In this document: positions 1-64,000 of the stretch, piece after piece
Layout: each line of letters opens with the position of its first letter
Numbering within the stretch: the first letter of the stretch is position 1
Source: Rhodopseudomonas sp. P2A-2r
Lineage (GTDB): Bacteria; Pseudomonadota; Alphaproteobacteria; Rhizobiales; Xanthobacteraceae
Direction: 5' to 3'
Assembly: GCF_026015985.1 (NCBI RefSeq)
Contig: NZ_CP110389.1
Span: 930,001 to 994,000 of the forward strand
DNA length: 64,000 nt
The notes under the pieces: model-generated
Seen by the model: the letters and a program-made list of their open reading frames with translations, nothing else
The model's database searches: none
Told to the model about the DNA's origin: nothing
Made by a program: the position numbers and the translations under genes

Positions 1-2
1 CG

Positions 3-1802
3 CTGCCGGCGATCACCAGCCGCAATGCCATGCTGCTGCCGACCTATAACGAGGATCCCTACCGCATCATGGCGCGGCTGCGCGCGATCTGGGAATCCGC
101 CGATGAAACCGGCCAAGGCGCGCAGTTCGACTGGTTCGTGCTCAGCGACACCACCGATCCCGCGATCTGGGTGGCCGAGGAGAAGGCACTGCTGCAGCTG
201 CGCCGCGAGGCCGGCGCCGAGCGCATCTTCTATCGCCATCGGCCGCGCAACATTGCGCGCAAGTCCGGCAATATCGAGGACTGGGTCAAACGCTTCGGCG
301 CCGGCTACGAACACATGATCATCCTCGACGCCGACAGCCTGATGACCGGCGACACCATCGTGCGCCTGGTCGCCGGCATGGAGGCGCATCCCGGCGTCGG
401 CCTGATCCAGACCCTGCCCATCGTGGTCAATGCGCGCTCGCTGTTCGCGCGGATGCAGCAGTTCGCCGGCCGGCTGTACGGTCCGGTGATCGCGTCGGGC
501 ATCGCGTGGTGGCACGGCTCCGAAGGCAACTACTGGGGCCACAACGCCATCATCCGCGTCCGCGCCTTTGCCGGCGATGCCGGGCTGCCGGAATTGTCCG
601 GGCGAAAACCGTTCGGCGGTCACATCCTCAGCCACGATTTCATCGAGGCTGCCCTGATGCGGCGCGCCGGCTGGGCGATCCACATGGCGCCGAAGCTCGG
701 CGGCAGTTTCGAGGAATGCCCGCCGTCGCTGCTCGACTTTGCCGCGCGCGATCGTCGCTGGTGCCAGGGCAATCTGCAGCATCTCGCAGTGCTGCCGGCG
801 CGCCGGCTGCACTGGGTGTCGCGGCTGCATCTGATGACCGGGATCGGCTCCTATCTGACAGCGCCTTTGTGGTTCCTGTTTTTGGTGCTCGGCATCCTGA
901 TCTCGTTGCAGGCGCAGTTCGTGCGGCCGGAATATTTCCCGAAGGGGTTTTCGCTGTTTCCGCAATGGCCGGCGCAGGATCCGGTCCGCGCCGCCTGGGT
1001 GTTCGCCGGCACCATGGGCCTCTTGATCGTGCCAAAACTGCTCGCCTACGTCCTGCTGCTGACGCAAGGCGAGAACCGCAGGCGCTTCGGCGGCGGCTTT
1101 CTGGTGTTGTTCGGCATTGTCTTTGAGACGCTGCTGTCCGGGTTGATCGCGCCGGTGATGATGATCTTCCAGTCGTCGGCGGTCGGCGAGATTCTGCTCG
1201 GCCGCGACGCCGGCTGGCAGGTGCAGCGCCGTGACGACGGCGGCGTGCCGCTACGCGAGGTCATCAGCAAATATGCGGTGCCGACCTTGTTCGGGGTGCT
1301 GATGGCGATCAGCGCCTATGCGGTGTCGCTGCCGCTGTTTCTGTGGATGACGCCGGTGATCGTCGGCCTGCTGCTGTCGGTGCCGGTGGCGATGCTGTCG
1401 TCGCGCCTGCTGCAAGCCGGCCAGCGCGCTGGCCTGTTCGGCACGCCGGAGCAGAACGCGCCGCCCCAGGTGCTGGTGCGCGCCAACGAACTGGCGCTGG
1501 CGGCGCCGGCCTACGGCACCAGCCCGCTGCACGAGCTGCGCGGCGATCCCGAGCTGCGCGAGGCGCATCTGCGGACGCTGGCCGATCAGCCACGCAACCG
1601 CGGCCAGATCGATTCCCATCTCGCCATTGCGCGCGCCAAGATCGACGATGCCGAGGATTTCGAGGAAGCCGTCGGCTATCTCAGCGCGCGCGAAACCTTT
1701 GCGGCGTTGAACAGCCGCACCGCGCTACAGCATCTGGCTGATTTGCCGGACAAGGCTCCCTGCGCCTTGCCGCATCTCGCGAGGGTTTCACAGCAAGAAT
1801 GA
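3..1802 (+). CDS. opgH: Glucans biosynthesis glucosyltransferase H, 5' end outside window
   Basis: Inner-membrane family 2 glycosyltransferase that builds the linear beta-1,2 backbone of osmoregulated periplasmic glucans from UDP-glucose. The reading frame is open to the left edge, so the N-terminus (and probably opgG) lies outside. 599 residues are visible. The nucleotide-sugar motif DADSL is near residue 110 and the QxxRW-type motif appears as RDRRWCQGN near residue 250. Several hydrophobic segments follow (about residues 280-300, 325-350, 365-395 and 420-455), forming the membrane channel part. A soluble C-terminal tail of about 140 residues ends the protein. The last 15 bases overlap the convergent sirtuin gene. 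The family assignment is secure. Confidence 0.93.
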   Translation: MPAITSRNAMLLPTYNEDPYRIMARLRAIWESADETGQGAQFDWFVLSDTTDPAIWVAEEKALLQLRREAGAERIFYRHRPRNIARKSGNIEDWVKRFGAGYEHMIILDADSLMTGDTIVRLVAGMEAHPGVGLIQTLPIVVNARSLFARMQQFAGRLYGPVIASGIAWWHGSEGNYWGHNAIIRVRAFAGDAGLPELSGRKPFGGHILSHDFIEAALMRRAGWAIHMAPKLGGSFEECPPSLLDFAARDRRWCQGNLQHLAVLPARRLHWVSRLHLMTGIGSYLTAPLWFLFLVLGILISLQAQFVRPEYFPKGFSLFPQWPAQDPVRAAWVFAGTMGLLIVPKLLAYVLLLTQGENRRRFGGGFLVLFGIVFETLLSGLIAPVMMIFQSSAVGEILLGRDAGWQVQRRDDGGVPLREVISKYAVPTLFGVLMAISAYAVSLPLFLWMTPVIVGLLLSVPVAMLSSRLLQAGQRAGLFGTPEQNAPPQVLVRANELALAAPAYGTSPLHELRGDPELREAHLRTLADQPRNRGQIDSHLAIARAKIDDAEDFEEAVGYLSARETFAALNSRTALQHLADLPDKAPCALPHLARVSQQE

Positions 1803-2597
1803 CAGCGCCGTTTCGCAGCGGTCTTCGACCTTGACGGTGAGCAACTCGTCGGCGCGGGTGCGGCCCATATTGATCGCGGCGATGGGCAGGCCGGCGCGGG
1901 CCGCCGCCTGCACGAAGCGAAAGCCGGAATAGACCATCAGCGAGGAGCCGACGATCAGCATGCCGTCAGCCTTGTCGAGATGCTCCAGGGCGGTATCGAC
2001 GCGGTCGCGCGGCACGGTTTCGCCGAAGAACACCACGTCGGGCTTGAGAATGCCGCCGCAGTCGGCGCAGGCCGGCACTTCGAAAGAGGAAAAATCATCG
2101 CTTTCGAGGTCGGCGTCACCGTCCGGCGCATCGCGCGCGTCGAGGGCGAGCCAGTGCGGGTTCAATCGCCCCATCTCGTCCTGCAATGCGCGGCGCGTAA
2201 TGCGCCGCTCGCAGCCCATGCAGCGCACCAGGTCGAGCCGGCCATGCAGGTCGATTACCCCCGCGCTGCCGGCGCCCTGGTGCAGGCGGTCGACATTCTG
2301 CGTCAGCAGGATCTCGCATTTGCCGATTTCTTCCAGCCGAACCAGCGCGCGGTGCGCGTCGTTGGGCTGCGCGCTGCCAAATCGCCGCCAGCCGATCAGG
2401 CTGCGCGCCCAGTAGCGGCGGCGCGTTGCGTCGTCGCCCATGAAGGCCTGGAAGGTCACCGGCGGCGTGCGTTTCCAGTTGCCCGCGGCATCGCGATAAT
2501 CGGGGATGCCCGACTGCGTGCTGCAGCCCGCGCCGGTCAGGACGAAGAGGCGCCGATGCCCGTTGACGAAGTCCCGAAGGACGCTCGAATCCATCAT
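1788..2597 (-). CDS. Sir2-family NAD-dependent protein deacylase
   Basis: Sirtuin that removes acyl groups from lysines using NAD+. The NAD-binding motif GAGCSTQSGIPDYRD is near residues 20-35. The catalytic TQNVDRLHQGAGS and the DLHGRL histidine come mid-protein. Two zinc-type cysteine pairs are visible (CMGC and CADC). About 269 residues, normal for bacterial CobB-type sirtuins. Two adjacent ATG codons (2595-2597 and 2592-2594) are the likely start; a longer start at 2633 would add an unconserved leader. No clear ribosome binding site is seen, so the start is uncertain. It is convergent with opgH and shares no obvious pathway with its neighbours. Confidence 0.9.
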   Translation of the reverse strand: MMDSSVLRDFVNGHRRLFVLTGAGCSTQSGIPDYRDAAGNWKRTPPVTFQAFMGDDATRRRYWARSLIGWRRFGSAQPNDAHRALVRLEEIGKCEILLTQNVDRLHQGAGSAGVIDLHGRLDLVRCMGCERRITRRALQDEMGRLNPHWLALDARDAPDGDADLESDDFSSFEVPACADCGGILKPDVVFFGETVPRDRVDTALEHLDKADGMLIVGSSLMVYSGFRFVQAAARAGLPIAAINMGRTRADELLTVKVEDRCETALSFLL

Positions 2598-2764
2598 GGA
2601 AAAACCATAGCGCCGGCCGGCCGAACTTGCCAAGCGCGTCCCTCCTTGAGGGCGCCCTAGGCAGGCCCGGCTTGGGGTAGGGCGTCTATGTGGGCATTTT
2701 CGGTTGAATTGAACCGGAACCGGTTTGGCGCGTTATGTGTGTCCAACCAAACAAGGAATTCGAC

Positions 2765-3007
2765 ATGGCCGGCACTGCAGGCATCAAAGAGCACATGGAA
2801 GTCATCGGCGCTGACGGCGTTCACGTCGGCACGGTCGATCATTTCGAAGGCGGACGCATCAAGCTGACCAAGAAGGACAGCGGCGAGGGCCATCACAAGG
2901 GCCACCACCATTTCATCGACGGCAGCCTGGTTGCGGAAGTCGAAGGCGACAAGGTGCGGCTGTCCGCCAATGCGGACGTGGCCGTGACCATGGAACAAGA
3001 GAAGTAA
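2765..3007 (+). CDS. Small DUF2171 (PRC-barrel-like) protein
   Basis: 80-residue soluble protein beginning MAGTAGIKEHM. It resembles the DUF2171 family, small beta-rich proteins of unknown role with the pattern MEVIGADGVHVGTVD then IKLTKKD. A histidine-rich stretch (HHKGHHH) sits mid-protein and could bind metal, which is inference. The start at 2765 follows an AAGGA ribosome binding site; the in-frame upstream codons from 2735 look like leader sequence. A strong hairpin terminator follows the stop, so it is probably monocistronic. Confidence 0.8.
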   Translation: MAGTAGIKEHMEVIGADGVHVGTVDHFEGGRIKLTKKDSGEGHHKGHHHFIDGSLVAEVEGDKVRLSANADVAVTMEQEK

Positions 3008-3030
3008 GTCGTCGCTGCATTTGCAAACCA

Positions 3031-3060
3031 ACAGCGGGCCGCTCGGTCCGCTGTTTTATT
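3031..3060 (+). terminator. Rho-independent terminator after the DUF2171 gene
   Basis: A ten-pair stem (ACAGCGGGCC with GGTCCGCTGT, one G-T pair) around a four-base loop is followed by TTTTATT. It ends the small plus-strand gene and overlaps the last bases of the convergent SDR gene. Confidence 0.8.
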
Positions 3061-3909
3061 GGCCCTCGCCGCCCCGCCATAGCGCCCCGAGGCCCTCGCG
3101 GTAGGTCGGGTAGGCCAGCGCGACGCCAAGATCCTGCTTCAGCCGTGCATTGGTGCAGCGATTGCTGGTGGCATAGAAGCTGCGCGCCATCGCACTCATC
3201 TCCGCATCTTCAAAAGCAACTTCTGGCGGCGGCGCGATGCCCATCAGCGTCGCGGCATAAGTAATGACCTCCTGCGGCGGCGCGGGCTCGTCGTCGCACA
3301 CGTTCCAGATCCCCGCCTTCGGATGCGCGAACGCCGCCGCGACCGCGGCGGCGATGTCATCGACATGGATGCGGTTGAACACCTGGCCGGGCTTGACGAC
3401 TCGCCGTGCCGTGCCCGCCCCGAGATTGATGAGCGCATTGCGACCGGGACCGTAGATGCCGGCCAGCCGCAGCATTGTCGCCCGCTCGCCAGCAGTGGCG
3501 CGCCACTGCGCCTCGGCGTCGATCCGCATCCGGCGGCGGCCATCGCCGGACAGTGCCGCGGTCTCGTCGATCCAGCCGCCGCCATGGTCGGCATAGACAC
3601 CGATGGTCGACAGATAGACGATGCGGCGAATCCGGCTGGCCGCGATCTGCGAGCCAAACGCGGCGAGCACCGGGTCACCGTTGGGGCCGGGCGGCACCGA
3701 GACCAGCAGCAAGTCGGCCTCGGCGATGCGGGCTGCGAGCGCCGGATCGGAGCCGTCGCCGCCGAACAGTAGCAGTTCGAGATTGGCGCCTTGCCTGGCT
3801 TGCTGCTTTCCGCGCTGCGAACGGTGGCGGTGATATGGGAAAAGTCGCCGGCATGGCGATCGATGAAGCGCTGTGCGCTGTAGCCGAGCCCGAACACCAA
3901 GAGACGCAC
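3056..3909 (-). CDS. SDR/NAD-dependent epimerase-type protein (YeeZ-like), frameshifted in this assembly
   Basis: NAD(P)-binding Rossmann protein of the extended SDR family. The N-terminal part starts at a GTG at 3909 after an AGGAG site and shows a reduced dinucleotide motif (LLVFGLGYSAQRF). After about 33 residues the frame changes. The rest continues in another frame from about 3806 down, including VYLSTIGVYADHGG, the RLAGIYGPGR motif and a C-terminal substrate-binding part. Adding one A to the coding-strand AAA at 3807-3809 restores a continuous protein of about 284 residues through AEKQQARQGANLELLLFGG. Nothing else is damaged, so this is either a very recent mutation or a homopolymer sequencing error. 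Substrate unknown. Confidence 0.8.
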
Positions 3910-3954
3910 GTCAACTCCTCATGGCCGGTGCGCCCCGGGCGATCGCGGAGGACG

Positions 3955-4431
3955 TCATTTGTCGGAACTATCCAACCGGAACTCGCGTTCGGTCACGTCC
4001 AGCCAGCTATAGGGAGATACGTCCGGGAAGTTCTCGACCGGGATGTCGGTCTCGCCGGAAGCTTTGTCGCGTCCGTAGTCGTAACCGGATTGCTGAGCCG
4101 CGGCGAGCCTCGCTTTCAGTGATGGATTTTTGCGCATCAGCGTCGCAATTCGCTTGCGCTGCTCCCGGATCGTCGCCTCCCAGCTGCGCGAGCGACGCTC
4201 CGGCTGGTAATCCCATTTGAGCATGTGCATGAACAGGATCGTGAGGGCGCTCTCCAGCCGTTCGTAGATTTCGTTGCCCACGTCGTCGATCTCCTCGGCG
4301 ATGTGATCGAGGTCGAGCTCGTCAAGTTTGCGGGCGCGGAGCAGCTCCGCCTGCCGATTGGCCCATGCGTAGAGGTCGTCTTCGTAAAGCGAAGACTGGT
4401 CTTGCGCGACGACGGAAGGTGAGGTTGGCAT
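3955..4431 (-). CDS. DUF29 domain protein
   Basis: 158-residue soluble, mostly helical protein. The pattern SLYEDDLYAWANRQAELLRARK near the N-terminus, LDLDHIAEEIDDVG near residue 45 and the tryptophan/arginine-rich middle (WDYQPERRSRSW) are typical of the DUF29 family. That family is common in cyanobacteria and alphaproteobacteria and has no established function. The gene stands alone between the SDR and hydantoinase genes on the same strand. Confidence 0.82.
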   Translation of the reverse strand: MPTSPSVVAQDQSSLYEDDLYAWANRQAELLRARKLDELDLDHIAEEIDDVGNEIYERLESALTILFMHMLKWDYQPERRSRSWEATIREQRKRIATLMRKNPSLKARLAAAQQSGYDYGRDKASGETDIPVENFPDVSPYSWLDVTEREFRLDSSDK

Positions 4432-4540
4432 CGTGCATCTCGGTTTCGCTTAACCTGAACGGCCGCCACGAACCGCGCCGGCCGCTTTAACAGTACCACA
4501 GAAACAGAACTTCAGAACCCGTCTGCTCTGCGCGCTTCGC

Positions 4541-6006
4541 CTACAGCAGCTTGGCGCCAAAATTCCGACGCTCGTCCATCTCCGCGACCATCCGGCCGCT
4601 CGGCGTGGCCGCCGGGCCGCCGTCGCGCAGCATCAGGCGGCCGTCGCCGGGCGTGCCGTGGAAAGCGTCGCCATCGACCAGCACGCGGCCGCGCAACAGC
4701 ACCGTGTCAGGCCAGCCGGTGAGCTCGCGGCCGGCGAACGGGGTGAAGCCGGCGAGGTCATGCATCATGGCATCGGTGAGCGTGACTTTTTTGCCGGATC
4801 CCAGATGGCGATGTCGGCATCCTTGCCGATGGCGATCGAGCCCTTCTTTTCCAGATTGTAGATCTGCGCCGGTGCGGTCGAGGTCAGCTCGACGAACTTT
4901 TTCAGGCCGAGGCGTCCCTTCGATATCATGGCGTCGAACAGCAGCGGCAACCGCACCTCCAAGCCGGGCAATCCGTTGGCGACCTGCTTGAAATTCGGGT
5001 TCGGCCCAGCGCGCAGCTTGCCGGTGTCGTCCATGCGATACGGCGCGTGGTCGGACGAGATCAGCTGCAGGTCGCCGAGATCGAGCGCGCGCCACAGCGC
5101 CTCCTGATCGTCCGTGGTGCGGGCCGGCGGGCTGCACATCCACTTGGCGCCTTCGACGCCGGGCTTGTCGAGGTCGTCGGCGGTGAGGAACAGGTATTGC
5201 GGACAGGTCTCGGCGAATATCTTGACGCTGCGGCCGCGGGCTTCGCGGATCACTGCGGCGCCCTCGCGGGTCGAGACATGGAAGATCATCACCGGCTGGT
5301 CGAGCAGTTCGCTGAAGGCGATCAGCCGGGTGAAGGCTTCGGATTCCGAGACGCGGGCGTGGCTGACGCCATGATATTTCGGAGCCGTATAGCCCTTGTC
5401 GAGCAGGCGCTTGACCATCCACGAGATGACGCCGTGGTTTTCCGCGTGGACGCAGACCAGCGCCTTGGCTTCGCGGGCGGCGGCGAGGATGTCCAGCAGC
5501 TTCTCGTCGTCGACCCGCAGCCGGTCATAGGTCATGAAGATCTTGATCGAGGAGAACCCCTCGGCAACCAGCGCCGGAATGTCCTGCGTGATCACCTTGT
5601 CGGTGACGTCCGAGACGATCAGGTGGAAGCCGTAGTCGATCATGGCGCCGCGCTTCGCGAGCGCCTTGTAGTCGTTCACCACGGTGATGGCGTCCATGCC
5701 GACATGCTGGGCGGCGAAGGAGATCACGCTGGTGGTGCCGCCGAATGCCGCCGATCTGGTGGCGCTTTCGAACGTGTCGGCGTTCATGATGCCCGCTGCG
5801 GACAATTGCTCGATATGGGCATGGGCGTCGACGCCGCCGGGAAGCACCAGCTTACCTGTTGCGTCGATCTCGGTCTTGCCGCCGGCGAGGCCCTTGCCGA
5901 TTGCCACGATGGTTTCCCCGACAATGCCGACATCGGCCGCAAACACGTCGCTGGAGGTGCCGACGGTGCCACCGCGGATAACCAGATCGTAGACCGGAAC
6001 GGACAA
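4541..6006 (-). CDS. hydA: Dihydropyrimidinase / D-hydantoinase, frameshifted near the 3' end
   Basis: Zinc amidohydrolase that opens hydantoin or dihydropyrimidine rings to N-carbamoyl amino acids. Metal ligands are visible in order: DAHAHIEQ, the carboxylated lysine in SIKIFMTYD, HAENHG, FHVSTREG and SSDHAPY. It starts at a TTG (6004-6006) with AAGGAG six bases upstream. At a run of six T's (coding A's, 4787-4792) the frame breaks and the first frame stops at about 4765. One extra A gives WDPAKKVTLTDAMMHDLAG and a normal length of about 488 residues, ending at 4541. It is divergent from the hydantoin racemase 74 bases away, with the carbamoylase beyond, so the three make a hydantoin-to-amino-acid route. 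Confidence 0.88.
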
Positions 6007-6080
6007 GGTGAACTCCTTCGATTCAAGCTTTGATGCAGCGCACTTTCCGGCAATAATGCCGCCGTGACAAGGAGATGGAT

Positions 6081-6737
6081 ATGCGCCGCAAGAAGATCCT
6101 CGTGATCAATCCGAATTCCAACGACAATGTGACGCGGCATCTGGCGGCGGCGTTGCAACCGCTGGTCTTTGCGGACGGTCCGGAGATCGACTGCGTGACG
6201 CTGGCCGAAGGGCCCTTCGGCGTCGAGAGCCAGGCCGACGTGGACAGCGTTTCGATGCCGCTGCGTGCGCTGGTGGCGGCGGACAACTCCGCGGACGCCT
6301 ATGTGATCGCCTGCTATTCCGATCCCGGCCTGCAGGTCTGCCGCGAGGCGACGTCGCGGCCGGTATTCGGCATCGCCGAATCCGGCGTGCTGACCGCGCT
6401 GGCGCGCGGCGACCGCTTCGGCATCATCGCGGTGGCACAGCGCTCGATTCCCCGCCACATGCGCTACCTGCGCCAGATGAGTCTCACCGACCGCTGCGTC
6501 GGCGAGCGCCCGCTCAACATGACCGTGGCCGAAACCGCATCCGGCAGCGACACGCTGGAGCGCATGATCAAGGTCGGCCGCGAACTGAAGGATATCGACG
6601 GCGCCAATTCGATCGTGATGGGCTGCGCCGGCATGGCGCGGCATCGCGCGGCGCTGGAAGAGGCCATCGGCATTCCGGTGATCGATCCGACCCAGGCCGC
6701 GGTCAGCATGGCGCTCGGTGTGGTGATGTTTCAGTAG
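6081..6737 (+). CDS. Hydantoin racemase / Asp-Glu racemase family
   Basis: Racemase of the Asp/Glu/hydantoin family, about 218 residues. It begins with the family's ILVINPNSNDNVT motif and has the two catalytic cysteines in the usual places (IACYSD near residue 77, VMGCAGM near residue 182). In a hydantoinase cluster it would racemise 5-substituted hydantoins so that both enantiomers reach the D-specific enzymes. The ATG at 6081 is preferred over 6075 because AAGGAG ends right at 6074, leaving six bases of spacing. Its partners are the hydantoinase (divergent) and the carbamoylase (convergent). Confidence 0.85.
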   Translation: MRRKKILVINPNSNDNVTRHLAAALQPLVFADGPEIDCVTLAEGPFGVESQADVDSVSMPLRALVAADNSADAYVIACYSDPGLQVCREATSRPVFGIAESGVLTALARGDRFGIIAVAQRSIPRHMRYLRQMSLTDRCVGERPLNMTVAETASGSDTLERMIKVGRELKDIDGANSIVMGCAGMARHRAALEEAIGIPVIDPTQAAVSMALGVVMFQ

Positions 6738-6748
6738 GCTCTTGTTGC

Positions 6749-6792
6749 CCTCTCCCCGCCCGGCGAAGCGAAGCTTCGCTAGGCGGGAGAGG
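6749..6792. repeat. Palindromic repeat, CCTCTCCC family
   Basis: Outer arms CCTCTCCCCGCC and GGCGGGAGAGG enclose an inner GCGAAGCTTCGC palindrome. The same arms recur near 15.86, 15.97, 50.07 and 54.13 kb. Here it separates two convergent genes and may act as a bidirectional transcription end. Confidence 0.75.
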
Positions 6793-6802
6793 TAAGTGAA
6801 GG

Positions 6803-7732
6803 TCACTCCGGCGGCAGGATCACGCCGGTCTGCGATGTGATGCGGCCGTAGTGCTCGATGCGGCGGTGGCGTGCGAAGTCGAAGATGGTTTTCTTGCCGA
6901 ACTGCGTGGCATCGAGGTCGCAGGCGCACACCAGCAGCTCGTCGCCCTCGGTCTTGGCCTCGGCCATGATCTCGCCGTCCGGATTGACGATGAGGCTGCC
7001 GCCGATCAGCGGGAAGCCGTCCTCATTGCCGGCCTTGGCCACCGCGACCACGAAGGTCGAGTTTTGGTAGGCGCCGGCCTGCACTGACAGACGGTTGTGA
7101 AACAGCCGCTGCTCCGGACCTTCTGCCGCCTTCTGCGAGTTCACCGACGGGGTGTTGTAGCCGAGCACGATCATCTCGACGCCCTGCAGGCCCATCACGC
7201 GGTAGGATTCCGGCCAGCGGCGATCGTTGCAGATCATCATGCCGAAGATGCCGCCGAGCGCGCGGAACACCGGAAAGCCGAGGTCGCCCGGTTCGAAATA
7301 GCGTTTTTCCAGATGCTGATGGGTGCGCTCGGTGTCGAACTCGACATGGCCGGGCAGATGCACCTTGCGGTACTTGCCGACGATCTTGCCGGTGCGGTCG
7401 GTGAGGATCTGGGTGTTGTAGTGGTGACCATCTTCCGTCAATTCAGCGTAGCCGATCGACAGCGCGATATTGGCTTTGGCCGCGGCATCGAACAGCGGCT
7501 GCACCGCCGCGTTGGGCATCTCCGACTCGAACCAGCTGTCCACCTCGTTCGGGTCGGTCATGTAGTAGCGCGGAAAGAACGTGGTCAGCGCCAGTTCGGG
7601 ATAGACGACGAGGTCGGCACCCTTCGCCTTGGCTTCGGCCAGCAGCGCGAGCATCCGTTTCACCACGGCCTCGCGGCTTTCGGCTTTCTGGATCGGTCCC
7701 ATCTGGGCGGCGGCGGCGTTCAGGATGCGCAT
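6803..7732 (-). CDS. N-carbamoyl-D-amino-acid hydrolase
   Basis: Nitrilase-superfamily hydrolase, 309 residues, close to the length of known D-carbamoylases. The Glu-Lys-Cys triad is visible as VYPELALTTFFPR (about residue 47), KYRKVHLPG (about residue 127) and MICNDRRWPE (about residue 172). It converts N-carbamoyl-D-amino acids to D-amino acid, CO2 and ammonia. It follows the hydantoinase and racemase and completes the pathway. The start MRILNAAAAQMGPIQ is typical of the family. Stereospecificity is inferred from overall similarity, not proven. Confidence 0.9.
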   Translation of the reverse strand: MRILNAAAAQMGPIQKAESREAVVKRMLALLAEAKAKGADLVVYPELALTTFFPRYYMTDPNEVDSWFESEMPNAAVQPLFDAAAKANIALSIGYAELTEDGHHYNTQILTDRTGKIVGKYRKVHLPGHVEFDTERTHQHLEKRYFEPGDLGFPVFRALGGIFGMMICNDRRWPESYRVMGLQGVEMIVLGYNTPSVNSQKAAEGPEQRLFHNRLSVQAGAYQNSTFVVAVAKAGNEDGFPLIGGSLIVNPDGEIMAEAKTEGDELLVCACDLDATQFGKKTIFDFARHRRIEHYGRITSQTGVILPPE

Positions 7733-7915
7733 GGAGAAGGATCCATTTCGAGTGGTGACGCGAACAGCGGCGCCGGCCGGTGCCGACGCCGTTGTCCAAT
7801 CGAAACGCTTTCGCCAAAATCACCGGGCCGCGCAAGGTCGAATGATAGGCCGGTTGATCCGCGGCTTGCCTGTTTTGTCGTCAATCGCCGTGGGTCGGCC
7901 ACGGTATGCGGCGGA

Positions 7916-9265
7916 TCATTTCCCGGCTTCGAGCGAAGCAGCCTTGGGTCCGGCGGGGGTCACGCGCCACACCGTATTGCCGACGTCGTCGGCCACCAGC
8001 AGCGCGCCGTGCCGGTCGATCCTGACGCCGACCGGGCGGCCCTGCGCCTCGCCCTTGTCGTCGAGGAAGCCGGTGAGCACATCCTGCGGCTTGCCCGAGG
8101 GCTTGCCGCCCTCGAACGGCACGAAGATGACCTTGTAGCCGCTGCGCGGCTTGCGATTCCACGAGCCGTGCTGTCCGACGAAGGCGCCGCCCTTCATGCT
8201 GTCGGGGAACAGGTCTCCGGTGTTGAAGGTGAGGCCCAGCGAGGCGGTATGCGCGCCCAGTGCGTAATCCGGCACGATGGCCTTGGCCACCAGATCCGGC
8301 CGCTGCGGGCTGACGCGGACGTCGACGTGCTGGCCGTAATAGCTGTAGGGCCAGCCGTAGAAGCCGCCGTCCCGTACCGAGGTCATGTAGTCCGGAACCA
8401 GGTCGCTGCCGATCTCGTCGCGCTCGTTGACCGTGACCCACAGCGCGCCGCTCTGCGGCTGCCACGATGGGCCGTTGGGATTGCGTAGGCCGGAGGCGAA
8501 CACGCGGGAGGCGCCGCTGGCGCGGTCGATCTCGAGGATGCCGGCGCGGTCCTTCTCGGCCTCAATGCCATTCTCGCCGACATTGCTGTTGGAGCCGATG
8601 GTGGCATAGAGCTTGGTGCCGTCCGGGCTGGCGGTGAGGTCCTTGGTCCAGTGATGGTTGATCGGCCCGCCCGGCAGATCGGCGACCTTCACCGGCGCCG
8701 CGGTGATCCTGGTGTCGCCGTCCCGGTAGGGGAATTTCACCACCGCATCGGCATTGGCGACATAGAACTCGCTGCCGACCAGCGCCATGCCGAACGGCGA
8801 ATGCAGACCTTCGAGGAACGCCGTTTTGGTCTCGGCCACGCCGTCGCCGTCGGCGTCGCGCAACAGGCTGATGCGGTTGGCGCTGGGCACGCCAGCGCCG
8901 GCCCGCTTCATCACCAGGCCCATCACCCAGCCCTTGATGCCCTTGCCGTCTTCCGGCTTGGGCGGCGCATTGGTCTCGGCCACCAGCACGTCGCCGTTCG
9001 GCAGGACATAGAGCGTGCGCGGATGGTCCAGTCCCCTGGCAAAGGCGTTCACGGCCATGCCGCTGGCCGCGGTTGGCCTGGCGCCGTCCGGCCAGCCCTT
9101 GGCGGTGGCGATGTTGACGGTGGGAATCAGCGACTTCACCGGTTCGACCAGCTTCGGGCTGGCGCCAAAATCCTCGCCGGAGACGTGAGTCGCCTGTTCG
9201 TTGCAGGCAGCCAGCGGCAGCGCCAAAGCTACGAGACATGCGGACAGCAGAAACTTGTTGTGCAT
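7916..9265 (-). CDS. PQQ-type sorbosone dehydrogenase-family lipoprotein
   Basis: Secreted beta-propeller sugar dehydrogenase of the L-sorbosone dehydrogenase family, about 449 residues. A lipoprotein signal ends in LALPLAAC, so it is probably anchored in the periplasm. Propeller-type motifs follow: LDHPRTLYVLPNGDVLVAET, FGMALVGSEFYVANAD, NPNGPSWQP and GQHGSWNRKPRSG. The family oxidises sugars or aldehydes with PQQ, though many members have no assayed substrate. The start at 9265 begins MHNKFLL, a normal lipoprotein leader; the twelve residues before it were rejected. It appears to be a single gene. Confidence 0.85.
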   Translation of the reverse strand: MHNKFLLSACLVALALPLAACNEQATHVSGEDFGASPKLVEPVKSLIPTVNIATAKGWPDGARPTAASGMAVNAFARGLDHPRTLYVLPNGDVLVAETNAPPKPEDGKGIKGWVMGLVMKRAGAGVPSANRISLLRDADGDGVAETKTAFLEGLHSPFGMALVGSEFYVANADAVVKFPYRDGDTRITAAPVKVADLPGGPINHHWTKDLTASPDGTKLYATIGSNSNVGENGIEAEKDRAGILEIDRASGASRVFASGLRNPNGPSWQPQSGALWVTVNERDEIGSDLVPDYMTSVRDGGFYGWPYSYYGQHVDVRVSPQRPDLVAKAIVPDYALGAHTASLGLTFNTGDLFPDSMKGGAFVGQHGSWNRKPRSGYKVIFVPFEGGKPSGKPQDVLTGFLDDKGEAQGRPVGVRIDRHGALLVADDVGNTVWRVTPAGPKAASLEAGK

Positions 9266-9512
9266 GGAAGACCCTCTGATTGCAGAAGGCAAATGCCGCA
9301 ATGCAGTAAACGTTCAGATCGACCGCATGAATTTCGTGTGAAGCCGTTATCGTCGTTACCGGGTGCTCGTAGCTGACGCTGCTCGCGCCCGGGAATGAGG
9401 GTGATGACGGCCGCGCATCCCCCATGCGTGCTGCGGACATGGCAATGCGCGGAATCGGTGCTAGGGAGAATGGACGATTCCGGCGCGAACGACCGGGACG
9501 CCGGGAAAACGC

Positions 9513-10958
9513 ATGTCCGAGGTCACGGTCGCCGAACTACCATTGGTCGATGGCGAGCGAGACGCGCTGCCTCGGCTGACGGCGCCGGCCAGAAATCCGC
9601 TGCTCGACCATCCCATCCTGTCGACCTTGTTGTGGCTGTCCTGGCCCAACGTGGTGGCGCTGAGCGCCGGCACCCTGATCGTCATCGCCGAGACCTCCTA
9701 TATCGGCCGGCTCGGCACCGAATCGCTGGCGGCGATGGCGCTGGTGTTTCCCTTCGTGATGCTGACCATGACCATGTCCGGCGGCGCCATGGGTGGCGGC
9801 GTATCGTCGGCGATCGCGCGTGCGCTCGGCGCCGGCGACCACGAGCGTGCATCCGCACTGGCGTTGCATGCGCTGCTGATCGGCCTCTGCTTCGGCCTGA
9901 CCTTCACGGTGGGCATGCTGGTGTTCGGCCCGACGCTGCTGGAAGCGCTGGGCGGCCGCGGCAGCGTATTGGCGCAGGCCATCGGCTACATCCAGATCTT
10001 CTTCGGCGGCGGCATCATCCCGTGGCTGATGAATACGTTTGCCGCCATCCTGCGCGGCACCGGCAACATGAAGCTGCCGTCGGCGATCGTGCTGAATTCC
10101 GCGGTGTGCCAGATCATTCTGGGCGGCGTGCTTGGCCTCGGCCTCGGCCCGGTGCCGTCGTTCGGCATGCGCGGCGTCGCCGCGGGCTCGCTGATCGCCT
10201 ACACCATCGGCGCGGCGATCATGGGCTGGTACGTGTTTTCCGGCCGCGCGCGGGTCCGACCGGTGCTGCGCGGGCTCAAGATCCGGCGCGGCATGTTCTT
10301 CGACATTCTCAAGGTCGGCGCCATCGCCTGCTTCTCGCCGCTGCAGAACGTGCTGAGCCTGACCATCTTCACGCACATGCTGGCGCGGTTTGGCACCGAG
10401 GTGCTGGCCGGCTATGGCATCGGCGCACGGCTGGAATTCCTGCTCGTCACGCTCGCTTTCGCGGTCGGCGTGGCGTCGGTGCCCATGGTCGGCATGGCGA
10501 TCGGCGCGGGCAGGGTCAAGCGGGCGCGCCGGATCGCCTGGACCGCCGGCTGGGTGTCGTTCGCCGTGGTCGGCCTGCTCGGTACGCTGGTTGCCGTCTA
10601 TCCGGACCTGTGGGTCAGCATCTTCACGCAAGATCCCGGCGTACGCGCCGCCAGCCGGCAATATCTCGCCACGGGGGCGCCGATGTACGCCTTTCTCGGC
10701 CTCGCCACCGCGATGTATTTCTCGTCGCAGGGCGCGGCCCGGGTGCTGGGCCCGGTGCTGGCACAGACCGCGCGGCTGGTCTTCATCTGTGTTGGCGGCG
10801 GGTGGCTGCTGTCGATCGAGGCCACCAGCCAGAGCTTCTTCTGGCTCGCGGCGGCGTCGATGGTGCTGCTCGGCGTGCTGTCGGCGCTCAGCGTGCTGCT
10901 CACGCGCTGGGGACCGAAATCCGGCGCGGTCCCCGAGGTGCGGCCGGCGCTGTCGTGA
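9513..10958 (+). CDS. MATE family efflux transporter
   Basis: 481-residue polytopic membrane protein with about twelve hydrophobic segments. It carries MATE/DinF-type features, including LSWPNVVALSAGTLIVIAE in the first helix, AETSYIGRLGTESLAAMAL and the second-half repeat VGVASVPMVGMAIGAG. Members export cationic drugs, polyamines or organic acids with Na+ or H+. The substrate cannot be read from sequence. It is convergent with the DUF1579-like gene only seven bases away. Confidence 0.9.
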   Translation: MSEVTVAELPLVDGERDALPRLTAPARNPLLDHPILSTLLWLSWPNVVALSAGTLIVIAETSYIGRLGTESLAAMALVFPFVMLTMTMSGGAMGGGVSSAIARALGAGDHERASALALHALLIGLCFGLTFTVGMLVFGPTLLEALGGRGSVLAQAIGYIQIFFGGGIIPWLMNTFAAILRGTGNMKLPSAIVLNSAVCQIILGGVLGLGLGPVPSFGMRGVAAGSLIAYTIGAAIMGWYVFSGRARVRPVLRGLKIRRGMFFDILKVGAIACFSPLQNVLSLTIFTHMLARFGTEVLAGYGIGARLEFLLVTLAFAVGVASVPMVGMAIGAGRVKRARRIAWTAGWVSFAVVGLLGTLVAVYPDLWVSIFTQDPGVRAASRQYLATGAPMYAFLGLATAMYFSSQGAARVLGPVLAQTARLVFICVGGGWLLSIEATSQSFFWLAAASMVLLGVLSALSVLLTRWGPKSGAVPEVRPALS

Positions 10959-10965
10959 CGGCGCG

Positions 10966-11490
10966 TCACGCGCTTCGCCTGGCGATAAACTCGACATCGA
11001 GCCGCCAGTTCGCGCCATCATCGGGCGATGTCTCGCCGCGCCAGCGAAACCGATCCGGTGTGATCTGCGAAAAACTCCAGCGGATGGCCTGACCGGCGGC
11101 GTTGCGGCCGAGCTGCACGATATCGTCGCCGTCGCGGCGACCGGTCATGGTGCAGAAATTCTGCGTCACCGGATCGCTCCACTGGATCTGCCAGGCATCG
11201 ATGGCAGGATCGTAGATCCGCAGCGTGCTGCCATACGAGTTCCTGTTGGCCACGGCGTCGCCGTGGCGCGCGCCGCGCGGCGGCACGATCCAGACGTCCT
11301 GGATGGCGCGGCCCTCGAGCACCCAGCCGAAGTGCCACTCGCCCTTCAGCGTCAGTGGCGGCGCATGCGCCGGGAAGCGGGTGACGTCGAGCTCCCAGGC
11401 GCCGATCAGCCAGCCGTACAGGTCCATCTTGCCGCGGCGATCGAGGGCGGGGCCGTCGGCGGAGAGCGCGGCGAGAAACGATGCCGTCAT
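10966..11490 (-). CDS. DUF1579-like lipocalin-type protein
   Basis: 174-residue soluble protein of a beta-rich, lipocalin-like type. It has the pattern LIGAWELDVTRFPAHAPPL, then GEWHFGWVLEGRAIQDVW and repeated strand motifs to the end. Similar proteins are annotated as DUF1579 or hypothetical. It overlaps the upstream SRPBCC gene by four bases, so the two are translated as a pair. Both folds bind small hydrophobic ligands in other families; that shared role is inference. Confidence 0.7.
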   Translation of the reverse strand: MTASFLAALSADGPALDRRGKMDLYGWLIGAWELDVTRFPAHAPPLTLKGEWHFGWVLEGRAIQDVWIVPPRGARHGDAVANRNSYGSTLRIYDPAIDAWQIQWSDPVTQNFCTMTGRRDGDDIVQLGRNAAGQAIRWSFSQITPDRFRWRGETSPDDGANWRLDVEFIARRSA

Positions 11491-11888
11491 GCCGTGCGCC
11501 TTTCGAAGTTGGCCTGCATCGCCAGCGCGCCGAGATCCATCTGCGCGTCCATGTAGGGCGCAATCTCGTGCGGCAGCACGTCGACGGTCCAGATCACGCG
11601 GCTGCGTGTCGCACCGTCGGCCAGCACCTGTACCGAGGCATTGTGCTGGGTGACGCGCTCGCTGACGATCGCATAGGCCAGCCGCATGCGGGCCGGGTCG
11701 CAGTCGACCAGGATTTCGCGCGCGACGGCGCCATTGGCGAAAGTCACGATACGGGCGTCCCCCTCGCGTTGCGTATCGGTGACGAAGCCCGGCACCAGCC
11801 GGGTATGCAGCGCGCCGAAGTCGGCGATCGCCGCCCACACCACGTCGGCGGGGGCCGCGATCGAAATGTCCTTGTGAATGGAAGCCAT
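11487..11888 (-). CDS. SRPBCC (START/polyketide cyclase-like) protein
   Basis: 133-residue protein beginning MASIHKDISIAAPADVVWAAIADFG, the classic opening strand and helix of the SRPBCC fold. The C-terminal long helix (YMDAQMDLGALAMQANFE) is also present. Such proteins bind lipids or aromatic ligands. It shares a 4-base overlap with the following DUF1579-like gene, and the AraC regulator gene ends upstream of it on the same strand, so the three may form one unit. Confidence 0.8.
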   Translation of the reverse strand: MASIHKDISIAAPADVVWAAIADFGALHTRLVPGFVTDTQREGDARIVTFANGAVAREILVDCDPARMRLAYAIVSERVTQHNASVQVLADGATRSRVIWTVDVLPHEIAPYMDAQMDLGALAMQANFERRTA

Positions 11889-11938
11889 GCTGTCTGTCCC
11901 GTGTGAAAGCCGGCCGATGGCGGCCGGTGCCAGACTAG

Positions 11939-12781
11939 TCAGTGCACGGTCAGCCGATCTTGGAGATTCTTGCGGTCGGCCTGCGCAGCCCGGCGGAAGC
12001 CGCGCGGCGAGACCCCGGCGGCGCGGCGGAAGCTGCGGATGAAATTCGACAGGTCGTTGAAGCCGACGTCGAACGCGATGTCCGTGATGGCGCGCTCCTG
12101 GTCGGCGAGCAGGCGGGCGGCGTGGCGCAATCGGGAGCGCAGCAGATACTGGTGCGGGGTGACGCCGATCACGCCGGTGAACAGCCGCAGGAAATGAAAC
12201 GCGCTGAGGCCCGTCTCGCGCGCGGCGTCATCGAGCGCGATCGGTTGCGCAGAATGGGCGTCGATCCACAGCGCGGCCTGCACCGCGCGGCGGCGGTCGC
12301 GCGCCTCGGCCATCAGCGGCCGCTGCGTCCGTCCCGATACGATCTCGACGAACCGCGCCAGCAGCGCGTGGCCGGCTTCGTCGACGCCGATGTCGTTGCG
12401 GCCATCGGCGGCGGCCTGGGCGCGTTCGCCCAGCACCATCAGTTCGGCCAGTGGCGGCAGGCCGCCGCGCTGCCAGATGCCGCTGCTGCCGCCGAGCTGC
12501 TCGACCAGCTCGGGGCTCGGGAAAAACGACAGGCATTCGTCGCCGCCGGCATAGTGGTCGTGGCTGCAGACATATTCGTCGCCGGGATGACCGATCAGGA
12601 AGGCGCCGGCCACCAGTTCGTGGGACTGGCCGCGGCAGCGGCAGCCGAAGCTGCCCTTGCGGACATAGGAGATGGAATGGCTGAGGTGGTGCTCGGCAAA
12701 GGGCCGGTCATGCGGGCCGGCGCCGCAGCGATAATCCGACACGGAGAGGCCGTCACCCTGAAAGATCGTCGTCGCCGTCAT
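11939..12781 (-). CDS. AraC-family transcriptional regulator
   Basis: 280 residues. The N-terminal half is a cupin-like sensing domain ([16 protein letters not shown], with HPGDEY). The C-terminal half is the double helix-turn-helix: [21 protein letters not shown] and [20 protein letters not shown], then [12 protein letters not shown]. It probably controls the two small downstream genes on the same strand, or itself. The inducer is unknown. Confidence 0.9.
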
Positions 12782-12969
12782 CCGGCAAAACTAGCCCTGC
12801 GGGCGCGGCGGGGCAACGGCGAACAGGACGTGTATCGATGCACCCGGAAAGGCCTCAGCCGCCCTCGGTTCCGGCCCGGGCCGGATCGCGTGCCGGGTGG
12901 CGCTGTCGCAGGCGGAACATACGGCTTGGCGGATCGCGCGGTCTCGGCTACATCAATCCGCACGACCAC

Positions 12970-13043
12970 GCGGGCGTAGTTCAATGGTAGAACGGCAGCT
13001 TCCCAAGCTGCATACGAGGGTTCGATTCCCTCCGCCCGCTCCA
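12970..13043 (+). tRNA. tRNA-Gly (anticodon CCC)
   Basis: A full cloverleaf can be drawn. The acceptor stem is GCGGGCG with CGCCCGC, the anticodon stem GCAGC/GCTGC with loop TTCCCAA (anticodon CCC), and the T arm is GAGGGTTCGATTCCCTC. CCA is encoded at 13041-13043. It reads glycine GGG codons. Confidence 0.97.
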
Positions 13044-13103
13044 GTTCCCGCGATCGCCGGCCCGGAATGGCCACCGGCAACGAGCCGATGGCCTCCGTCC
13101 TCC

Positions 13104-14294
13104 TCAGCGCTTCTGGTTGTAGACGTCGAGGCAGACCGCGCCGAGCAGCACCAGGCCCTTGATCACCTGCTGGTAGTCGATGCCGATGCCGAGGATGGAC
13201 ATGCCGTTGTTCATGACGCCCATGATCAGCGCGCCGATCACCGCGCCGCCGACCTTGCCGACGCCGCCATAGGCCGAAGCGCCGCCGATGAAGCAGGCGG
13301 CGATGACGTCAAGCTCGAAGCCGAGGCCGGCCTTCGGCGTCGCGGTGTTGAGCCGCGCGGCGAATACCAGGCCGGCCAGGGCCGCCAGCACGCCCATATT
13401 GACGAAGGTGAAGAACGTCAGCCGTTCGGTCTTGATGCCCGACAGGCTTGCCGCCTTGGCATTGCCGCCGACGGCATAGATCTGCCGGCCCACGGTGGTC
13501 CGCGAGGTGACGAAGGCGTAGATGCCGATTAGCACCATCATGATCACCAGCACGTTGGGCAGGCCGCGATGCGAGGCGATCAGATAGGTGAAATAGACGA
13601 TGGCGGCGAACAGCAGCGCGTTCTTGAAGACGAAGAAGCCGGTCGGCTCGGCCTCGACGCCGTGGCTCTGCTGGCGGGCGCGGGCCTTCATGTTCATGGC
13701 CACCAGCGCGGTGGCCAGCGCCGCGCCGATCAGCAGCGAGGTCGGATAGAGGATGCCGGCGTTGGGAAACAGCTCGGGGATGAAGCCCGAGGACAGCTTC
13801 TGGAAGGTCGGCGCGAACGGCCCCACCGACTGCCCCTGAAGGATCGCCAGCGCCAGGCCCTTGAACACCAGCATGCCCGCCAGCGTCACGATGAAGGACG
13901 GGATCTTGAAATAGGCCACCCAGTAGCCTTGCGCCGCGCCGATGAAACCGCCCAGCACCAGGCAGATCAGGGTGGCGAGAATGAAGTTCATGTTGAACTG
14001 CACCATCAGCACCGCGGCAACGGCGCCGATGAAGCCGGCCACCGAGCCGACCGACAGGTCGATATGGCCGGTGACGATCACCAGCAGCATGCCGAGCGCC
14101 ATGATGACGATGTAGCTGTTCTGCAGCACCAGGTTGGTCAGGTTGAGCGGGCGCAGCAGCGTGCCGTCGGTGACCACCTGGAAGAACAGCATGATGGCGA
14201 ACAGCGACAGCAGCATGCCGTATTCGCGCAGGTTGTTCTTGAGGAATCCGGCATGCTTGGGCGGCGCCGGCGCCGCCACGGTCTTGTCGCTCAT
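13104..14294 (-). CDS. mmsB: Multiple-sugar ABC transporter permease (MmsB/GguB-XylH type)
   Basis: 396-residue CUT2-class permease with about ten hydrophobic segments. The family signature [20 protein letters not shown] is near residue 85 and the loop motif [12 protein letters not shown] near residue 275. With MmsA and ChvE it imports aldoses such as arabinose, galactose, glucose and xylose. Its start overlaps the mmsA stop by four bases, showing translational coupling. A central extension (about residues 205-225) is hydrophilic, as in XylH-type permeases. Confidence 0.92.
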
Positions 14295-15826
14295 GGCTGT
14301 CGTTCTCCCTTGCGCATGATCGCGCGCATGATTTTTTCCTGCGTCGCCTCGTGCGCGGCAAATTCGCCGACGAAAGCGCCTTCGTTCATCACGCAGATGC
14401 GGTCACATATTCCCAGCAGTTCCGGCATCTCCGACGAAATCACGATAACGCTTTTGCCAGCATCCGCGAGTTCGTTGATGATGCAGTAGATCTCATACTT
14501 GGCGCCGACGTCGATGCCGCGCGTCGGTTCGTCCAGGATCAGCACCTGCGGATCGGTGAACAGCCATTTCGACAGCATGACCTTTTGCTGGTTGCCGCCG
14601 GACAGTTTGCCGGACTCCTGGTAGACGTCGTTACAGCGGATCCGCATCCGGCTGCGATAGTCGGTGGCTACCCTGAGTTCGCTGATATCGTCGATGATCT
14701 TGCTGCTGGACACGCCGTCGAGATTGGCCAGCGTGATGTTCTTGCGCACGTCGGAGGCCAGCAGCAGCCCGAATTGCTTGCGGTCCTCGGTGACATAGGC
14801 CAGCCCGGCATCGATGGCGCGGCCGACGGTGGAGACGTCGATCTGCTTGCCGTTCAGCGTGGCGCGGCCGGTGATCCGGCGGCCCCACGAGCCGCCAAAG
14901 ATGCTCATGGCGAATTCGGTGCGGCCGGCGCCCATCAGCCCGGCAATGCCGACGATCTCGCCACGCCGGACATTGAAGTCGACGTTCTTGATCACCTGCC
15001 GGTCGGCATGGAGTGGGTGATAGACCGACCAGTCCTGCACCGCGAAGATGGGCTCGCCGATATCAGGTTCGCGCTGCGGATAGCGGTGCTCGAGATCGCG
15101 GTCGACCATCTTGCGGATGATGCGGTCTTCCTCAACGACGCCGGCGTGGCAATCCAGCGTGTCGACGGTACGGCCGTCGCGCAGCACGGTGATGCGGTCG
15201 GCGACGCGGGCGACTTCGTTGAGCTTGTGCGAGATCAGGATTGCCGACATGCCCTGGGCGCGCAGTTCGACCAGCAGATCGAGCAGCGCCGCACTGTCGT
15301 TTTCGTTGAGGCTGGCGGTCGGCTCGTCGAGGATCAGCAGGCGGACCTTCTTGGACAGCGCCTTGGCGATCTCCACCAGCTGCTGCTTGCCGACGCCGAG
15401 ATCGGTGATCAGGGTATCCGGCGACTCGCGCAGGCCGACGGTGGCGAGCACTTCCTTGGCGCGGCGGTCGCGGGCGTCGCGGTCGATGATGCCGAAGCGC
15501 GACGGCGGATTGGCGAGAAAGATGTTCTCGGCGATCGACATCAGCGGGATCAGCGCCAGCTCCTGGTGGATGATGATGATGCCGAGCGCCTCGGAATCGT
15601 TGATGTCGCGGAACTTGCGCTCCTCGCCTTCGAACACGATGGCGCCGTCATAGCTGCCATGGGGATAGACCCCGCTCAGCACCTTCATGAGCGTCGACTT
15701 GCCGGCGCCGTTCTCGCCGACCAGCGCGTGGATTTCGCCGGGCTCGACGGTGAAGCAGACATCGTTCAGCGCCTTCACCCCGGTGAAGGATTTTGAGATG
15801 CCGCGCATTTCCAGAATTGCATTCAT
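14291..15826 (-). CDS. mmsA: Multiple-sugar ABC transporter ATP-binding protein (MmsA/GguA)
   Basis: 511-residue tandem ABC ATPase. The first nucleotide-binding domain has Walker [10 protein letters not shown] near residue 38 and the signature-type [15 protein letters not shown] followed by [13 protein letters not shown]. The second domain has a degenerate Walker A (GLMGAGRTE), then [15 protein letters not shown] and [15 protein letters not shown], which is normal for CUT2 ATPases. It couples to MmsB by a 4-base overlap; ChvE is encoded just upstream after a repeat-rich gap. Confidence 0.94.
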
Positions 15827-15856
15827 CGTCGGGCTCCGAGGGAAGGTCTTTCTTCA

Positions 15857-16016
15857 CCTCTCCCGCTTGCGGGAGAGGTCGGAGCCGAGCGTCAGCTCGG
15901 CTTCGGGAGAGGGGGGCACAGTCTCGTTGCTGCCCTCTCCCGTCTCGAATGACCTTTGGTCATTCGATCCACCCTCTCCCACCTAGCGAAGCTTCGCTTC
16001 GCCGTGCGGGAGAGGG
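15857..16016. repeat. Cluster of CCTCTCCC-family palindromes between mmsA and chvE
   Basis: At 15857-15878 a near-perfect hairpin CCTCTCCCGC/GCGGGAGAGG is followed by a second hairpin, GAGCCGAGC with GCTCGGCTTC. At 15972-16016 another copy has CCCTCTCCC and GGGAGAGGG arms around AGCGAAGCTTCGCT. In transcripts from chvE these hairpins could protect the 3' end of the abundant binding-protein message, as extragenic palindromes do in other binding-protein operons. That role is inferred. Confidence 0.75.
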
Positions 16017-16028
16017 AAGAAGACGCAA

Positions 16029-17090
16029 TCAGAACTGCGACTTCTTGTAATAGCCGCTCTCGACCAGCACCTTCTCCCAGTTGCTCTTGTCGACGGACAC
16101 CGGCTTGAGCAGGTAGGACGGAACGACCTTGCGGCCGTTGTTGTAGGTCTTGGTGTCGTTGACCTGCACCTGCTTGCCGCTCAGCGCCGCATCCACCATG
16201 TCGGCGGTGACCTTGGCGAGTTCGCGGGTGTCCTTGAAGATGGTGGAATACTGCTCGCCGCGCAGCATCGACTTGATCGACGGGACTTCGGCGTCCTGGC
16301 CCGTGACGATGGGCATCGGCATGTCGCCGCTGCCGTAGCCGACGCCCTTCAGCGACGACAGGATACCGATCGACAGGCCGTCATACGGCGACAGCACAGC
16401 GTTCAGTTTCTTGTTGGTGTAGAAGGCGCTGAGCAGGTTATCCATGCGGGCCTGGGCGGTGGCGCCGTCCCAGCGCAGGGTCGAGACCTTGTTCATGCCC
16501 ATCTGGCCGCTGGCCACCACCAGCTTGCCGCTGTCGATATAGGGCTTCAGCACCGACATGGCGCCGTCATAGAAGAAGTAGGCGTTGTTGTCGTCGGGCG
16601 AGCCGCCGAACAGCTCGATGTTGAACGGGCCCTTGCCTTCCTTCAGCTTCAACGCGGCCTCGATCGACTGCGCCTGCAGCACGCCGACCTGGAAGTTGTC
16701 GAAGGTGGCGTAGTAGTCGACGTTGGGGGTCTCCTTGATCAGCCGGTCGTAGGCGATGATGGTGATGCCCTTGGCCTTGGCCTGGGCCAGCACGTCGGAC
16801 AGAGTGGTGCCGTCGATCGAGGCAACCACCAGCACCTTGGCGCCCTTGGTCACCATGTTCTCGATCTGCGACAGCTGGTTCGGAATGTCGTCTTCGGCAT
16901 ATTGCAGATCGGTGCCGTAGCCGCGCTCCTTCAGTACCTTCACGATGTTGTCGCCATCGGCGATCCAGCGCGCGGAGGCCTTGGTCGGCATGGCGATGCC
17001 GACGGTGGGCTTGCTCTGGGCGACGGCCTGGCCGCTCAACGCGAGCGCGGCGAGGGCCACGGCAGACAGAGTTGTCCTGATGAAATTCAT
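16029..17090 (-). CDS. chvE: Multiple-sugar periplasmic binding protein ChvE
   Basis: 353-residue periplasmic binding protein of the CUT2 type. The Sec signal is about 24 residues ([25 protein letters not shown]). The mature part starts [20 protein letters not shown], and [18 protein letters not shown] and [19 protein letters not shown] match ChvE of Agrobacterium and relatives. It delivers sugars to MmsAB and, in plant-associated bacteria, can signal to chemoreceptors. The start at 17090 follows GGGAG on the coding strand. The gene order chvE-mmsA-mmsB is conserved in rhizobia. Confidence 0.94.
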
Positions 17091-17238
17091 GTTCCACTCC
17101 CAATTCATTGAATGCCGGTTTCGGCTTGTTGCGGTGTGCTGTGTCTTGTCAGTCGCGCCCGAGGGCGCACATCATATCAAGTCCGGTGCAGTGTGTCCTT
17201 CCAGTTGTCGTCAATTTTCTGCAAGCTGAATTGTTGCA

Positions 17239-18159
17239 TTACGTCGAGCCCAGTCTGACACGCGGTTCGGGCCGCCCGCGCGCGCCCGGATCCATCACGA
17301 AGGTCCGGCCATGGTCCGGGTCGGCGGCACGCGCCTTGTCGTCCATTCCCTCATGCGCCGAGGTGATCAGCATGCGGTCGAAACCGGCGCCGATGAACAC
17401 GGGGCAACTCGGCTGCCGCGCCGGCACGCGCAGGGTCCGCAGCCGGACGCCGTCCGGCGAGTAGGCGTCGACGCAGCCGCCGCCCCAGCGCGCGCACCAG
17501 ATCACACCGTCGCGATCGACCACCGCGCCGTCGAGACCGCCTTCGCCGAGATGCACATAGAGCGTCTCGGGCGCGCCGGTCGGCAGGCCCGTCGCCGGAT
17601 CCAGCGCGACGCGGTGGAGGACGTTCTTGTGGGTGTCGGCGAAATAGCCGGTGGCACCGTCCGGTGCAAAGCAGATGGCGTTGGGAATGGTGACGTTGGC
17701 GTACAGCCGGGTCAGCGCGCCCTGATGCAACGCGTAAATAGCGCCCGCACCGGTCTCTGCCTTGCGTCCCATGCTGCTGGTCCAGAACGTGCCGCACGGA
17801 TGCACCCGCGCATCGTTGGAGCGCGTCCCGGCATTGTCGTCCTCGATCGCCGTGTGCAGCGTCAGCCGGCCATCGATGATGTCGCGGATGTAGAGGCCAT
17901 CGTCCGCCGCCAGCAGCTGGTGCGTATCGTCGATGAAGGTCAGCGCGCTGGCCATGATCGGCAGTGCATGGGACGTGGTCTTGCCGGTGTCGAGTTCCGC
18001 CTCGAACAGCCGGCGTTCGAGGATGTCGAACCACCAGGCGGTGTCGGAGCCGGAATCGTAGTTCGAGCCCTCGCCGAGATGGCAGCGCGTGGTGTCGAGC
18101 GTCGTCGTCGGCACGTCTTCGATGCCGGGCGCGGTCATGATGCTGCTGGGCTCGCTCAT
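17239..18159 (-). CDS. SMP-30/gluconolactonase-family sugar lactonase
   Basis: 306-residue six-bladed propeller of the SMP-30/gluconolactonase/LRE family. Metal-site motifs are visible: CHLGEGSNYD near residue 27, NDARVHPCGTFW near residue 115, and the NAICFAPDG and GAGFDRMLITSA strands. It would hydrolyse the aldonolactone produced by the nearby sugar 1-dehydrogenase. Ten bases separate it from the aldose 1-epimerase upstream on the same strand, so they are co-transcribed. Confidence 0.88.
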   Translation of the reverse strand: MSEPSSIMTAPGIEDVPTTTLDTTRCHLGEGSNYDSGSDTAWWFDILERRLFEAELDTGKTTSHALPIMASALTFIDDTHQLLAADDGLYIRDIIDGRLTLHTAIEDDNAGTRSNDARVHPCGTFWTSSMGRKAETGAGAIYALHQGALTRLYANVTIPNAICFAPDGATGYFADTHKNVLHRVALDPATGLPTGAPETLYVHLGEGGLDGAVVDRDGVIWCARWGGGCVDAYSPDGVRLRTLRVPARQPSCPVFIGAGFDRMLITSAHEGMDDKARAADPDHGRTFVMDPGARGRPEPRVRLGST

Positions 18160-18169
18160 GGCTCCTCCT

Positions 18170-19237
18170 TCAGGCGGTCGAAAATCGGTAGAGCGTCTGG
18201 TTCCGGTAGGTGGTGCCGGGGTCGAGGCGTGCGGACGGGAAGTCCGGCCGGTTCGGCGCGTCGGGCCAGTTTTGCGGCTCGAGGCACAGCGCGTCGAACT
18301 GACGGTGCGGGCGGCCGTCCTTGCCCGTCACGCTGCCGTCGAGATAGTTGCCGGAATAGAACTGCAGGCCGGGCTGGTTGGTGTGTAGCTCCATGATGCG
18401 GCCGGAACGAGGCGCCTGCAGCGTTGCGGCGAGCCGCAGGTCGGACGAGTCGCGCAGGCAGAAATTGTGGTCATAGCCGCGACCGCGCTGCAGCTGCGCG
18501 TCGGCGTCGCGAATCCGGGCGCCGATCGCATGGGCGTCGCGGAAATCGAACGGCGAGCCAGCGACGTCGCGCGGCGCGCCCTGCTGCGGAATCCTGTGCT
18601 CGTCGATGGCGAGGAAGGCGTCGGCGGCCAGGCTCAGGCGATGGTCGAGGATATCGCCTCCAACCGCGGCGCCGTCGAGGTTGAAGAAGCTGTGATTGGT
18701 CAGGCTCACCACCGTCGGCCGCGAGGTGCCGGCCGTGTAGTCGATGGTCAGTTCGCCAGGCCCCGAGATGCGGTAGCTGGCGCGGACGTCGAGCGCGCCC
18801 GGATAACCCTCGTCGCCGTCGGGGCTGTGAAGTGCCAGCGTCACGGCGGGGGCCGGACCGTCCTCGGTGGCGACGACGGTCCAGATCTTGCGGCAGAAGC
18901 CCTCGACGCCGCCATGCAGGGCGTTGGGCGCTTCATTGGCCGCAAGGGCAACGCGCGTGCCGTCGAGATCGAAGCCGGCACCTGCAATGCGGTTGGCATA
19001 GCGGCCGACGGTCGCACCGAAATAACGACCCGGCACGGTGTAGCCGTCGAGATCGTCGAAGCCGAGGACGACGTCCGCGATGTCACCGTTGCGGTCCGGC
19101 ACCAGCAATGCCTGCAGCGCGGCGCCCCAGGTGATGATCCGTGCCTCGATTCCGTCGGCGGTGCGCAGGCAGATGCGTTCCACCGCCGTGCCGTCGGGCA
19201 GGTGACCGAAGATGTCGCGCGTGACGGTGCCTGTCAT
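18170..19237 (-). CDS. galM: Aldose 1-epimerase (galactose mutarotase)
   Basis: 355 residues. Interconverts alpha and beta anomers of aldoses. Conserved motifs include GRYANRIAGAGF, NALHGGVEGFCRKIW, the histidine in LTNHSFFNLDG and the glutamate in CLEPQNWPDAPN near the C-terminus. The start at 19237 (MTGTVTRDIFG) is chosen because the longer frame upstream is antisense to the neighbouring gene and unconserved. It lies two bases from the dehydrogenase stop codon, in a single sugar-oxidation operon. Confidence 0.92.
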   Translation of the reverse strand: MTGTVTRDIFGHLPDGTAVERICLRTADGIEARIITWGAALQALLVPDRNGDIADVVLGFDDLDGYTVPGRYFGATVGRYANRIAGAGFDLDGTRVALAANEAPNALHGGVEGFCRKIWTVVATEDGPAPAVTLALHSPDGDEGYPGALDVRASYRISGPGELTIDYTAGTSRPTVVSLTNHSFFNLDGAAVGGDILDHRLSLAADAFLAIDEHRIPQQGAPRDVAGSPFDFRDAHAIGARIRDADAQLQRGRGYDHNFCLRDSSDLRLAATLQAPRSGRIMELHTNQPGLQFYSGNYLDGSVTGKDGRPHRQFDALCLEPQNWPDAPNRPDFPSARLDPGTTYRNQTLYRFSTA

Positions 19238-19239
19238 GG

Positions 19240-20163
19240 TCAATCCTCGAACGCGTCGACGACAAGGCGCCGGCCCAGCATGAAAGCATCCGCAACATGG
19301 ATCAGAGGTGCGAGATCGACATCCGATGTACCGCGCCGGACCAGGTCGACGAAGTGACGATACAGCGCGGGGTATTCCTGCTGCGTTTCCGCCAGTGCCA
19401 CGCCGGCATAAGTGAGCTTCGCGCCGCCTTCGGACAACGTCAACACGCCGTCGCCGGTTTCGACACGGATCTCCCAGGTCTGCGGGCCGGTCTGCAGAAA
19501 GTTGAATTCGGCGCGGATGGCCATGCCGCTCTCGTCGGAGAAATCCAGATTCGCCGCAATCGGCGCCGCGCAATTGGCCGGGAACGACAGCTCCGCCTCG
19601 GTCAGGAAAAATGGCCGCGGCAGGATGCGGGTCAGGATCGACAGCGCATTGATGCCGGGATCGAATACGCCGAGCCCGCCCGGCTCGAAGATCCAGCGCT
19701 GGCCGGGATGCCAGACACGTACGTCTTCCTTCCATGCAATGGCGACGGACCGGATCTCGCGGTTGGCGAGGAACGCCCGTGCCGGTTCAACGGCCGCGGC
19801 GAAGCGCGAATGCCAGCTGGCGAACAGCGTCTTGCCGGAGTCCTTCGCCGCGGCGATCAGCGGCGCCATTTCGCTGACCGTGGCGCCCGGAGGCTTTTCC
19901 AGCAACACGTGCTTGCCGGCGGCGAGTGCGGCGGCGGCCTGCGCCCGGCGGACTTGCGGCGGGGTGCACAGCGCCACCGCATCGATCTCGGGCGCCTGCG
20001 TCAGCAACTCGTCGAGGGTGGCGAAGTGGGCGATGCCGTCGAGCGCGGCATTGCGGCTGGCGACGGCCCTGAGCTCAATGCCGTCCGTCGCCGCGATGGC
20101 CGGGATGTGCTGGTCCCGCGCGATCTTGCCGAGGCCGACGATGGCGAGTTGAATCGGATTCAC
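19240..20163 (-). CDS. Gfo/Idh/MocA-family aldose 1-dehydrogenase (galactose 1-dehydrogenase-like)
   Basis: 307-residue NAD(P)-dependent oxidoreductase. It starts at a GTG (20161-20163) with the Rossmann motif IQLAIVGLGKIARDQHIPAI, and LLEKPPGATVSEM supplies the family's EKP lysine near residue 90. The C-terminal half is the usual alpha/beta domain (DPGINALSILTRILP). Sitting between a mutarotase, a lactonase and two sugar ABC transporters, it most likely oxidises D-galactose, L-arabinose or D-fucose to the lactone. The substrate is inferred from context. Confidence 0.85.
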   Translation of the reverse strand: MNPIQLAIVGLGKIARDQHIPAIAATDGIELRAVASRNAALDGIAHFATLDELLTQAPEIDAVALCTPPQVRRAQAAAALAAGKHVLLEKPPGATVSEMAPLIAAAKDSGKTLFASWHSRFAAAVEPARAFLANREIRSVAIAWKEDVRVWHPGQRWIFEPGGLGVFDPGINALSILTRILPRPFFLTEAELSFPANCAAPIAANLDFSDESGMAIRAEFNFLQTGPQTWEIRVETGDGVLTLSEGGAKLTYAGVALAETQQEYPALYRHFVDLVRRGTSDVDLAPLIHVADAFMLGRRLVVDAFED

Positions 20164-20215
20164 CGGCTTGGTCCCTTGCGATGGTCGTTGGGTTCGTTGT
20201 CCATGGTCGCCCCGG

Positions 20216-20938
20216 TCAATCCGCCGCGCCATGCCGGCGCAACCCGTTCAGGATCACGCTGGTCATCTGCGCAGCCGCCTCATCGGCATCCTGGGCGGCG
20301 ATCGCCTCGACGATCCGCTCATGCGACGCCAGCACGGTCTCGCGCTCCGGCGCCTCGACCGGCGCGCTCAGGATGAACGAGGCGCGCAGCGCCGCCTCGA
20401 TGACCCAGCCGATCGAGCGCATGAACGGGTTGCCGGAGGCGTTGGCCACGGTGATGTGCAGGCTGAGGTCGGCGTCGGCAAAGCTCACGGAGTCCGACGG
20501 TGCGGCGCGCATGCAGGCCATGCTGCGGCGCAGCTCGGCGACTTCGGCCTCGGTGCGGCGTTCGGCGGCCAGGGCGGCGGCGTGCGGTTCCACCGCCAGC
20601 CGGATGTCGGCAAGGTCGCGCAGGAAGCGCTTGTCGATGCCGGCGTCGAGATGCCAGGCGAGCACGTCGATGTCGAACATGTTCCAGGCCGAGCGCTCGC
20701 GCACCACGGTACCGACCCGCGCCTTGGTGCTGAGCAACCCCTTGGCCACCAGGGTCTTGACAGCTTCGCGCAGCACCGGGCGCGACACGCCGAACAGCAG
20801 AGTCAGCTCGGCATCGCCGGGCAGCTTGGTGCCCTCGGCGTAGCGGCCGGAGATGATGTTGATACCGATGTTGCGGGCCACTTCGGCATGGTTGGAATGG
20901 GCGCGCTGGGTCGGGATGGAAACGATCTGCGGGCTCAT
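20216..20938 (-). CDS. FadR/GntR-family transcriptional regulator
   Basis: 240 residues. N-terminal winged helix with KLPGDAELTLLFGVSRPVLREAVKTL and GLLSTKARVGTVVRER. The C-terminal all-helical FCD domain contains the metal/ligand residues (DLADIRLAVEP, DADLSLHITVANASGN, SHERIVEAI). Its start overlaps the YjfF-type permease stop by four bases, so it is made with the transporter. It probably represses the operon and is released by a sugar-acid intermediate. The palindrome at 25624-25633 before the first gene is one candidate operator. Confidence 0.9.
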   Translation of the reverse strand: MSPQIVSIPTQRAHSNHAEVARNIGINIISGRYAEGTKLPGDAELTLLFGVSRPVLREAVKTLVAKGLLSTKARVGTVVRERSAWNMFDIDVLAWHLDAGIDKRFLRDLADIRLAVEPHAAALAAERRTEAEVAELRRSMACMRAAPSDSVSFADADLSLHITVANASGNPFMRSIGWVIEAALRASFILSAPVEAPERETVLASHERIVEAIAAQDADEAAAQMTSVILNGLRRHGAAD

Positions 20939-21918
20939 GACGACGTCGCTCCCAGGCTGCGGCGGCTGGACCGGCGGGCGAAGCCAACCATAGCCTGCTG
21001 CAACACAATAAATGTGAACAGCAGGATGCCGGTGGCAATCTTGGTCCACCAGCTAGACAGCGTGCCGTCGAAGTTGATGTAGCTCTGGATCAGGCCCTGG
21101 ATCAGCACGCCCACAAAAGTGCCGAACACGAAGCCATAACCGCCGGTGAGCAGCGTGCCGCCGATCACCACCGCGGCGATGGTGTCCAGCTCGACGCCGA
21201 CCGCCGACAGCGAATAGCCGGCAGAGGTGTAGAACGAGAACACGATGCCGGACAGACCTGCCAACACGCTGGACAGCATGTAGATCAGGATCGTAGTCCG
21301 CCCGACGCGGATGCCCATCAACGCCGCGGAGATGCGGCTGCCGCCGAGCGCGTAGACATTGGCCCCGAATTTCGTGAAGTGCAGCAGCACCATGCCGGCG
21401 GCGAACACCGCAAGCATGATCATCGCAATCACGGTGAGCTGGCCGCCGCCGGGCAGCGCGATGGCGTGGTCGGCGAGGTTGGCATAGAGCGGCGCCGTGA
21501 TCGGGATCGATTCGGTCGACATCAGGAAGCTGGTGCCGCGCGCCAGGAACATCCCCGCGAGGGTGACGATGAAGGGCGGCAGGTCGAAAAACTGGATCAC
21601 CGCGCCCATCGCCGCGCCGAAGCCGGCGCAGATCAGCAGGATCAAGGCGAAGGCCAGCCACGGCGACAGGCCGAGATGCTCGATGGCGATGGCCAGGAAC
21701 ACCGTGGTGAAGCCGATCACCGCGCCGACCGACAGGTCGATGCCGCCGGATATGATGACGAAGGTCATGCCGGTGGCGACGATGCCGAGGAAGGCGTTGT
21801 CGGTGAGCAGGTCGGCCACGACTCGCGTCGAAGCGAAGTTCGGAAACTGGACCGAACAGAGGATAAAGCCGGCGACGAACACCGCCAATGTGACGAGGAC
21901 GGGAAACAGCCGGTTCAT
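20935..21918 (-). CDS. yjfF: CUT2 sugar ABC transporter permease, YjfF type
   Basis: 327 residues, about nine to ten hydrophobic segments. The signature IISGGIDLSVGAVIGFTTVF is near residue 55 and GGSRISAALMGIRVGR near residue 195. It pairs with the next permease to form the channel of a furanose-type sugar importer, as in E. coli YtfQRT-YjfF. The start at 21918 overlaps the ytfT-type stop by four bases. Confidence 0.9.
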   Translation of the reverse strand: MNRLFPVLVTLAVFVAGFILCSVQFPNFASTRVVADLLTDNAFLGIVATGMTFVIISGGIDLSVGAVIGFTTVFLAIAIEHLGLSPWLAFALILLICAGFGAAMGAVIQFFDLPPFIVTLAGMFLARGTSFLMSTESIPITAPLYANLADHAIALPGGGQLTVIAMIMLAVFAAGMVLLHFTKFGANVYALGGSRISAALMGIRVGRTTILIYMLSSVLAGLSGIVFSFYTSAGYSLSAVGVELDTIAAVVIGGTLLTGGYGFVFGTFVGVLIQGLIQSYINFDGTLSSWWTKIATGILLFTFIVLQQAMVGFARRSSRRSLGATSS

Positions 21919-22898
21919 TTCCGCACCTTCGACAGCAGCAGGCCGAGGCCGGACAACCGCGGCGACTGCAGCAGCAGCACCACCAGCACCACCACGGCCT
22001 TGACCACCAGATTGAATTCCGGACGGAAGCCGGACAGCAGGATGCCGGTGTTCATGGCCTGGATGATCAACGCGCCCAACATCGCGAAAACCAGGCTGAA
22101 GCGGCCGCCGAACAGCGACGTGCCGCCGATCACCACGGCGAGGATGGCGTCGAGCTCGAGCCACAGGCCGGCATTGTTGGCATCGGCGCCGAGAATATCT
22201 GCGGCGGCAACGATGCCCGCCAGCGCCGCGCAAAGACTGCACCAGACATAGACCGCCATGGTCATGGCCGTGGTGCCGACGCCGGCCAGCGCGCTGGCGC
22301 GGGCATTGCCGCCGGTGGCTTCGATCATCAGCCCCAGCGCGGTGCCGCGTACCAAAGCCAGGGTGACAAGCAGCATGCCGAGCGTGATCGCCACCGGCGC
22401 GGGAATGCCGAGCACCGAGCCGCCGCCGAACCACACCAGATCCGGCGCGGTGAAGGTGACGATGCGGCCCTCGGTAATCAATTGCGCGATGCCGCGCCCG
22501 GCGACCATCAGGATCAGCGTCGCGACGATCGGCTGGATACCGAGCACCGCGACCAGGAAACCGTTCCACAAGCCGCACACCAGGCCGGCGCCGAGGGCCG
22601 CCGCCAGCACCACCGGCAGCGAGTGGCTGTCGGCGAGGCTCGCGGCGATGGCGCCGGAGATCGCCATCACCGCACCGACCGAGAGATCGATGCCGCGGGT
22701 GGCGATCACCAGCACCATGCCGAGCGACAGCAATGCTACTGGCGCGCCGCGGTTGAAGACATCGACCAGGCTGCCGAACAGCCGTCCGTCCTGCAGCCTG
22801 AGATCGAAGAATTGCGGCGACACGGTCCAGTTGATGGCGAGGATCGCCAGAAAGGCGACCACTTGCGGCAGGCCGGAGCGGGGCAGGCGAAATGCCAT
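21915..22898 (-). CDS. ytfT: CUT2 sugar ABC transporter permease, YtfT type
   Basis: 327-residue permease with the IATRGIDLSVGAVMAISGAIAAS signature near residue 70 and ATGGNARASALAGV near residue 200. It is a paralogue of the following permease; two different permease subunits per ATPase is the arrangement of the galactofuranose system. It lies ten bases downstream of the ATPase gene. Confidence 0.9.
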   Translation of the reverse strand: MAFRLPRSGLPQVVAFLAILAINWTVSPQFFDLRLQDGRLFGSLVDVFNRGAPVALLSLGMVLVIATRGIDLSVGAVMAISGAIAASLADSHSLPVVLAAALGAGLVCGLWNGFLVAVLGIQPIVATLILMVAGRGIAQLITEGRIVTFTAPDLVWFGGGSVLGIPAPVAITLGMLLVTLALVRGTALGLMIEATGGNARASALAGVGTTAMTMAVYVWCSLCAALAGIVAAADILGADANNAGLWLELDAILAVVIGGTSLFGGRFSLVFAMLGALIIQAMNTGILLSGFRPEFNLVVKAVVVLVVLLLQSPRLSGLGLLLSKVRK

Positions 22899-22908
22899 TC
22901 AGATCCCC

Positions 22909-24450
22909 TTATGCCGCGTGCTGATCGGCGGCGATGGCCGCGACGATCGACGTTACGTTGATGGCGTCGCCGGCCAGCGACGCGACGTGCGCGCGCTCGC
23001 GCAGCACGATCACCTCGTCGGCATAGGTGACGATCTCCTCGAGCTCCGAGGAAATCACCAGCAAGGCCAGCCCGTCGGCGCACAGTTTCTGGATCAGCCG
23101 GATGATTTCGGCGTGGGCGCCGACGTCGATGCCGCGGGTCGGTTCGTCGAGGATCAGCAGGCGCGGTTCGATGGCCAGCCAGCGCGCCAGCAGCGCCTTC
23201 TGCTGGTTGCCGCCGGACAACAGACCGATGGGGCGCTCCGGATCGGCCGGGCGAATGTCGAGCAGTTTGATGAAACGATTTGCGATGTCGTCCTGTTCGC
23301 GGCGCGACAGCGGCTTCAGCATGCCGCGTCGTGCCTGCAGCGCCAGCACGATATTTTCGCGCACGGTCAGCTCGGCCACGATGCCGTCGGTCTTGCGCTC
23401 TTCGGGACAGTAGCCGAAGCCGAGCTTCACGGCGTCGCGCGGCGAATGCAGCCGCGCCGGCCGGCCATTCACGATCGCGGCGCCGGCATCGGCGCGTTCG
23501 ACGCCGAAGACGAGGCGCGCCGTTTCCGTGCGCCCGGAGCCCAGCAGCCCGGCGAGGCCGACCACTTCGCCGCTGCGCAATTCGAGATCGAACGGCGCGA
23601 CGTAGCCGGCTTTGCCGAACTGATGGAACGACGCATAGGGCGCGCGTGCGGTGTCGGCGGGAGTGTGGACGCGTTCGGCGGTGACATCGCTGAGCTCGCG
23701 GCCGAGCATCATGTGTACCAGCTCCATGCGCGGCAGACTTGCAGTCTCGCGCTCGCCGACCAGCCGGCCGTTGCGCAGCACGGTGATGCGGTCGCTGATG
23801 GCGTAAACCTGATCCAGGAAATGCGTAACGAACAACACGCCGATGCCGCGGCTGGCGAGCTGGCGCATCACGGCGAACAGGATTTCGACCTCGTGCTTGT
23901 CGAGGCTGGCGGTGGGTTCATCGAGAATCAGCACCCGCGCCGACATGTCGACGGCCCGCGCGATGGCGGTGATCTGCTGTACCGCGACCGAATAGTCGCC
24001 GAGCGGTGCTGACACATCGATGTCGAGCCCGAATTCCTTCAGCAGCAGCGAGGCGCGGCGGCGCATCTCTGTGTCGCGCACGAAGCCGAATCGCGTCGGC
24101 TGCCGGCCGAGAAACAGGTTCTGCGCCACCGACAGGTTGGGCAGCAGGTTGACCTCCTGATACACGGTGGCGATGCCCGCCTGCTGGGCGGCGTCCGCCG
24201 AACGCGGCGCGATCTCGACGCTGTCGAGCCGGACGATGCCGCTGTCCCGTGCCACGACGCCGGTGACCAGCTTGATCAGTGTCGATTTGCCGGCGCCATT
24301 TTCGCCCAGCAAGGCGTGGATCTCGCCGGCGCGCAGCGTGATGTCGACGCCGTCGAGCACGCGGACGCCGGCGAAACTCTTGGTGAGCCCGCTGGTTTGC
24401 AGCAAAGGCGGGGAGAGGTCAGCGAGCGCAGGCATAGGCTTGATACTCAT
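22909..24450 (-). CDS. ytfR: CUT2 sugar ABC transporter ATP-binding protein, YtfR type
   Basis: 513-residue double ABC ATPase. Walker [10 protein letters not shown] is near residue 53; [12 protein letters not shown] follows. The second domain carries the degenerate GLLGSGRTE, then [15 protein letters not shown] and [15 protein letters not shown]. It energises the two downstream permeases. It is separated from the binding-protein gene by 127 bases holding an inverted repeat. Confidence 0.93.
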   Translation of the reverse strand: MSIKPMPALADLSPPLLQTSGLTKSFAGVRVLDGVDITLRAGEIHALLGENGAGKSTLIKLVTGVVARDSGIVRLDSVEIAPRSADAAQQAGIATVYQEVNLLPNLSVAQNLFLGRQPTRFGFVRDTEMRRRASLLLKEFGLDIDVSAPLGDYSVAVQQITAIARAVDMSARVLILDEPTASLDKHEVEILFAVMRQLASRGIGVLFVTHFLDQVYAISDRITVLRNGRLVGERETASLPRMELVHMMLGRELSDVTAERVHTPADTARAPYASFHQFGKAGYVAPFDLELRSGEVVGLAGLLGSGRTETARLVFGVERADAGAAIVNGRPARLHSPRDAVKLGFGYCPEERKTDGIVAELTVRENIVLALQARRGMLKPLSRREQDDIANRFIKLLDIRPADPERPIGLLSGGNQQKALLARWLAIEPRLLILDEPTRGIDVGAHAEIIRLIQKLCADGLALLVISSELEEIVTYADEVIVLRERAHVASLAGDAINVTSIVAAIAADQHAA

Positions 24451-24493
24451 CGCCGCTGCAGGACAGGCAACGGCTCAAAAAGGTCGAAACGTA

Positions 24494-24558
24494 GGCTGCC
24501 ATTCCGGGAGGTGCCTGGTCGACGTCGCCGACGAAGGCTCAGACCCGGAATGACAGCC
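24494..24558. repeat. Inverted repeat between ytfQ- and ytfR-type genes
   Basis: Left arm GGCTGCCATTCCGGG and right arm CCCGGAATGACAGCC are nearly complementary with about 35 bases between. This is another intergenic palindrome type in the window. Behind the binding-protein gene it may set the higher level of that message relative to the transporter genes (inference). Confidence 0.65.
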
Positions 24559-24577
24559 AGAGGTCACGCTCCGGCGC

Positions 24578-25546
24578 TCAGTAGCCGAGGCCCTTCTTGC
24601 TATCGTAGACCTTCTGCGGATTATCGGCCGCCGTGTAGAGCTTGGATTCGGTCTGGATCCACTTCGGCGGCACGGTGCCCTTGTCCTTAAAGGCGACGAT
24701 GGCGTCGAAGGCGGGTCCCGCCATGTCCGGGGTCAGTTCGACGGTGGCGTTGGCTTCGCCGGCGGCGATCGCCTTGAAGATGTCCGGCACGGCGTCGATG
24801 GAGACGGTGAGGATATCCTTGCCGGGCTTGAGGCCGGCTTCCTTCATGGCCTGGATCGCGCCGACCATCATGTCGTCGTTATGGGCGTAGACCGCGCAGA
24901 TATTCTTGCCGCCGCCTTCGGCCTTGATGAAGCTCTCCATCACTTCCTTGCCCTTGGCGCGGGTGAAATCGCCGGTCTGGCTGCGCACCACCTTGAGGTT
25001 GGCATGCTTGGCGATGGCGGTATCGAAACCCTTCTTGCGGTTGGCGGCAACGCTGGCGCCCACCGTGCCCTGCAGCTCGACGATGTTGCAGGCCTTGCTG
25101 CCGACGGTCTTGGCCAGCCAGTCGCCGGCGACCTCGCCTTCATGCACACTGTCGGAGGTTACCGCGGTCAGATAGAGGTCCTTGCCCGACGGATCGATGT
25201 CGCGGTCGAGCAGCACGACGGGAATCTTGGCTTCCTTGGCTTCTTTCAGCACCGCGTCCCAACCGGTGGAGACCACCGGCGCGAGGAAGATGGCATCGAC
25301 CTTCTGCGCGACGAAGGAACGGATCGCCTTGATCTGGTTCTCCTGTTTCTGCTGGGCGTCGGCGATCTTGAGGGTGATGTTGCGCTTCTTGGCTTCGGAC
25401 TTGGAGACCGAGGTCTCCGCGGCGCGCCAGCCGGATTCCGAACCGATCTGCGAAAATCCGATGGTCAACTGGGCGGCGGAGGCGCTGAAGGCAAACCCGG
25501 CAAGGGCAGTGGCGGCAAGCAGGGTCGTCAGGATCTTGCGTGTCAT
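24578..25546 (-). CDS. ytfQ: Sugar ABC transporter substrate-binding protein, YtfQ type
   Basis: 322 residues. Sec signal with cleavage near AFSASA, then QLTIGFSQIGSESGWRAAET, which is typical of the YtfQ (galactofuranose-binding) type. Later motifs include DAQQKQENQIKAIRSFVAQ, VVLLDRDIDPSG and CAVYAHNDDMMVGAIQAM. It is the first gene of the long minus-strand sugar operon. Galactofuranose or arabinofuranose is the likely ligand, inferred from family. Confidence 0.9.
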   Translation of the reverse strand: MTRKILTTLLAATALAGFAFSASAAQLTIGFSQIGSESGWRAAETSVSKSEAKKRNITLKIADAQQKQENQIKAIRSFVAQKVDAIFLAPVVSTGWDAVLKEAKEAKIPVVLLDRDIDPSGKDLYLTAVTSDSVHEGEVAGDWLAKTVGSKACNIVELQGTVGASVAANRKKGFDTAIAKHANLKVVRSQTGDFTRAKGKEVMESFIKAEGGGKNICAVYAHNDDMMVGAIQAMKEAGLKPGKDILTVSIDAVPDIFKAIAAGEANATVELTPDMAGPAFDAIVAFKDKGTVPPKWIQTESKLYTAADNPQKVYDSKKGLGY

Positions 25547-25623
25547 GAGTGTCTCTCCCGATGTGCAATGGCGCTTCTGCGAGCGCCTCGTGTGCGCAAA
25601 TCTATTACACGCCGGGATAGAGC

Positions 25624-25633
25624 TGACTAGTCA
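25624..25633. promoter_or_regulatory. Perfect 10-bp palindrome upstream of the ytfQ-type gene
   Basis: TGACTAGTCA lies 78 bases before the start of the first operon gene, in an AT-rich stretch. CTAG is rare in such genomes. It could be a half of a GntR-family operator, but no second copy was found before chvE. Confidence 0.35.
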
Positions 25634-25681
25634 TATTATTTTACTATTTTGGTCTAAGTTCCCGTTGCGGCACGACGCGTC

Positions 25682-27339
25682 CTATCCGATGTCCGCCGCC
25701 GCTGCCCGGCCGGCATTGCGTCCTGAGAACAGGCAGCCGCCCAGGAATGTGCCCTCCAGCGAGCGGTATCCATGCATTCCGCCGCCGCCGAAGCCCGCGG
25801 CCTCGCCGGCCGCATAGAGGCCGGGCATGATCTGGCCGTGCTGCCCGAACACCCGGGCGTCGAGATCGGTCTCGAAGCCGCCCAGCGTCTTCCGGGTCAG
25901 TATGTTCAGCCGCACCGCGATCAGCGGCCCATGGGCGGGATCGAGGATGCGGTGCGGTCTGGCGGTGCGGATCAGCCGGTCGCCGATATATTTGCGCGCG
26001 TTGTGCAGGTTCATCACCTGGGTGTCCTTGACATAAGGATTGGCGATGGCGCGGTCGCGCGCCTCGATCTGCGCGCGCAGATGATCGAGCTTGAGCAGGT
26101 TGTCGCCGCTCAGCGCATTCATGCCGGTGACCAGATCCTCCAGCGTGTCGCGCACCACGAAATCCACGCCGTGCCGCTTGAACGCTTCCACCGGCGCCGG
26201 CGCCCCCTTGTTGGTGGCGCGCTTCAGGGTCATCCGCCAGCTCTTGCCGGTAAGGTCGGGATTCTGCTCGGAACCCGACAGCGCGAATTCCTTCTTGATG
26301 ATGCTCTGGGTCAGCACGAACCAGGAATAATCGTAGCCGGTCGACTGGATGTATTGCAGCTGCCCGAGCGTATCGGAGCCCGGAAACAGCGGCGACGGCA
26401 GCCGCTTGCCGGTGGCGTCGAACCACAGGGAAGAGGGCCCGGCAGGATACGGATGCCGTGCATCGGCCAGATCGGATTCCAGTTCTGCAGGCCTTCCACA
26501 TAATGCCACATGCGGTCGCGGTTGATCAGCCGCGCGCCGGCGGCTTCGGTGATGCCGATCATGCGGCCGTCGACATGGGCGGGCACGCCGGAGATCATGC
26601 GCGCCGGCGGCGCACCCAATCGCGACGGCCAGTTCTGCCGCACTAGCTCGTGATTGCCGCCGATGCCGCCGGAGGCAACGATGACCGCCTGCGCCCGCAG
26701 TGAGAAGTTGCCGGTCACGACGCGCGAACTGATCTCGCCGCGCGCCACGTTGGTCGGCTCCAGGATCGCGCCGCTGACGCCGTCGACCGTGCCGTTGCTC
26801 ATGCCGAGCGCATCGATGCGATGGCGAAACCGGAAGCTCAGCAGCCCCTTTGCCTGGGCTTCGCGGGCGCGGCGCACGAACGGCTCGATCACGCCGGGTC
26901 CGGTGCCCCAGGTGACATGGAACCTGGGTACTGAATTGCCGTGGCCCATGGCGTCGTAGCCGCCGCGCTCGGCCCACCCGACCACCGGGAAGATCCGATG
27001 GCCCATGGCGCGCAACCAGCTGCGTTTTTCGCCGGCGGCGAAGGCGATGTAGGCCTCCGCCCAGCGCCGTGGCCAGTGATCATCGTCGCGGTCGAAGCCG
27101 GCGGAACCGGCCCAGTCCTGCATCGCAAGCTCGACGCTGTCTTTGATGCCAAGCCGGCGTTGCTCCGGCGAGTCCACCAGGAACAGTCCGCCGAACGACC
27201 AGAACGCCTGGCCGCCGAGATTCTGTTCGCCCTCCTGATCCAGCACGATGACGTGCTTGCCGGCGTCGGCGACCTCGGTCGCGGCCACCAGGCCGGCGAG
27301 CCCGCCGCCGACCACGATGACGTCAGCATCGTCAGCCAT
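25682..27339 (-). CDS. FAD-dependent dehydrogenase (KstD/fumarate-reductase-like), frameshifted
   Basis: Flavoprotein of the FAD-binding dehydrogenase type (COG3573-like). The dinucleotide motif ADVIVVGGGLAGLVAATEVAD is at the N-terminus, and the C-terminal GLYAAGEAAGFGGGGMHGYRSLEGTFLGGC closes the FAD site. The frame breaks within ILPGP at the GGG run 26435-26437. One extra base gives ILPGPSSLWFDATGKRLP and a continuous protein of about 552 residues. Both halves are otherwise intact. The family dehydrogenates steroid-like or other ring ketones, but many members are uncharacterised. It stands alone after the sugar operon. Confidence 0.85.
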
Positions 27340-27587
27340 TGCGTTCCCCGTTTTTATCGTTGCTCCGATTGAAGCGCGGACCGTGCGCAGCGGTCAATGG
27401 CTGTTCCAGTTTGGGACCCCCGACGCGACGGGTGCATCTTGCGTGCAACACTTCATTTGAATCGCATTTGAGCCATCGCGTTCGTCTGGACAAAAAATCG
27501 ATATCGCAACACGCTGGCATCGTCCTGCATCACCGGGACAGATTCGGATCGTCGGGTTTTGGACTTAGGTTTGAACTGGGGCTGGTC

Positions 27588-28043
27588 ATGAGGTTGGTTA
27601 CGGGGCTGCTCGCGGCGGTCTTATTGTTCGCGGGTATCGGGGCAAGTCATGCCGTGGTCCGCATTGCGGATGACCGCGGCGGCAGGATCGGAACCTACGT
27701 CGACAAATATCAGGGCCTGCGCAGCTCCGGCGAGACCGTGATCATCGACGGGCTCTGCGCCTCGGCCTGCACCATCGTGCTCGGCGCCGTTCCGCACGAC
27801 AAGATCTGCGTGACTTCCAACGCCAATCTCGGCTTCCACGCCGCCTGGGATGTCGGCTCCAACGGCCGGGCAGTGACCAATCCCGAAGCGACGCAGATGC
27901 TGTACTCCATGTATCCCACGCCGGTGCGCCGCTGGATCGCGCGGCGCGGCGGGCTGACCCCGCACATGATCTTCCTGCGCGGTCGTCAGCTCGCGGGCAT
28001 GTACAAGCCCTGCTATATGGACGCCCAGGCGTCGGTGCGCTGA
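27588..28043 (+). CDS. Periplasmic ClpP/crotonase-fold-like protein of unknown function
   Basis: 151 residues with a clear Sec signal (MRLVTGLLAAVLLFAGIGASHA). The mature part has VIIDGLCASACTIVLGAVPHDKICVTSNANLGFHAAWD, which resembles the SppA/ClpP-type secreted family annotated as COG3904. A cysteine lies where the turn before the active-site serine is expected, and SAC could hold the serine. The start is at 27588 because it begins the signal peptide. About 250 bases of non-coding DNA precede it. Function not known. Confidence 0.75.
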   Translation: MRLVTGLLAAVLLFAGIGASHAVVRIADDRGGRIGTYVDKYQGLRSSGETVIIDGLCASACTIVLGAVPHDKICVTSNANLGFHAAWDVGSNGRAVTNPEATQMLYSMYPTPVRRWIARRGGLTPHMIFLRGRQLAGMYKPCYMDAQASVR

Positions 28044-28181
28044 GCCGGACACGCCATCATGATGACGTGATCGGAGCGGCACCGGTCGCGCTTGCCCAAG
28101 GTCGCATCTGAGCCTATCTGGAACTGATCGACCGGTCGCCATGACGGCGCGCCGGTTGTCGCCGTTCATCGAGATGCCCGC

Positions 28182-28370
28182 ATGGCCCAGCCCGTACCCG
28201 CCCGAGACAGCCTGAGCCCGGTGCAACCCTCCGGCGTGGCCTTTGCGATCGTCGCCGCGACCGCGGTGTTTGCGGTCGTGCTCGTGGTCGGCGCCGCCGC
28301 ACTGTGGGTGCATTATGGCACCGCAGTGTTTTTCGAGATGATCAAGTCGGGCATCGCGGCCTGCATCTGA
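28182..28370 (+). CDS. Small single-span membrane protein upstream of SCO1
   Basis: 62 residues with one strong hydrophobic segment (VAFAIVAATAVFAVVLVVGAAALWV). It lies 20 bases before the SCO1-like gene on the same strand, which supports real translation and a possible role beside cytochrome oxidase copper delivery (inference). No recognised domain. Confidence 0.6.
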   Translation: MAQPVPARDSLSPVQPSGVAFAIVAATAVFAVVLVVGAAALWVHYGTAVFFEMIKSGIAACI

Positions 28371-28390
28371 GCCAATTCAAGGGACATCGC

Positions 28391-28984
28391 ATGTCGGATT
28401 CAACCACCCGGCCACTGGTCGTGATCGCGGCCTTTGCCGCCAGCCTCGCGGCCGGGTTGCTCGTGGTGTTGTGGCTGGTCGGTGGCCTGCAAAAGGTCGC
28501 CGCACCGGCGGCCATCGGCGGGCCGTTCCAGCTCAGCGACCAGACCGGCCAGACCGTCACCGAGGCCAGCCTCAAGGGCAAGCCGACGCTGATCTTCTTC
28601 GGCTTCACCCATTGCCCGGACATCTGCCCGACGTCGCTGTTCGAGATATCCGAAGTGCTGCGCGCGATGGGTCCCGACGCCGATCGCGTCAACGCCTATT
28701 TCGTCTCGGTCGATCCCGAGCGCGATACCAAGGCGGCCATGAAGGACTATCTGTCGAGCTTCGATCCGCATCTCAAGGGGCTGACCGGCGACGAGGCCGC
28801 GGTGGCAAAGGTAATCTCCGGCTTCCGGGTCTATGCCAAGAAGGTGCCGCTGAAGGATGGCGACTACACCATGGATCACACCGCACTGATCTATCTGATG
28901 GACCGCGACGGAAAATTCGTCGCGCCGTTCAATCTCAAGCGCAAGCCGGAAGAAGCGGCGACGGATCTCAAGCGTTATCTTTGA
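28391..28984 (+). CDS. SCO1/SenC family copper chaperone
   Basis: 197 residues, anchored by one N-terminal transmembrane helix with a thioredoxin-like domain outside. The copper ligands are CPDIC (about residue 80) and the histidine in MDHTALIYL (about residue 165). FFGFTHCPDICP and FVSVDPERDT are signature motifs. It helps load CuA of cytochrome c oxidase. Its last ten bases overlap the convergent glycosyltransferase gene. Confidence 0.93.
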   Translation: MSDSTTRPLVVIAAFAASLAAGLLVVLWLVGGLQKVAAPAAIGGPFQLSDQTGQTVTEASLKGKPTLIFFGFTHCPDICPTSLFEISEVLRAMGPDADRVNAYFVSVDPERDTKAAMKDYLSSFDPHLKGLTGDEAAVAKVISGFRVYAKKVPLKDGDYTMDHTALIYLMDRDGKFVAPFNLKRKPEEAATDLKRYL

Positions 28985-31011
28985 ACGCTGGCGTCGTGTT
29001 GCAAGGGAGCAGGTGAGGCCGGAGCGCTGCCGGTCCGCCGGACAACGCCGTGCTCGGTCTTCTCCCAACGATAGGGGACCCAGACGAACTGGGCTACCGC
29101 GCGCCACGCTGCGACCGACAGGCATCCCCAATACAGCGGCGTCATGGCCAGGATCCAGAGGTCGCGCCGGCGACCGCGCCGCCCGGTGCCGATCAGCCCG
29201 ACCGCAATCGTGGAAAGGCAGGTCGCGGCGATCACGAGGGCATAGAGCGCCGCCGGCACGGCAGGCGGCGACCCTGAAAAGTGGCCGAGCGCGCGCATCG
29301 CCATTCCAAGCACCATGGCAGGATAGGCCAGCGCGGTCAGCACATTGCCGCCTGCGATCATGTTGAGCGCGAAAAATCCGCCGGGGCCGGCGTCACCCCA
29401 CAGCTGTCGCGGATGGCGCATGTGCACGCACCAGGTCTGCAGCCAGCCCTTCATCCAGCGCGAGCGTTGCCGCCGCCACGCGCGAAAGTGGATGGGCGCC
29501 TCCTCGAAGGTGGTCGAGTCGAAGGTGACCGAGCGATGTCCGAAACGGGCGAGCCGGAAGTCGAGATCGGCGTCTTCGGTAACGTTGAAGGCGTCCCAGC
29601 CGCGCACCGAGCGCAGCACCGACGTGCGGAAATGGTTCGACGAGCCGCCGAGCGGAAGCGGCAACCCCATGGCCGACAGCCCTGGCAGCACCGCATCGAA
29701 CTGGCCGGCATATTCGACGGCAAAGGTCCGCGACAGCCAGCTATGGGTCTCGTTGTCGATGCACAGGCTGGCCTGGGCGCAGGCGACCCTGGCATCGGAG
29801 CTGCGAAACGCGTCGAGTGCGGCTCGCAACTGACCGGTCTCCGGGAGGTCTTCCGCATCGAACACCGCGATGAAGCTCCCGCGCGCAAACGGCAGCGCCC
29901 AGTTCAGGGCTTTCGGCTTGGTTTGCGGTGCCACCGCCGGGGCGACCAGGACCCGGAGATGCGGCCTCGGCCCGAGCTGTGCGATCGCCGCAAGAGTTGC
30001 CGGATCGTCAGGCTCGACGACGAGGATGACATCGAGCTTCTCATGGGGGTAGTCGAGCGCGTCGATGACCCGCATCAGGGGAGCGACGCAGTCCGCCTCA
30101 CGGAAGAGCGGTGCGATGGTCGTGTAGATCGGCAGCCGGTCGTCCGGCAGCCGCGCCATCGGCAGTCGCCGCGGTCGCGGCCAACAACACGCGACGAGAC
30201 GCAGCATCACGAAGCCGAGGAAACACAGCGCCAGCAGGGTCCACCAGGCGGCCGGGATCATCAGCGGCGGCAATAGCGCAACTGCGCCGACGGCCGCTCC
30301 GCGTTTCAGGCGTCCACGCCACACCCTGTCGTCCAGGCCGGGCGCCGCCGACATCGACGAATAGCTGTCGCTGACGCCACGTGCCGCACTGCGGGCCAGC
30401 GCGGCACCGCCCTGCTGCAGGAGCAAGCGCCGGAGGGCGGCCTCCGACGTCAGCCGCATGCTGCGCGTCAGGGCAGGATCGGCCGCCACGGCCCGGCAGA
30501 TCGAGCGGGCGGTGAGGTTGCGCGGCGCGATCGCCAGGACAAGCCGGCCATCCCTGCGCAGCTGGACCATGCCGGAAGCGGCTGCCGCCGCGATCTGCCC
30601 GTCGCGCAGCAGCAGATCGCTGCGGTCGACATCGAGCAATTCGTCGATGGCGATGCCGGTGTGCTGCGACAGGTGCCTCAGGTACGCGGTGTCGTCGATC
30701 ATGCCCCATTGGATCAGCACCTGGTCGGCACCGATGCCGAGGTGGCCGGCGCGGCGCTCGGCGCGCTGCAGCAGATCCGGGGCCAGCACATGCCGCAGGC
30801 AGTCCAGTTCATAGGCCGGTCCGCGATCGCAGAGGTGGCGCAGGTTGTCATTGCCGGCCGGGACCGCGCCCGCCCTTGCGGCGAGAAACGACGGCAATTC
30901 CCCGACGCAGGCTTGTTGTGCCGATGCCGCGTGCGGCCACATCGCGCCCGACCTGCGATCCCCGACGCGGTCCAGCCTGGCCATGCGACGCCCCCGCCAC
31001 GCAAACGCCAC
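28975..31011 (-). CDS. Membrane family-2 glycosyltransferase with N-terminal GspE/MshEN-like domain
   Basis: 678 residues. The N-terminal region (about 75-190) resembles the MshEN/GspE-II fold (LGIGADQVLIQWGMIDDTAYLRHL). Two hydrophobic segments follow near residues 235-275, then a GT2 domain with FDAEDLPE, TEDADLDFRL and QRSRWMKGW, and further membrane helices at the C-terminus. This order matches NfrB-like glycosyltransferases, in which MshEN domains can bind c-di-GMP. The polysaccharide made is unknown. The start could also be at 30984 or 30942. It is divergent from the solute-binding protein gene. Confidence 0.85.
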   Translation of the reverse strand: MAFAWRGRRMARLDRVGDRRSGAMWPHAASAQQACVGELPSFLAARAGAVPAGNDNLRHLCDRGPAYELDCLRHVLAPDLLQRAERRAGHLGIGADQVLIQWGMIDDTAYLRHLSQHTGIAIDELLDVDRSDLLLRDGQIAAAAASGMVQLRRDGRLVLAIAPRNLTARSICRAVAADPALTRSMRLTSEAALRRLLLQQGGAALARSAARGVSDSYSSMSAAPGLDDRVWRGRLKRGAAVGAVALLPPLMIPAAWWTLLALCFLGFVMLRLVACCWPRPRRLPMARLPDDRLPIYTTIAPLFREADCVAPLMRVIDALDYPHEKLDVILVVEPDDPATLAAIAQLGPRPHLRVLVAPAVAPQTKPKALNWALPFARGSFIAVFDAEDLPETGQLRAALDAFRSSDARVACAQASLCIDNETHSWLSRTFAVEYAGQFDAVLPGLSAMGLPLPLGGSSNHFRTSVLRSVRGWDAFNVTEDADLDFRLARFGHRSVTFDSTTFEEAPIHFRAWRRQRSRWMKGWLQTWCVHMRHPRQLWGDAGPGGFFALNMIAGGNVLTALAYPAMVLGMAMRALGHFSGSPPAVPAALYALVIAATCLSTIAVGLIGTGRRGRRRDLWILAMTPLYWGCLSVAAWRAVAQFVWVPYRWEKTEHGVVRRTGSAPASPAPLQHDASVQR

Positions 31012-31063
31012 TCGCCTCTGGCGCCGGATGGTCTATAAGACCAGGCAATCAGAAGCGCGCTGT

Positions 31064-31978
31064 ATGCAATCACAGATAGAAAACCTCATCAATCAAAGAC
31101 TGCTCCGGCCGATCGTCGCTCTCGCGGGGACCGGCCTGCTGCTGACGGCGCTTGTGGCATCGGTGCGTCCCGCCGCTGCGCAGGCGCCGGCGTCTGCGGT
31201 GACGCAGCCGGGGCCGCAGGCTGTGCCTGGATTCTGGGACCCGCGGCGGCGTCCGGACCGTCCCGACCTGTCGCGCATCACCGTGATCCGCTTCCTGACC
31301 GAGACCGACTATCCGCCGTTCAATTTCACCGGCCCCGACGGCAATCCGGCCGGCTTCAACGTCGATCTGGCGCGGCTGCTGTGCGAGGAGATCAAGGCCA
31401 CCTGCACCATCCAGATGCGCCGCTTCGAGACCTTGCTGGACGCCGTCGCCAGCAACCGCGGCGATGCCATCATCGCCTCATTGGCGGTAACCCCGCAGAT
31501 CCGCGCCCGGGTCGACTTCACCGATCCCTATTACCGCGCGCCGGCGCGTTTCGTGTCGCGCAAGACCTCGGTGATGGCGGAAATCCGGCCCGAATATCTC
31601 GAGGGCAAGAAGGTCGGGGCCATCAGCGGATCCTCGCACGAGGCCTATCTCAAGACGATGTTCACCGACGCCGTGCTGGTGAGCTACCCGAATGACGACG
31701 CCATGCGCCAGGCGCTGAAGCGCGGCGAAGTCGACTTCATCTTCGGCGACGCCATCTCGCTGGCGTTCTGGATCAACGGCACAGATTCCGCCGATTGCTG
31801 CGCCTTCAGCGGCGGCCCGTTCATCGAGAGCCGCTATTTCGGCGAAGGCGTCGGCATCGCAGTGCGCAAGGGCAACGATACTTTGCGCCAGGCGCTGAAC
31901 TGGGCCCTGTTCCGGCTTTGGGAAAAAGGCCGCTACACCGATCTGTGGCTGCGGTATTTCTCCGTCAGTCCGTTCTGA
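31064..31978 (+). CDS. Family-3 extracellular solute-binding protein
   Basis: 304 residues. Hydrophobic signal near residues 15-40 ending in AAAQA. The mature domain has TDYPPFNFTGPDGNPAGFNVDLARLLCEE, DAIIASLAVTPQIRARVDFTDPYY and GEVDFIFGDAISLAFW, typical of polar-amino-acid binding proteins (SBP_bac_3). No permease or ATPase gene is next to it, so it may be an orphan binding or sensory protein. Confidence 0.87.
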   Translation: MQSQIENLINQRLLRPIVALAGTGLLLTALVASVRPAAAQAPASAVTQPGPQAVPGFWDPRRRPDRPDLSRITVIRFLTETDYPPFNFTGPDGNPAGFNVDLARLLCEEIKATCTIQMRRFETLLDAVASNRGDAIIASLAVTPQIRARVDFTDPYYRAPARFVSRKTSVMAEIRPEYLEGKKVGAISGSSHEAYLKTMFTDAVLVSYPNDDAMRQALKRGEVDFIFGDAISLAFWINGTDSADCCAFSGGPFIESRYFGEGVGIAVRKGNDTLRQALNWALFRLWEKGRYTDLWLRYFSVSPF

Positions 31979-32049
31979 ATTCACCCGACCATTGCGGTTT
32001 TGCATTTCGACGCTGACCCGCCTAGTTTGCGCGGCCCGGAGGCCTTCTG

Positions 32050-33690
32050 ATGTCCACGATTGATTTGCCCAGCCCGAGCGACCTGCGCGCGCTCGCCGAA
32101 ACATCCAACGCCTGGCCGTTCGAGCAGGCGAAAGCGCTGGTGAACAGGCTGAAGAAAAAGCCCAAGGACGAAGTGCTGTTCGAGACCGGCTACGGCCCGT
32201 CGGGCCTGCCGCATATCGGCACTTTCGGCGAAGTGGCGCGCACCACCATGGTGCGTCACGCCTTTCGCGTCCTCACCGAGGACAAGATCAAGACCAGGCT
32301 GATTGCGTTTTCCGACGACATGGACGGCTTGCGCAAGGTCCCGGACAACGTGCCCAACAAGGACATGCTGACCGCGCATCTGGGCAAGCCGCTGTCGCGC
32401 GTCCCGGATCCGTTCTCCAACGAATATCCGTCGTTCGGCGCCGCCAACAATGCGCGGCTGCGCGCGTTCCTCGATCATTTCGGCTTCGACTACGAATTCG
32501 CCTCGTCGACCGAGTACTACACATCCGGCCGTTTCGACGCCACGCTGCTGAAGATGCTTGCGGTCTATGACAAGGTCATGGATGTGATCCTGCCGACCCT
32601 GGGACCGGATCGCCGCGCGACCTATTCGCCCTTCCTGCCGATCAGCAGGACCACCGGCGTGGTGCTGCAGGTGCCGATGATCCGCCGCGACGTCGGCGCT
32701 GGCACGGTGACCTATGTCGATCCGGACACGAACGAGGAAGTCGAGACCCCGGTCACCGGCGGTCATGTCAAATGTCAGTGGAAGGCCGACTGGGCGATGC
32801 GCTGGACGGCGCTCGGCATCGACTATGAAATGGCCGGCAAGGACCTGATCGACTCGGTCAAGCTGTCCAGCAAGATCTGTTCGGCGATCGGCGGCACCCC
32901 GCCGGAAAGCTTCATCTACGAGCTGTTCCTCGACGACAAGGGCGGCAAGATCTCCAAGTCGAAGGGCAATGGCCTGACCATCGACGAATGGCTGCGTTAT
33001 GCGTCGCCGGAATCGCTGTCGCTGTTCATGTACCGCGAACCCAAGGCGGCGAAGCGATTGTATTTCGACGTCATCCCGCGCGCCGTCGACGACTACCAGC
33101 AGTTCCTCGACGGGTTTTCGCGCCAGGACGGCAAGCAGCAGCTCAGCAATCCGGTCTGGCACATCCATGCCGGCCATCCGCCGAAGTCGGACATGCCGGT
33201 CACCTTCCAGCTCTTGCTGACGCTGGTGTCGTCATCCAATGCGGAGAATGCCGAGACGCTGTGGGGCTTCATCGCCCGCTACCGGCCCGGCGTGACGGCG
33301 CAGACCCATCCCAAGCTGGATGCCATCGTCGGCTACGCCATCAACTATTATCGGGACTTCGTGGCGCCGACCAAGACGTTCCGCGAGCCGACCGAGGCCG
33401 AGCGCGTGGCGCTGCAGGACCTGCGCGATGCGCTGTCGCAACTGCCGGCAGAGGCGACCGCCGAGCAGATCCAGGACATTGTCTACGAGATCGGGCGTCG
33501 CGAGCCGTTCCTCGACCACAAAAAGGCGGCCAAGGACGGCAAGCCCGGCGTCTCGCTCGACTGGTTCAACATGCTGTACCAGGTGTTGCTCGGCCAGGAG
33601 AAGGGGCCGCGCTTCGGTTCGTTCGTTGCGGTCTACGGCGTGCCCAACGCCATCGCGATGATCGACGGCACGCTGGCAAGAACCGCTTAG
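32050..33690 (+). CDS. lysK: Lysyl-tRNA synthetase, class I
   Basis: 546-residue class I LysRS, the archaeal-type enzyme used by alphaproteobacteria instead of class II LysS. The HIGH-like motif is [12 protein letters not shown] near residue 50 and the KMSKS-like motif is [11 protein letters not shown] near residue 300. The length is normal. It ligates lysine to tRNA-Lys. A small hairpin (33698-33725) separates it from the convergent carbonic anhydrase. Confidence 0.96.
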
Positions 33691-33697
33691 GCGCCTG

Positions 33698-33725
33698 TCC
33701 CTTCCCCCTTTTTGGAGGGAAGGGA
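33698..33725. terminator. Hairpin between convergent lysK and carbonic anhydrase genes
   Basis: TCCCTTCCC and GGGAAGGGA form a nine-pair stem with a ten-base loop. It lacks a U tract, so a role as terminator is only likely from its position between two convergent genes. Confidence 0.4.
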
Positions 33726-33733
33726 TGCAGCGG

Positions 33734-34495
33734 CTACAGGCTCGACCGCAGCACGTAGCGGCGATTGTCCTTCTGCGCCGGGCGGGCGTTCATCGGATAG
33801 AGTTTCGCGAAGCTCGCGACGTCCGCGGCGGCTACCTGCATCGGCTCGGTCAGCACCAGCCATTCGACGATTTCCGAGCACGGCGGCGTGGTGAGCGAAC
33901 CGGGATAGCGATAATAGCCGCGCTTGGCCGGCACCAGGGCGTTGGGATCGATGCCGGCATCGGCCTTCACCGCAGGGCCTTCGGTCGCCGGCATGGTTGC
34001 GACGATCTTGCGGAAGGCGGCATTCGGCTTGCCGGTCGTCATCAGGACGCCGACCACCGCGAGGGCACCCGCATCCGAACGGTGCACAAAGTGCGCTTCC
34101 ATCGGAAAATTCTTGCCGCCGATCATGTGCTCGCTGGGACGGTGGAAGTGCACCTGCAGCAGCTTGTAGGTGGTCTTGTCCAGTTGCAGCGTGCTGCCGG
34201 GGGCGAAGTTCAGCTGGATCGTATGGCCGTTGTTGATGATGGTATCGGCCGTGTGGCCCCACTTGATCTGCAGGGGCGGCAGTTGCGATTTGACCGTGGT
34301 GCCGATGTCCAGCGGAGACTGTTGCGCACCGATCGCGCAGACCTTGCTGTCGGCGTCGAGATCGCCCCAGTGCGACGGACCGCCGTCGCCGTCATAACTC
34401 CAGTGGTGACCTTCCGCAGCAAAACCTGAAGTGGTGGTGCAGACCGGGCAAAGAGCGAGGCCGGCGAGGGCCTTGAGCATGTGGCGGCGATTCAT
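33734..34495 (-). CDS. Alpha-class carbonic anhydrase, exported
   Basis: 253 residues. Twin-arginine-like leader NRRHMLKALAGLALCP. The mature enzyme has HHWSYDGDGGPSHWGDL, the zinc histidines in VHFHRPSEH and EAHFVH, and YRYPGSLTTPPCSE, all hallmarks of alpha carbonic anhydrases. It interconverts CO2 and bicarbonate in the periplasm. The start at 34495 begins the leader. Upstream sequence is crowded with GGAAC/GTTCC elements next to the S24 repressor gene, suggesting control by that repressor. Confidence 0.92.
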   Translation of the reverse strand: MNRRHMLKALAGLALCPVCTTTSGFAAEGHHWSYDGDGGPSHWGDLDADSKVCAIGAQQSPLDIGTTVKSQLPPLQIKWGHTADTIINNGHTIQLNFAPGSTLQLDKTTYKLLQVHFHRPSEHMIGGKNFPMEAHFVHRSDAGALAVVGVLMTTGKPNAAFRKIVATMPATEGPAVKADAGIDPNALVPAKRGYYRYPGSLTTPPCSEIVEWLVLTEPMQVAAADVASFAKLYPMNARPAQKDNRRYVLRSSL

Positions 34496-34500
34496 GGCGG

Positions 34501-34584
34501 GTTCCCCGTTTATGGAATGGGAACCCGATAGCTGATTCGTGGAACCCGGAACCGGTGTTTTCCGTGAAAGTTCCAAAAAGTTCC
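34501..34584. promoter_or_regulatory. Cluster of GGAAY/GTTCC elements before the alpha-carbonic anhydrase gene
   Basis: Seven copies lie in 84 bases: GTTCC at 34501, 34570 and 34580, GGAAT at 34514, and GGAAC at 34520, 34541 and 34548. The pair at 34570/34580 is a direct repeat ten bases apart. It is near, but not identical to, the alphaproteobacterial LexA box GTTC-N7-GTTC. Candidate operators for the adjacent S24 repressor. Confidence 0.5.
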
Positions 34585-34593
34585 GATTTGGAC

Positions 34594-35220
34594 TTATTGG
34601 CTCGCCCACACGATCCGGGCGATCCACTCCACGTCGGCGGCCGGGATGGTGCGGTCGACGTGATTCGGATTCAGCGATGCCAGTTCGAGCGTCTTGGTGG
34701 TCCGGCGCTTCAGCTCCTTGACCATCACCTCGCCGCCGGTGGTCTTGACCACCACGCGGTCGCCCTTGCGGATCTGGGCGCCCGGCGACACCACGATGAC
34801 GTCGCCGTCGCGATAGGCCGGCTTCATCGAGTCGCCGGAGATCTCCAGCGCATAAGCGTGTTCGTCATTCACGGACGGCAGCCCGACCTCGTCCCAGCCC
34901 TTGCCGACCGGAAAGCCGCCGTCGTCGAAATAGCCGCCGGCGCCGGCCTGGGCGAAGCCGAGCAGCGGCACCGACTGCACCGAGCGCGCCACGCCGTCGA
35001 TCAGCTGCACGAAATTGTCGATGCTGACGCCGGTGGCGGTCAGCGCCTTGGACACCGATTCGGTGGAAGGCCAGCGCTCGCGACCGTCATTGGTGATGCG
35101 CTTGGATTTGTTGAAGGTGGTGGCGTCCAGGCCGGCTTTCTTCGCAAGGCCGGACGGTGAAAGGCCGTTGCGTTCGGCGAGGCGGTCGAGGGCGTTCCAG
35201 ATCTGATCATGGCTTAGCAT
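34594..35220 (-). CDS. LexA-like S24 helix-turn-helix repressor
   Basis: 208 residues. N-terminal helix-turn-helix region (LAERNGLSPSGLAKKAGLDATTFNKSKR). C-terminal S24 self-cleaving protease domain: the serine lies in ISGDSMKPAYRDGD near residue 130 and the lysine in GDRVVVKTTGGEVMVKEL near residue 168; a possible Ala-Gly cleavage site is AQAGAGG. Not the housekeeping LexA, whose DNA-binding domain differs. No phage genes surround it. GGAAY-type repeats flank it on both sides. Confidence 0.85.
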   Translation of the reverse strand: MLSHDQIWNALDRLAERNGLSPSGLAKKAGLDATTFNKSKRITNDGRERWPSTESVSKALTATGVSIDNFVQLIDGVARSVQSVPLLGFAQAGAGGYFDDGGFPVGKGWDEVGLPSVNDEHAYALEISGDSMKPAYRDGDVIVVSPGAQIRKGDRVVVKTTGGEVMVKELKRRTTKTLELASLNPNHVDRTIPAADVEWIARIVWASQ

Positions 35221-35260
35221 GTGCGTCGGTCCGGGTTGTCCGTCGCAAGCGACCGGACGG

Positions 35261-35284
35261 GGAATCATGGCGGAATTTAGGAAT
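35261..35284. promoter_or_regulatory. GGAAT repeats upstream of the S24 repressor gene
   Basis: GGAAT occurs at 35261, 35272 and 35280, with another GAATT at 35303. These lie 41-87 bases before the repressor's start. They match the elements on the other side of the intergenic region and so could mediate autoregulation. Confidence 0.45.
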
Positions 35285-35398
35285 TATTGCCTTGCTTCCA
35301 GAGAATTTGCAATCACCATTCGCCAAAAAATACCAAGCTTGAAGTAAGGCGGTGCCGCCGATACGGTCGGCAGATCCTAACAACTCCGCAATGTTCGG

Positions 35399-35434
35399 GA
35401 ATTCTGCCGAATTCTCAAGGAATTGCGGGGAATT
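35399..35434. promoter_or_regulatory. Four phased GAATT direct repeats before DUF952-pyrD
   Basis: GAATT begins at 35399, 35409, 35420 and 35430, spacing 10, 11 and 10 bases, ending 26 bases before the DUF952 start codon. Helical-phase direct repeats of this type suit a multi-dimer repressor or activator. The S24 repressor gene is divergent and 180 bases away. Confidence 0.55.
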
Positions 35435-35460
35435 GACGAACAGACGGGAAGTCCGGCCGG

Positions 35461-35808
35461 GTGCGCATCATCTATAAAATCTGTCCGGCTTCGGCCTGGC
35501 GCGAGGCCGAACGGCAGGGCGCCTATCGCGGCAGCGCCGACGATTCGCGTGACGGCTTCATCCATTTTTCCACCGCATCGCAAGTGGCGGAAACCGCAAG
35601 GAAGTACTTCTTCGGCCAGCCCGGACTCTTCCTGGTCGCGGTGGACGCCGATGTGCTCGACGATGCGCTGTTGCGCTGGGAGCCGTCGCGAGGTGGCGCG
35701 CTGTTTCCGCATCTCTACGGCGAACTCGATCTCGGCGCCGTGACCGAGGTGCTGGAGTTGCGCCTGCGCTCCGATGGCACCCATGACATTCCGGAGCTCC
35801 AATCGTGA
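35461..35808 (+). CDS. DUF952 family protein
   Basis: 115 residues starting at a GTG. The pattern IYKICPASAWREAERQGAY, then DGFIHFSTASQVAETA and LRWEPSRGGALFPHLYGEL is typical of DUF952, a family related to ADP-ribosyltransferase-like folds with no settled role. It overlaps pyrD by four bases and is often found directly before pyrD in alphaproteobacteria. Confidence 0.88.
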   Translation: MRIIYKICPASAWREAERQGAYRGSADDSRDGFIHFSTASQVAETARKYFFGQPGLFLVAVDADVLDDALLRWEPSRGGALFPHLYGELDLGAVTEVLELRLRSDGTHDIPELQS

Positions 35809-36899
35809 TCCGCGCCTTCGACGCCCTCTCCTTGCCGCTGCTGCGCTGGTTCGATCCGGAAGACGCGCACCGCCTCGCTATCCAGGGCCTGCGGCTGCTG
35901 CCGCCGTCGAAGCCACGGCCCGACGATCCGAAGCTGGCGGTACGTGCCTTCGGCCTGAACTTTCCCAATCCGATCGGCATCGCGCCGGGCTTCGACAAGA
36001 ATGCCGAGGTGCCGGACGCGCTGCTGCGGCTGGGCTTCGGCTTTGCTGAAATCGGCACGGTGACGCCGAAGCCGCAGGCCGGCAATGCCAGGCCGCGGAT
36101 CTTCCGGCTTGAGCGCGACGAGGCGATCATCAACCGTCTCGGTTTCAACAATGACGGCGCCGAGGTCGTGCTGCGCCGGCTGGCGGCGCGGGCGCAGCAT
36201 GGCGGCATCGTCGGGGTCAATGTCGGCGCCAACAAGGATTCCGCCGATCGCGTCGATGACTATGTCCGGCTGATCGAGACCTTCGCGCCGGTGGCGAGCT
36301 ACTTCACCGTCAACGTGTCGTCGCCGAACACGCCCGGCCTGCGCAACCTGCAGCAGGCGGCAGCGCTCGACGATCTGCTCGCAAAAGTGATCGACGCCCG
36401 CGAGCGCGTTCAGAAGAACGCCGGCGATTCGCCGGTGCTGCTGAAGATCGCACCCGATCTCAGCCTCGCCGATCTCGACGATGTCGTGCACATCGCGCGT
36501 TCGCGAAAAGTCGATGGCATGATCGTCTCCAACACCACGCTCGGTCGGCCCACGACGTTGCGCGAGCAGGCGCGGGCCAAGGAGCAGGGTGGCCTGTCCG
36601 GCCGGCCGCTGTTCCGGCTGTCGACGCGGATGGTGGCGGAGACCTATGTGCGCGTCGAAGGCGCGTTCCCGCTGATCGGCGCCGGCGGCATCGATTCCGG
36701 CGGCGCGGCGCTGACAAAAATCCGCGCCGGCGCCAGCCTGATCCAGCTCTATTCGGCGCTGGTCTATAAAGGCCTCGGTCTGGTCGACAGCATCAAGGCC
36801 GATCTGGTCTCGACGCTGCTGCGCACCGGTCGCGATTCGCTGTCCGAAATCGTCGGCGCCGATGCGGCGACGCTGACGGCGGAAGACTGGCCGGTGTGA
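35805..36899 (+). CDS. pyrD: Dihydroorotate dehydrogenase (quinone)
   Basis: 364-residue class 2 enzyme of pyrimidine synthesis, membrane-associated, passing electrons to quinone. FMN and substrate motifs are clear: NPIGIAPGFDKNAEVPDAL, the catalytic serine region VNVSSPNTPGLRNLQ, ISDs of the type LLKIAPDL, VSNTTLGRP and LIGAGGIDSGGAAL. The short N-terminal helix for the membrane is present. It is translationally coupled to DUF952. Confidence 0.96.
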   Translation: MIRAFDALSLPLLRWFDPEDAHRLAIQGLRLLPPSKPRPDDPKLAVRAFGLNFPNPIGIAPGFDKNAEVPDALLRLGFGFAEIGTVTPKPQAGNARPRIFRLERDEAIINRLGFNNDGAEVVLRRLAARAQHGGIVGVNVGANKDSADRVDDYVRLIETFAPVASYFTVNVSSPNTPGLRNLQQAAALDDLLAKVIDARERVQKNAGDSPVLLKIAPDLSLADLDDVVHIARSRKVDGMIVSNTTLGRPTTLREQARAKEQGGLSGRPLFRLSTRMVAETYVRVEGAFPLIGAGGIDSGGAALTKIRAGASLIQLYSALVYKGLGLVDSIKADLVSTLLRTGRDSLSEIVGADAATLTAEDWPV

Positions 36900-36948
36900 G
36901 ATCGACGATCGAAATCGTCGATCTGCCTGAGGCGGGCCGGGACGGGCG

Positions 36949-37653
36949 CTAAACGAGTGCGACCTTTCCGGTCGCGAGATCGTAGACGGCGCCGACCACG
37001 CGAATTTTTCCCTTGGCGACCATCTCGGCCAGAATCGGTTTGGCCTTTTGCAGCCGCTGAACGTTCTGCTTCACATTGGCGACGACGGCCCGCTCGGGCA
37101 GGTCCTGGCCGGGCTGCTTCAAGACCGGCTCGATGCCGGGTTTCATCGCCCGCACCAGATCCGCGATGTGGCCCGGAAGCGTATTGCCCTTCTGCAGCGC
37201 GCCAATGGTGGCATTGACGGCGCCGCAATTGCTGTGACCGAGCACCATGATCACCTTGGTGCCCAGCACGGCGGCGCCGTATTCCAGGCTCCCGAGGCCG
37301 TCCGGCGTGACGAAGTTGCCGGCGACCCGGACGATGAACAAGTCGCCGGGGCCCTGGTCGAACGCCAGTTCCGGTGCCACGCGTGAATCGGCGCAGCCCA
37401 GGATCGCCGCGAAGGGCGCCTGCCCCTGCGTGCGGGAGACGCGTCCCGCGGAAAAGTCCCGTTCGCGCATCTGGTTGGCGACGTAGCGCGCATTGCCTTC
37501 CATCAGCAGGTTGAGCGCCGCGTCGGGTGTGTCCGCAGCTGCTACCGGCTGCGCACTGGCCAGGGTGGGCAGCGAAGCGGCTGCCAGCACGCCGGCGCCA
37601 GCCTGGAAGAATTTTCGACGAGACATTCCGAGATCAGGACAAGCATCACACAT
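36949..37653 (-). CDS. Beta-class carbonic anhydrase with Tat signal
   Basis: 234 residues. The N-terminus has a short cysteine-containing leader, then a classic twin-arginine motif (MSRRKFFQAGAGVLAAASL). Zinc ligands are CADSRVAPE and HSNCGA. It is thus a periplasmic beta carbonic anhydrase. It is convergent with pyrD and 2.5 kb from the alpha enzyme. Start at 37653 chosen as the first ATG before the leader. Confidence 0.9.
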   Translation of the reverse strand: MCDACPDLGMSRRKFFQAGAGVLAAASLPTLASAQPVAAADTPDAALNLLMEGNARYVANQMRERDFSAGRVSRTQGQAPFAAILGCADSRVAPELAFDQGPGDLFIVRVAGNFVTPDGLGSLEYGAAVLGTKVIMVLGHSNCGAVNATIGALQKGNTLPGHIADLVRAMKPGIEPVLKQPGQDLPERAVVANVKQNVQRLQKAKPILAEMVAKGKIRVVGAVYDLATGKVALV

Positions 37654-37795
37654 TTGCACTCTCCATTGTTTCGAAAGCGCAACGGTATCTCGCCACTCCC
37701 GAGTTCGCGAAGAGGACAAATGCGAACAGTCGGCGACGTCGTAAACAGCTGGATAAAGGGACTGAACGGATTCTATGGATTTCAATTTGCTGCGG

Positions 37796-39115
37796 CTATT
37801 GGAACGACGTCCTGACCATCGCCGGATAACGCCAGGCCTGCAGCACGCCGCGCGACAGCAGGAATGCCAGGAACGCAATCCACAGGCCGGCATTGCCGAG
37901 CGGCGCCAGCACGTACCAGGCGGCGACATAGATCGCCAGCGCCGCCAGCATCAGGTTGCGCATGTCGCGCGCCCAGGCCGCGCCGATGTAGATGCCGTCA
38001 AAAGCGTAGGCCAGCACGCCGCAGGCCGGCGCCAGCGCTGCCAGGATCATGAACTCGCGCGCGGCGAAGCGCACCTCCGGGCTGGCGGTAATGATGTCGA
38101 TGAGTGAATTTCCAAATATTGCGAACAACAGTGTGACGCCGACGCCGAAGGCAGCGCTCCAGCCCAGCACCAGCTGGACCGCGCGGCCGAATTGCCGGCG
38201 GTCACGCGCGCCAAATCCCTGGCCGCATAATTGCTCGGCGGCGGTGGCGAGGCCATCGAGAAAGAACGAACCGATCATCACGAAGTTGTTCAGCACCGCA
38301 TTGGCGGCCAGGGTCAGGTCGCCGGCGCGCGCGCCCTGGGCGGTGAAAAACAGAAACGCCGCGATCAGTGCCGCGGTGCGGATCATGATGTCGCGGTTGA
38401 CCGCGAACAATCGCAGCAGCCGTTCGCGGTCGAACAGGACGGCGCGCGACACGCGCGCATTTGCGTCGAGCATGCGCCACACCACGACGACGCCCGCGGT
38501 GAAGCCGATGGTCTCGGCGGTCACGGTAGCCAGCGCGGCGCCCGATATGCCGAAGCCGAGTCGCAACACCAGCAATGCGGTGAGCGCCATGTTGATGAGA
38601 TTGATGCTGACCTGCAGGGTCAGTGCGATGCCGGTGCGGGCCTGGCCGACCAGCCAGCCGAGAATCACGTAGTTGCCGAGCATCAGCGGCGCCGACCACA
38701 GCCGGATGAAGAAGTAGGTCTTGGCGGCTGAGGTGACGGCGTCGCTGCCGCCCATGATGCCGAACACCAGCGCGCCCAGCGGCGTGCGCAGCACGATCAG
38801 GGTCAGTCCGATCGCCGCCCCCAGCATCAGCGCGCGCAGCAGGATCGCGCGCACCTCGATGCGGTCACCGGCGCCGAGCGCCTGCGCGGTGAACGCCACC
38901 GTCGCCATGCGCAAAAAGCCGAACAGCCAGAAGATGCAGTCGAAGGCGATCGAGGCCATGGCCACGCCGCCCAGCAGATGCGGATCGCCGAGCTGGCCGA
39001 CCGCGGTGGTGGAGACGATGCCGAGCAGCGGCGTGGTGAGATTGGCCAGCATCGCCGGGCCGGCGATGGCAAAGACGCGCCGGTGACCGACCGGTCTTGT
39101 CGGAGACACCAGCAT
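37796..39115 (-). CDS. MATE family efflux transporter (DinF type)
   Basis: 439 residues with about twelve membrane segments. AIAGPAMLANLTTPLLGIVSTTAVGQLG at the N-terminus and ASIAFDCIFWLFGFLRMATVAFTAQALGAGD are DinF-type features. It is a second, distinct MATE from the one at 9.5 kb. The small membrane gene that follows is 12 bases away upstream on the same strand. Confidence 0.9.
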   Translation of the reverse strand: MLVSPTRPVGHRRVFAIAGPAMLANLTTPLLGIVSTTAVGQLGDPHLLGGVAMASIAFDCIFWLFGFLRMATVAFTAQALGAGDRIEVRAILLRALMLGAAIGLTLIVLRTPLGALVFGIMGGSDAVTSAAKTYFFIRLWSAPLMLGNYVILGWLVGQARTGIALTLQVSINLINMALTALLVLRLGFGISGAALATVTAETIGFTAGVVVVWRMLDANARVSRAVLFDRERLLRLFAVNRDIMIRTAALIAAFLFFTAQGARAGDLTLAANAVLNNFVMIGSFFLDGLATAAEQLCGQGFGARDRRQFGRAVQLVLGWSAAFGVGVTLLFAIFGNSLIDIITASPEVRFAAREFMILAALAPACGVLAYAFDGIYIGAAWARDMRNLMLAALAIYVAAWYVLAPLGNAGLWIAFLAFLLSRGVLQAWRYPAMVRTSFQ

Positions 39116-39127
39116 TCTGCGTCGGAT

Positions 39128-39433
39128 CTATCGGCCGCGCGGTGCGCTGAACATCCGCGAGATCAGCCAGATCGGCACCACGATCACGGCGCCGAGCAGG
39201 AAATAGCGCCACAGCCCGGTAACCGCGTCGAAGCCGAGGTCATAGATCCACTGGAACAGGCGGCGGATGCTGGTGACGATGTTCCATGGGTCGAGGCCGA
39301 TGGCCGCGAGCACCACGCCGACCAGGATCGACAGCAGCACAAGGCGCCCAAGCACCGCCAGCGGCGAGCCGCCGAGGAAGCGCGAGAGGCCGTCTTGTTG
39401 GCGCACCGGCACGTCGCGGACATCGTTCTGCAT
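39128..39433 (-). CDS. Small membrane protein, DUF6460-like
   Basis: 101 residues with two or three hydrophobic segments (VLGRLVLLSILVGVVLAAIGL and WRYFLLGAVIVVPIWLIS). The intervening NIVTSIRRLFQWIYDLG is amphipathic. It resembles a family of unknown function found near DinF-like genes in rhizobia. The second of two adjacent ATGs (39433) is better spaced from AGGAG. Confidence 0.7.
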   Translation of the reverse strand: MQNDVRDVPVRQQDGLSRFLGGSPLAVLGRLVLLSILVGVVLAAIGLDPWNIVTSIRRLFQWIYDLGFDAVTGLWRYFLLGAVIVVPIWLISRMFSAPRGR

Positions 39434-39540
39434 CATCGTCTCCTGGGCGCGAAATCGCGTCTTGATCATAGGCGGTTCGGGCTGAATGGGAAACCTGGAT
39501 GGTCTATCGACGCGTTGCCACCGCTCACTCCCTGTCGTCG

Positions 39541-39650
39541 CCCGGCCGGCGCGCAATTGCGCGCAAGGACCGGGCGACCCAGTAAACGCCGGCAGCTGCG
39601 CTCATGCGCAACCGACAGCGTTTACTGGATCCCTGCTTTCGCAGGGATGA
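39541..39650. repeat. Inverted repeat at the 3' end of the DNA ligase gene
   Basis: CCAGTAAACGC (39579) and GCGTTTACTGG (39618) are perfect inverted copies, with flanking hairpins GCGCGCAATTGCGCGC and CCCTGCTTTCGCAGGG. The ligase stop codon falls inside the right arm. A related element is at 57.55-57.65 kb. Confidence 0.75.
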
Positions 39651-41319
39651 GAGCCGGGGAGGGTGACACCTCCTGTGCCTCCGCCTTCAGCAGGCGCTCC
39701 AGCGTCTCGAGCCGATCCGCTTCCGCCGGCGGCTTGTCCCAGCGCAGTCGACTGATGCGCGGAAACCGCATAGCGACGCCGGACTTGTGCCGAGGCGAGC
39801 GCGCCAGGCCCTCGAACGCGACTTCCAGCACCAGGCCCTGATCCGGCTCGTGCACCACGTGGCGCACCGGTCCGAATTTCTCGGTGGTGTTGCGGCGGAC
39901 GAAGCGGTCGATCTGCAGCAGTTCCTCGTCGGTGAAGCCGAAATAGGCCTTGCCCACCGGCACCAGCTGGTCGCCGCCTTCGCCCGCGGTCCAGACGCCG
40001 AACGTGTAATCCGAATAATAGGACGAGCGCTTGCCGTGGCCCCGCTGCGCATACATCAGCACGGCGTCGATGATATGCGGATCGCGTTTCCACTTCCACC
40101 ACTGGCCCTTCGGCCGCCCCGGCAGATAGGCGGCGTCGCGCCGCTTCAGCATCACGCCCTCGACGGCATCGGCGTCGTCACCTGCACCCGCGCTGGCAGG
40201 ATCGGCGCGGGCGGCGGTGAGGTCGGCCCAGGCGGCAAACGGGATCGTCGGCGACAGGTCGATGCGGGAATCGTCGAGCTGCTTCACAAAGGCCTCGAGC
40301 TTCGTGCGGCGCTGTTCGAACGGCAGCTCGCGCAGATCGTTCTCGCCATCGCCCAGGAGGTCATAGGCGCGCAGATGGATCGGATAGTCCTTGATCAGCT
40401 TGGCCGAGACGACCTTGCGGTTCAGCCGCTGCTGCAGCACGTTGAATGACTGCACCCGACTGTCGCGCAGCACCAGCAGCTCGCCGTCGATGGCCCCGGG
40501 CAGCCGCAGGCTTGGCAGCAGATCGGGAAAGCTCGCGGTGATGTCCTCGCCGCTGCGCGAGTACAGCCGCGCGACGATATTGCCCTTGTCGTCGCGGCCG
40601 CTGACGGCCTGGATGCGGATGCCGTCCCATTTCCATTCGGCGATATAGTGCGTGGGATCGAGATGGGTGAAGTCGCCGTCCTCGATGGCATGCGCCAGCA
40701 TCACCGGTCGGAACGGCGCCGGATCGAGATTGACGGGTTTTTCCGCGCGGCCTTCCAGCCAGGCGAACAGTTCCGGATAGGGCGGCGCCAGCCCCGGCCA
40801 CATCAGCTCGACGTCGTGCGGGTCCTTGTCGCCGAGCGCCGCTGCGGCGGTCTTGGCCAGCCGCGCCGAGACGCCGATCCGCATGCCGCCGGTGACCAGC
40901 TTCAGCAGGGCCCAGCGCCCGGTTTCGTCGAGTTCATCGAGCCAGCGCGCCAGCTGTGCCGGCAGTTCGGCCTTGCCGAGCGTGCGCAACGTGGTGACGA
41001 CTTCGGTCAGCGTCGGCGGCGGCGGATTGTTGTGGGCCAGCAGCTCCGCCTTCGGCCACATCAGCGCCACGGTCTCCGAGAGATCGCCGACATAATCGTA
41101 GGACAGTGCGAACAACACCGGGTCGGTACGCGCGGAGATCAGGTCGCGAATCAATCCGGCCTTGGCGTGCTTGAACGACAGCGCACCGGTCAGCGCCGCC
41201 AGCGCATAGCCGCGGTCGGGATCGGCGGTCTCGCGAAAGTAAGACGTGATCAGCCGCAGCTTGTTGTTGCGGCCGGGCTCGTAAGCGAGGCGGTCGAGCA
41301 GTTCGGCGAAGCGGTTCAT
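39622..41319 (-). CDS. ATP-dependent DNA ligase, repair-cluster type
   Basis: 565-residue ligase of the bacterial LigB/LigC-like 'ligase-associated' group. The nucleotidyl-transferase lysine lies in HYIAEWKWDGIRIQAV near residue 225. Other ligase motifs are RLYSRSGEDITASFPDL, AIDGELLVL and VMLKRRDAAYLPGRPKGQWWKWK. An N-terminal DNA-binding domain precedes it. It overlaps the exonuclease gene by four bases. The last eleven or so residues (PALIPAKAGIQ) are encoded by the intergenic repeat. Confidence 0.93.
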   Translation of the reverse strand: MNRFAELLDRLAYEPGRNNKLRLITSYFRETADPDRGYALAALTGALSFKHAKAGLIRDLISARTDPVLFALSYDYVGDLSETVALMWPKAELLAHNNPPPPTLTEVVTTLRTLGKAELPAQLARWLDELDETGRWALLKLVTGGMRIGVSARLAKTAAAALGDKDPHDVELMWPGLAPPYPELFAWLEGRAEKPVNLDPAPFRPVMLAHAIEDGDFTHLDPTHYIAEWKWDGIRIQAVSGRDDKGNIVARLYSRSGEDITASFPDLLPSLRLPGAIDGELLVLRDSRVQSFNVLQQRLNRKVVSAKLIKDYPIHLRAYDLLGDGENDLRELPFEQRRTKLEAFVKQLDDSRIDLSPTIPFAAWADLTAARADPASAGAGDDADAVEGVMLKRRDAAYLPGRPKGQWWKWKRDPHIIDAVLMYAQRGHGKRSSYYSDYTFGVWTAGEGGDQLVPVGKAYFGFTDEELLQIDRFVRRNTTEKFGPVRHVVHEPDQGLVLEVAFEGLARSPRHKSGVAMRFPRISRLRWDKPPAEADRLETLERLLKAEAQEVSPSPALIPAKAGIQ

Positions 41320-42356
41320 GCCTCCATCGCCTCATCCGCCGGCAGCGTTTCCGATTCGTCCTCGTCGCCATAGCCGACCAGCGCCAGCGGTCGCGCGAGC
41401 AGGCCCTTGGTCTGGCACCAGTGCACCAGCGCGTCCTCCTGGCCGTGGGTGACCCAGATCTCGCCGGCACCGGTGGCGCCGATGGTGGCGATCAGCCCGT
41501 CCCAGTCGGCATGGTCGGAAATCACCAGCGGCAGTTCGACGCCGCGCTGGCGGGCACGGGCGCGGACCCGCATCCAGCCGGATGCAAAGGCTGTCACCGG
41601 ATCGGGAAAACGCCGCGTCCACACATCCGACGTCGCCGACGGCGGCGCCAGCGTGATGGTGCCGGCGAGATCGGCCTTCTTCATCCCCTTGACCGGGCGA
41701 AGGTCGCCGAGATCGATGCCGCGGCTTTCGTAGTAGCGCGTGATCTTCTCCATGGCGCCATGCAGGTAGATCGGTGCGTCGTAGCCGGTGGCGCGGATCA
41801 GCGCGATGACACGTTGTGCCTTCCCCAGCGAGTAGGCACCGACCAGATGCGCGCGTTCCGGGAACAGCGCGACGGAGTCGAGCAGCTTCTTCACCTCGAG
41901 CGCGGCGTCGCCATGGCGGAACACCGGCAGGCCGAAGGTGGCCTCGGTGATGAACACGTCGCACGGCACCACCTCGAACGCCGCACACGTCGGGTCCGGC
42001 GCATCCTTGTAGTCGCCCGATGCGACGATGCAGATGTCTTTACAGGTGACGGCGATCTGCGCCGAGCCCAGCACATGGCCGGCGGGATGGCACTTGATGG
42101 TGACCTCGCCGAGTTTCAGCGTCTCGCCATAGGCTATCGCCTGCGTGCTGCCGGCAAAGTTGTCGCCATAACGCAGCCGCATCATGTCGAGGGTTTCCTG
42201 CGTCGCCAGCACGTGGCCGTGGCCCGGCCGGGCGTGGTCGGAATGGCCGTGGGTGATCACCGCGCGCTCGACCGGGCGGACGGGATCGATATGGAAGCCG
42301 CCCGGCTTGCAGCACAGGCCGGCAGGGACCGGGATAAGAATGTCTTGTGGACGCAT
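41316..42356 (-). CDS. Ligase-associated DNA repair exonuclease (metallo-beta-lactamase fold)
   Basis: 346-residue nuclease of the beta-CASP metallo-beta-lactamase group. The metal-binding motif is THGHSDHARPGHG near residue 35; further ligands are in CHPAGHVLGSAQI, ASGDYK and ISDHADWDGL. It is encoded with the ligase in an overlapping pair, as in the four-gene MPE-Exo-Lhr-Lig repair set described in Pseudomonas. The start MRPQDILIPV at 42356 is preferred over an upstream ATG at 42413. Confidence 0.92.
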   Translation of the reverse strand: MRPQDILIPVPAGLCCKPGGFHIDPVRPVERAVITHGHSDHARPGHGHVLATQETLDMMRLRYGDNFAGSTQAIAYGETLKLGEVTIKCHPAGHVLGSAQIAVTCKDICIVASGDYKDAPDPTCAAFEVVPCDVFITEATFGLPVFRHGDAALEVKKLLDSVALFPERAHLVGAYSLGKAQRVIALIRATGYDAPIYLHGAMEKITRYYESRGIDLGDLRPVKGMKKADLAGTITLAPPSATSDVWTRRFPDPVTAFASGWMRVRARARQRGVELPLVISDHADWDGLIATIGATGAGEIWVTHGQEDALVHWCQTKGLLARPLALVGYGDEDESETLPADEAMEA

Positions 42357-42434
42357 CTGGGCTATATAGGTCCGCGCGGGGTTCATTCGAGTCGGCTGAT
42401 CTGACGAATGCACCGCCTCCCGATCGGTTCCCCC

Positions 42435-43367
42435 ATGCCCGCACGCCTGTTCATGTCATCAGGCGATCTGAACGCGGACCGCCGCTTCGACTATGCCCGC
42501 GACCTGCAGGTGCAGGGCGATCTGGTGGCGGCGGAGGACCTGTTCGTGCAGGCCACCGACCTCGCCCCGGGCTTTGCCACCGCCTGGTTCGTGCTCGGCG
42601 AAGTCCGGGAACAGCTCGGCGACACCGAAGGCGCGATCCTGGCGTTCCGCAGCGCGCGGCGCACCGATGCGGGCGACCGCAACGGCGCCGCGCTGCGGCT
42701 GATGCGGCTCGGCGACGTCGCGGTGGCGGCGATGCCGCCGACCTATGTCAGCGCGCTGTTCGACCAGTACGCGCCAAAATTCGATATGGCGCTGGTGAAG
42801 ACGCTGGGCTATCGCGGCCCGGCGGTGTTGTTCGATGCCGTCCACGCGGCCTGTGCCGCTGCCGATCGTCCGATGCAATTTGCCCGCGGCATCGATCTCG
42901 GCTGCGGCACCGGTCTGGCGGCTGTCGCCTTCGCCGCCAACAACGGCGCCATGATCGGCATCGATCTGTCGCCGCGGATGATCGAGCGTGCCCACGCGAC
43001 CGGTCTGTATGCCGAGCTTGAAGTGGCTGAGATCGTCGAGGGACTTCGTCACCGCGCCGACGCCAGCGCCGATCTGGTGCTCGGCGCCGATGTGCTGATC
43101 TATCTGCATGATCTGGCACCGGTGCTGGCCGAGACCGCGCGCGTGCTGACGCCCGGCGGTCTGCTGGCGTTCACCGTGGAAACCCACAATGGCGAGGGCG
43201 TCGTGCTCGGCGCCGGGCTTCGTTACGCCCACGGCATCGCCTGCGTCCGCGCTGCGCTGGCGTCAGCCGGCCTGACGCTGCTGTCCCTGGAGGCCGTCTC
43301 GGCCCGTACCGAGGCCGGTGCGCCGGTGCCGGGCCTGGTGGCCGTGGCGGTCAGGCCGCACGGCTAG
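42435..43367 (+). CDS. Class I SAM methyltransferase with TPR-like N-terminus
   Basis: 310 residues. The first 90 or so form a TPR-type helical repeat (FDYARDLQVQGDLVAAEDLFVQA). The methyltransferase domain has the SAM motif GIDLGCGTGLAAVAFA near residue 160 and GADVLIYLHDLAPVLAETARVL. The substrate is unknown. Start codons at 42408 or 42435 are both possible; the latter is chosen as MPARLFMSSGD. Confidence 0.85.
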   Translation: MPARLFMSSGDLNADRRFDYARDLQVQGDLVAAEDLFVQATDLAPGFATAWFVLGEVREQLGDTEGAILAFRSARRTDAGDRNGAALRLMRLGDVAVAAMPPTYVSALFDQYAPKFDMALVKTLGYRGPAVLFDAVHAACAAADRPMQFARGIDLGCGTGLAAVAFAANNGAMIGIDLSPRMIERAHATGLYAELEVAEIVEGLRHRADASADLVLGADVLIYLHDLAPVLAETARVLTPGGLLAFTVETHNGEGVVLGAGLRYAHGIACVRAALASAGLTLLSLEAVSARTEAGAPVPGLVAVAVRPHG

Positions 43368-43420
43368 CAACCATCGCCATCACACGGATCGAACGGCGCT
43401 GTTCGTTCCACCTATCCCCA

Positions 43421-43450
43421 CAAACAAAAACCCCGGCCGCGAGGCCGGGG
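43421..43450 (-). terminator. Terminator of the first tandem porin
   Basis: CCCCGGCC and GGCCGGGG pair across a GCGA loop, followed on the minus strand by TTTTTGTTTG. The same terminator recurs after each porin copy. Confidence 0.9.
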
Positions 43451-43476
43451 TTTTGAAGTTTCGGAGTTCGTTGGGA

Positions 43477-44925
43477 TCAGAACCTGGCGATGACCGGGGT
43501 GTCGAAATGATAGTTCAGGCCGGTCCGGAAGATGTGCTCGGTGACGCTCGTTGAAAACGTGTGCGTCGCGCCGAGCGCGGTGAAGCTGCCGGTGCTGCGT
43601 CCGAGATCAACGTAAAGATACTCGGTCTTCGACGTCCAGTTCGGTGCGGCCCAGCCGAAGAACTGCATGGGACGCTCGATGCCGCCGCCGGCGGTCCAGC
43701 CGCCGCGGCTGTTCTTGAACGTGAAGGCGGCGGTACCGCCTGTCGTGGCTTGGGCAACAACGTCGGTCTTGACCTCGCCATAGGCAAAGCCGCCGGTTGC
43801 ATAAAACAGTGTCGATCCCACCGTATAGCCGAGCCGTCCGCGCGCCCTGCCGAGCCAGGACAGTTTCTGGTCAAGCGCGATCGACAGCGCGGTGGTGCAC
43901 AGGGTGAGGCAGGCCTTGTCGTCCTTTTGCGTCGATCCCTGGAAATCGGCCTCGACGCCGGCGACCCACGCGCCCGACTGCCAGTTGTAGCCAACCTGCC
44001 CGCCGCCGAGGAAGCCCTGCGGGACGAGGTCGAACTGTTCGTTATAGGCGCCGACCGCGTAGGAGCTGCGGTTGCGGCCGTAGCCGGAGCCGAAATTGCC
44101 GCCGACATAGCTGCCCGACCAGTTTGCCGGCGCCGGCGGTGCATAGGCGGCGACGCTGCCGATCCGGTAGTTCAGTCCGGCGCGGAAGATGTTGTCGCGA
44201 TAGTTGGTATCGACGGTGTGCGGCACGGTGGCAAACGTATAGCTGCCGGTGCGCGAACCGAGATCCAGATACAGATATTCGAGTTTGCCGGTCCAGTTGC
44301 CGCCGAGCGCGGCTTCGACGCCGCTGCCGATGGCGTAGCCGGTGCGGACCTGTTCGTTGACGAAAGTGCCGGTTGATACGGCCGGTGCCAGGCCGCCGAA
44401 TGTTGCCGGCGTCGCGGTCTCAACGATACTGGTCTTCACGTTGCCGTAAGCGAAGCCGCCGGTGAAATAGCCCAGCACCGGCCCGGTGGTGTAGCCGATC
44501 CGCCCGCGTACGGTGCCGAACCAGTCCAGCTTGCGATCGAGTTGCACACGGTTCGTCGCTGAACAGACGAACAGGCAGGCGTCGTCTTGCTGACCGGCCC
44601 CCTGGATGTCGGCTTCGAGGCCGAGCACCCAATTTTTTATCTGCCAGTTGTAGCCGGCCTGGATGCCGCCGATGGCACCGAACGGTGACAGGTGGGTCTG
44701 CTCGGACGACCGGGCGGGAATCGACAGTCGGGTCAGGTCGCGCCCGACGCCCACTCCGGCGTTGACGCCCAGATAGAACCCACTCCAGTCATAGGCCGCC
44801 GCCAGTGCGGGTGCCTTGGTGTAGGGTTTCACCGGCATATCAGCGGCTTGCGCGCCTGCTGTCTGCGGCGAATCGGACACACTTTGCAACAATACCTCTG
44901 AAGTCCGCGGGAGGCGGGCCCACAA
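43477..44925 (-). CDS. Double-barrel Omp25/31-type porin, signal peptide lost
   Basis: 482 residues, ending in NYHFDTPVIARF, an outer-membrane C-terminal phenylalanine. Two homologous barrel units of about 215 residues each: YDWSGFYLGVNAGVGVGRD and later WSGSYVGGNFGSGYG. Before AQAADMPVKPY there is no hydrophobic signal region; the N-terminus is MWARLPRTSEVLLQSVSD from a TTG at 44925. That start lies in the T tract of the next gene's terminator and leaves no room for a promoter. It is probably a 5'-truncated copy, expressed only by read-through if at all. Confidence 0.8.
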   Translation of the reverse strand: MWARLPRTSEVLLQSVSDSPQTAGAQAADMPVKPYTKAPALAAAYDWSGFYLGVNAGVGVGRDLTRLSIPARSSEQTHLSPFGAIGGIQAGYNWQIKNWVLGLEADIQGAGQQDDACLFVCSATNRVQLDRKLDWFGTVRGRIGYTTGPVLGYFTGGFAYGNVKTSIVETATPATFGGLAPAVSTGTFVNEQVRTGYAIGSGVEAALGGNWTGKLEYLYLDLGSRTGSYTFATVPHTVDTNYRDNIFRAGLNYRIGSVAAYAPPAPANWSGSYVGGNFGSGYGRNRSSYAVGAYNEQFDLVPQGFLGGGQVGYNWQSGAWVAGVEADFQGSTQKDDKACLTLCTTALSIALDQKLSWLGRARGRLGYTVGSTLFYATGGFAYGEVKTDVVAQATTGGTAAFTFKNSRGGWTAGGGIERPMQFFGWAAPNWTSKTEYLYVDLGRSTGSFTALGATHTFSTSVTEHIFRTGLNYHFDTPVIARF

Positions 44926-44952
44926 ACAAAAACCCCGGCCGCGAGGCCGGGG
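44923..44952 (-). terminator. Terminator of the second tandem porin
   Basis: Same CCCCGGCC/GGCCGGGG hairpin and TTTTTGTTTG tract as the first copy. It overlaps the apparent start codon of the truncated porin downstream. Confidence 0.9.
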
Positions 44953-44979
44953 TTTTGAAGTTTCGGGAGTTTGCCGGGA

Positions 44980-46353
44980 TCAGTACCTGGCAACGACCGG
45001 GGTGTTGAAGTGGTAGTTCAGGCCGGTGCGGAAGATGTGTTCGGTGACGCTGGTGGTAGCGACCGTGGTGTTGACGGTGTTCGAGGTCGAGCCGAGATCG
45101 ACATAGAGATATTCGGCCTTCGAGGTCCAGTTCGGCCCGAACAGGCCGAATAGCTGAAACGGGGTTTCGAGACCCGCGCCCGCGGTCCAGCCGCTCCTTG
45201 TGGTCGAGGCATTGACCGCCTGGACGCCGTCTTCACTGATTTTGGTCTTCACCCCGCCGTAAGCGTAACCGCCGGTGGCGTAGAACAAGGTCGAACCGAC
45301 CGAGTAACCGAGGCGACCGCGAACGGTTCCGAACCACGGCAACTTGGCGTCATAGGCGACGCTGCCGAAGCCAACCACGGTCTTGTTATCGCGCTGGCTG
45401 GAGGCCTGGATGTCGGTTTCCAGACCGTAGACCCAGTTCGCGGCCTGCCAGTTATAACCAAGCTGCACGCCGCCATTGATGCCATCGGGAGCGAGGTTGA
45501 AGACCTCGTTTGCGCCCGGGTCGTCGGGAAGGTCGGCAGGTTTGACAAGGCTGCTGCGATCGCGGCCGGTGCCGGAGCCGACGTTGCCGCCGAGATACCA
45601 GCCGGTCCAGTCGGCTGCGGCGACCGGCACGTAAGCGCTGTTGCCGCCGACGCGATAATTCAGCCCGACGCGAAAGATGTTCTCGCGAACTTCGGTGTTG
45701 AGCGTCTGCGGGCCGAACGCGTAGCTGTTGTTGCCCATGTTCAGGTAGAGATGTTCGATCTTGCCGGTCCAGTTGCCGCCAAGTGCCGCTTCAACACCGC
45801 TGCCGACGACCCAGCCGTTCTGGATCTTGTTGGTCGAGAACACCGTCCCGGCATTATCGAAGCTGATGCTGGTCTTGACGTTGCCGTAAGCATAACCGCC
45901 GGTGACGTAGCTGAGCACGGGACCGGTGGCGCGGCCGATGCGGCCGCGAACCGTACCGAACCAGTCGATCCTCTGATTGTAGGCGGTCGGCAGCAACGGG
46001 CCGCCCAGATTGGTGCGGTCATCGCTCAGGCCAGCGCCTTGGATGTCGGCTTCGAGGCCGAAGACGACCGGGCCGAGCATGGAGCCGGTCTGCCAGTTGT
46101 AGCCGACCTGACCGCCGCCGAGAGCACCTTGCGGTGACAGGTAAATCGACTCGGTCCCCAAAACCCCGGCGTTATGGACAGCACGATCCCGGCCGAGCCC
46201 GATGCCCGCGTTGACGCCCAGATAGAAGCCGCTCCAGTCGTAAACGGCCACCACCGGCGCCTTGTAGTAGGGGGCTTTCGCAGCCATGTCGGCGGCCTGC
46301 GCGCCGGCGGTCAAACCGAGAAGCGTCGCGGTGGCAAGGAAAAGGCGCTTCAT
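44980..46353 (-). CDS. Double-barrel Omp25/31-type porin, complete
   Basis: 457 residues. Sec signal MKRLFLATATLLGLTAGAQA|AD. Two repeated beta-barrel units follow: YDWSGFYLGVNAGIGLGRD to FRVGLNYRVGG, then ADWTGWYLGGNVGSGTGRD to FRTGLNYHFNTPVVARY. Each has the FGTVRGRIG / FYATGGYAYGGVKT strands and YLYVDLG typical of Omp25/31. It ends in a C-terminal tyrosine. Predicted outer-membrane protein of 16 strands in total, or two 8-strand barrels. The start at 46353 was chosen for the signal peptide. Confidence 0.9.
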   Translation of the reverse strand: MKRLFLATATLLGLTAGAQAADMAAKAPYYKAPVVAVYDWSGFYLGVNAGIGLGRDRAVHNAGVLGTESIYLSPQGALGGGQVGYNWQTGSMLGPVVFGLEADIQGAGLSDDRTNLGGPLLPTAYNQRIDWFGTVRGRIGRATGPVLSYVTGGYAYGNVKTSISFDNAGTVFSTNKIQNGWVVGSGVEAALGGNWTGKIEHLYLNMGNNSYAFGPQTLNTEVRENIFRVGLNYRVGGNSAYVPVAAADWTGWYLGGNVGSGTGRDRSSLVKPADLPDDPGANEVFNLAPDGINGGVQLGYNWQAANWVYGLETDIQASSQRDNKTVVGFGSVAYDAKLPWFGTVRGRLGYSVGSTLFYATGGYAYGGVKTKISEDGVQAVNASTTRSGWTAGAGLETPFQLFGLFGPNWTSKAEYLYVDLGSTSNTVNTTVATTSVTEHIFRTGLNYHFNTPVVARY

Positions 46354-46488
46354 GAGGATTCCAGTTCGGCTGGCCGTCCATGGGGACATATGGATTTTGT
46401 CCGTAACGCTGAAGTTACGGCCTGTGGTAATTGGATAATGCTGCTCTCAGGTTAATTTTGTTCCCGCAAATAGCCGGGCATTTGCCGC

Positions 46489-46517
46489 AAAGCGAAAACC
46501 CCGGCCGCGAGGCCGGG
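46489..46517 (-). terminator. Orphan copy of the porin terminator
   Basis: CCCGGCC/GGCCGGG hairpin with a GCGA loop, flanked by TTTTCGC on the minus strand. No gene lies directly upstream of it on that strand. It may be a remnant of a deleted porin copy. Confidence 0.55.
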
Positions 46518-46670
46518 ATTTTCGTTTCAGCGTGGCCGTTGGCCGTGGCCGTCAGGCCGCAAGGCCAGGCGCCGTGCTTGCGGGCGAAGCATCAAGAGGC
46601 TGCAAGGGACGCCGGATTGCTTCATCGGAAGGACACCTCGCGATGACGGCGGAAGGGCCTGAGCACTCTG

Positions 46671-46700
46671 CAAACAAAAACCCCGGCCGCGACGCCGGGG
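46671..46700 (-). terminator. Terminator of the third tandem porin
   Basis: CCCCGGC and GCCGGGG stem (six-base loop CGCGAC) followed on the minus strand by TTTTTGTTTG. One base pair shorter than in the other copies. Confidence 0.88.
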
Positions 46701-46727
46701 TTTTGAAGTTTCGGGAGTTTGCCGGGA

Positions 46728-48107
46728 TCAGTACCTGGCAACGACCGGGGTGTTGAAGTGGTAGTTCAGGCCGGTGCGGAAGATGTGCTCCTTGACCGAG
46801 GTGGACGAGGTGAGCGCAGCCGCTCCGACACCGGGAACAGTTCCGACGAAGGCGTTCGAGCTGGAACCCAGATCGACATAGAGGTATTCGGTCTTCGAGG
46901 TCCAGTTCGGCCCGAACAGGCCGAGCAGCTTGAACGGGGTCTCGATGCCGCCGCCGACTGCGTAGCCATCCCCAGTCTTGGAGAAGCTGGCAATCTGGAC
47001 GCCGCCAGCGTTGATCTTGGTCTTTACGCTGCCGTAAGCGTAACCGCCGGTGGCGTAGAACAGGGTCTGACCGACCGAGTAGCCGAGGCGACCGCGAACG
47101 GTACCGAACCAGGGAAGCTTCTGGTCATAGGCGACGCCGCCCAGAGCGACCGTGGTCTTGTTGTCCTTCTGGCTGGAGCCCTGGATGTCGGCTTCGATGC
47201 CGTAAACCCAGTTGCCGGCCTGCCAGTTGTAGCCGGCCTGCACGCCGCCAACGACGCCGTCGGGAACCAGGTTGAAGGACTCAACCCCGGGGGCGCCGGC
47301 AAGCGTGCTGCGATTGCGGCCGATACCGGATCCGACGTTGCCGCCGAGATACCAGCCGGTCCAGTTCGCCGCCACCGGGGCGGTGTAGCCGGCATTGGTG
47401 CCGCCGATGCGGTAGTTCAGGCCGACGCGGAACAGGCTTTCGCGGAATTCGCTGGCGTAGACCTGGCCGGCGAACGCATCGCTCTTGTTGCCGAGGTTCA
47501 GGTAGAGATATTCGATCTTGCCGGTCCAGTTGCCGCCGAGCGCGGCTTCAACGCCGGAGCCGACGGTCCAGCCGCCCTGCGTGCGGTTGTTGGTGAACGC
47601 GGTCGCGCCGCCTTCGGTGATCGTGGTCTTGACGTTGCCATAGGCGTAACCGCCGGTGAAGTAGCTCAACACCGGACCGGTCGCGAGACCGACGCGGCCG
47701 CGAACCGTGCCGAACCAGTCGTTCTTGGTGTTGTAGGTGGTCAGCGTCCCGCCGATCAGCCCGCCGCCAACGGCAGGATAACCGTCCGAGAGGCCGGCGC
47801 CCTGGATGTCGGCTTCGATGCCGTACACGATCGGGCCGAGCAGCGAATCAGCCTGCCAGTTGTAGCCGATCTGACCGCCGCCGAAGCCGCCGTTCGGGGC
47901 CTGGTACAGCGAATCGCCGGTGAAGCTGTGTCCGGTGCGGTCGCGGGCAGTGCCGACACCGGCGTTCACGCCGATGTAGAAGCCGGTCCAGTTGTAGACC
48001 GAAACGAGCGGCGCCTTGTAATAGGGGGCCTTGGCGGCCATGTCGGCGGCCTGCGCACTTACAGCGGTTCCGAGGAGCGCGGCGCTGGCAAGAAGGATAC
48101 GTTTCAT
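46728..48107 (-). CDS. Double-barrel Omp25/31-type porin, complete
   Basis: 459 residues. Sec signal MKRILLASAALLGTAVSAQA|AD. First unit YNWTGFYIGVNAGVGTARD to FRVGLNYRIGG; second unit ANWTGWYLGGNVGSGIGRN to the C-terminal NYHFNTPVVARY. The final 20 or so codons and terminator region are almost identical in DNA to the second porin, a sign of gene conversion. It is the most upstream of three copies and has the longest promoter region. Confidence 0.9.
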   Translation of the reverse strand: MKRILLASAALLGTAVSAQAADMAAKAPYYKAPLVSVYNWTGFYIGVNAGVGTARDRTGHSFTGDSLYQAPNGGFGGGQIGYNWQADSLLGPIVYGIEADIQGAGLSDGYPAVGGGLIGGTLTTYNTKNDWFGTVRGRVGLATGPVLSYFTGGYAYGNVKTTITEGGATAFTNNRTQGGWTVGSGVEAALGGNWTGKIEYLYLNLGNKSDAFAGQVYASEFRESLFRVGLNYRIGGTNAGYTAPVAANWTGWYLGGNVGSGIGRNRSTLAGAPGVESFNLVPDGVVGGVQAGYNWQAGNWVYGIEADIQGSSQKDNKTTVALGGVAYDQKLPWFGTVRGRLGYSVGQTLFYATGGYAYGSVKTKINAGGVQIASFSKTGDGYAVGGGIETPFKLLGLFGPNWTSKTEYLYVDLGSSSNAFVGTVPGVGAAALTSSTSVKEHIFRTGLNYHFNTPVVARY

Positions 48108-48474
48108 TAGAGACCCCGATTAATTTGAAGTCCGAAAATACTGGAGATCCCCCGGATTGTCTGTGCCCAGGCCGCCACAGTGCCTTGAAATGCAACCTGG
48201 CCTCGCCGGAATGACGTTAAAGTTGGGCTGCCCGGCCGCCGCCACCCCCCGGATATGGCCGATGGCGCATTGCCGGACGGCGGCGCCGCGCAAGGCAGGC
48301 GCGCCGCATTGATTCGCGGCGATTGGGAACTCCGGAAAATCCCAGCCTGTCAGGGCACTTGCCATCCAAACCGGCCCCGCACAGGATGACCGCAGGCCGT
48401 CAAAGCGTCGAACGGACGCACGGCTCAAGAAAATGGCCCGCACAAGCGGAGCCGGGCATCAGGGAGAAAACCAC
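48108..48474. other. Divergent promoter region, porin and LivK-type gene
   Basis: 367 bases between oppositely directed genes. It must hold both promoters. GC-rich, with no recognised operator, RNA or gene seen. Confidence 0.5.
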
Positions 48475-49704
48475 ATGGCTGCGCGTCACATCTGCGTCAT
48501 ACGGTCAGCGGCTGTCGCCGCCATCGCGACAACCCTGGCAGCAACGGCGCCCGGGGCGCTTGCCGCCGACAAGAAATACGATCCCGGCGCCACCGACACC
48601 GAAATCAAGATCGGTCAGACCATCCCGCATAGCGGCCCCGGCTCGCTCTATGGCGTGCTCGGCCGTGTCGGCGAAGCCTATTTCCAGCAGCTCAACGAAA
48701 GCGGTGGCATCAACGGCCGCAAGATCAAGTTCCTGACCATGGACGATTCCTACAGCGCGCCCAAGGCGGTGGAGGCAACGCGCCGGCTGGTCGAGCAGGA
48801 TGAGGTGCTGGCGCTGTACGGTTCGCTGGGCACCGCGCCGCAGACCGCCGTGCACAAATATCTCAACAGCAAGGGCGTGCCGCAATTGCTGCTGAACACC
48901 GGGGCCTCGAAGTGGAACGACCCGAAGAACAACAAATGGACCATGGCCGGGCTGCCGCTGTATCCGACCGAGGCGCAAATTCTGGCGAAATACGTTCTCA
49001 GCGTGAAGCCCAACGCCAAGGTCGCCATTCTCTACCAGAACGACGATTTCGGCCGCGATTTTCTCGCGCCGTTCAAGAAGGTGCTGGCAGAGGCCGGTGG
49101 CAAGGCGTCGGTGATCGCGGAGCAAAGCTACGATCTCACCGAGCCCACGGTGGATTCGCAGCTGATCAACCTGTCGAAGTCCGGCGCCGACGTCTTTTAT
49201 AACATCACCACTGGCAAGGCGACGTCGCAGTCGATCCGCAAGGTGGTCGAACTCGGCTGGAAGCCACTGCAATTGCTGTCGGCGGGCTCGACGGGGCGTT
49301 CGATCCTCGACGCCGCAGGTCTGGACAACGCCAAGGGCATCGTTTCGATCGCCTATGGCAAGGACATCGGCGCGCCGCGCTACGCCAAGGATCCCGACGT
49401 CATGGCGTTCGAAGCGCTGCGGGCCAAATATCTGCCGAACATCGCCGCGGACAATTCCATCGCGTTCTTCGGCTATGGCCAGGCGGTGTCCATGGCCGAG
49501 ATCCTGCGCCGCTGCGGCGACGAACTGACCCGCGAAAACGTGCTGAAGCAGGCCATCGGCCTCAACGGTTTTCGTGCGCCGCAGATGCTGCAGGGCGTCA
49601 GCTACAGCTACACCGCCACCGACTATGCGCCGATGAAAACTCTGTTCACCCAGCAGTTCGACGGCAAGGACTGGGTGCTGTCGGACAAGCCGGTCACGGA
49701 ATAG
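48475..49704 (+). CDS. Branched-chain amino-acid-type ABC transporter binding protein (LivK family)
   Basis: 409 residues with a Sec signal ending in APGALAA. The mature part begins DTEIKIGQTIPHSGPGSLYGVLGRV, the type I periplasmic-binding-protein fold, and YQNDDFGRDFLAPFKKVL marks the second lobe. The start at 48475 has AGGGAG upstream. No permease genes are adjacent. Ligands in this subfamily include aromatic and branched compounds as well as amino acids, so the ligand is open. Confidence 0.9.
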   Translation: MAARHICVIRSAAVAAIATTLAATAPGALAADKKYDPGATDTEIKIGQTIPHSGPGSLYGVLGRVGEAYFQQLNESGGINGRKIKFLTMDDSYSAPKAVEATRRLVEQDEVLALYGSLGTAPQTAVHKYLNSKGVPQLLLNTGASKWNDPKNNKWTMAGLPLYPTEAQILAKYVLSVKPNAKVAILYQNDDFGRDFLAPFKKVLAEAGGKASVIAEQSYDLTEPTVDSQLINLSKSGADVFYNITTGKATSQSIRKVVELGWKPLQLLSAGSTGRSILDAAGLDNAKGIVSIAYGKDIGAPRYAKDPDVMAFEALRAKYLPNIAADNSIAFFGYGQAVSMAEILRRCGDELTRENVLKQAIGLNGFRAPQMLQGVSYSYTATDYAPMKTLFTQQFDGKDWVLSDKPVTE

Positions 49705-49719
49705 CGGGACGCCTCACGA

Positions 49720-49815
49720 CGTCATTGCGAGCCTCCGGGTCCGGCTCCGCGAAGCAATCCAGCAAGCCACAGGCAAGACTGGATTGCTTCGTCGCAAGGG
49801 CGCCTCGCAATGACG
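49720..49815. repeat. GTCATTGCGAG-type inverted repeat
   Basis: CGTCATTGCGAG at the left and CTCGCAATGACG at the right are exact inverted copies. Inside, GCGAAGCAATCCAG and CTGGATTGCTTCG pair too. This long palindrome family is widespread in Bradyrhizobium-like genomes. It lies between the binding-protein and helicase genes. Confidence 0.85.
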
Positions 49816-49839
49816 GGCGTGAATGCCTAGCTTCTCCCT

Positions 49840-52462
49840 GTGCCTCCGCGAAAACCCGTTCCGCCGCCTGAACTGCCCGAGATATTCACGCGCTGGTTCG
49901 CCGCGCGCGGCTGGTCGCCGCGCGCGCACCAGCTGGAACTGCTTGCCAAGGCCCGCGCCAATCGCTCGGCCCTGCTGATCGCTCCCACCGGCGCCGGCAA
50001 GACGCTGGCCGGATTTCTGCCGACGCTGGTGGAGTTGAGTGGGGATGAAGAAAAAGCGCTGTCGCTCCCTCTCCCCCGCCTTGCGAAGCTTCGCTTCGCT
50101 TGGGGGAGGGGAAAGAAAGATCCCTCGTCTCCACCGGCAACGGCGTGCAGCGCACCGGCGGCCTGCACACGCTGTACATCTCGCCGTTGAAAGCGCTGGC
50201 CGTCGATATTGCGCGCAATCTGGAAGCGCCGATCGCCGAGATCGGGCTGCCCATCAAGGTCGAGACCCGCACCGGCGACACACCGGTGTCGCGCCGCGCC
50301 CGGCAGCGCCGCTATCCGCCGGACATCTTGCTCACCACGCCGGAACAGCTGGCGCTGCTGCTGTCGTCCGACGATGCGCCGTTTCTGTTCGGCTCGCTGA
50401 AGCGCATCGTGCTCGACGAGCTGCATGCGCTGGTGACCTCGAAGCGCGGCGACCTCTTGTCGCTTGGGCTGGCGAGATTGTGGCAGCTGGCGCCTGATAT
50501 CCGCGCCATCGGCCTGTCTGCCACGGTGGCCGAGCCGGAATCGCTGGCGCGGTTTCTGGTGCCGCAGCCGGTGGGTGCCATAGCCGCGGCCGATATCGTG
50601 GTCGCCGGCGGCGCTGCCGCACCCATCGTGGAGATGCTCGACACCAAAGAGCGGTTGCCGTGGGCCGGCCATTCGGCGCGCCATGCGCTCAATGAAATTT
50701 ACGACCTGATCAAGGGCAACAAGACCACGCTGGTGTTCGTCAACACCCGCAGCCAGGCCGAGATGCTGTTCCAGGAACTCTGGCGCATGAACGACGACAA
50801 CCTGGCCATCGCCCTGCATCACGGCTCGCTGGATGTGGCGCAGCGCCGCAAGGTCGAGGACGCCATGGCCGCCGGCCGATTGCAGGGCGTGGTCTGTACC
50901 TCGTCGCTCGATCTCGGCGTCGACTGGGGCGACGTCGATCTGGTGATCAATGTCGGCGCGCCCAAGGGCGCGTCGCGGCTGATGCAGCGCATCGGCCGTG
51001 CCAACCACCGCCTCAACGAGGCCTCGCGCGCGGTGCTGGTGCCGGCCAACCGCTTTGAGGTGCTGGAATGTGCCGTGGCCATCGATGCTGTGGCGGAGAA
51101 CGCGCAGGACACGCCGCCGTTGCGCACCGGCGCGCTCGACGTGCTGGCGCAGCACATCCTCGGCTGCGCCTGCGGCAAGCCTTTCCTGGCCGACGAACTC
51201 TACGACGAGATGCTGTCCGCCGCGCCCTATGCCGAGCTCAGCCGCGTCGATTTCGACGACACCCTCGATTTCGTGGCCTCCGGCGGCTACGCGCTGAAGA
51301 CTTGCGAGCGCTTCGCGCGCATCAAGCAGGACAAGGCGGGATACTGGCGCGTCACCAATCCCAAGGTGCGGCAGATGTACCGCATGAATGTCGGCACCAT
51401 CGTCGAGGATACCATGCTGAAGGTGCGGCTGGTGCGCGGCGGCCGCGGCGGCGACCAGGAAAAAGCAAGGGATCCACCGGCATGATCGCGCGCGGCGGTC
51501 GCATGCTCGGCCAGATCGAGGAGTACTTCATCGAGAACCTGGTGGTCGGCGACACCTTCGTGTTTGGCGGCGAGGTGGTGCGCTACGAAGCGCTGATGGA
51601 AGATCAGGTCTATGTGTCGCGCGCCCACGACAAGGACGCACGGGTGCCGTCCTATATGGGCGGCAAGTTTCCGCTCTCCACCTATCTCGCCGAACGGGTG
51701 CGCAATCTGCTGGCCGACAAGCGCGCATGGAGCACGCTCCCCGACCAGGTGCGCGACTGGCTGTCGCTGCAGGCCGATCTGTCACTGGTGCCTGGTGCGC
51801 GCGAGCTGATCGTCGAGACGTTTCCGCGCGCCAATAAGAATTACCTGGTGTGCTATCCGTTCGAGGGCCGTCTCGCGCATCAGACGCTGGGCATGTTGCT
51901 GACGCGCCGGCTGGAGCGCGGCGGTGCCCGGCCGCTCGGCTTCGTCGCCAATGAATATGCGCTGGCGGTGTGGAGTCTCGGCGACATGTCGCACATGATC
52001 CGCCACGGCACGCTCGATCTCGACGCGCTGTTCGATCCCGACATGCTGGGTGACGACCTCGAGGCATGGCTGGCGGAATCCGCACTGATGAAGCGCACCT
52101 TCCGCACTTGCGCGGTGATCTCCGGCCTGGTACCGCGGCGCTTTACCGGCGAGGAAAAGAGCAAGCGCCAGGTGCTGTTCTCGACCGACCTGATCTACGA
52201 CGTGCTGCGCAAGCACCAGCCCGATCACGTGCTGCTGCGCGCCGCCCGCGCCGACGCCGCCACCGGCCTGCTCGATATCCGTCGCCTCAGCGACGCGCTG
52301 ACGCGAATCAAGGGCAGCATCATTCACCGGGAACTCGACCGGGTGTCGCCGCTGGCGGTGCCGGTGATGCTGGAAATCGGCCGCGAACCGGTGTACGGCG
52401 AAGCGTCAGACGAGTTGCTGGCGGAAGCCGCCGAGGAGCTTGTCAGGGAAGCCACGTCGTAG
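49840..52462 (+). CDS. Ligase-associated DEXH-box helicase (Lhr type), two frame breaks
   Basis: Lhr-like superfamily 2 helicase of DNA repair. It starts at a GTG. Walker A is APTGAGKTLAG; then TLYISPLKALAVD, the DELH box in VLDELHAL, LSATVAEP, FVNTRSQAE, SSLDLGVDWGD and QRIGRANHR. The frame breaks twice: at the GGGGG run 50102-50106 inside an inserted palindrome, and at the AAAAA run 51460-51464. One extra base at each gives about 874 residues, a normal length plus an insert of some 20 residues. The C-terminal part reads intact to 52462. With the phosphoesterase downstream, it completes the repair set with the ligase and exonuclease. Confidence 0.88.
50068..50111. repeat. CCTCTCCC-family palindrome inside the helicase gene
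   Basis: Arms CCTCTCCCCC and GGGGGAGG surround GCGAAGCTTCGC, the same design as the intergenic copies at 6.75 and 15.97 kb. It lies between the Walker A motif and motif Ia of the helicase, where relatives have a shorter loop. Confidence 0.75.
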
Positions 52463-52468
52463 CGATCG

Positions 52469-52552
52469 GTAGCCCGGATGGAGCGAAGCGCAATCCGGGG
52501 CTGTGGAGCTGAAACGAGGGTCCCGGATTGCGCTACGCTCCATCCGGGCTAC
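52469..52552. repeat. GTAGCCCGGATG-type inverted repeat between helicase and phosphoesterase
   Basis: GTAGCCCGGATGGAGCG at 52469 and its complement ending at 52552 (CGCTCCATCCGGGCTAC) frame a stem interrupted by small differences. Typical extragenic palindrome of this group. Confidence 0.85.
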
Positions 52553-52560
52553 AAAAGAGC

Positions 52561-53253
52561 ATGCACCGCGAATCGACCCTCACAGATATCAACGCCGTCA
52601 CCCTCGCCGGCGTCACGCTCCATGCCGATCTGTCCGGCGCGTTGTACTGGGAAGAGCAGCGCCTGCTGGCGGTCTCCGACCTGCATCTGGAGAAGGGCTC
52701 CAGCTTCGCCATGCGCGGCACGCTGCTGCCGCCCTACGATACCATTGCCACTTTGGGCCGGCTCGGCGCGGTGATCGCGCGACACGATCCGTGCACAGTG
52801 ATTGCGCTCGGCGATTCCTTCCATGATCGCAATGCCCATGAGCGGCTGTCGCAGCCGAACCGCGATGTCCTCAGTGCGCTGCAATTGCGCCGCGACTGGA
52901 TCTGGATTTCCGGCAATCACGATCCCGCTTTGCCGTCCAATCTCGGCGGCGTGGTGGCGCAGGACGTCGCCATCGGCCCCATCGTGTTCCGCCACGAGCC
53001 GACCGGTGCTGCGGGCGAGATCGCCGGCCATCTGCATCCCAAGGCACGGGTGTCGACCCGCGGGCGTTCCATGGAGCGGCGCTGCTTTGCCAGCGATGGC
53101 GCGCGCGCCATCATGCCGGCCTTCGGCGCCTATACCGGCGGCCTGAACATCCGCGCTGCCGCCTTTGCGCGGATCTTCCAGACACTCGGCTTTGTCGCCC
53201 ATGTGCTGGGCGACCGCCGGTTGCACGCCATTGCGGCGTCGCGCTGCCATTAA
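52561..53253 (+). CDS. pdeM: Ligase-associated metallophosphoesterase PdeM
   Basis: 230-residue binuclear metal phosphoesterase. Motifs in order: VSDLHLEKG (about residue 40), IALGDSFHD, WISGNHDPA and AGHLHPKA. In the four-gene repair set the enzyme works with the exonuclease, helicase and ligase on damaged DNA; its nuclease activity differs by species. The start at 52561 is the first codon after the repeat; longer frames would read the repeat. Confidence 0.93.
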   Translation: MHRESTLTDINAVTLAGVTLHADLSGALYWEEQRLLAVSDLHLEKGSSFAMRGTLLPPYDTIATLGRLGAVIARHDPCTVIALGDSFHDRNAHERLSQPNRDVLSALQLRRDWIWISGNHDPALPSNLGGVVAQDVAIGPIVFRHEPTGAAGEIAGHLHPKARVSTRGRSMERRCFASDGARAIMPAFGAYTGGLNIRAAAFARIFQTLGFVAHVLGDRRLHAIAASRCH

Positions 53254-53268
53254 GGCCGCGCGAACGAA

Positions 53269-54075
53269 TCAGCGTCCCTTGAAATTTGCCACCCGGCGTT
53301 CCTCGGTGGCCTTGACGCCTTCCTTGAAGTCTTCCGTGGCGCGCAGCCTTGTCTGTTCGGCCAGTTCATGCGTGGTTGCGGCAGCGACGCGGTCGGCGAT
53401 GTTGCCTTTCATGGTAGCGCGGGTCGAGAGCAGGCCGAGCGGCGAGCATTCGGCGATTTCCTCGGCCAGCTTGATGGCAGCATCGCGCACCTCGGCCTGG
53501 GGAACGCAGAGGTTGGCGAGGCCCATCTTCAGCGCCTCTTCGCCGCCGACGCGGCGGCTGGTGTAGAACATCAGCTCGGCATTGTTCTTGCCGACGATCT
53601 CTGGCAGCGCCACGGTGAGGCCGAAACCAGGATGAAAGCCGAGCTTGGTGAAGTTGGCGGCGAAACGCGCCTCGGGGCAGGTGACTCGGAAATCCGCCGA
53701 CACCGCGAGCCCAAGCCCTCCGCCGATGGCCGCGCCCTGCACGGCCGCAACGATCGGCTTTTTCGCGCGGAAGATTCGCACGGCCTCCATGTAGAGATGG
53801 CCGATCGAGCCGAGGTTGTCGGCGGGATCGCCGCTCTTCGCCGCCGCTTCCGTTTCCTTGCGGTTGGGATCGCTGAAATCGGCGCCGGCGCAGAATGCCT
53901 TGCCCTGCGCGCACAGCACGGTGGCGCGGATCTCCGGATCGGCGTCGATGGCGTCAAGCGCATTGGCGATCTGCTGGATCAGCATGATGTCGAAGAAGTT
54001 GAACGGCGGCTTGCGGATCTCGATGATCGCGATGTGACCGCGGGTCTCGACGGCGATGTCTTTGTAGGTGGTCAT
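53269..54075 (-). CDS. Enoyl-CoA hydratase/isomerase (crotonase) family protein
   Basis: 268 residues. The two oxyanion-hole segments are present (GKAFCAGADF and [17 protein letters not shown]). By hand alignment the usual catalytic glutamate before the LG.IPG motif is replaced (ANFTKLGFHPGFG), so it may not hydrate enoyl-CoA in the usual way; isomerase or hydrolase activity is possible. It is the last gene of the minus-strand acyl-CoA cluster. Confidence 0.87.
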   Translation of the reverse strand: MTTYKDIAVETRGHIAIIEIRKPPFNFFDIMLIQQIANALDAIDADPEIRATVLCAQGKAFCAGADFSDPNRKETEAAAKSGDPADNLGSIGHLYMEAVRIFRAKKPIVAAVQGAAIGGGLGLAVSADFRVTCPEARFAANFTKLGFHPGFGLTVALPEIVGKNNAELMFYTSRRVGGEEALKMGLANLCVPQAEVRDAAIKLAEEIAECSPLGLLSTRATMKGNIADRVAAATTHELAEQTRLRATEDFKEGVKATEERRVANFKGR

Positions 54076-54127
54076 GGAGTCTCCGTAAGGCTGATGATTG
54101 GAATATGTCGCAACTGGGCGCCGTCGC

Positions 54128-54217
54128 TCCTCCCCCGTTGGGGAGAGGGGGCACTGTAGAATAGAAGGCCCTCACCCGACCGGCTTTGCCGGTCGACCTC
54201 TCCCCAACGGGGAGAGG
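54128..54217. repeat. CCTCTCCC-family palindrome pair in the acyl-CoA cluster
   Basis: A full copy CCTCTCCCCAACGGGGAGAGG lies at 54197-54217, a GACCGGCTTTGCCGGTC hairpin at 54178-54194, and an inverted copy CTCCCCCGTTGGGGAGAGG near 54129. They separate two genes of one cluster and may reduce downstream expression. Confidence 0.8.
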
Positions 54218-54225
54218 TGAAGAGT

Positions 54226-55386
54226 TCACCGCAGCCCCAGCCCGCGCGCGATGATGCCGCGCAGCACTTCGGTGGTGCCGCCCTGGATGGTCAGCTTCGG
54301 CGCGGTCTTGATGGCGAAGGACAGCATCTCGTCCAGGGTGGCGTGGTTCGACGGGTCGCCTTCGACGAAAGCGGCGAGCTCGCGGACCCGGTGCGGCAGT
54401 TGCTGCTCCCAGATGGTGCCGATGTCCTTGACGATGGAGGCTTCCACCACCGGCTCCTTGCCGGCCTGCAGCATGCCGGCCACCGACACCGACATCCGCC
54501 GCATGGTGTGCAGCTGCGCGACCAGACGGCCGATGCCCTCGGCGCTGCGGGTGTCCGGATTCTTGCCGACGGCGCGGACCAGCTCGGTCAGCACGTAATA
54601 GGTCTCGAGAAAGCGCTCCGGCCCCGATCGCTCATAAGCGAGTTCGGACGTTGCCTGTTTCCAAGCGCCGTCAAGTTCGCCGAGCATGTAGTCATCGGGG
54701 ATGAAGTGGTCGGTGAACACCACCTCGTTGAACTCATACTGTCCGGTGATCTGCGCAATCGGGTTCACCGCGATGCCCGGCTTCTTCATGTCGACCAGAA
54801 ACTGGGTCAGGCCGTGTCTGCGGTTCTCCTTGGTGGAGGGCGACGTCCGGAAGATGGCGATCATGTAGTCGGCGATGTGCGCCGAGGTGGTCCAGATCTT
54901 GCTGCCGTTGATCAGCCATCCGCCGTCGGTCTTGGTGGCCTTGGTCTTGGCCGCGAACAAGTCGGAGCCGGAGTTCGGCTCGCTCATGCCGATGGAGAAG
55001 CAGACTTCGCCGCGGCAGATGCGCGGCAGGATGTCCATCTTGATGTGCTCGGGCGCGTATTTCAGCAGCACCGGGCCGCTCTGGCGGTCGGCGACGAAGA
55101 AGCGCCGCACCGGCGCATTGGCCACGCGCATTTCCTCGGTGACGACGTAGCGCTCCAGGAAGCTGCGCTCGTGGCCGCCATATTGCTTCGGCCAGGTCAT
55201 GCCGAGCCAGCCGCGTTCGCCGACGCGACGCGAAGATTCCGGCGCATCGGAATCCTCGCGCTGCGGCTTGTGCGGATCGAAGGTGCCGGCGGCGATCTCC
55301 TCGGCGAGGAAGGCGCGCACTTCGCGGCGCAGCACCTCGCATTCCTCGGGCAGGCGGATCGGATCGAAACGGAGGGCTGCGCTCAT
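54226..55386 (-). CDS. Acyl-CoA dehydrogenase, large-subunit type
   Basis: 386 residues. N-terminal helical domain, then the FAD motifs CFSIGMSEPNSGSDLFAAKT and WLINGSKIWTTSAHIAD, and C-terminal LTIQGGTTEVLRGIIARGLGL. Part of a pair with the next gene upstream; such pairs form heterotetramers acting on CoA thioesters of ring or chain acids. Substrate not readable. Confidence 0.92.
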   Translation of the reverse strand: MSAALRFDPIRLPEECEVLRREVRAFLAEEIAAGTFDPHKPQREDSDAPESSRRVGERGWLGMTWPKQYGGHERSFLERYVVTEEMRVANAPVRRFFVADRQSGPVLLKYAPEHIKMDILPRICRGEVCFSIGMSEPNSGSDLFAAKTKATKTDGGWLINGSKIWTTSAHIADYMIAIFRTSPSTKENRRHGLTQFLVDMKKPGIAVNPIAQITGQYEFNEVVFTDHFIPDDYMLGELDGAWKQATSELAYERSGPERFLETYYVLTELVRAVGKNPDTRSAEGIGRLVAQLHTMRRMSVSVAGMLQAGKEPVVEASIVKDIGTIWEQQLPHRVRELAAFVEGDPSNHATLDEMLSFAIKTAPKLTIQGGTTEVLRGIIARGLGLR

Positions 55387-55423
55387 GGTCGGTCTCGTCT
55401 CAGAAGCAAGGGAAGTTCAGGGA

Positions 55424-56515
55424 TCAGCGCGACGCCACCAGCGGCCACAATTCATCGGCGCCGCGCGCAGCAATCATCTTGCCGAGTTCGACGGCCCAGT
55501 AGCTCTCGGAGCCGAAATCGTCGCGCCAGGCCAGCGCGCGCAGCGTGTAGCAATGCAGGATGTGTTCCTGGGTGAAACCGATGGCGCCATGCACCTGATG
55601 GGCGATGGCGGCGCCCTTTTCGGCAGCTTCCGAACAACGGATTTTGGCTGCCGCCGCTTCGAGGAACACGGTCTCCTCGAATGCCGATCCGCTGGCGATG
55701 GCGTCGGCGGCCGAGGTGGCGGCGGCCAGCGCGGCGGCGGCTTCACCGGCGAGCCTGGCGAGGTTGTGCTGCACGGCCTGGAACTTGGAGATCTTCTTTT
55801 CGAAGGCGACGCGCTCGCCGGCGTAGCGCACGCTGATGTCGAGCATGGTTTCCAGCGCGCCCGCAATCTGCAGGCTGCGCGCCACCGCCCCCATCAGCAT
55901 CAGCGACGTCTGATCGAAGCCATTGGGCGCCGGCTTGAGCACGATCGGCTGCACATTGTCGAAGATCACGGTGTCCGACGGATCGCTGGCGAGATTGAGT
56001 CCGGCCTCGATACGGCAGGCGCTGGCCGCGACCAGCGCGATGGATACGCCGCCGATGCCGCTGGCGATCACCGCGACGTGCCCCGCCTGGGTGGCAAACG
56101 GCACGCCGCGGGCACGGCCGGTCAGGCTGCCGTCGGCATTGATGGTGATGCGATCCTTGGGGCTCGCCGGTGCGACGGTCATCGTGTCGGCAGGCGACGC
56201 AATGCCGGCCTGCGCCAGCAGCCAGCCGGCCAGCATGGTTTCGGCAAGCGGCACTGCCACGGCGAAACGCCCGGCGGCGCCGAGCACGGCAAAACCTTCG
56301 GCGAGGCTCGCGCCGGAGCCGTCGTAGTCTTCAGCGACCCAGGACAGCGGCAGGCCGGCTTCGGTCAGCGCGTGCCACAGCGGCGCGACCCACGCGCCGT
56401 CCTTGCTCCTGCTGATGGCTTGCGCGTCGGCGAGATCGGCAAAAATACGTTCCGCGGTCTCGGCAACAATATTGTCGGTCTCCGTCACAGCGTTCCTCGT
56501 TGGCAAAGCGCACAT
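55424..56515 (-). CDS. Acyl-CoA dehydrogenase, small-subunit type
   Basis: 363 residues. Similar fold but the FAD-binding loop is reduced (SLTGRARGVPFATQAGHVAVIA). The C-terminal helices have AIAHQVHGAIGFTQEHILHCYTLRALAW, a family hallmark. It is 37 bases upstream of the large-subunit gene. Together with the crotonase-type gene and divergent SDR it forms a beta-oxidation-like set. Confidence 0.88.
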   Translation of the reverse strand: MCALPTRNAVTETDNIVAETAERIFADLADAQAISRSKDGAWVAPLWHALTEAGLPLSWVAEDYDGSGASLAEGFAVLGAAGRFAVAVPLAETMLAGWLLAQAGIASPADTMTVAPASPKDRITINADGSLTGRARGVPFATQAGHVAVIASGIGGVSIALVAASACRIEAGLNLASDPSDTVIFDNVQPIVLKPAPNGFDQTSLMLMGAVARSLQIAGALETMLDISVRYAGERVAFEKKISKFQAVQHNLARLAGEAAAALAAATSAADAIASGSAFEETVFLEAAAAKIRCSEAAEKGAAIAHQVHGAIGFTQEHILHCYTLRALAWRDDFGSESYWAVELGKMIAARGADELWPLVASR

Positions 56516-56736
56516 CTCAATTCAACCGGCGGTGCGCCGGCGATGGAGTGCTGCCGTTTGTTGAGAATCATGATGGGCAAAAGGCGCTGTGAAGACAAGC
56601 GCGCATGTCCGCAGGGCGGCCTGCAGTGACGGCATGATGTATGGCGTTATTCCGTTCAACGGACTTCGTCGACGTATCCCGATCCGCCGGCGATATGGTA
56701 CATCGCGGCGGGACGAGAAACCAAAGGGGAGTGCGG

Positions 56737-57519
56737 ATGTCGAAGGAAGAATTGTGCGTCGTGATCACGGGGTCTGCGTCGGGGCTGGGCGCGGCGACGG
56801 CGGCGATTCTCGCCAAAGGCGGCGCCCGCATCGTCATCAACTATGCGTCGAGCGTGAAGGAAGCGGAAGCGACTGCCGAGCTGTGCCGCAGCGCCGGTGC
56901 CGCCGAGGTGATAGTGGTGCAGGGCGACGTCGCGAAGGATGAGGATTGCCGGAAGATCATCGCCGCCGCCGCGCCATGGGGACGGCTCGACGCGCTGATC
57001 AACAATGCCGGCACGACCAAGCATGTGGCGCACGGCAATCTCGACGGGCTGTCGGCCGAGGATTTCCAGCAGGTCTATGCGGTCAACACCATCGGTCCGT
57101 TCCAGATGGTGCGCGCGGCGCGGTCGCTGCTCGAGGCCGGGTCCAAGGCATTGGGTCGCGCGTCCGCGGTGGTCAATGTCTCGTCGATGGCCGGGATCAC
57201 CGGCGGCGGTTCGTCGGTGGCCTATGCCGCCAGCAAGGGCGCGCTTAACACGATAACGCTGTCACTGGCGCGCGCGCTGGCGCCGTCGATCCGCGTCAAC
57301 ACGGTATGTCCGGGTTATATCGACACGCCATGGTTCACCAAGGGCCGCGGCGCAGAGGCCGCCGCCAAGGTGCGCGACGCGGTGATCGCCAAAGTGCCGC
57401 TTAAGCTGGCGTCCACGGCCGAGGACATCGCCAACCTGGTCTGCTTCCTGGCGACCGCGCCGTCGAGCAACATGACCGGCGAAGTGGTGCGGATGGATGC
57501 GGGCATGCATCTGTCGTGA
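56737..57519 (+). CDS. Short-chain dehydrogenase/reductase (FabG-like)
   Basis: 260 residues. Cofactor motif VITGSASGLGAATAAIL near residue 10, NNAG at residue 85, and the catalytic Ser-Tyr-Lys as NVSSMAG, then VAYAASKGAL. It ends in TGEVVRMDAGMHLS. Divergent from the acyl-CoA dehydrogenases, it may reduce or oxidise the 3-hydroxyacyl intermediate of that pathway. The start at 56737 follows AAAGGGGA. Confidence 0.9.
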   Translation: MSKEELCVVITGSASGLGAATAAILAKGGARIVINYASSVKEAEATAELCRSAGAAEVIVVQGDVAKDEDCRKIIAAAAPWGRLDALINNAGTTKHVAHGNLDGLSAEDFQQVYAVNTIGPFQMVRAARSLLEAGSKALGRASAVVNVSSMAGITGGGSSVAYAASKGALNTITLSLARALAPSIRVNTVCPGYIDTPWFTKGRGAEAAAKVRDAVIAKVPLKLASTAEDIANLVCFLATAPSSNMTGEVVRMDAGMHLS

Positions 57520-57553
57520 ACTGACGGCACCGCGTCGAGTCTGATCCAATGAC

Positions 57554-57653
57554 TGTCATCCAGCGCAAGCGGGTGATCCAATAAACGGAGACGCCGAGGC
57601 GCCATCACGGCTGCCTCGGCGTACTGGATCGCCCGCTTTCGCGGGCGATGACA
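57554..57653. repeat. Inverted repeat, CGCCCGCTTTCGCGGGCG family
   Basis: TGTCATCCAGCGCAAGCGGGTGATCCA at the left mirrors TGGATCGCCCGCTTTCGCGGGCGATGACA at the right with a few changes (no more than the arms' ends are quoted). Also contains GCCTCGGCG copies in the middle. Related to the element at the ligase 3' end. Confidence 0.75.
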
Positions 57654-57674
57654 ATTGGGGGCTTTGTCGCGACC

Positions 57675-57947
57675 TCAGTAACGCTGGCCGGGATCGGAGA
57701 TCACCCGGCGGGCGACCAGCCTGTTCCAGATGAACAGCACCACCAGCGCGCCGAGGGTGGCGGTGATGAAGCCGGCGCCCTGGTTGGGGCCGTAATGGCC
57801 GATCTGCTGGCCGATGAAGGTCGCCAGGAATGCGCCGGCGATGCCGAGCACAGTGGTCAGAATGAAGCCGCTGGGATTGTTGGGACCCGGCGACAGCATT
57901 CTCGCGATGATGCCGGCGACAAAGCCGATGAAGATGATCCAGAGCAT
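57675..57947 (-). CDS. GlsB/YeaQ/YmgE-family stress membrane protein
   Basis: 90 residues with three hydrophobic segments. MLWIIFIGFVAGIIARML, PSGFILTTVLGIAGAFLATFIGQQ and ITATLGALVVLFIWNRL are typical of this transglycosylase-associated family, linked to envelope stress. It lies 27 bases after the YidB-like gene, so the two are co-transcribed. Confidence 0.9.
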   Translation of the reverse strand: MLWIIFIGFVAGIIARMLSPGPNNPSGFILTTVLGIAGAFLATFIGQQIGHYGPNQGAGFITATLGALVVLFIWNRLVARRVISDPGQRY

Positions 57948-57974
57948 GGCACTATCCTTATATAAGCGAGCCGA

Positions 57975-58598
57975 TCAAACCCAGCGCGACTTTGCTTCGT
58001 CTTCGGTCGGCACTCGACCCTCGGGGGTGAACTGATTTACCGCGTCGGGCAGTTCGTTGCTCAGTTCGGACAACAGTTGATCGCGCGACATGCCGGTGCG
58101 TGAGGTCAGCTGTTCGATCTGGTCGGCGCCAAGTGCATTTGCTAGATCGCCGGGCGCGATCTGCTTGTTGGGACCGTTGCTGACCCACGAATTCGCGACT
58201 TCGCCATGACCGTTCTGCTGGAATTGCTTGAGCAGATCGCCGAGACCGCCGCTCAACACGCTGCCAGCCGCGCCGCCCGCCAGCAGGCCACCGAGCGGGC
58301 CGTTCAGAAATCCGCCCAGACCTCCGCCGGCCTGGCCGCTATTGCCGCCGAAGATGCTTCCCAGCATACCACCGAGCCCGCCGCCATCGGGCGCGTTGGC
58401 CTGCGTGGTCGTCGGCGCCGGCACCTGTTGCGGCTGCGGCTGTCCCTGCTGGGTGCCGGTGAAATGCTTGTAGCCCTTGTAGGCCAGCAGTGCGAGGATC
58501 GCCATGGTCATGGGCGACATGCCGCCGCTCTTGTCGTTCGGATCGCTCGGCCCTCGCGGCCCGTTCTGCATGCCGTTCAAAATATCGAGCAAACCCAT
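57975..58598 (-). CDS. YidB/DUF937-family protein
   Basis: 207 residues. N-terminal MGLLDILNGMQNG, a possible short hydrophobic part, then a long glycine-rich region with repeated GGLGGFL/GGLL motifs. The C-terminal domain (GEVANSWVSNGPNKQIAPGDLANALG, TGMSRDQLLSELSNELP) is the family hallmark. Function unclear; often paired with stress membrane proteins. Confidence 0.85.
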   Translation of the reverse strand: MGLLDILNGMQNGPRGPSDPNDKSGGMSPMTMAILALLAYKGYKHFTGTQQGQPQPQQVPAPTTTQANAPDGGGLGGMLGSIFGGNSGQAGGGLGGFLNGPLGGLLAGGAAGSVLSGGLGDLLKQFQQNGHGEVANSWVSNGPNKQIAPGDLANALGADQIEQLTSRTGMSRDQLLSELSNELPDAVNQFTPEGRVPTEDEAKSRWV

Positions 58599-58738
58599 CG
58601 CACTCTCCTTCGCTGGCCCCGGATGGAACATAGCGTCGCCTTATGACGCTTGGAAGGCCCGCAGGTTCCCGGTCGTAGCCAGCGCGGAGGCATTTTGCTA
58701 CCAACGGGTGCAAAATCAGCAGGTGACGAAGTAGAGCG

Positions 58739-59737
58739 ATGGCAACGAACCGTATTGCAGTTGCGGGCGCCGGCAGCATTGGCTGCTTCGTTGGCGGCAT
58801 GCTGGCCGCCGCCGGGCGCGATGTTGCCATGCTGGCGCGGCCGCGGGTGACCGCCGAGATCCAGGCGCATGGCCTGCGGCTGACCGGTGTCGGCGGCCCG
58901 GACCGTCATGTACCTGTGCAGCAGCTGGCCCTGTCGGACGAAGCCACTATCCTCCATGGCGCGGCGGTCATTCTGGTTGCGGTGAAGAGCGCAGATACCG
59001 CCGGGATCGCGGACCTGATCGCGCGGCACGCCGCCGAAGACGCGGTCGTCGTCAGCCTGCAGAACGGCGTCGGCAATGTGGCTGTGTTGCGCGAGCGGCT
59101 GCCGGGCCGGAGTGTTCTCGGCGGCATGGTGCCGTTCAACGTGATCGCGCCGGGCGACGGCCACTATCATCGCGCCACCTCCGGCGACATCGCGATCGAG
59201 AGCGACGCCGCCGGCACGGCGACGCAACTGTCGGTGACCGATCTGATCATGCGCCCGGCCGATGACATCGTCGCGGTGCAATGGGGCAAGTTACTGGTGA
59301 ACCTCAACAATGCGCTGAACGCACTGTCCGGCCGGCCGCTGCGCGAGCAGCTGGCGCAGCGGGCATGGCGACGGCTGTTCGCCGACCAGATGGCCGAAGG
59401 GCTCGCGGTGCTGCAGGCGGAAGGAATCAGGCCGATATCGGCGACGCCGATCCCGGCCAGCCTCACGCCGCATCTGTTGCGCCTGCCGGACTTCCTGTTT
59501 GCGCGTCTGCTGGGACGGACCATGAAGATCGATCCGACCGCGCGTTCGTCCATGTGGGATGACCTGCAGCGCGGACGACGCACCGAAATCGACTATCTGC
59601 AGGGCGTGATTGTGCAACTGGCGGAACGGCACCGCATCGATGCGCCGCTGTCGCGGCGGATCGTGGAGCTGGTCAAACGCGCAGAGGCCGAAGCACAGGG
59701 CTCGCCGGGCCTGACCGCGGAAGCGATCCGCGGCTAG
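58739..59737 (+). CDS. panE: 2-dehydropantoate 2-reductase
   Basis: 332 residues. NADPH motif RIAVAGAGSIGCFVGGML at the N-terminus, VKSADT and QNGVGN near residue 100, and the catalytic lysine in VQWGKLLVNLNNALNALSG near residue 185. It reduces ketopantoate in pantothenate synthesis; paralogues with other substrates exist. It stands alone. Confidence 0.9.
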   Translation: MATNRIAVAGAGSIGCFVGGMLAAAGRDVAMLARPRVTAEIQAHGLRLTGVGGPDRHVPVQQLALSDEATILHGAAVILVAVKSADTAGIADLIARHAAEDAVVVSLQNGVGNVAVLRERLPGRSVLGGMVPFNVIAPGDGHYHRATSGDIAIESDAAGTATQLSVTDLIMRPADDIVAVQWGKLLVNLNNALNALSGRPLREQLAQRAWRRLFADQMAEGLAVLQAEGIRPISATPIPASLTPHLLRLPDFLFARLLGRTMKIDPTARSSMWDDLQRGRRTEIDYLQGVIVQLAERHRIDAPLSRRIVELVKRAEAEAQGSPGLTAEAIRG

Positions 59738-59742
59738 CCGCC

Positions 59743-61068
59743 TCAGCTAGCGATGCGGGCGTTGGCGACGGCTTTCTGGAACAGCGCGTTCATGGCCTCG
59801 GAGATGCCTTGGGTCGGGCTCACTTCGAAATAGAAGCCGGGTGATGCACAACTCTGCATGTTTTGTGCGATTTCACTGTTCGGAGAGGGGCCGTAAGGCC
59901 CGGTATTGAACGGCGCGATCCACGTACTGTACCAGTTGTCGGTCGGCGGCAGGTAGGTCGTGTACAGGACCGCGATCTTGATGCCGCGGTTCTTGATGGC
60001 CGTGCACAGTGCCGGATTGATCGGCGACTGGCAGCGATTCGAACCCTGCAGCGGCTTGAGGCAGCCCGCGTTGGCCTCGTCGGCGACGCCATCGGACACG
60101 AAGAACAGATATTTGAGCGGCGACGACGATGTGCCGGTGCCCGGCAAGCTGATCGCATTGTTGATCGCAGGGAAGACGCTGGTGAACGGGGTGTCCTTGT
60201 CGGCCGTAAAGGAGTCGTTCTGGCCGGCGACCGCCATCAGGTCGATATTACCGGCGGCCGTCCTGGCACTCGAGAGGCTCGATGAGAGCAAGAACAGGTT
60301 CCGCAATCCGATGGTCGCGGATGACGCGCCAAAGTCGTAGATCGCCATTCTGAACTGGCTCGGATAGGTCGCAGTCGCAGTGGCGGTGTCCATCAGCTGC
60401 TGGGTCGCCGTCCGCAGGACGTCGATTCGTGTCGTCACGTTCCACTTCTTCGCGATGACATAGTTGCTGTTCGCGTTGGTGGTGTCGTGGCACGCAAACG
60501 CGCAGCCGCCTGTCTTGGACTGCAGCAATGTGATGTCAGCCGGCGTCGCGGCCACGCCCATCGATGGCGAATTGTCCAGCAACAGATAGAAATCGATATA
60601 GAGCGGCATGGTCGCAACCGACGTCGACGTGCCGGTGACCGTCATGACGTTCCGGCCGATGATCGACAGGAAGGTCGTCGGCACCTGCGCCGAGAACTGC
60701 ACCGTGGACGTGACCTGGTTGGACGCCTTCGTGACCGTGGCGGTAACGCTGTTCAGCGTATAGCCCGTCTGTCCCACCATGTTGCCATTGAAGATTCCGA
60801 CCGCGTCGGTCGCGCCTGCCGGAATGACACCGTCCGAACTCATCGAGCCTGCGGCGATGAAGCCCGGGGATTTTTGGGCGACCGAGCCGACACTGGCGGC
60901 GTCGATCGCCGTCTGTAGTTTGGTGCGGATCTGAGCAGCCCGGGAATAGTCGATCGCGTAGCCGATGCTCGATATCGTGGGTACAAGGGTGAGCGCGAAG
61001 ACGATGCCGACGTTGCCGCGATGCGCGCGGCGGAAGCGGTCAATGAGACGAGCTGCGGCGGAGAGCAT
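59743..61068 (-). CDS. TadE/TadG-type pilus assembly protein with VWA domain
   Basis: 441 residues. The N-terminal TadE-like segment is HRGNVGIVFALTLVPTISSIGYAIDYS, one transmembrane helix. A von Willebrand A-type domain follows with the metal site DFYLLLDNSPSMGVA near residue 157 and later FFVSDGVADEAN. Several cysteines (CAFACHD, CLKPL, RCQSP) suggest disulphides outside the cell. No other tad genes are nearby. Confidence 0.87.
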   Translation of the reverse strand: MLSAAARLIDRFRRAHRGNVGIVFALTLVPTISSIGYAIDYSRAAQIRTKLQTAIDAASVGSVAQKSPGFIAAGSMSSDGVIPAGATDAVGIFNGNMVGQTGYTLNSVTATVTKASNQVTSTVQFSAQVPTTFLSIIGRNVMTVTGTSTSVATMPLYIDFYLLLDNSPSMGVAATPADITLLQSKTGGCAFACHDTTNANSNYVIAKKWNVTTRIDVLRTATQQLMDTATATATYPSQFRMAIYDFGASSATIGLRNLFLLSSSLSSARTAAGNIDLMAVAGQNDSFTADKDTPFTSVFPAINNAISLPGTGTSSSPLKYLFFVSDGVADEANAGCLKPLQGSNRCQSPINPALCTAIKNRGIKIAVLYTTYLPPTDNWYSTWIAPFNTGPYGPSPNSEIAQNMQSCASPGFYFEVSPTQGISEAMNALFQKAVANARIAS

Positions 61069-61444
61069 GCGAAAAGCCTTTCACGGCCCTAAAATCCAGC
61101 AGGTAGCATCTTCCGCCCTAAACAAAACTTAATTTGATCTATGAGTTTCGCAAAGTAACGGGGGAATGACGGCCAGGCGCCGAATTTGAGTCAACAGCTA
61201 GTAAATGAATTCTCTTACTCAACAATGACTTGATGAGTGCGACGTGGTACGGGAGCAGGTCGTCCTATTGAGAACATGACGTATTGGCGCAGGGGGCTAT
61301 GTCAATCAGTTGTTCTCTAGTATAGGTAGCGCGTGATTTGACGGTGGTGAGCGCGTTCGCGCGTCGATCCCGGCGTTTGATCCCTTTCATAGCATCAGCA
61401 CCGCGCGTGCTGATCGCAGGACTCAACTTTAAATCGGAGCAGAT
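61069..61444. other. Non-coding region between TadG and the basic-protein gene
   Basis: 376 AT-richer bases with divergent genes on either side. It includes a hairpin at 61394-61414 in the leader of the plus-strand gene. No gene or known RNA was recognised. Confidence 0.5.
61394..61414 (+). promoter_or_regulatory. Leader hairpin before the lysine-rich protein
   Basis: ATCAGCAC and GTGCTGAT pair perfectly around a five-base loop (CGCGC), 30 bases before the start codon. It may stabilise the leader or affect translation. Confidence 0.4.
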
Positions 61445-61696
61445 ATGGCCAAGAAAGCTAAGAAGAAACTCGTTCGTCGCGAATACACCAAGGAAGATGT
61501 GAAGACGCTGAAGGCGCATTCCAAGGCGCAGACTCCGCTGGAGAAGATCTCCAAGGAGATGAAGCGTACCGGTGGTTCGCTGCGTCAGAAGGCCATCAAG
61601 CTCGGCATTCCGCTCGGTCATCGCCGTCGCAAGGCCAAGAAGGCCGTGACCGCCAAGACCACCAAGAAGTCGGCCGCCAAAAAGGCCAAGAAGTAA
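61445..61696 (+). CDS. Lysine-rich basic protein with helical N-terminus and H1-like tail
   Basis: 83 residues, strongly basic. The first 55 residues (EYTKEDVKTLKAHSKAQTPL then ISKEMKRTGGSLRQKAIKLGI) suggest a small Myb/SANT-like or helix-turn-helix unit. The tail KAKKAVTAKTTKKSAAKKAKK resembles histone H1-like tails of bacterial nucleoid proteins. Codon use and a clear GGAGC site support a real, well-expressed gene. A GC-rich hairpin follows. Confidence 0.8.
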   Translation: MAKKAKKKLVRREYTKEDVKTLKAHSKAQTPLEKISKEMKRTGGSLRQKAIKLGIPLGHRRRKAKKAVTAKTTKKSAAKKAKK

Positions 61697-61717
61697 TATT
61701 CGGCTTTGAAGCTGATT

Positions 61718-61747
61718 CGGCCCCCTGCGCGTGGCGCTTGGGGGCCG
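61718..61747 (+). terminator. GC-rich hairpin after the lysine-rich protein gene
   Basis: CGGCCCCC pairs with GGGGGCCG across a 14-base loop. There is no clear U tract, so terminator function is probable only from position. Confidence 0.5.
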
Positions 61748-61752
61748 TGCAG

Positions 61753-62019
61753 ATGGCGGATGGAATGACCATGCGGCAGATGTCTGTGAAGCTTCAGAGC
61801 AAACTGCTACATGAAACGATCGCCGTGATGGCGGTCGTTTCATGCCTTCTGGGCTCGACCGCATCGCCGGTCGTGGCCGCACCGCCGACGGTGACGCCGT
61901 CGCCCGGTTACGACGCGCGACTGGCCGAACGGCGCGCGGCCATGTTCCCGCCAGCGACCATCTCGCGGCCCCGGCTGCATGTACGGCGTCCCCACAAGCC
62001 GCTGCGCGGTCTTCGCTGA
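61753..62019 (+). CDS. Small secreted protein of unknown function
   Basis: About 88 residues. A hydrophobic signal (HETIAVMAVVSCLLGSTASPVVAA) is followed by a proline- and arginine-rich tail (PPTVTPSPGYDARLAERRAAM, RPRLHVRRPHKPLRGLR). Several in-frame ATGs (61753, 61765, 61771) leave the start unsure. No domain recognised. Confidence 0.5.
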   Translation: MADGMTMRQMSVKLQSKLLHETIAVMAVVSCLLGSTASPVVAAPPTVTPSPGYDARLAERRAAMFPPATISRPRLHVRRPHKPLRGLR

Positions 62020-62042
62020 GGCAAGGCCGCTCGATAGACTTC

Positions 62043-62141
62043 ATGAATCCGAAGATATGGCTGCTTGCGGCCGGTCTCGTTGCGACTGCTCTCGTGCCGG
62101 CGACGGCAGCTGACTACGCCAGCCAGATCAGCGCCGACTAG
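62043..62141 (+). CDS. Possible 32-residue secreted peptide
   Basis: MNPKIWLLAAGLVATALVPATAADYASQISAD looks like a signal peptide with only nine residues after the cleavage site (sequence split here: MNPKIWLLAAGLVATALVP, then ATAADYASQISAD). It may be a truncated secreted protein or a chance frame. Its end touches the convergent gene's end. Confidence 0.3.
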   Translation: MNPKIWLLAAGLVATALVPATAADYASQISAD

Positions 62142-62797
62142 CGGTTCGCGGCGACGGATCGCCTAGCTGCGCTTGGTTTTTGCCGGGGGCCGAACAGGGT
62201 CTTCGTGATATCCTTGAGGCCCGACGACAGCCGCGACCAGCCGCAGGCCAGCGGATCGGTGCAATCCGCGGATTTCGGCCGCGGCCGCGGCTTGACGACG
62301 GCCACCGGCCGGGTCTGCCGGGGCGCGACGATCGGCGCAGGCTTGTCGGGTTCGAGCGATGCCTGCTGCTGCAATTGTTGCTGGCGCTGTTTCTCGGCAA
62401 AGGCTGCGACGATGATGCTGCGGCGGTGGCCGTCGAGATAGGCGGCGTATTGCTCGTCGATCATCCTCTGTTCGGCCGCCGTGGGATTGGGGCCTGCGAT
62501 GTCGAAGCTGCGGTTCTGCATGAAGTCGTGATAGGTGTAGCCGCCGCCGGCCTTGCGGCGGCCCGCGAACCTGGCTTCGCAGTCGGCCAGCAGCGAGGCC
62601 TTGGCGTCCCCGCCGCCGCCGGATCGCTCGGCCCGTTCGGCGCAGTCCTCGAAATCGGCGGGCGCCGCGGTCCACCATTGCGCGCCGGCCGGCGTCGGCA
62701 TCAGCGCGAGGCTGCTGGCGAAGGCGGCGTTCAAAACCATGAATCTGGCGGTCGTGGTCACCGGCGTTACGTCCGAAATGAGGTCTGTGACGGCCAA
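62138..62797 (-). CDS. Exported protein of unknown function
   Basis: 219 residues. A signal-like segment (RFMVLNAAFASSLALMPTPAGAQ) near residues 18-40, then a part with paired cysteines (FEDCAERAERS, LLADCEARF), a glutamine-rich stretch (EKQRQQQLQQQ) and a basic proline-rich tail. The second ATG (about residue 20) would place the signal at the N-terminus. No family recognised. Confidence 0.65.
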   Translation of the reverse strand: MAVTDLISDVTPVTTTARFMVLNAAFASSLALMPTPAGAQWWTAAPADFEDCAERAERSGGGGDAKASLLADCEARFAGRRKAGGGYTYHDFMQNRSFDIAGPNPTAAEQRMIDEQYAAYLDGHRRSIIVAAFAEKQRQQQLQQQASLEPDKPAPIVAPRQTRPVAVVKPRPRPKSADCTDPLACGWSRLSSGLKDITKTLFGPRQKPSAARRSVAANR

Positions 62798-62973
62798 TTG
62801 TCGCCATTATCGGCCCCGGTTTCAACCGGGCAGGCCGCTTTTCCTGTCGCGCGGGGCGGATTTCCGCACCCCACGCCCCGGCGCAGCGGTCGCCGTCGCG
62901 CTGGCGTCGGGGTGGCGACGGCGCCGCGGCTCTGGTATGGAGTGGACCAAGCACCCGCGCTTGCCGGGTGTGC

Positions 62974-63050
62974 GGTCCCGTAGCTCAGCCGGATAGAGCG
63001 ACGGTTTCCTAAACCGTAGGTCGCATGTTCGAGTCATGCCGGGATCGCCA
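62974..63050 (+). tRNA. tRNA-Arg (anticodon CCT)
   Basis: Acceptor GGTCCCG with CGGGATC (one G-T pair), D arm GCTCAGCCGGATAGAGC, anticodon arm ACGGT TTCCTAA ACCGT (anticodon CCT), T arm GCATGTTCGAGTCATGC, and an encoded CCA. Reads AGG codons. Confidence 0.97.
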
Positions 63051-63110
63051 GTTCCATATTGGATACGCCTTTGCTATTCGCGCCTGCCACACGCTGCGCG
63101 TGGGTGCACG

Positions 63111-63148
63111 CGTCTCAGATGTGAGACGTATCCTTCTCAATCCTGAGA
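63111..63148. promoter_or_regulatory. Two in-phase inverted repeats, likely enhancer-binding-protein sites
   Basis: CGTCTCA-GATG-TGAGACG (63111-63128) and TCTCA-ATCC-TGAGA (63135-63148). Both have the form TCTCA-N4-TGAGA and their centres are 22 bases apart, two turns of the helix. They lie about 85-120 bases before the sigma-54 promoter, where activator sites belong. Confidence 0.7.
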
Positions 63149-63232
63149 CTTCGACAGCCGCCTTGCTGCGCGGTTGCGATTGCGGCGGCTGATATCAGTC
63201 GCAAATCCCGATCGATAGCGGTTTCCGGGCCA

Positions 63233-63248
63233 TGGCACGGGCCTTGCT
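63233..63248 (+). promoter_or_regulatory. Sigma-54 (RpoN) -24/-12 promoter
   Basis: TGGCACG-GGCC-TTGCT matches the consensus TGGCACG-N4-TTGCW at every fixed position. The expected start of transcription is about a dozen bases downstream, leaving a leader of about 45 bases before the monooxygenase gene. Confidence 0.85.
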
Positions 63249-63306
63249 CCAGTGTCCTTCAACGCGCGCAAGACGCGTTTGGAGCAAACGACTGGGAGGA
63301 ATTGCC

Positions 63307-64000
63307 ATGGAGATTGGATACTTCACCATGCCTTCGCATCCGCCGGAGTGCGGGCTGAAAGAAGGGCACGACTGGGATCTGCAGGTGCTGCGCTGGGCCG
63401 ATGAACTCGGCTATCAGGAAGCCTGGATCGGCGAGCACCATACCGCGCCGTGGGAGCCGCATCCGGCGCCCGATCTGCTGCTGGCGCAGGCTTTTCTGCA
63501 AACCAAGAACATTCGTCTCGGGCCTGGCGGATTCCTGCTACCGTATCATCATCCCGCCGAACTCGCCAACCGCGTGGCGATGCTCGATCATCTCTCCGAA
63601 GGCCGGCTGAATTTCGGCGTTGCGGCGTCGGGCCTGCCGAGCGACTGGGCGATGTTCAACGTCGACGGCATGTCCGGCCAGAATCGCGACATGACCCGCG
63701 AGGCGCTCGAGATCATCCTCAAGCTCTGGTCCGATGACGCGCCGTGGACCTATACGGGGAAGTACTGGACCGTCTCCAAGCCGGACGTGATGTTCGACTT
63801 CCTGAAGCCGCACATCAAGCCGTTGCAGGCGCCGCATCCGCCGATCGCGGTGGCCGGCCTCAGCAAAGGCTCCGATACGCTGAAACTGGCCGGCGAACGC
63901 GGCTACATTCCCATGAGCCTCAACCTGAATCCGGCCTACGTCTCGAGCCACTGGGATTCCGTCGAAATCGGCGCAGCGAAGACCGGGCGAAAGCCCAACC
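63307..64000 (+). CDS. LLM-class flavin-dependent monooxygenase, 3' end outside window
   Basis: 231 residues visible, open to the right edge. Bacterial-luciferase-type barrel: MEIGYFTMPSHPPE at the first strand, EAWIGEHHTAPWEPHPAPD with the histidine pair, IRLGPGGFLLPYHHPAELANRVAMLDHLS, FGVAASGLPSDW and PPIAVAGLSKGSDTLKLAGERGY. The family uses reduced FMN to oxygenate small organic molecules. GGGAGGAATT precedes the ATG. The sigma-54 promoter means it needs an activator, usually one that senses the substrate. Confidence 0.9.
   Translation, partial: MEIGYFTMPSHPPECGLKEGHDWDLQVLRWADELGYQEAWIGEHHTAPWEPHPAPDLLLAQAFLQTKNIRLGPGGFLLPYHHPAELANRVAMLDHLSEGRLNFGVAASGLPSDWAMFNVDGMSGQNRDMTREALEIILKLWSDDAPWTYTGKYWTVSKPDVMFDFLKPHIKPLQAPHPPIAVAGLSKGSDTLKLAGERGYIPMSLNLNPAYVSSHWDSVEIGAAKTGRKPN

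Follow-up and report, generated by a model that had tools for sequence, protein, structure and literature searches.

A 14-bp inverted repeat, AGGAATTATTGCCT, located at 35279–35292 of the window (the whole 64,000-nt stretch of DNA that was analysed), overlies the −10 hexamer of the promoter of a gene for a repressor of the S24 (CI/LexA) type, and is predicted to be the operator of that gene. The repeat has the form AGG-AATTATTG-CCT, hereafter AGG-N8-CCT. Judged from sequence comparison, a domesticated, chromosomally fixed CI/LexA-type repressor probably binds this dyad and represses itself. In the proposed mechanism, a dimer of the S24 protein would bind the dyad and the bound dyad would cover the −10 hexamer of the S24 gene's own promoter, repressing it and holding the level of the protein down. 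RecA-stimulated self-cleavage (A92-G93, S131 and K168) would relieve the repression after DNA damage, a step that we infer because the cleavage residues are intact in the copy found in the window. Self-control of the S24 gene appears likely. The dyad offers an operator that can be put to the test, and a likely autoregulatory loop, for a repressor whose orthologs (E≤1e-30) are found in 144 of the 199 genomes sampled from the order, including Bradyrhizobium and Rhodopseudomonas.

The S24 gene (34594–35220, minus strand) encodes a protein of 208 aa with an N-terminal helical region (residues 1 to approximately 75) and an S24 domain (residues 85–204; 95.4 bits against a Pfam cut-off of 23.3). Its start was set at the ATG at 35220, where the ortholog matches begin, so that the gap between S24 and the divergent gene for a DUF952 protein extends from 35221 to 35460. 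An ortholog, as a full or split match, was found in all 37 genomes of the same family, including the genome that contains the window. The predicted model (pLDDT 83.6, pTM 0.50) includes helices at residues 4–17, 22–28, 53–63 and 67–75, with a block of pLDDT 89–97 over residues 1–70 and no match to a Pfam HTH model. Fold matches were led by lambda repressor and LexA, and were good for the C-terminal domain. The dipeptide A92-G93, which we take to be the cleavage site, and S131 and K168, presumably the catalytic residues, are all present. The residues invariant in 44 aligned orthologs include L31, D32, T34, F36, N37, S39, K40 and R41 as well as R49, W50 and P51, and the segment from L31 to R41 together with R49, W50 and P51 is presumed to contact DNA. 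A link between the change of T35 to A or S and loss of the box was considered and set aside, as it was seen by eye only and both kinship and the dyads that differ in their inner letters confound it. No published description of this family of S24 proteins or of the site, and no paper containing any of four 14-mers, was found in a PMC library without subscription papers or preprints.

Two sets of orthologs were used. One was made up of 61 genomes, including that of the window, and the other was the best 80 of 285 loci, drawn from named genomes (Tardiphaga, Rhodopseudomonas, Afipia, Nitrobacter, Bradyrhizobium and MAGs). The named set was chosen by similarity to the S24 protein of the window, so the conservation figures for the clade are those of close relatives. 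Intergenic regions were recovered from 78 of the 80 loci, as one (L084) is at a contig end and another (L097) was dropped because of an insertion that makes its gap longer than 1500 bp. When the window was included, TAGGAATTATT[AG]CC was found in 77 of 79 regions, and the two exceptions (L095 and L118) carry ATAATTCCTA variants. Thirteen regions of at least 300 bp were excluded from the alignment and the other 66 were thinned to 44, in which columns 35278–35287 and 35290–35291 are invariant and columns 35288 and 35292 are conserved in 42 of the 44 (TAGGAATTATT-R-CCT). An earlier note on this DNA had met the dyad only as a GGAAT at 35280. A possible degenerate second site, GGGAATCATGGCGG (35260–35273), lies 19 bp from the dyad and is a weak candidate picked out by its position only. 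In the dropped locus, which comes from Bradyrhizobium tropiciagri SZCCT0294, transposase-like ORFs (L097:941–1799) are inserted beside the S24 promoter. This insertion stops where the dyad's upstream arm lies, leaving AATAATTCCTA with the AGG arm gone, and an inverted CCTAGGAATAATT adjoins it.

To follow the dyad across the order, upstream DNA was also read at 109 more loci (29, and 80 of the rest), some of them in genomes already sampled, and all 243 loci whose upstream sequence was long enough were reduced to 130 non-redundant orthologs by shared protein words, with no tree weighting. AGG-N8-CCT was found no more than 130 bp upstream in 78 of the 130, against 0–8 for AGG-Nk-CCT with k of 2–7 or 9–20, and was present in 4 of 129 examples of a control stretch (−260 to −131). 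Among the 105 orthologs with less than 70% identity, 59 had the dyad at k = 8, while 0–7 were found at any other k and approximately 3 in shuffles. For the relaxed forms, the counts were 98 for GG-N8-CCT (against 11–28) and 113 for GG-N8-CC (against 49–68). The exact AGG-N8-CCT is absent from 52 of the 130, and in many members of the genus CGG replaces AGG in one arm. No symmetric covariation was detected at the inner pairs 4/11, 5/10 and 6/9 of the dyad, and only the central pair exceeded the shuffles. The earlier note had proposed that the S24 protein binds direct GGAAY repeats. The peak at a single spacing indicates that the conserved architecture is instead an inverted repeat. The self-control that was proposed with it can be retained, as a conserved operator-like site that includes the GGAAT at 35280 is found in the gene's own promoter, but not by way of the direct repeats.

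In the 6.7-Mb genome to which the window belongs, AATAATTCCTA and the exact dyad each occur once. When one mismatch to AGGAATTATTRCCT was allowed, 18 genomes of the genus yielded 22 matches, 18 at S24 (one in each genome) and four elsewhere, compared with four for a reversed control. With two mismatches, five further sites were found in the window's own genome and four with the reversed control. In 43 genomes outside the genus, one mismatch gave 60 matches, of which 10 are at S24 and the other 50 are not, and the control gave 14; one genome (G047) has nine non-S24 matches and none in the control. Twenty of the 50 non-S24 matches, including all nine from G047, were read and 18 of them are in stop-free frames of at least 100 aa, which in GC-rich DNA are suggestive only of coding; in the likely coding DNA the site word can read as Gly-Ile-Ile-Ala or Glu-Glu-Leu-Leu-Pro. 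Because 18 of the 20 are in long stop-free frames, the surplus outside the genus may be a coding effect. Two of the G047 matches (L319 and L320) are in shorter frames, and that in the middle of L320, AGGATTTATTACCT, is in a short frame within AT-rich DNA and could mark a second target there. Other genera may thus have a further target, and a site that has diverged may exist within this genus.

One reading of these counts is that a phage repressor was domesticated across the whole order with a regulon that consists of itself only, each genome of the genus having one private operator, the same dyad being kept over deep divergence and self-cleavage being lost repeatedly. We consider this unlikely, its odds being lowered because the non-S24 matches exceed the control outside the genus. 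If it were true, the S24 protein would be not an SOS switch but a homeostatic DNA-binding protein, with an output that is possibly protein–protein contact, or immunity to incoming phages that have the same operator.

In the 130 orthologs, A92, G93, S131 and K168 occur together in 104, S131 in 105 and K168 in 112, and the catalytic residues are not among the invariant ones. The Ser and/or Lys is absent from 25 orthologs belonging to several families (for example L205, L207, L211, L253, L261 and L270); these keep the DNA-contact segment, and the dyad is kept in 15 of the 25. A quickly built tree, with a simple model, requires at least 14 changes of the Ser/Lys state, and no association between loss of Ser/Lys and loss of the operator was detected (seven independent pairs, median p 1). 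The 25 orthologs argue against a universal cleavage-based switch. If the repeated loss is confirmed, it raises the question of why a LexA-like repressor that cannot be cleaved is retained.

Repression by the S24 protein bound at the dyad might also reach the divergent genes, and synteny makes it possible that DUF952-pyrD is under its control. DUF952 (35461–35808, plus strand; PF06108 match) and pyrD (35805–36899, plus strand; dihydroorotate dehydrogenase, named as in the earlier note and from synteny) adjoin S24 in 79 of the 80 named loci, the 80th (L084) being the one at a contig end, and DUF952 or pyrD is beside S24 in 47 of 55 other loci. A precedent for a small S24-pyrD regulon, in which the dyad would act on both sides, perhaps by looping or as a roadblock, is the Francisella repressor FddR, which is reported to regulate both its own gene and a divergent one (PMC13148647). 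Such a regulon nevertheless seems unlikely here, as the predicted DUF952-pyrD promoter, CTTGA-N19-TACGGT (35338–35367, plus strand), starts approximately 45 bp past the dyad, and a dyad of its own was found in only 1 of the 23 orthologs (of the 130) with a recognisable pyrD-side promoter, compared with 4 of 129 for the control stretch. The proposal in the earlier note that S24 controls DUF952-pyrD is hence backed by synteny and not by any operator that we could find. No DUF952/pyrD was found upstream at eight loci, one of them (L030) with 26 bp of upstream sequence and another with 238, and in the seven apart from L030 the exact dyad is present in three (L032, L136 and L141) and not in four. 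The DUF952-pyrD promoter is itself a conserved block, with CTTG in 44 of the 44 aligned regions, the TACGGT columns in 42–43 and the pattern with N18–20 in 62 of the 79 regions. In the clade it is kept almost base for base, beyond what its poor −10 requires. At the gathering cut-off, Rfam models matched two tRNAs only (12970–13040 and 62974–63047, both plus strand) and nothing in the leader.

The predicted S24 promoter (35283–35312, minus strand) consists of a −35 hexamer, TTGCAA (35312–35307), 18 nt and a −10 hexamer, AATAAT (35288–35283), and was the one sigma-70-like promoter found in 34480–35480, where shuffles gave a mean of 0.2. The GCAA of the −35 (35309–35312) is kept in 42–43 of the 44 aligned regions. 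As the box partly coincides with the −10 hexamer, some of its conservation is conservation of the promoter. It could be argued from this overlap that S24 does not bind the box at all, which would then be either a core promoter of an atypical kind or a target for some other regulator, and the divergent DUF952-pyrD promoter is also near-invariant, so conservation need not mean an S24 operator. However, the CCT arm falls outside the sigma-70 hexamers and the arms keep their fixed N8 spacing though the inner letters vary. Genomes of the genus have the site at S24 and almost nowhere else, as would be expected of a dedicated regulator more than of a global one, and we regard the explanation that the box is not for S24 as quite improbable.

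The repeats described in the earlier note were recounted, and the positions and counts given for them were all correct. In the S24-DUF952 gap, GAATT occurs at 35273, 35281, 35303, 35399, 35409, 35420 and 35430, the last four copies forming an array (35398–35434, plus strand) with steps of 10, 11 and 10 bases in the DUF952-pyrD leader, outside the conserved operator. GGAAT occurs at 35261, 35272 and 35280, with further copies at 35398, 35419 and 35429. On the other side, a cluster of seven GGAAY/RTTCC elements in 84 bases (34501–34584; at 34501, 34514, 34520, 34541, 34548, 34570 and 34580, the last two being 10 apart) precedes an alpha-carbonic anhydrase gene (33734–34495, minus strand, with its ATG at 34495; PF00194 match). 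The window is 65.3% GC and contains 43 GAATT on the plus strand in 64 kb. Seven GAATT is the maximum for any 240 bp of the window and is reached in this gap, and no 84-bp stretch other than the one starting at 34501 contains seven GGAAY/RTTCC. In 20,000 first-order Markov copies of the gap, the mean number of GAATT was 0.59, and neither seven or more GAATT nor the 4-copy array arose in any of them. Since neither the Markov copies nor the densities elsewhere in the window match them, the repeats are not due to local composition.

Conservation of the repeats in relatives that keep S24 was a different matter. The GAATT array, with four or even three copies, was found in none of the 78 other intergenic regions, and two array copies were found in three (L056, L067 and L091). 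The number of GAATT per gap, counting both strands, averages 2.1 with a maximum of eight (L074), and is nine in the window. An array with even two copies was found in none of 17 same-genus loci (one of them, L020, has three GAATT), and the conserved box is present in all 17. These loci keep the repressor without the repeats, an outcome that the earlier note itself had named as counting against its proposal. In some Afipia loci, L074 and L081, a GAATTC pair stands at the corresponding point of the DUF952 leader, so the array may in part derive from an element of the leader that is only weakly conserved. The carbonic anhydrase gene is patchy in its distribution, being present in 11 of the 61 genomes and adjoining S24 in five of those 11; it adjoins S24 in 11 of the 80 named loci, some of which have short downstream flanks. 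Twelve other carbonic anhydrase loci have 0–1 GGAAY/RTTCC in the 220 bp preceding the start of the match, which in several falls inside the gene, and a second set of 13 loci, sharing two genes with the first, has 0–3 in 110 bp. Control of the carbonic anhydrase by S24, another proposal of the earlier note, is not supported. An EcfG-type stress promoter for this gene was also considered and was rejected, as one GGAAC-N16-GGTT is present upstream of it in the window and the 12 and 13 other loci (two shared) have none. The alpha-carbonic anhydrase gene and a beta-carbonic anhydrase gene (36949–37929) are within 4.2 kb of each other in the window, and a second alpha-type gene is present in the same genome (G000:C1:1075146).

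A regulon of the S24 gene, the carbonic anhydrase and DUF952-pyrD, all controlled by the S24 protein through direct repeats of GGAAY, would fit the density of the repeats on both sides of the gene in this strain and the 10–11 bp spacing of the array, but is very improbable when relatives have neither the array nor, where examined, the cluster. The array and the cluster are strain-specific sequence, and the S24 protein need not bind either. A striking repeat pattern in a single genome had led to the correct gene, but on mistaken grounds.

The S24 protein can be compared with three known systems. It resembles the LexA of the Alphaproteobacteria, which binds GTTC-N7-GTTC, in having an S24 domain and the cleavage residues. 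It differs in that it scores 34.8 bits with the LexA equivalog model, below the cut-off of 110.95, and the genome has a separate LexA (G000:C1:4060745, 177.7 bits). Neither GTTC-N7-GTTC nor GAAC-N7-GAAC is present in the 64-kb window. The pair at 34570 and 34580 was considered as a LexA box and rejected, since it is GTTC-N6-GTTC, one base short. All five GAAC-N6-GAAC in the window fall in two of three neighbouring genes for outer-membrane beta-barrel-like proteins (43477–48107, minus strand; 459–482 aa) that are alike by eye.

Like lambdoid CI, the S24 protein combines a helical N-terminal region (residues 4–75), the helices of which we take to resemble those of CI, with an S24 domain, and residues 11–207 match PHROG 4 ('transcriptional repressor'). 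Lambda repressor was its first PDB fold match, with a TM-score of 0.37 over the whole query, and five deep orthologs (L253, L261, L263, L268 and L270) have two dyads 19–21 bp, or about two turns, apart. In contrast to lambdoid CI, no phage gene was noticed alongside and the neighbours are conserved housekeeping genes, while all 159 phage records matched are less than 60% identical.

Francisella FddR is likewise a chromosomally fixed, phage-type repressor of the S24 family with a palindromic site in its own promoter and a divergent neighbour (PMC13148647). The FddR site is GTG-N11-CAC rather than AGG-N8-CCT, and FddR is reported from one genus and as regulating the divergent gene, whereas the S24 protein is spread across an order and no second target was found for it (PMC13148647). 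The S24 protein also differs from FddR in that it coexists with a true LexA and in that the Ser and/or Lys has been lost in 25 of its 130 orthologs.
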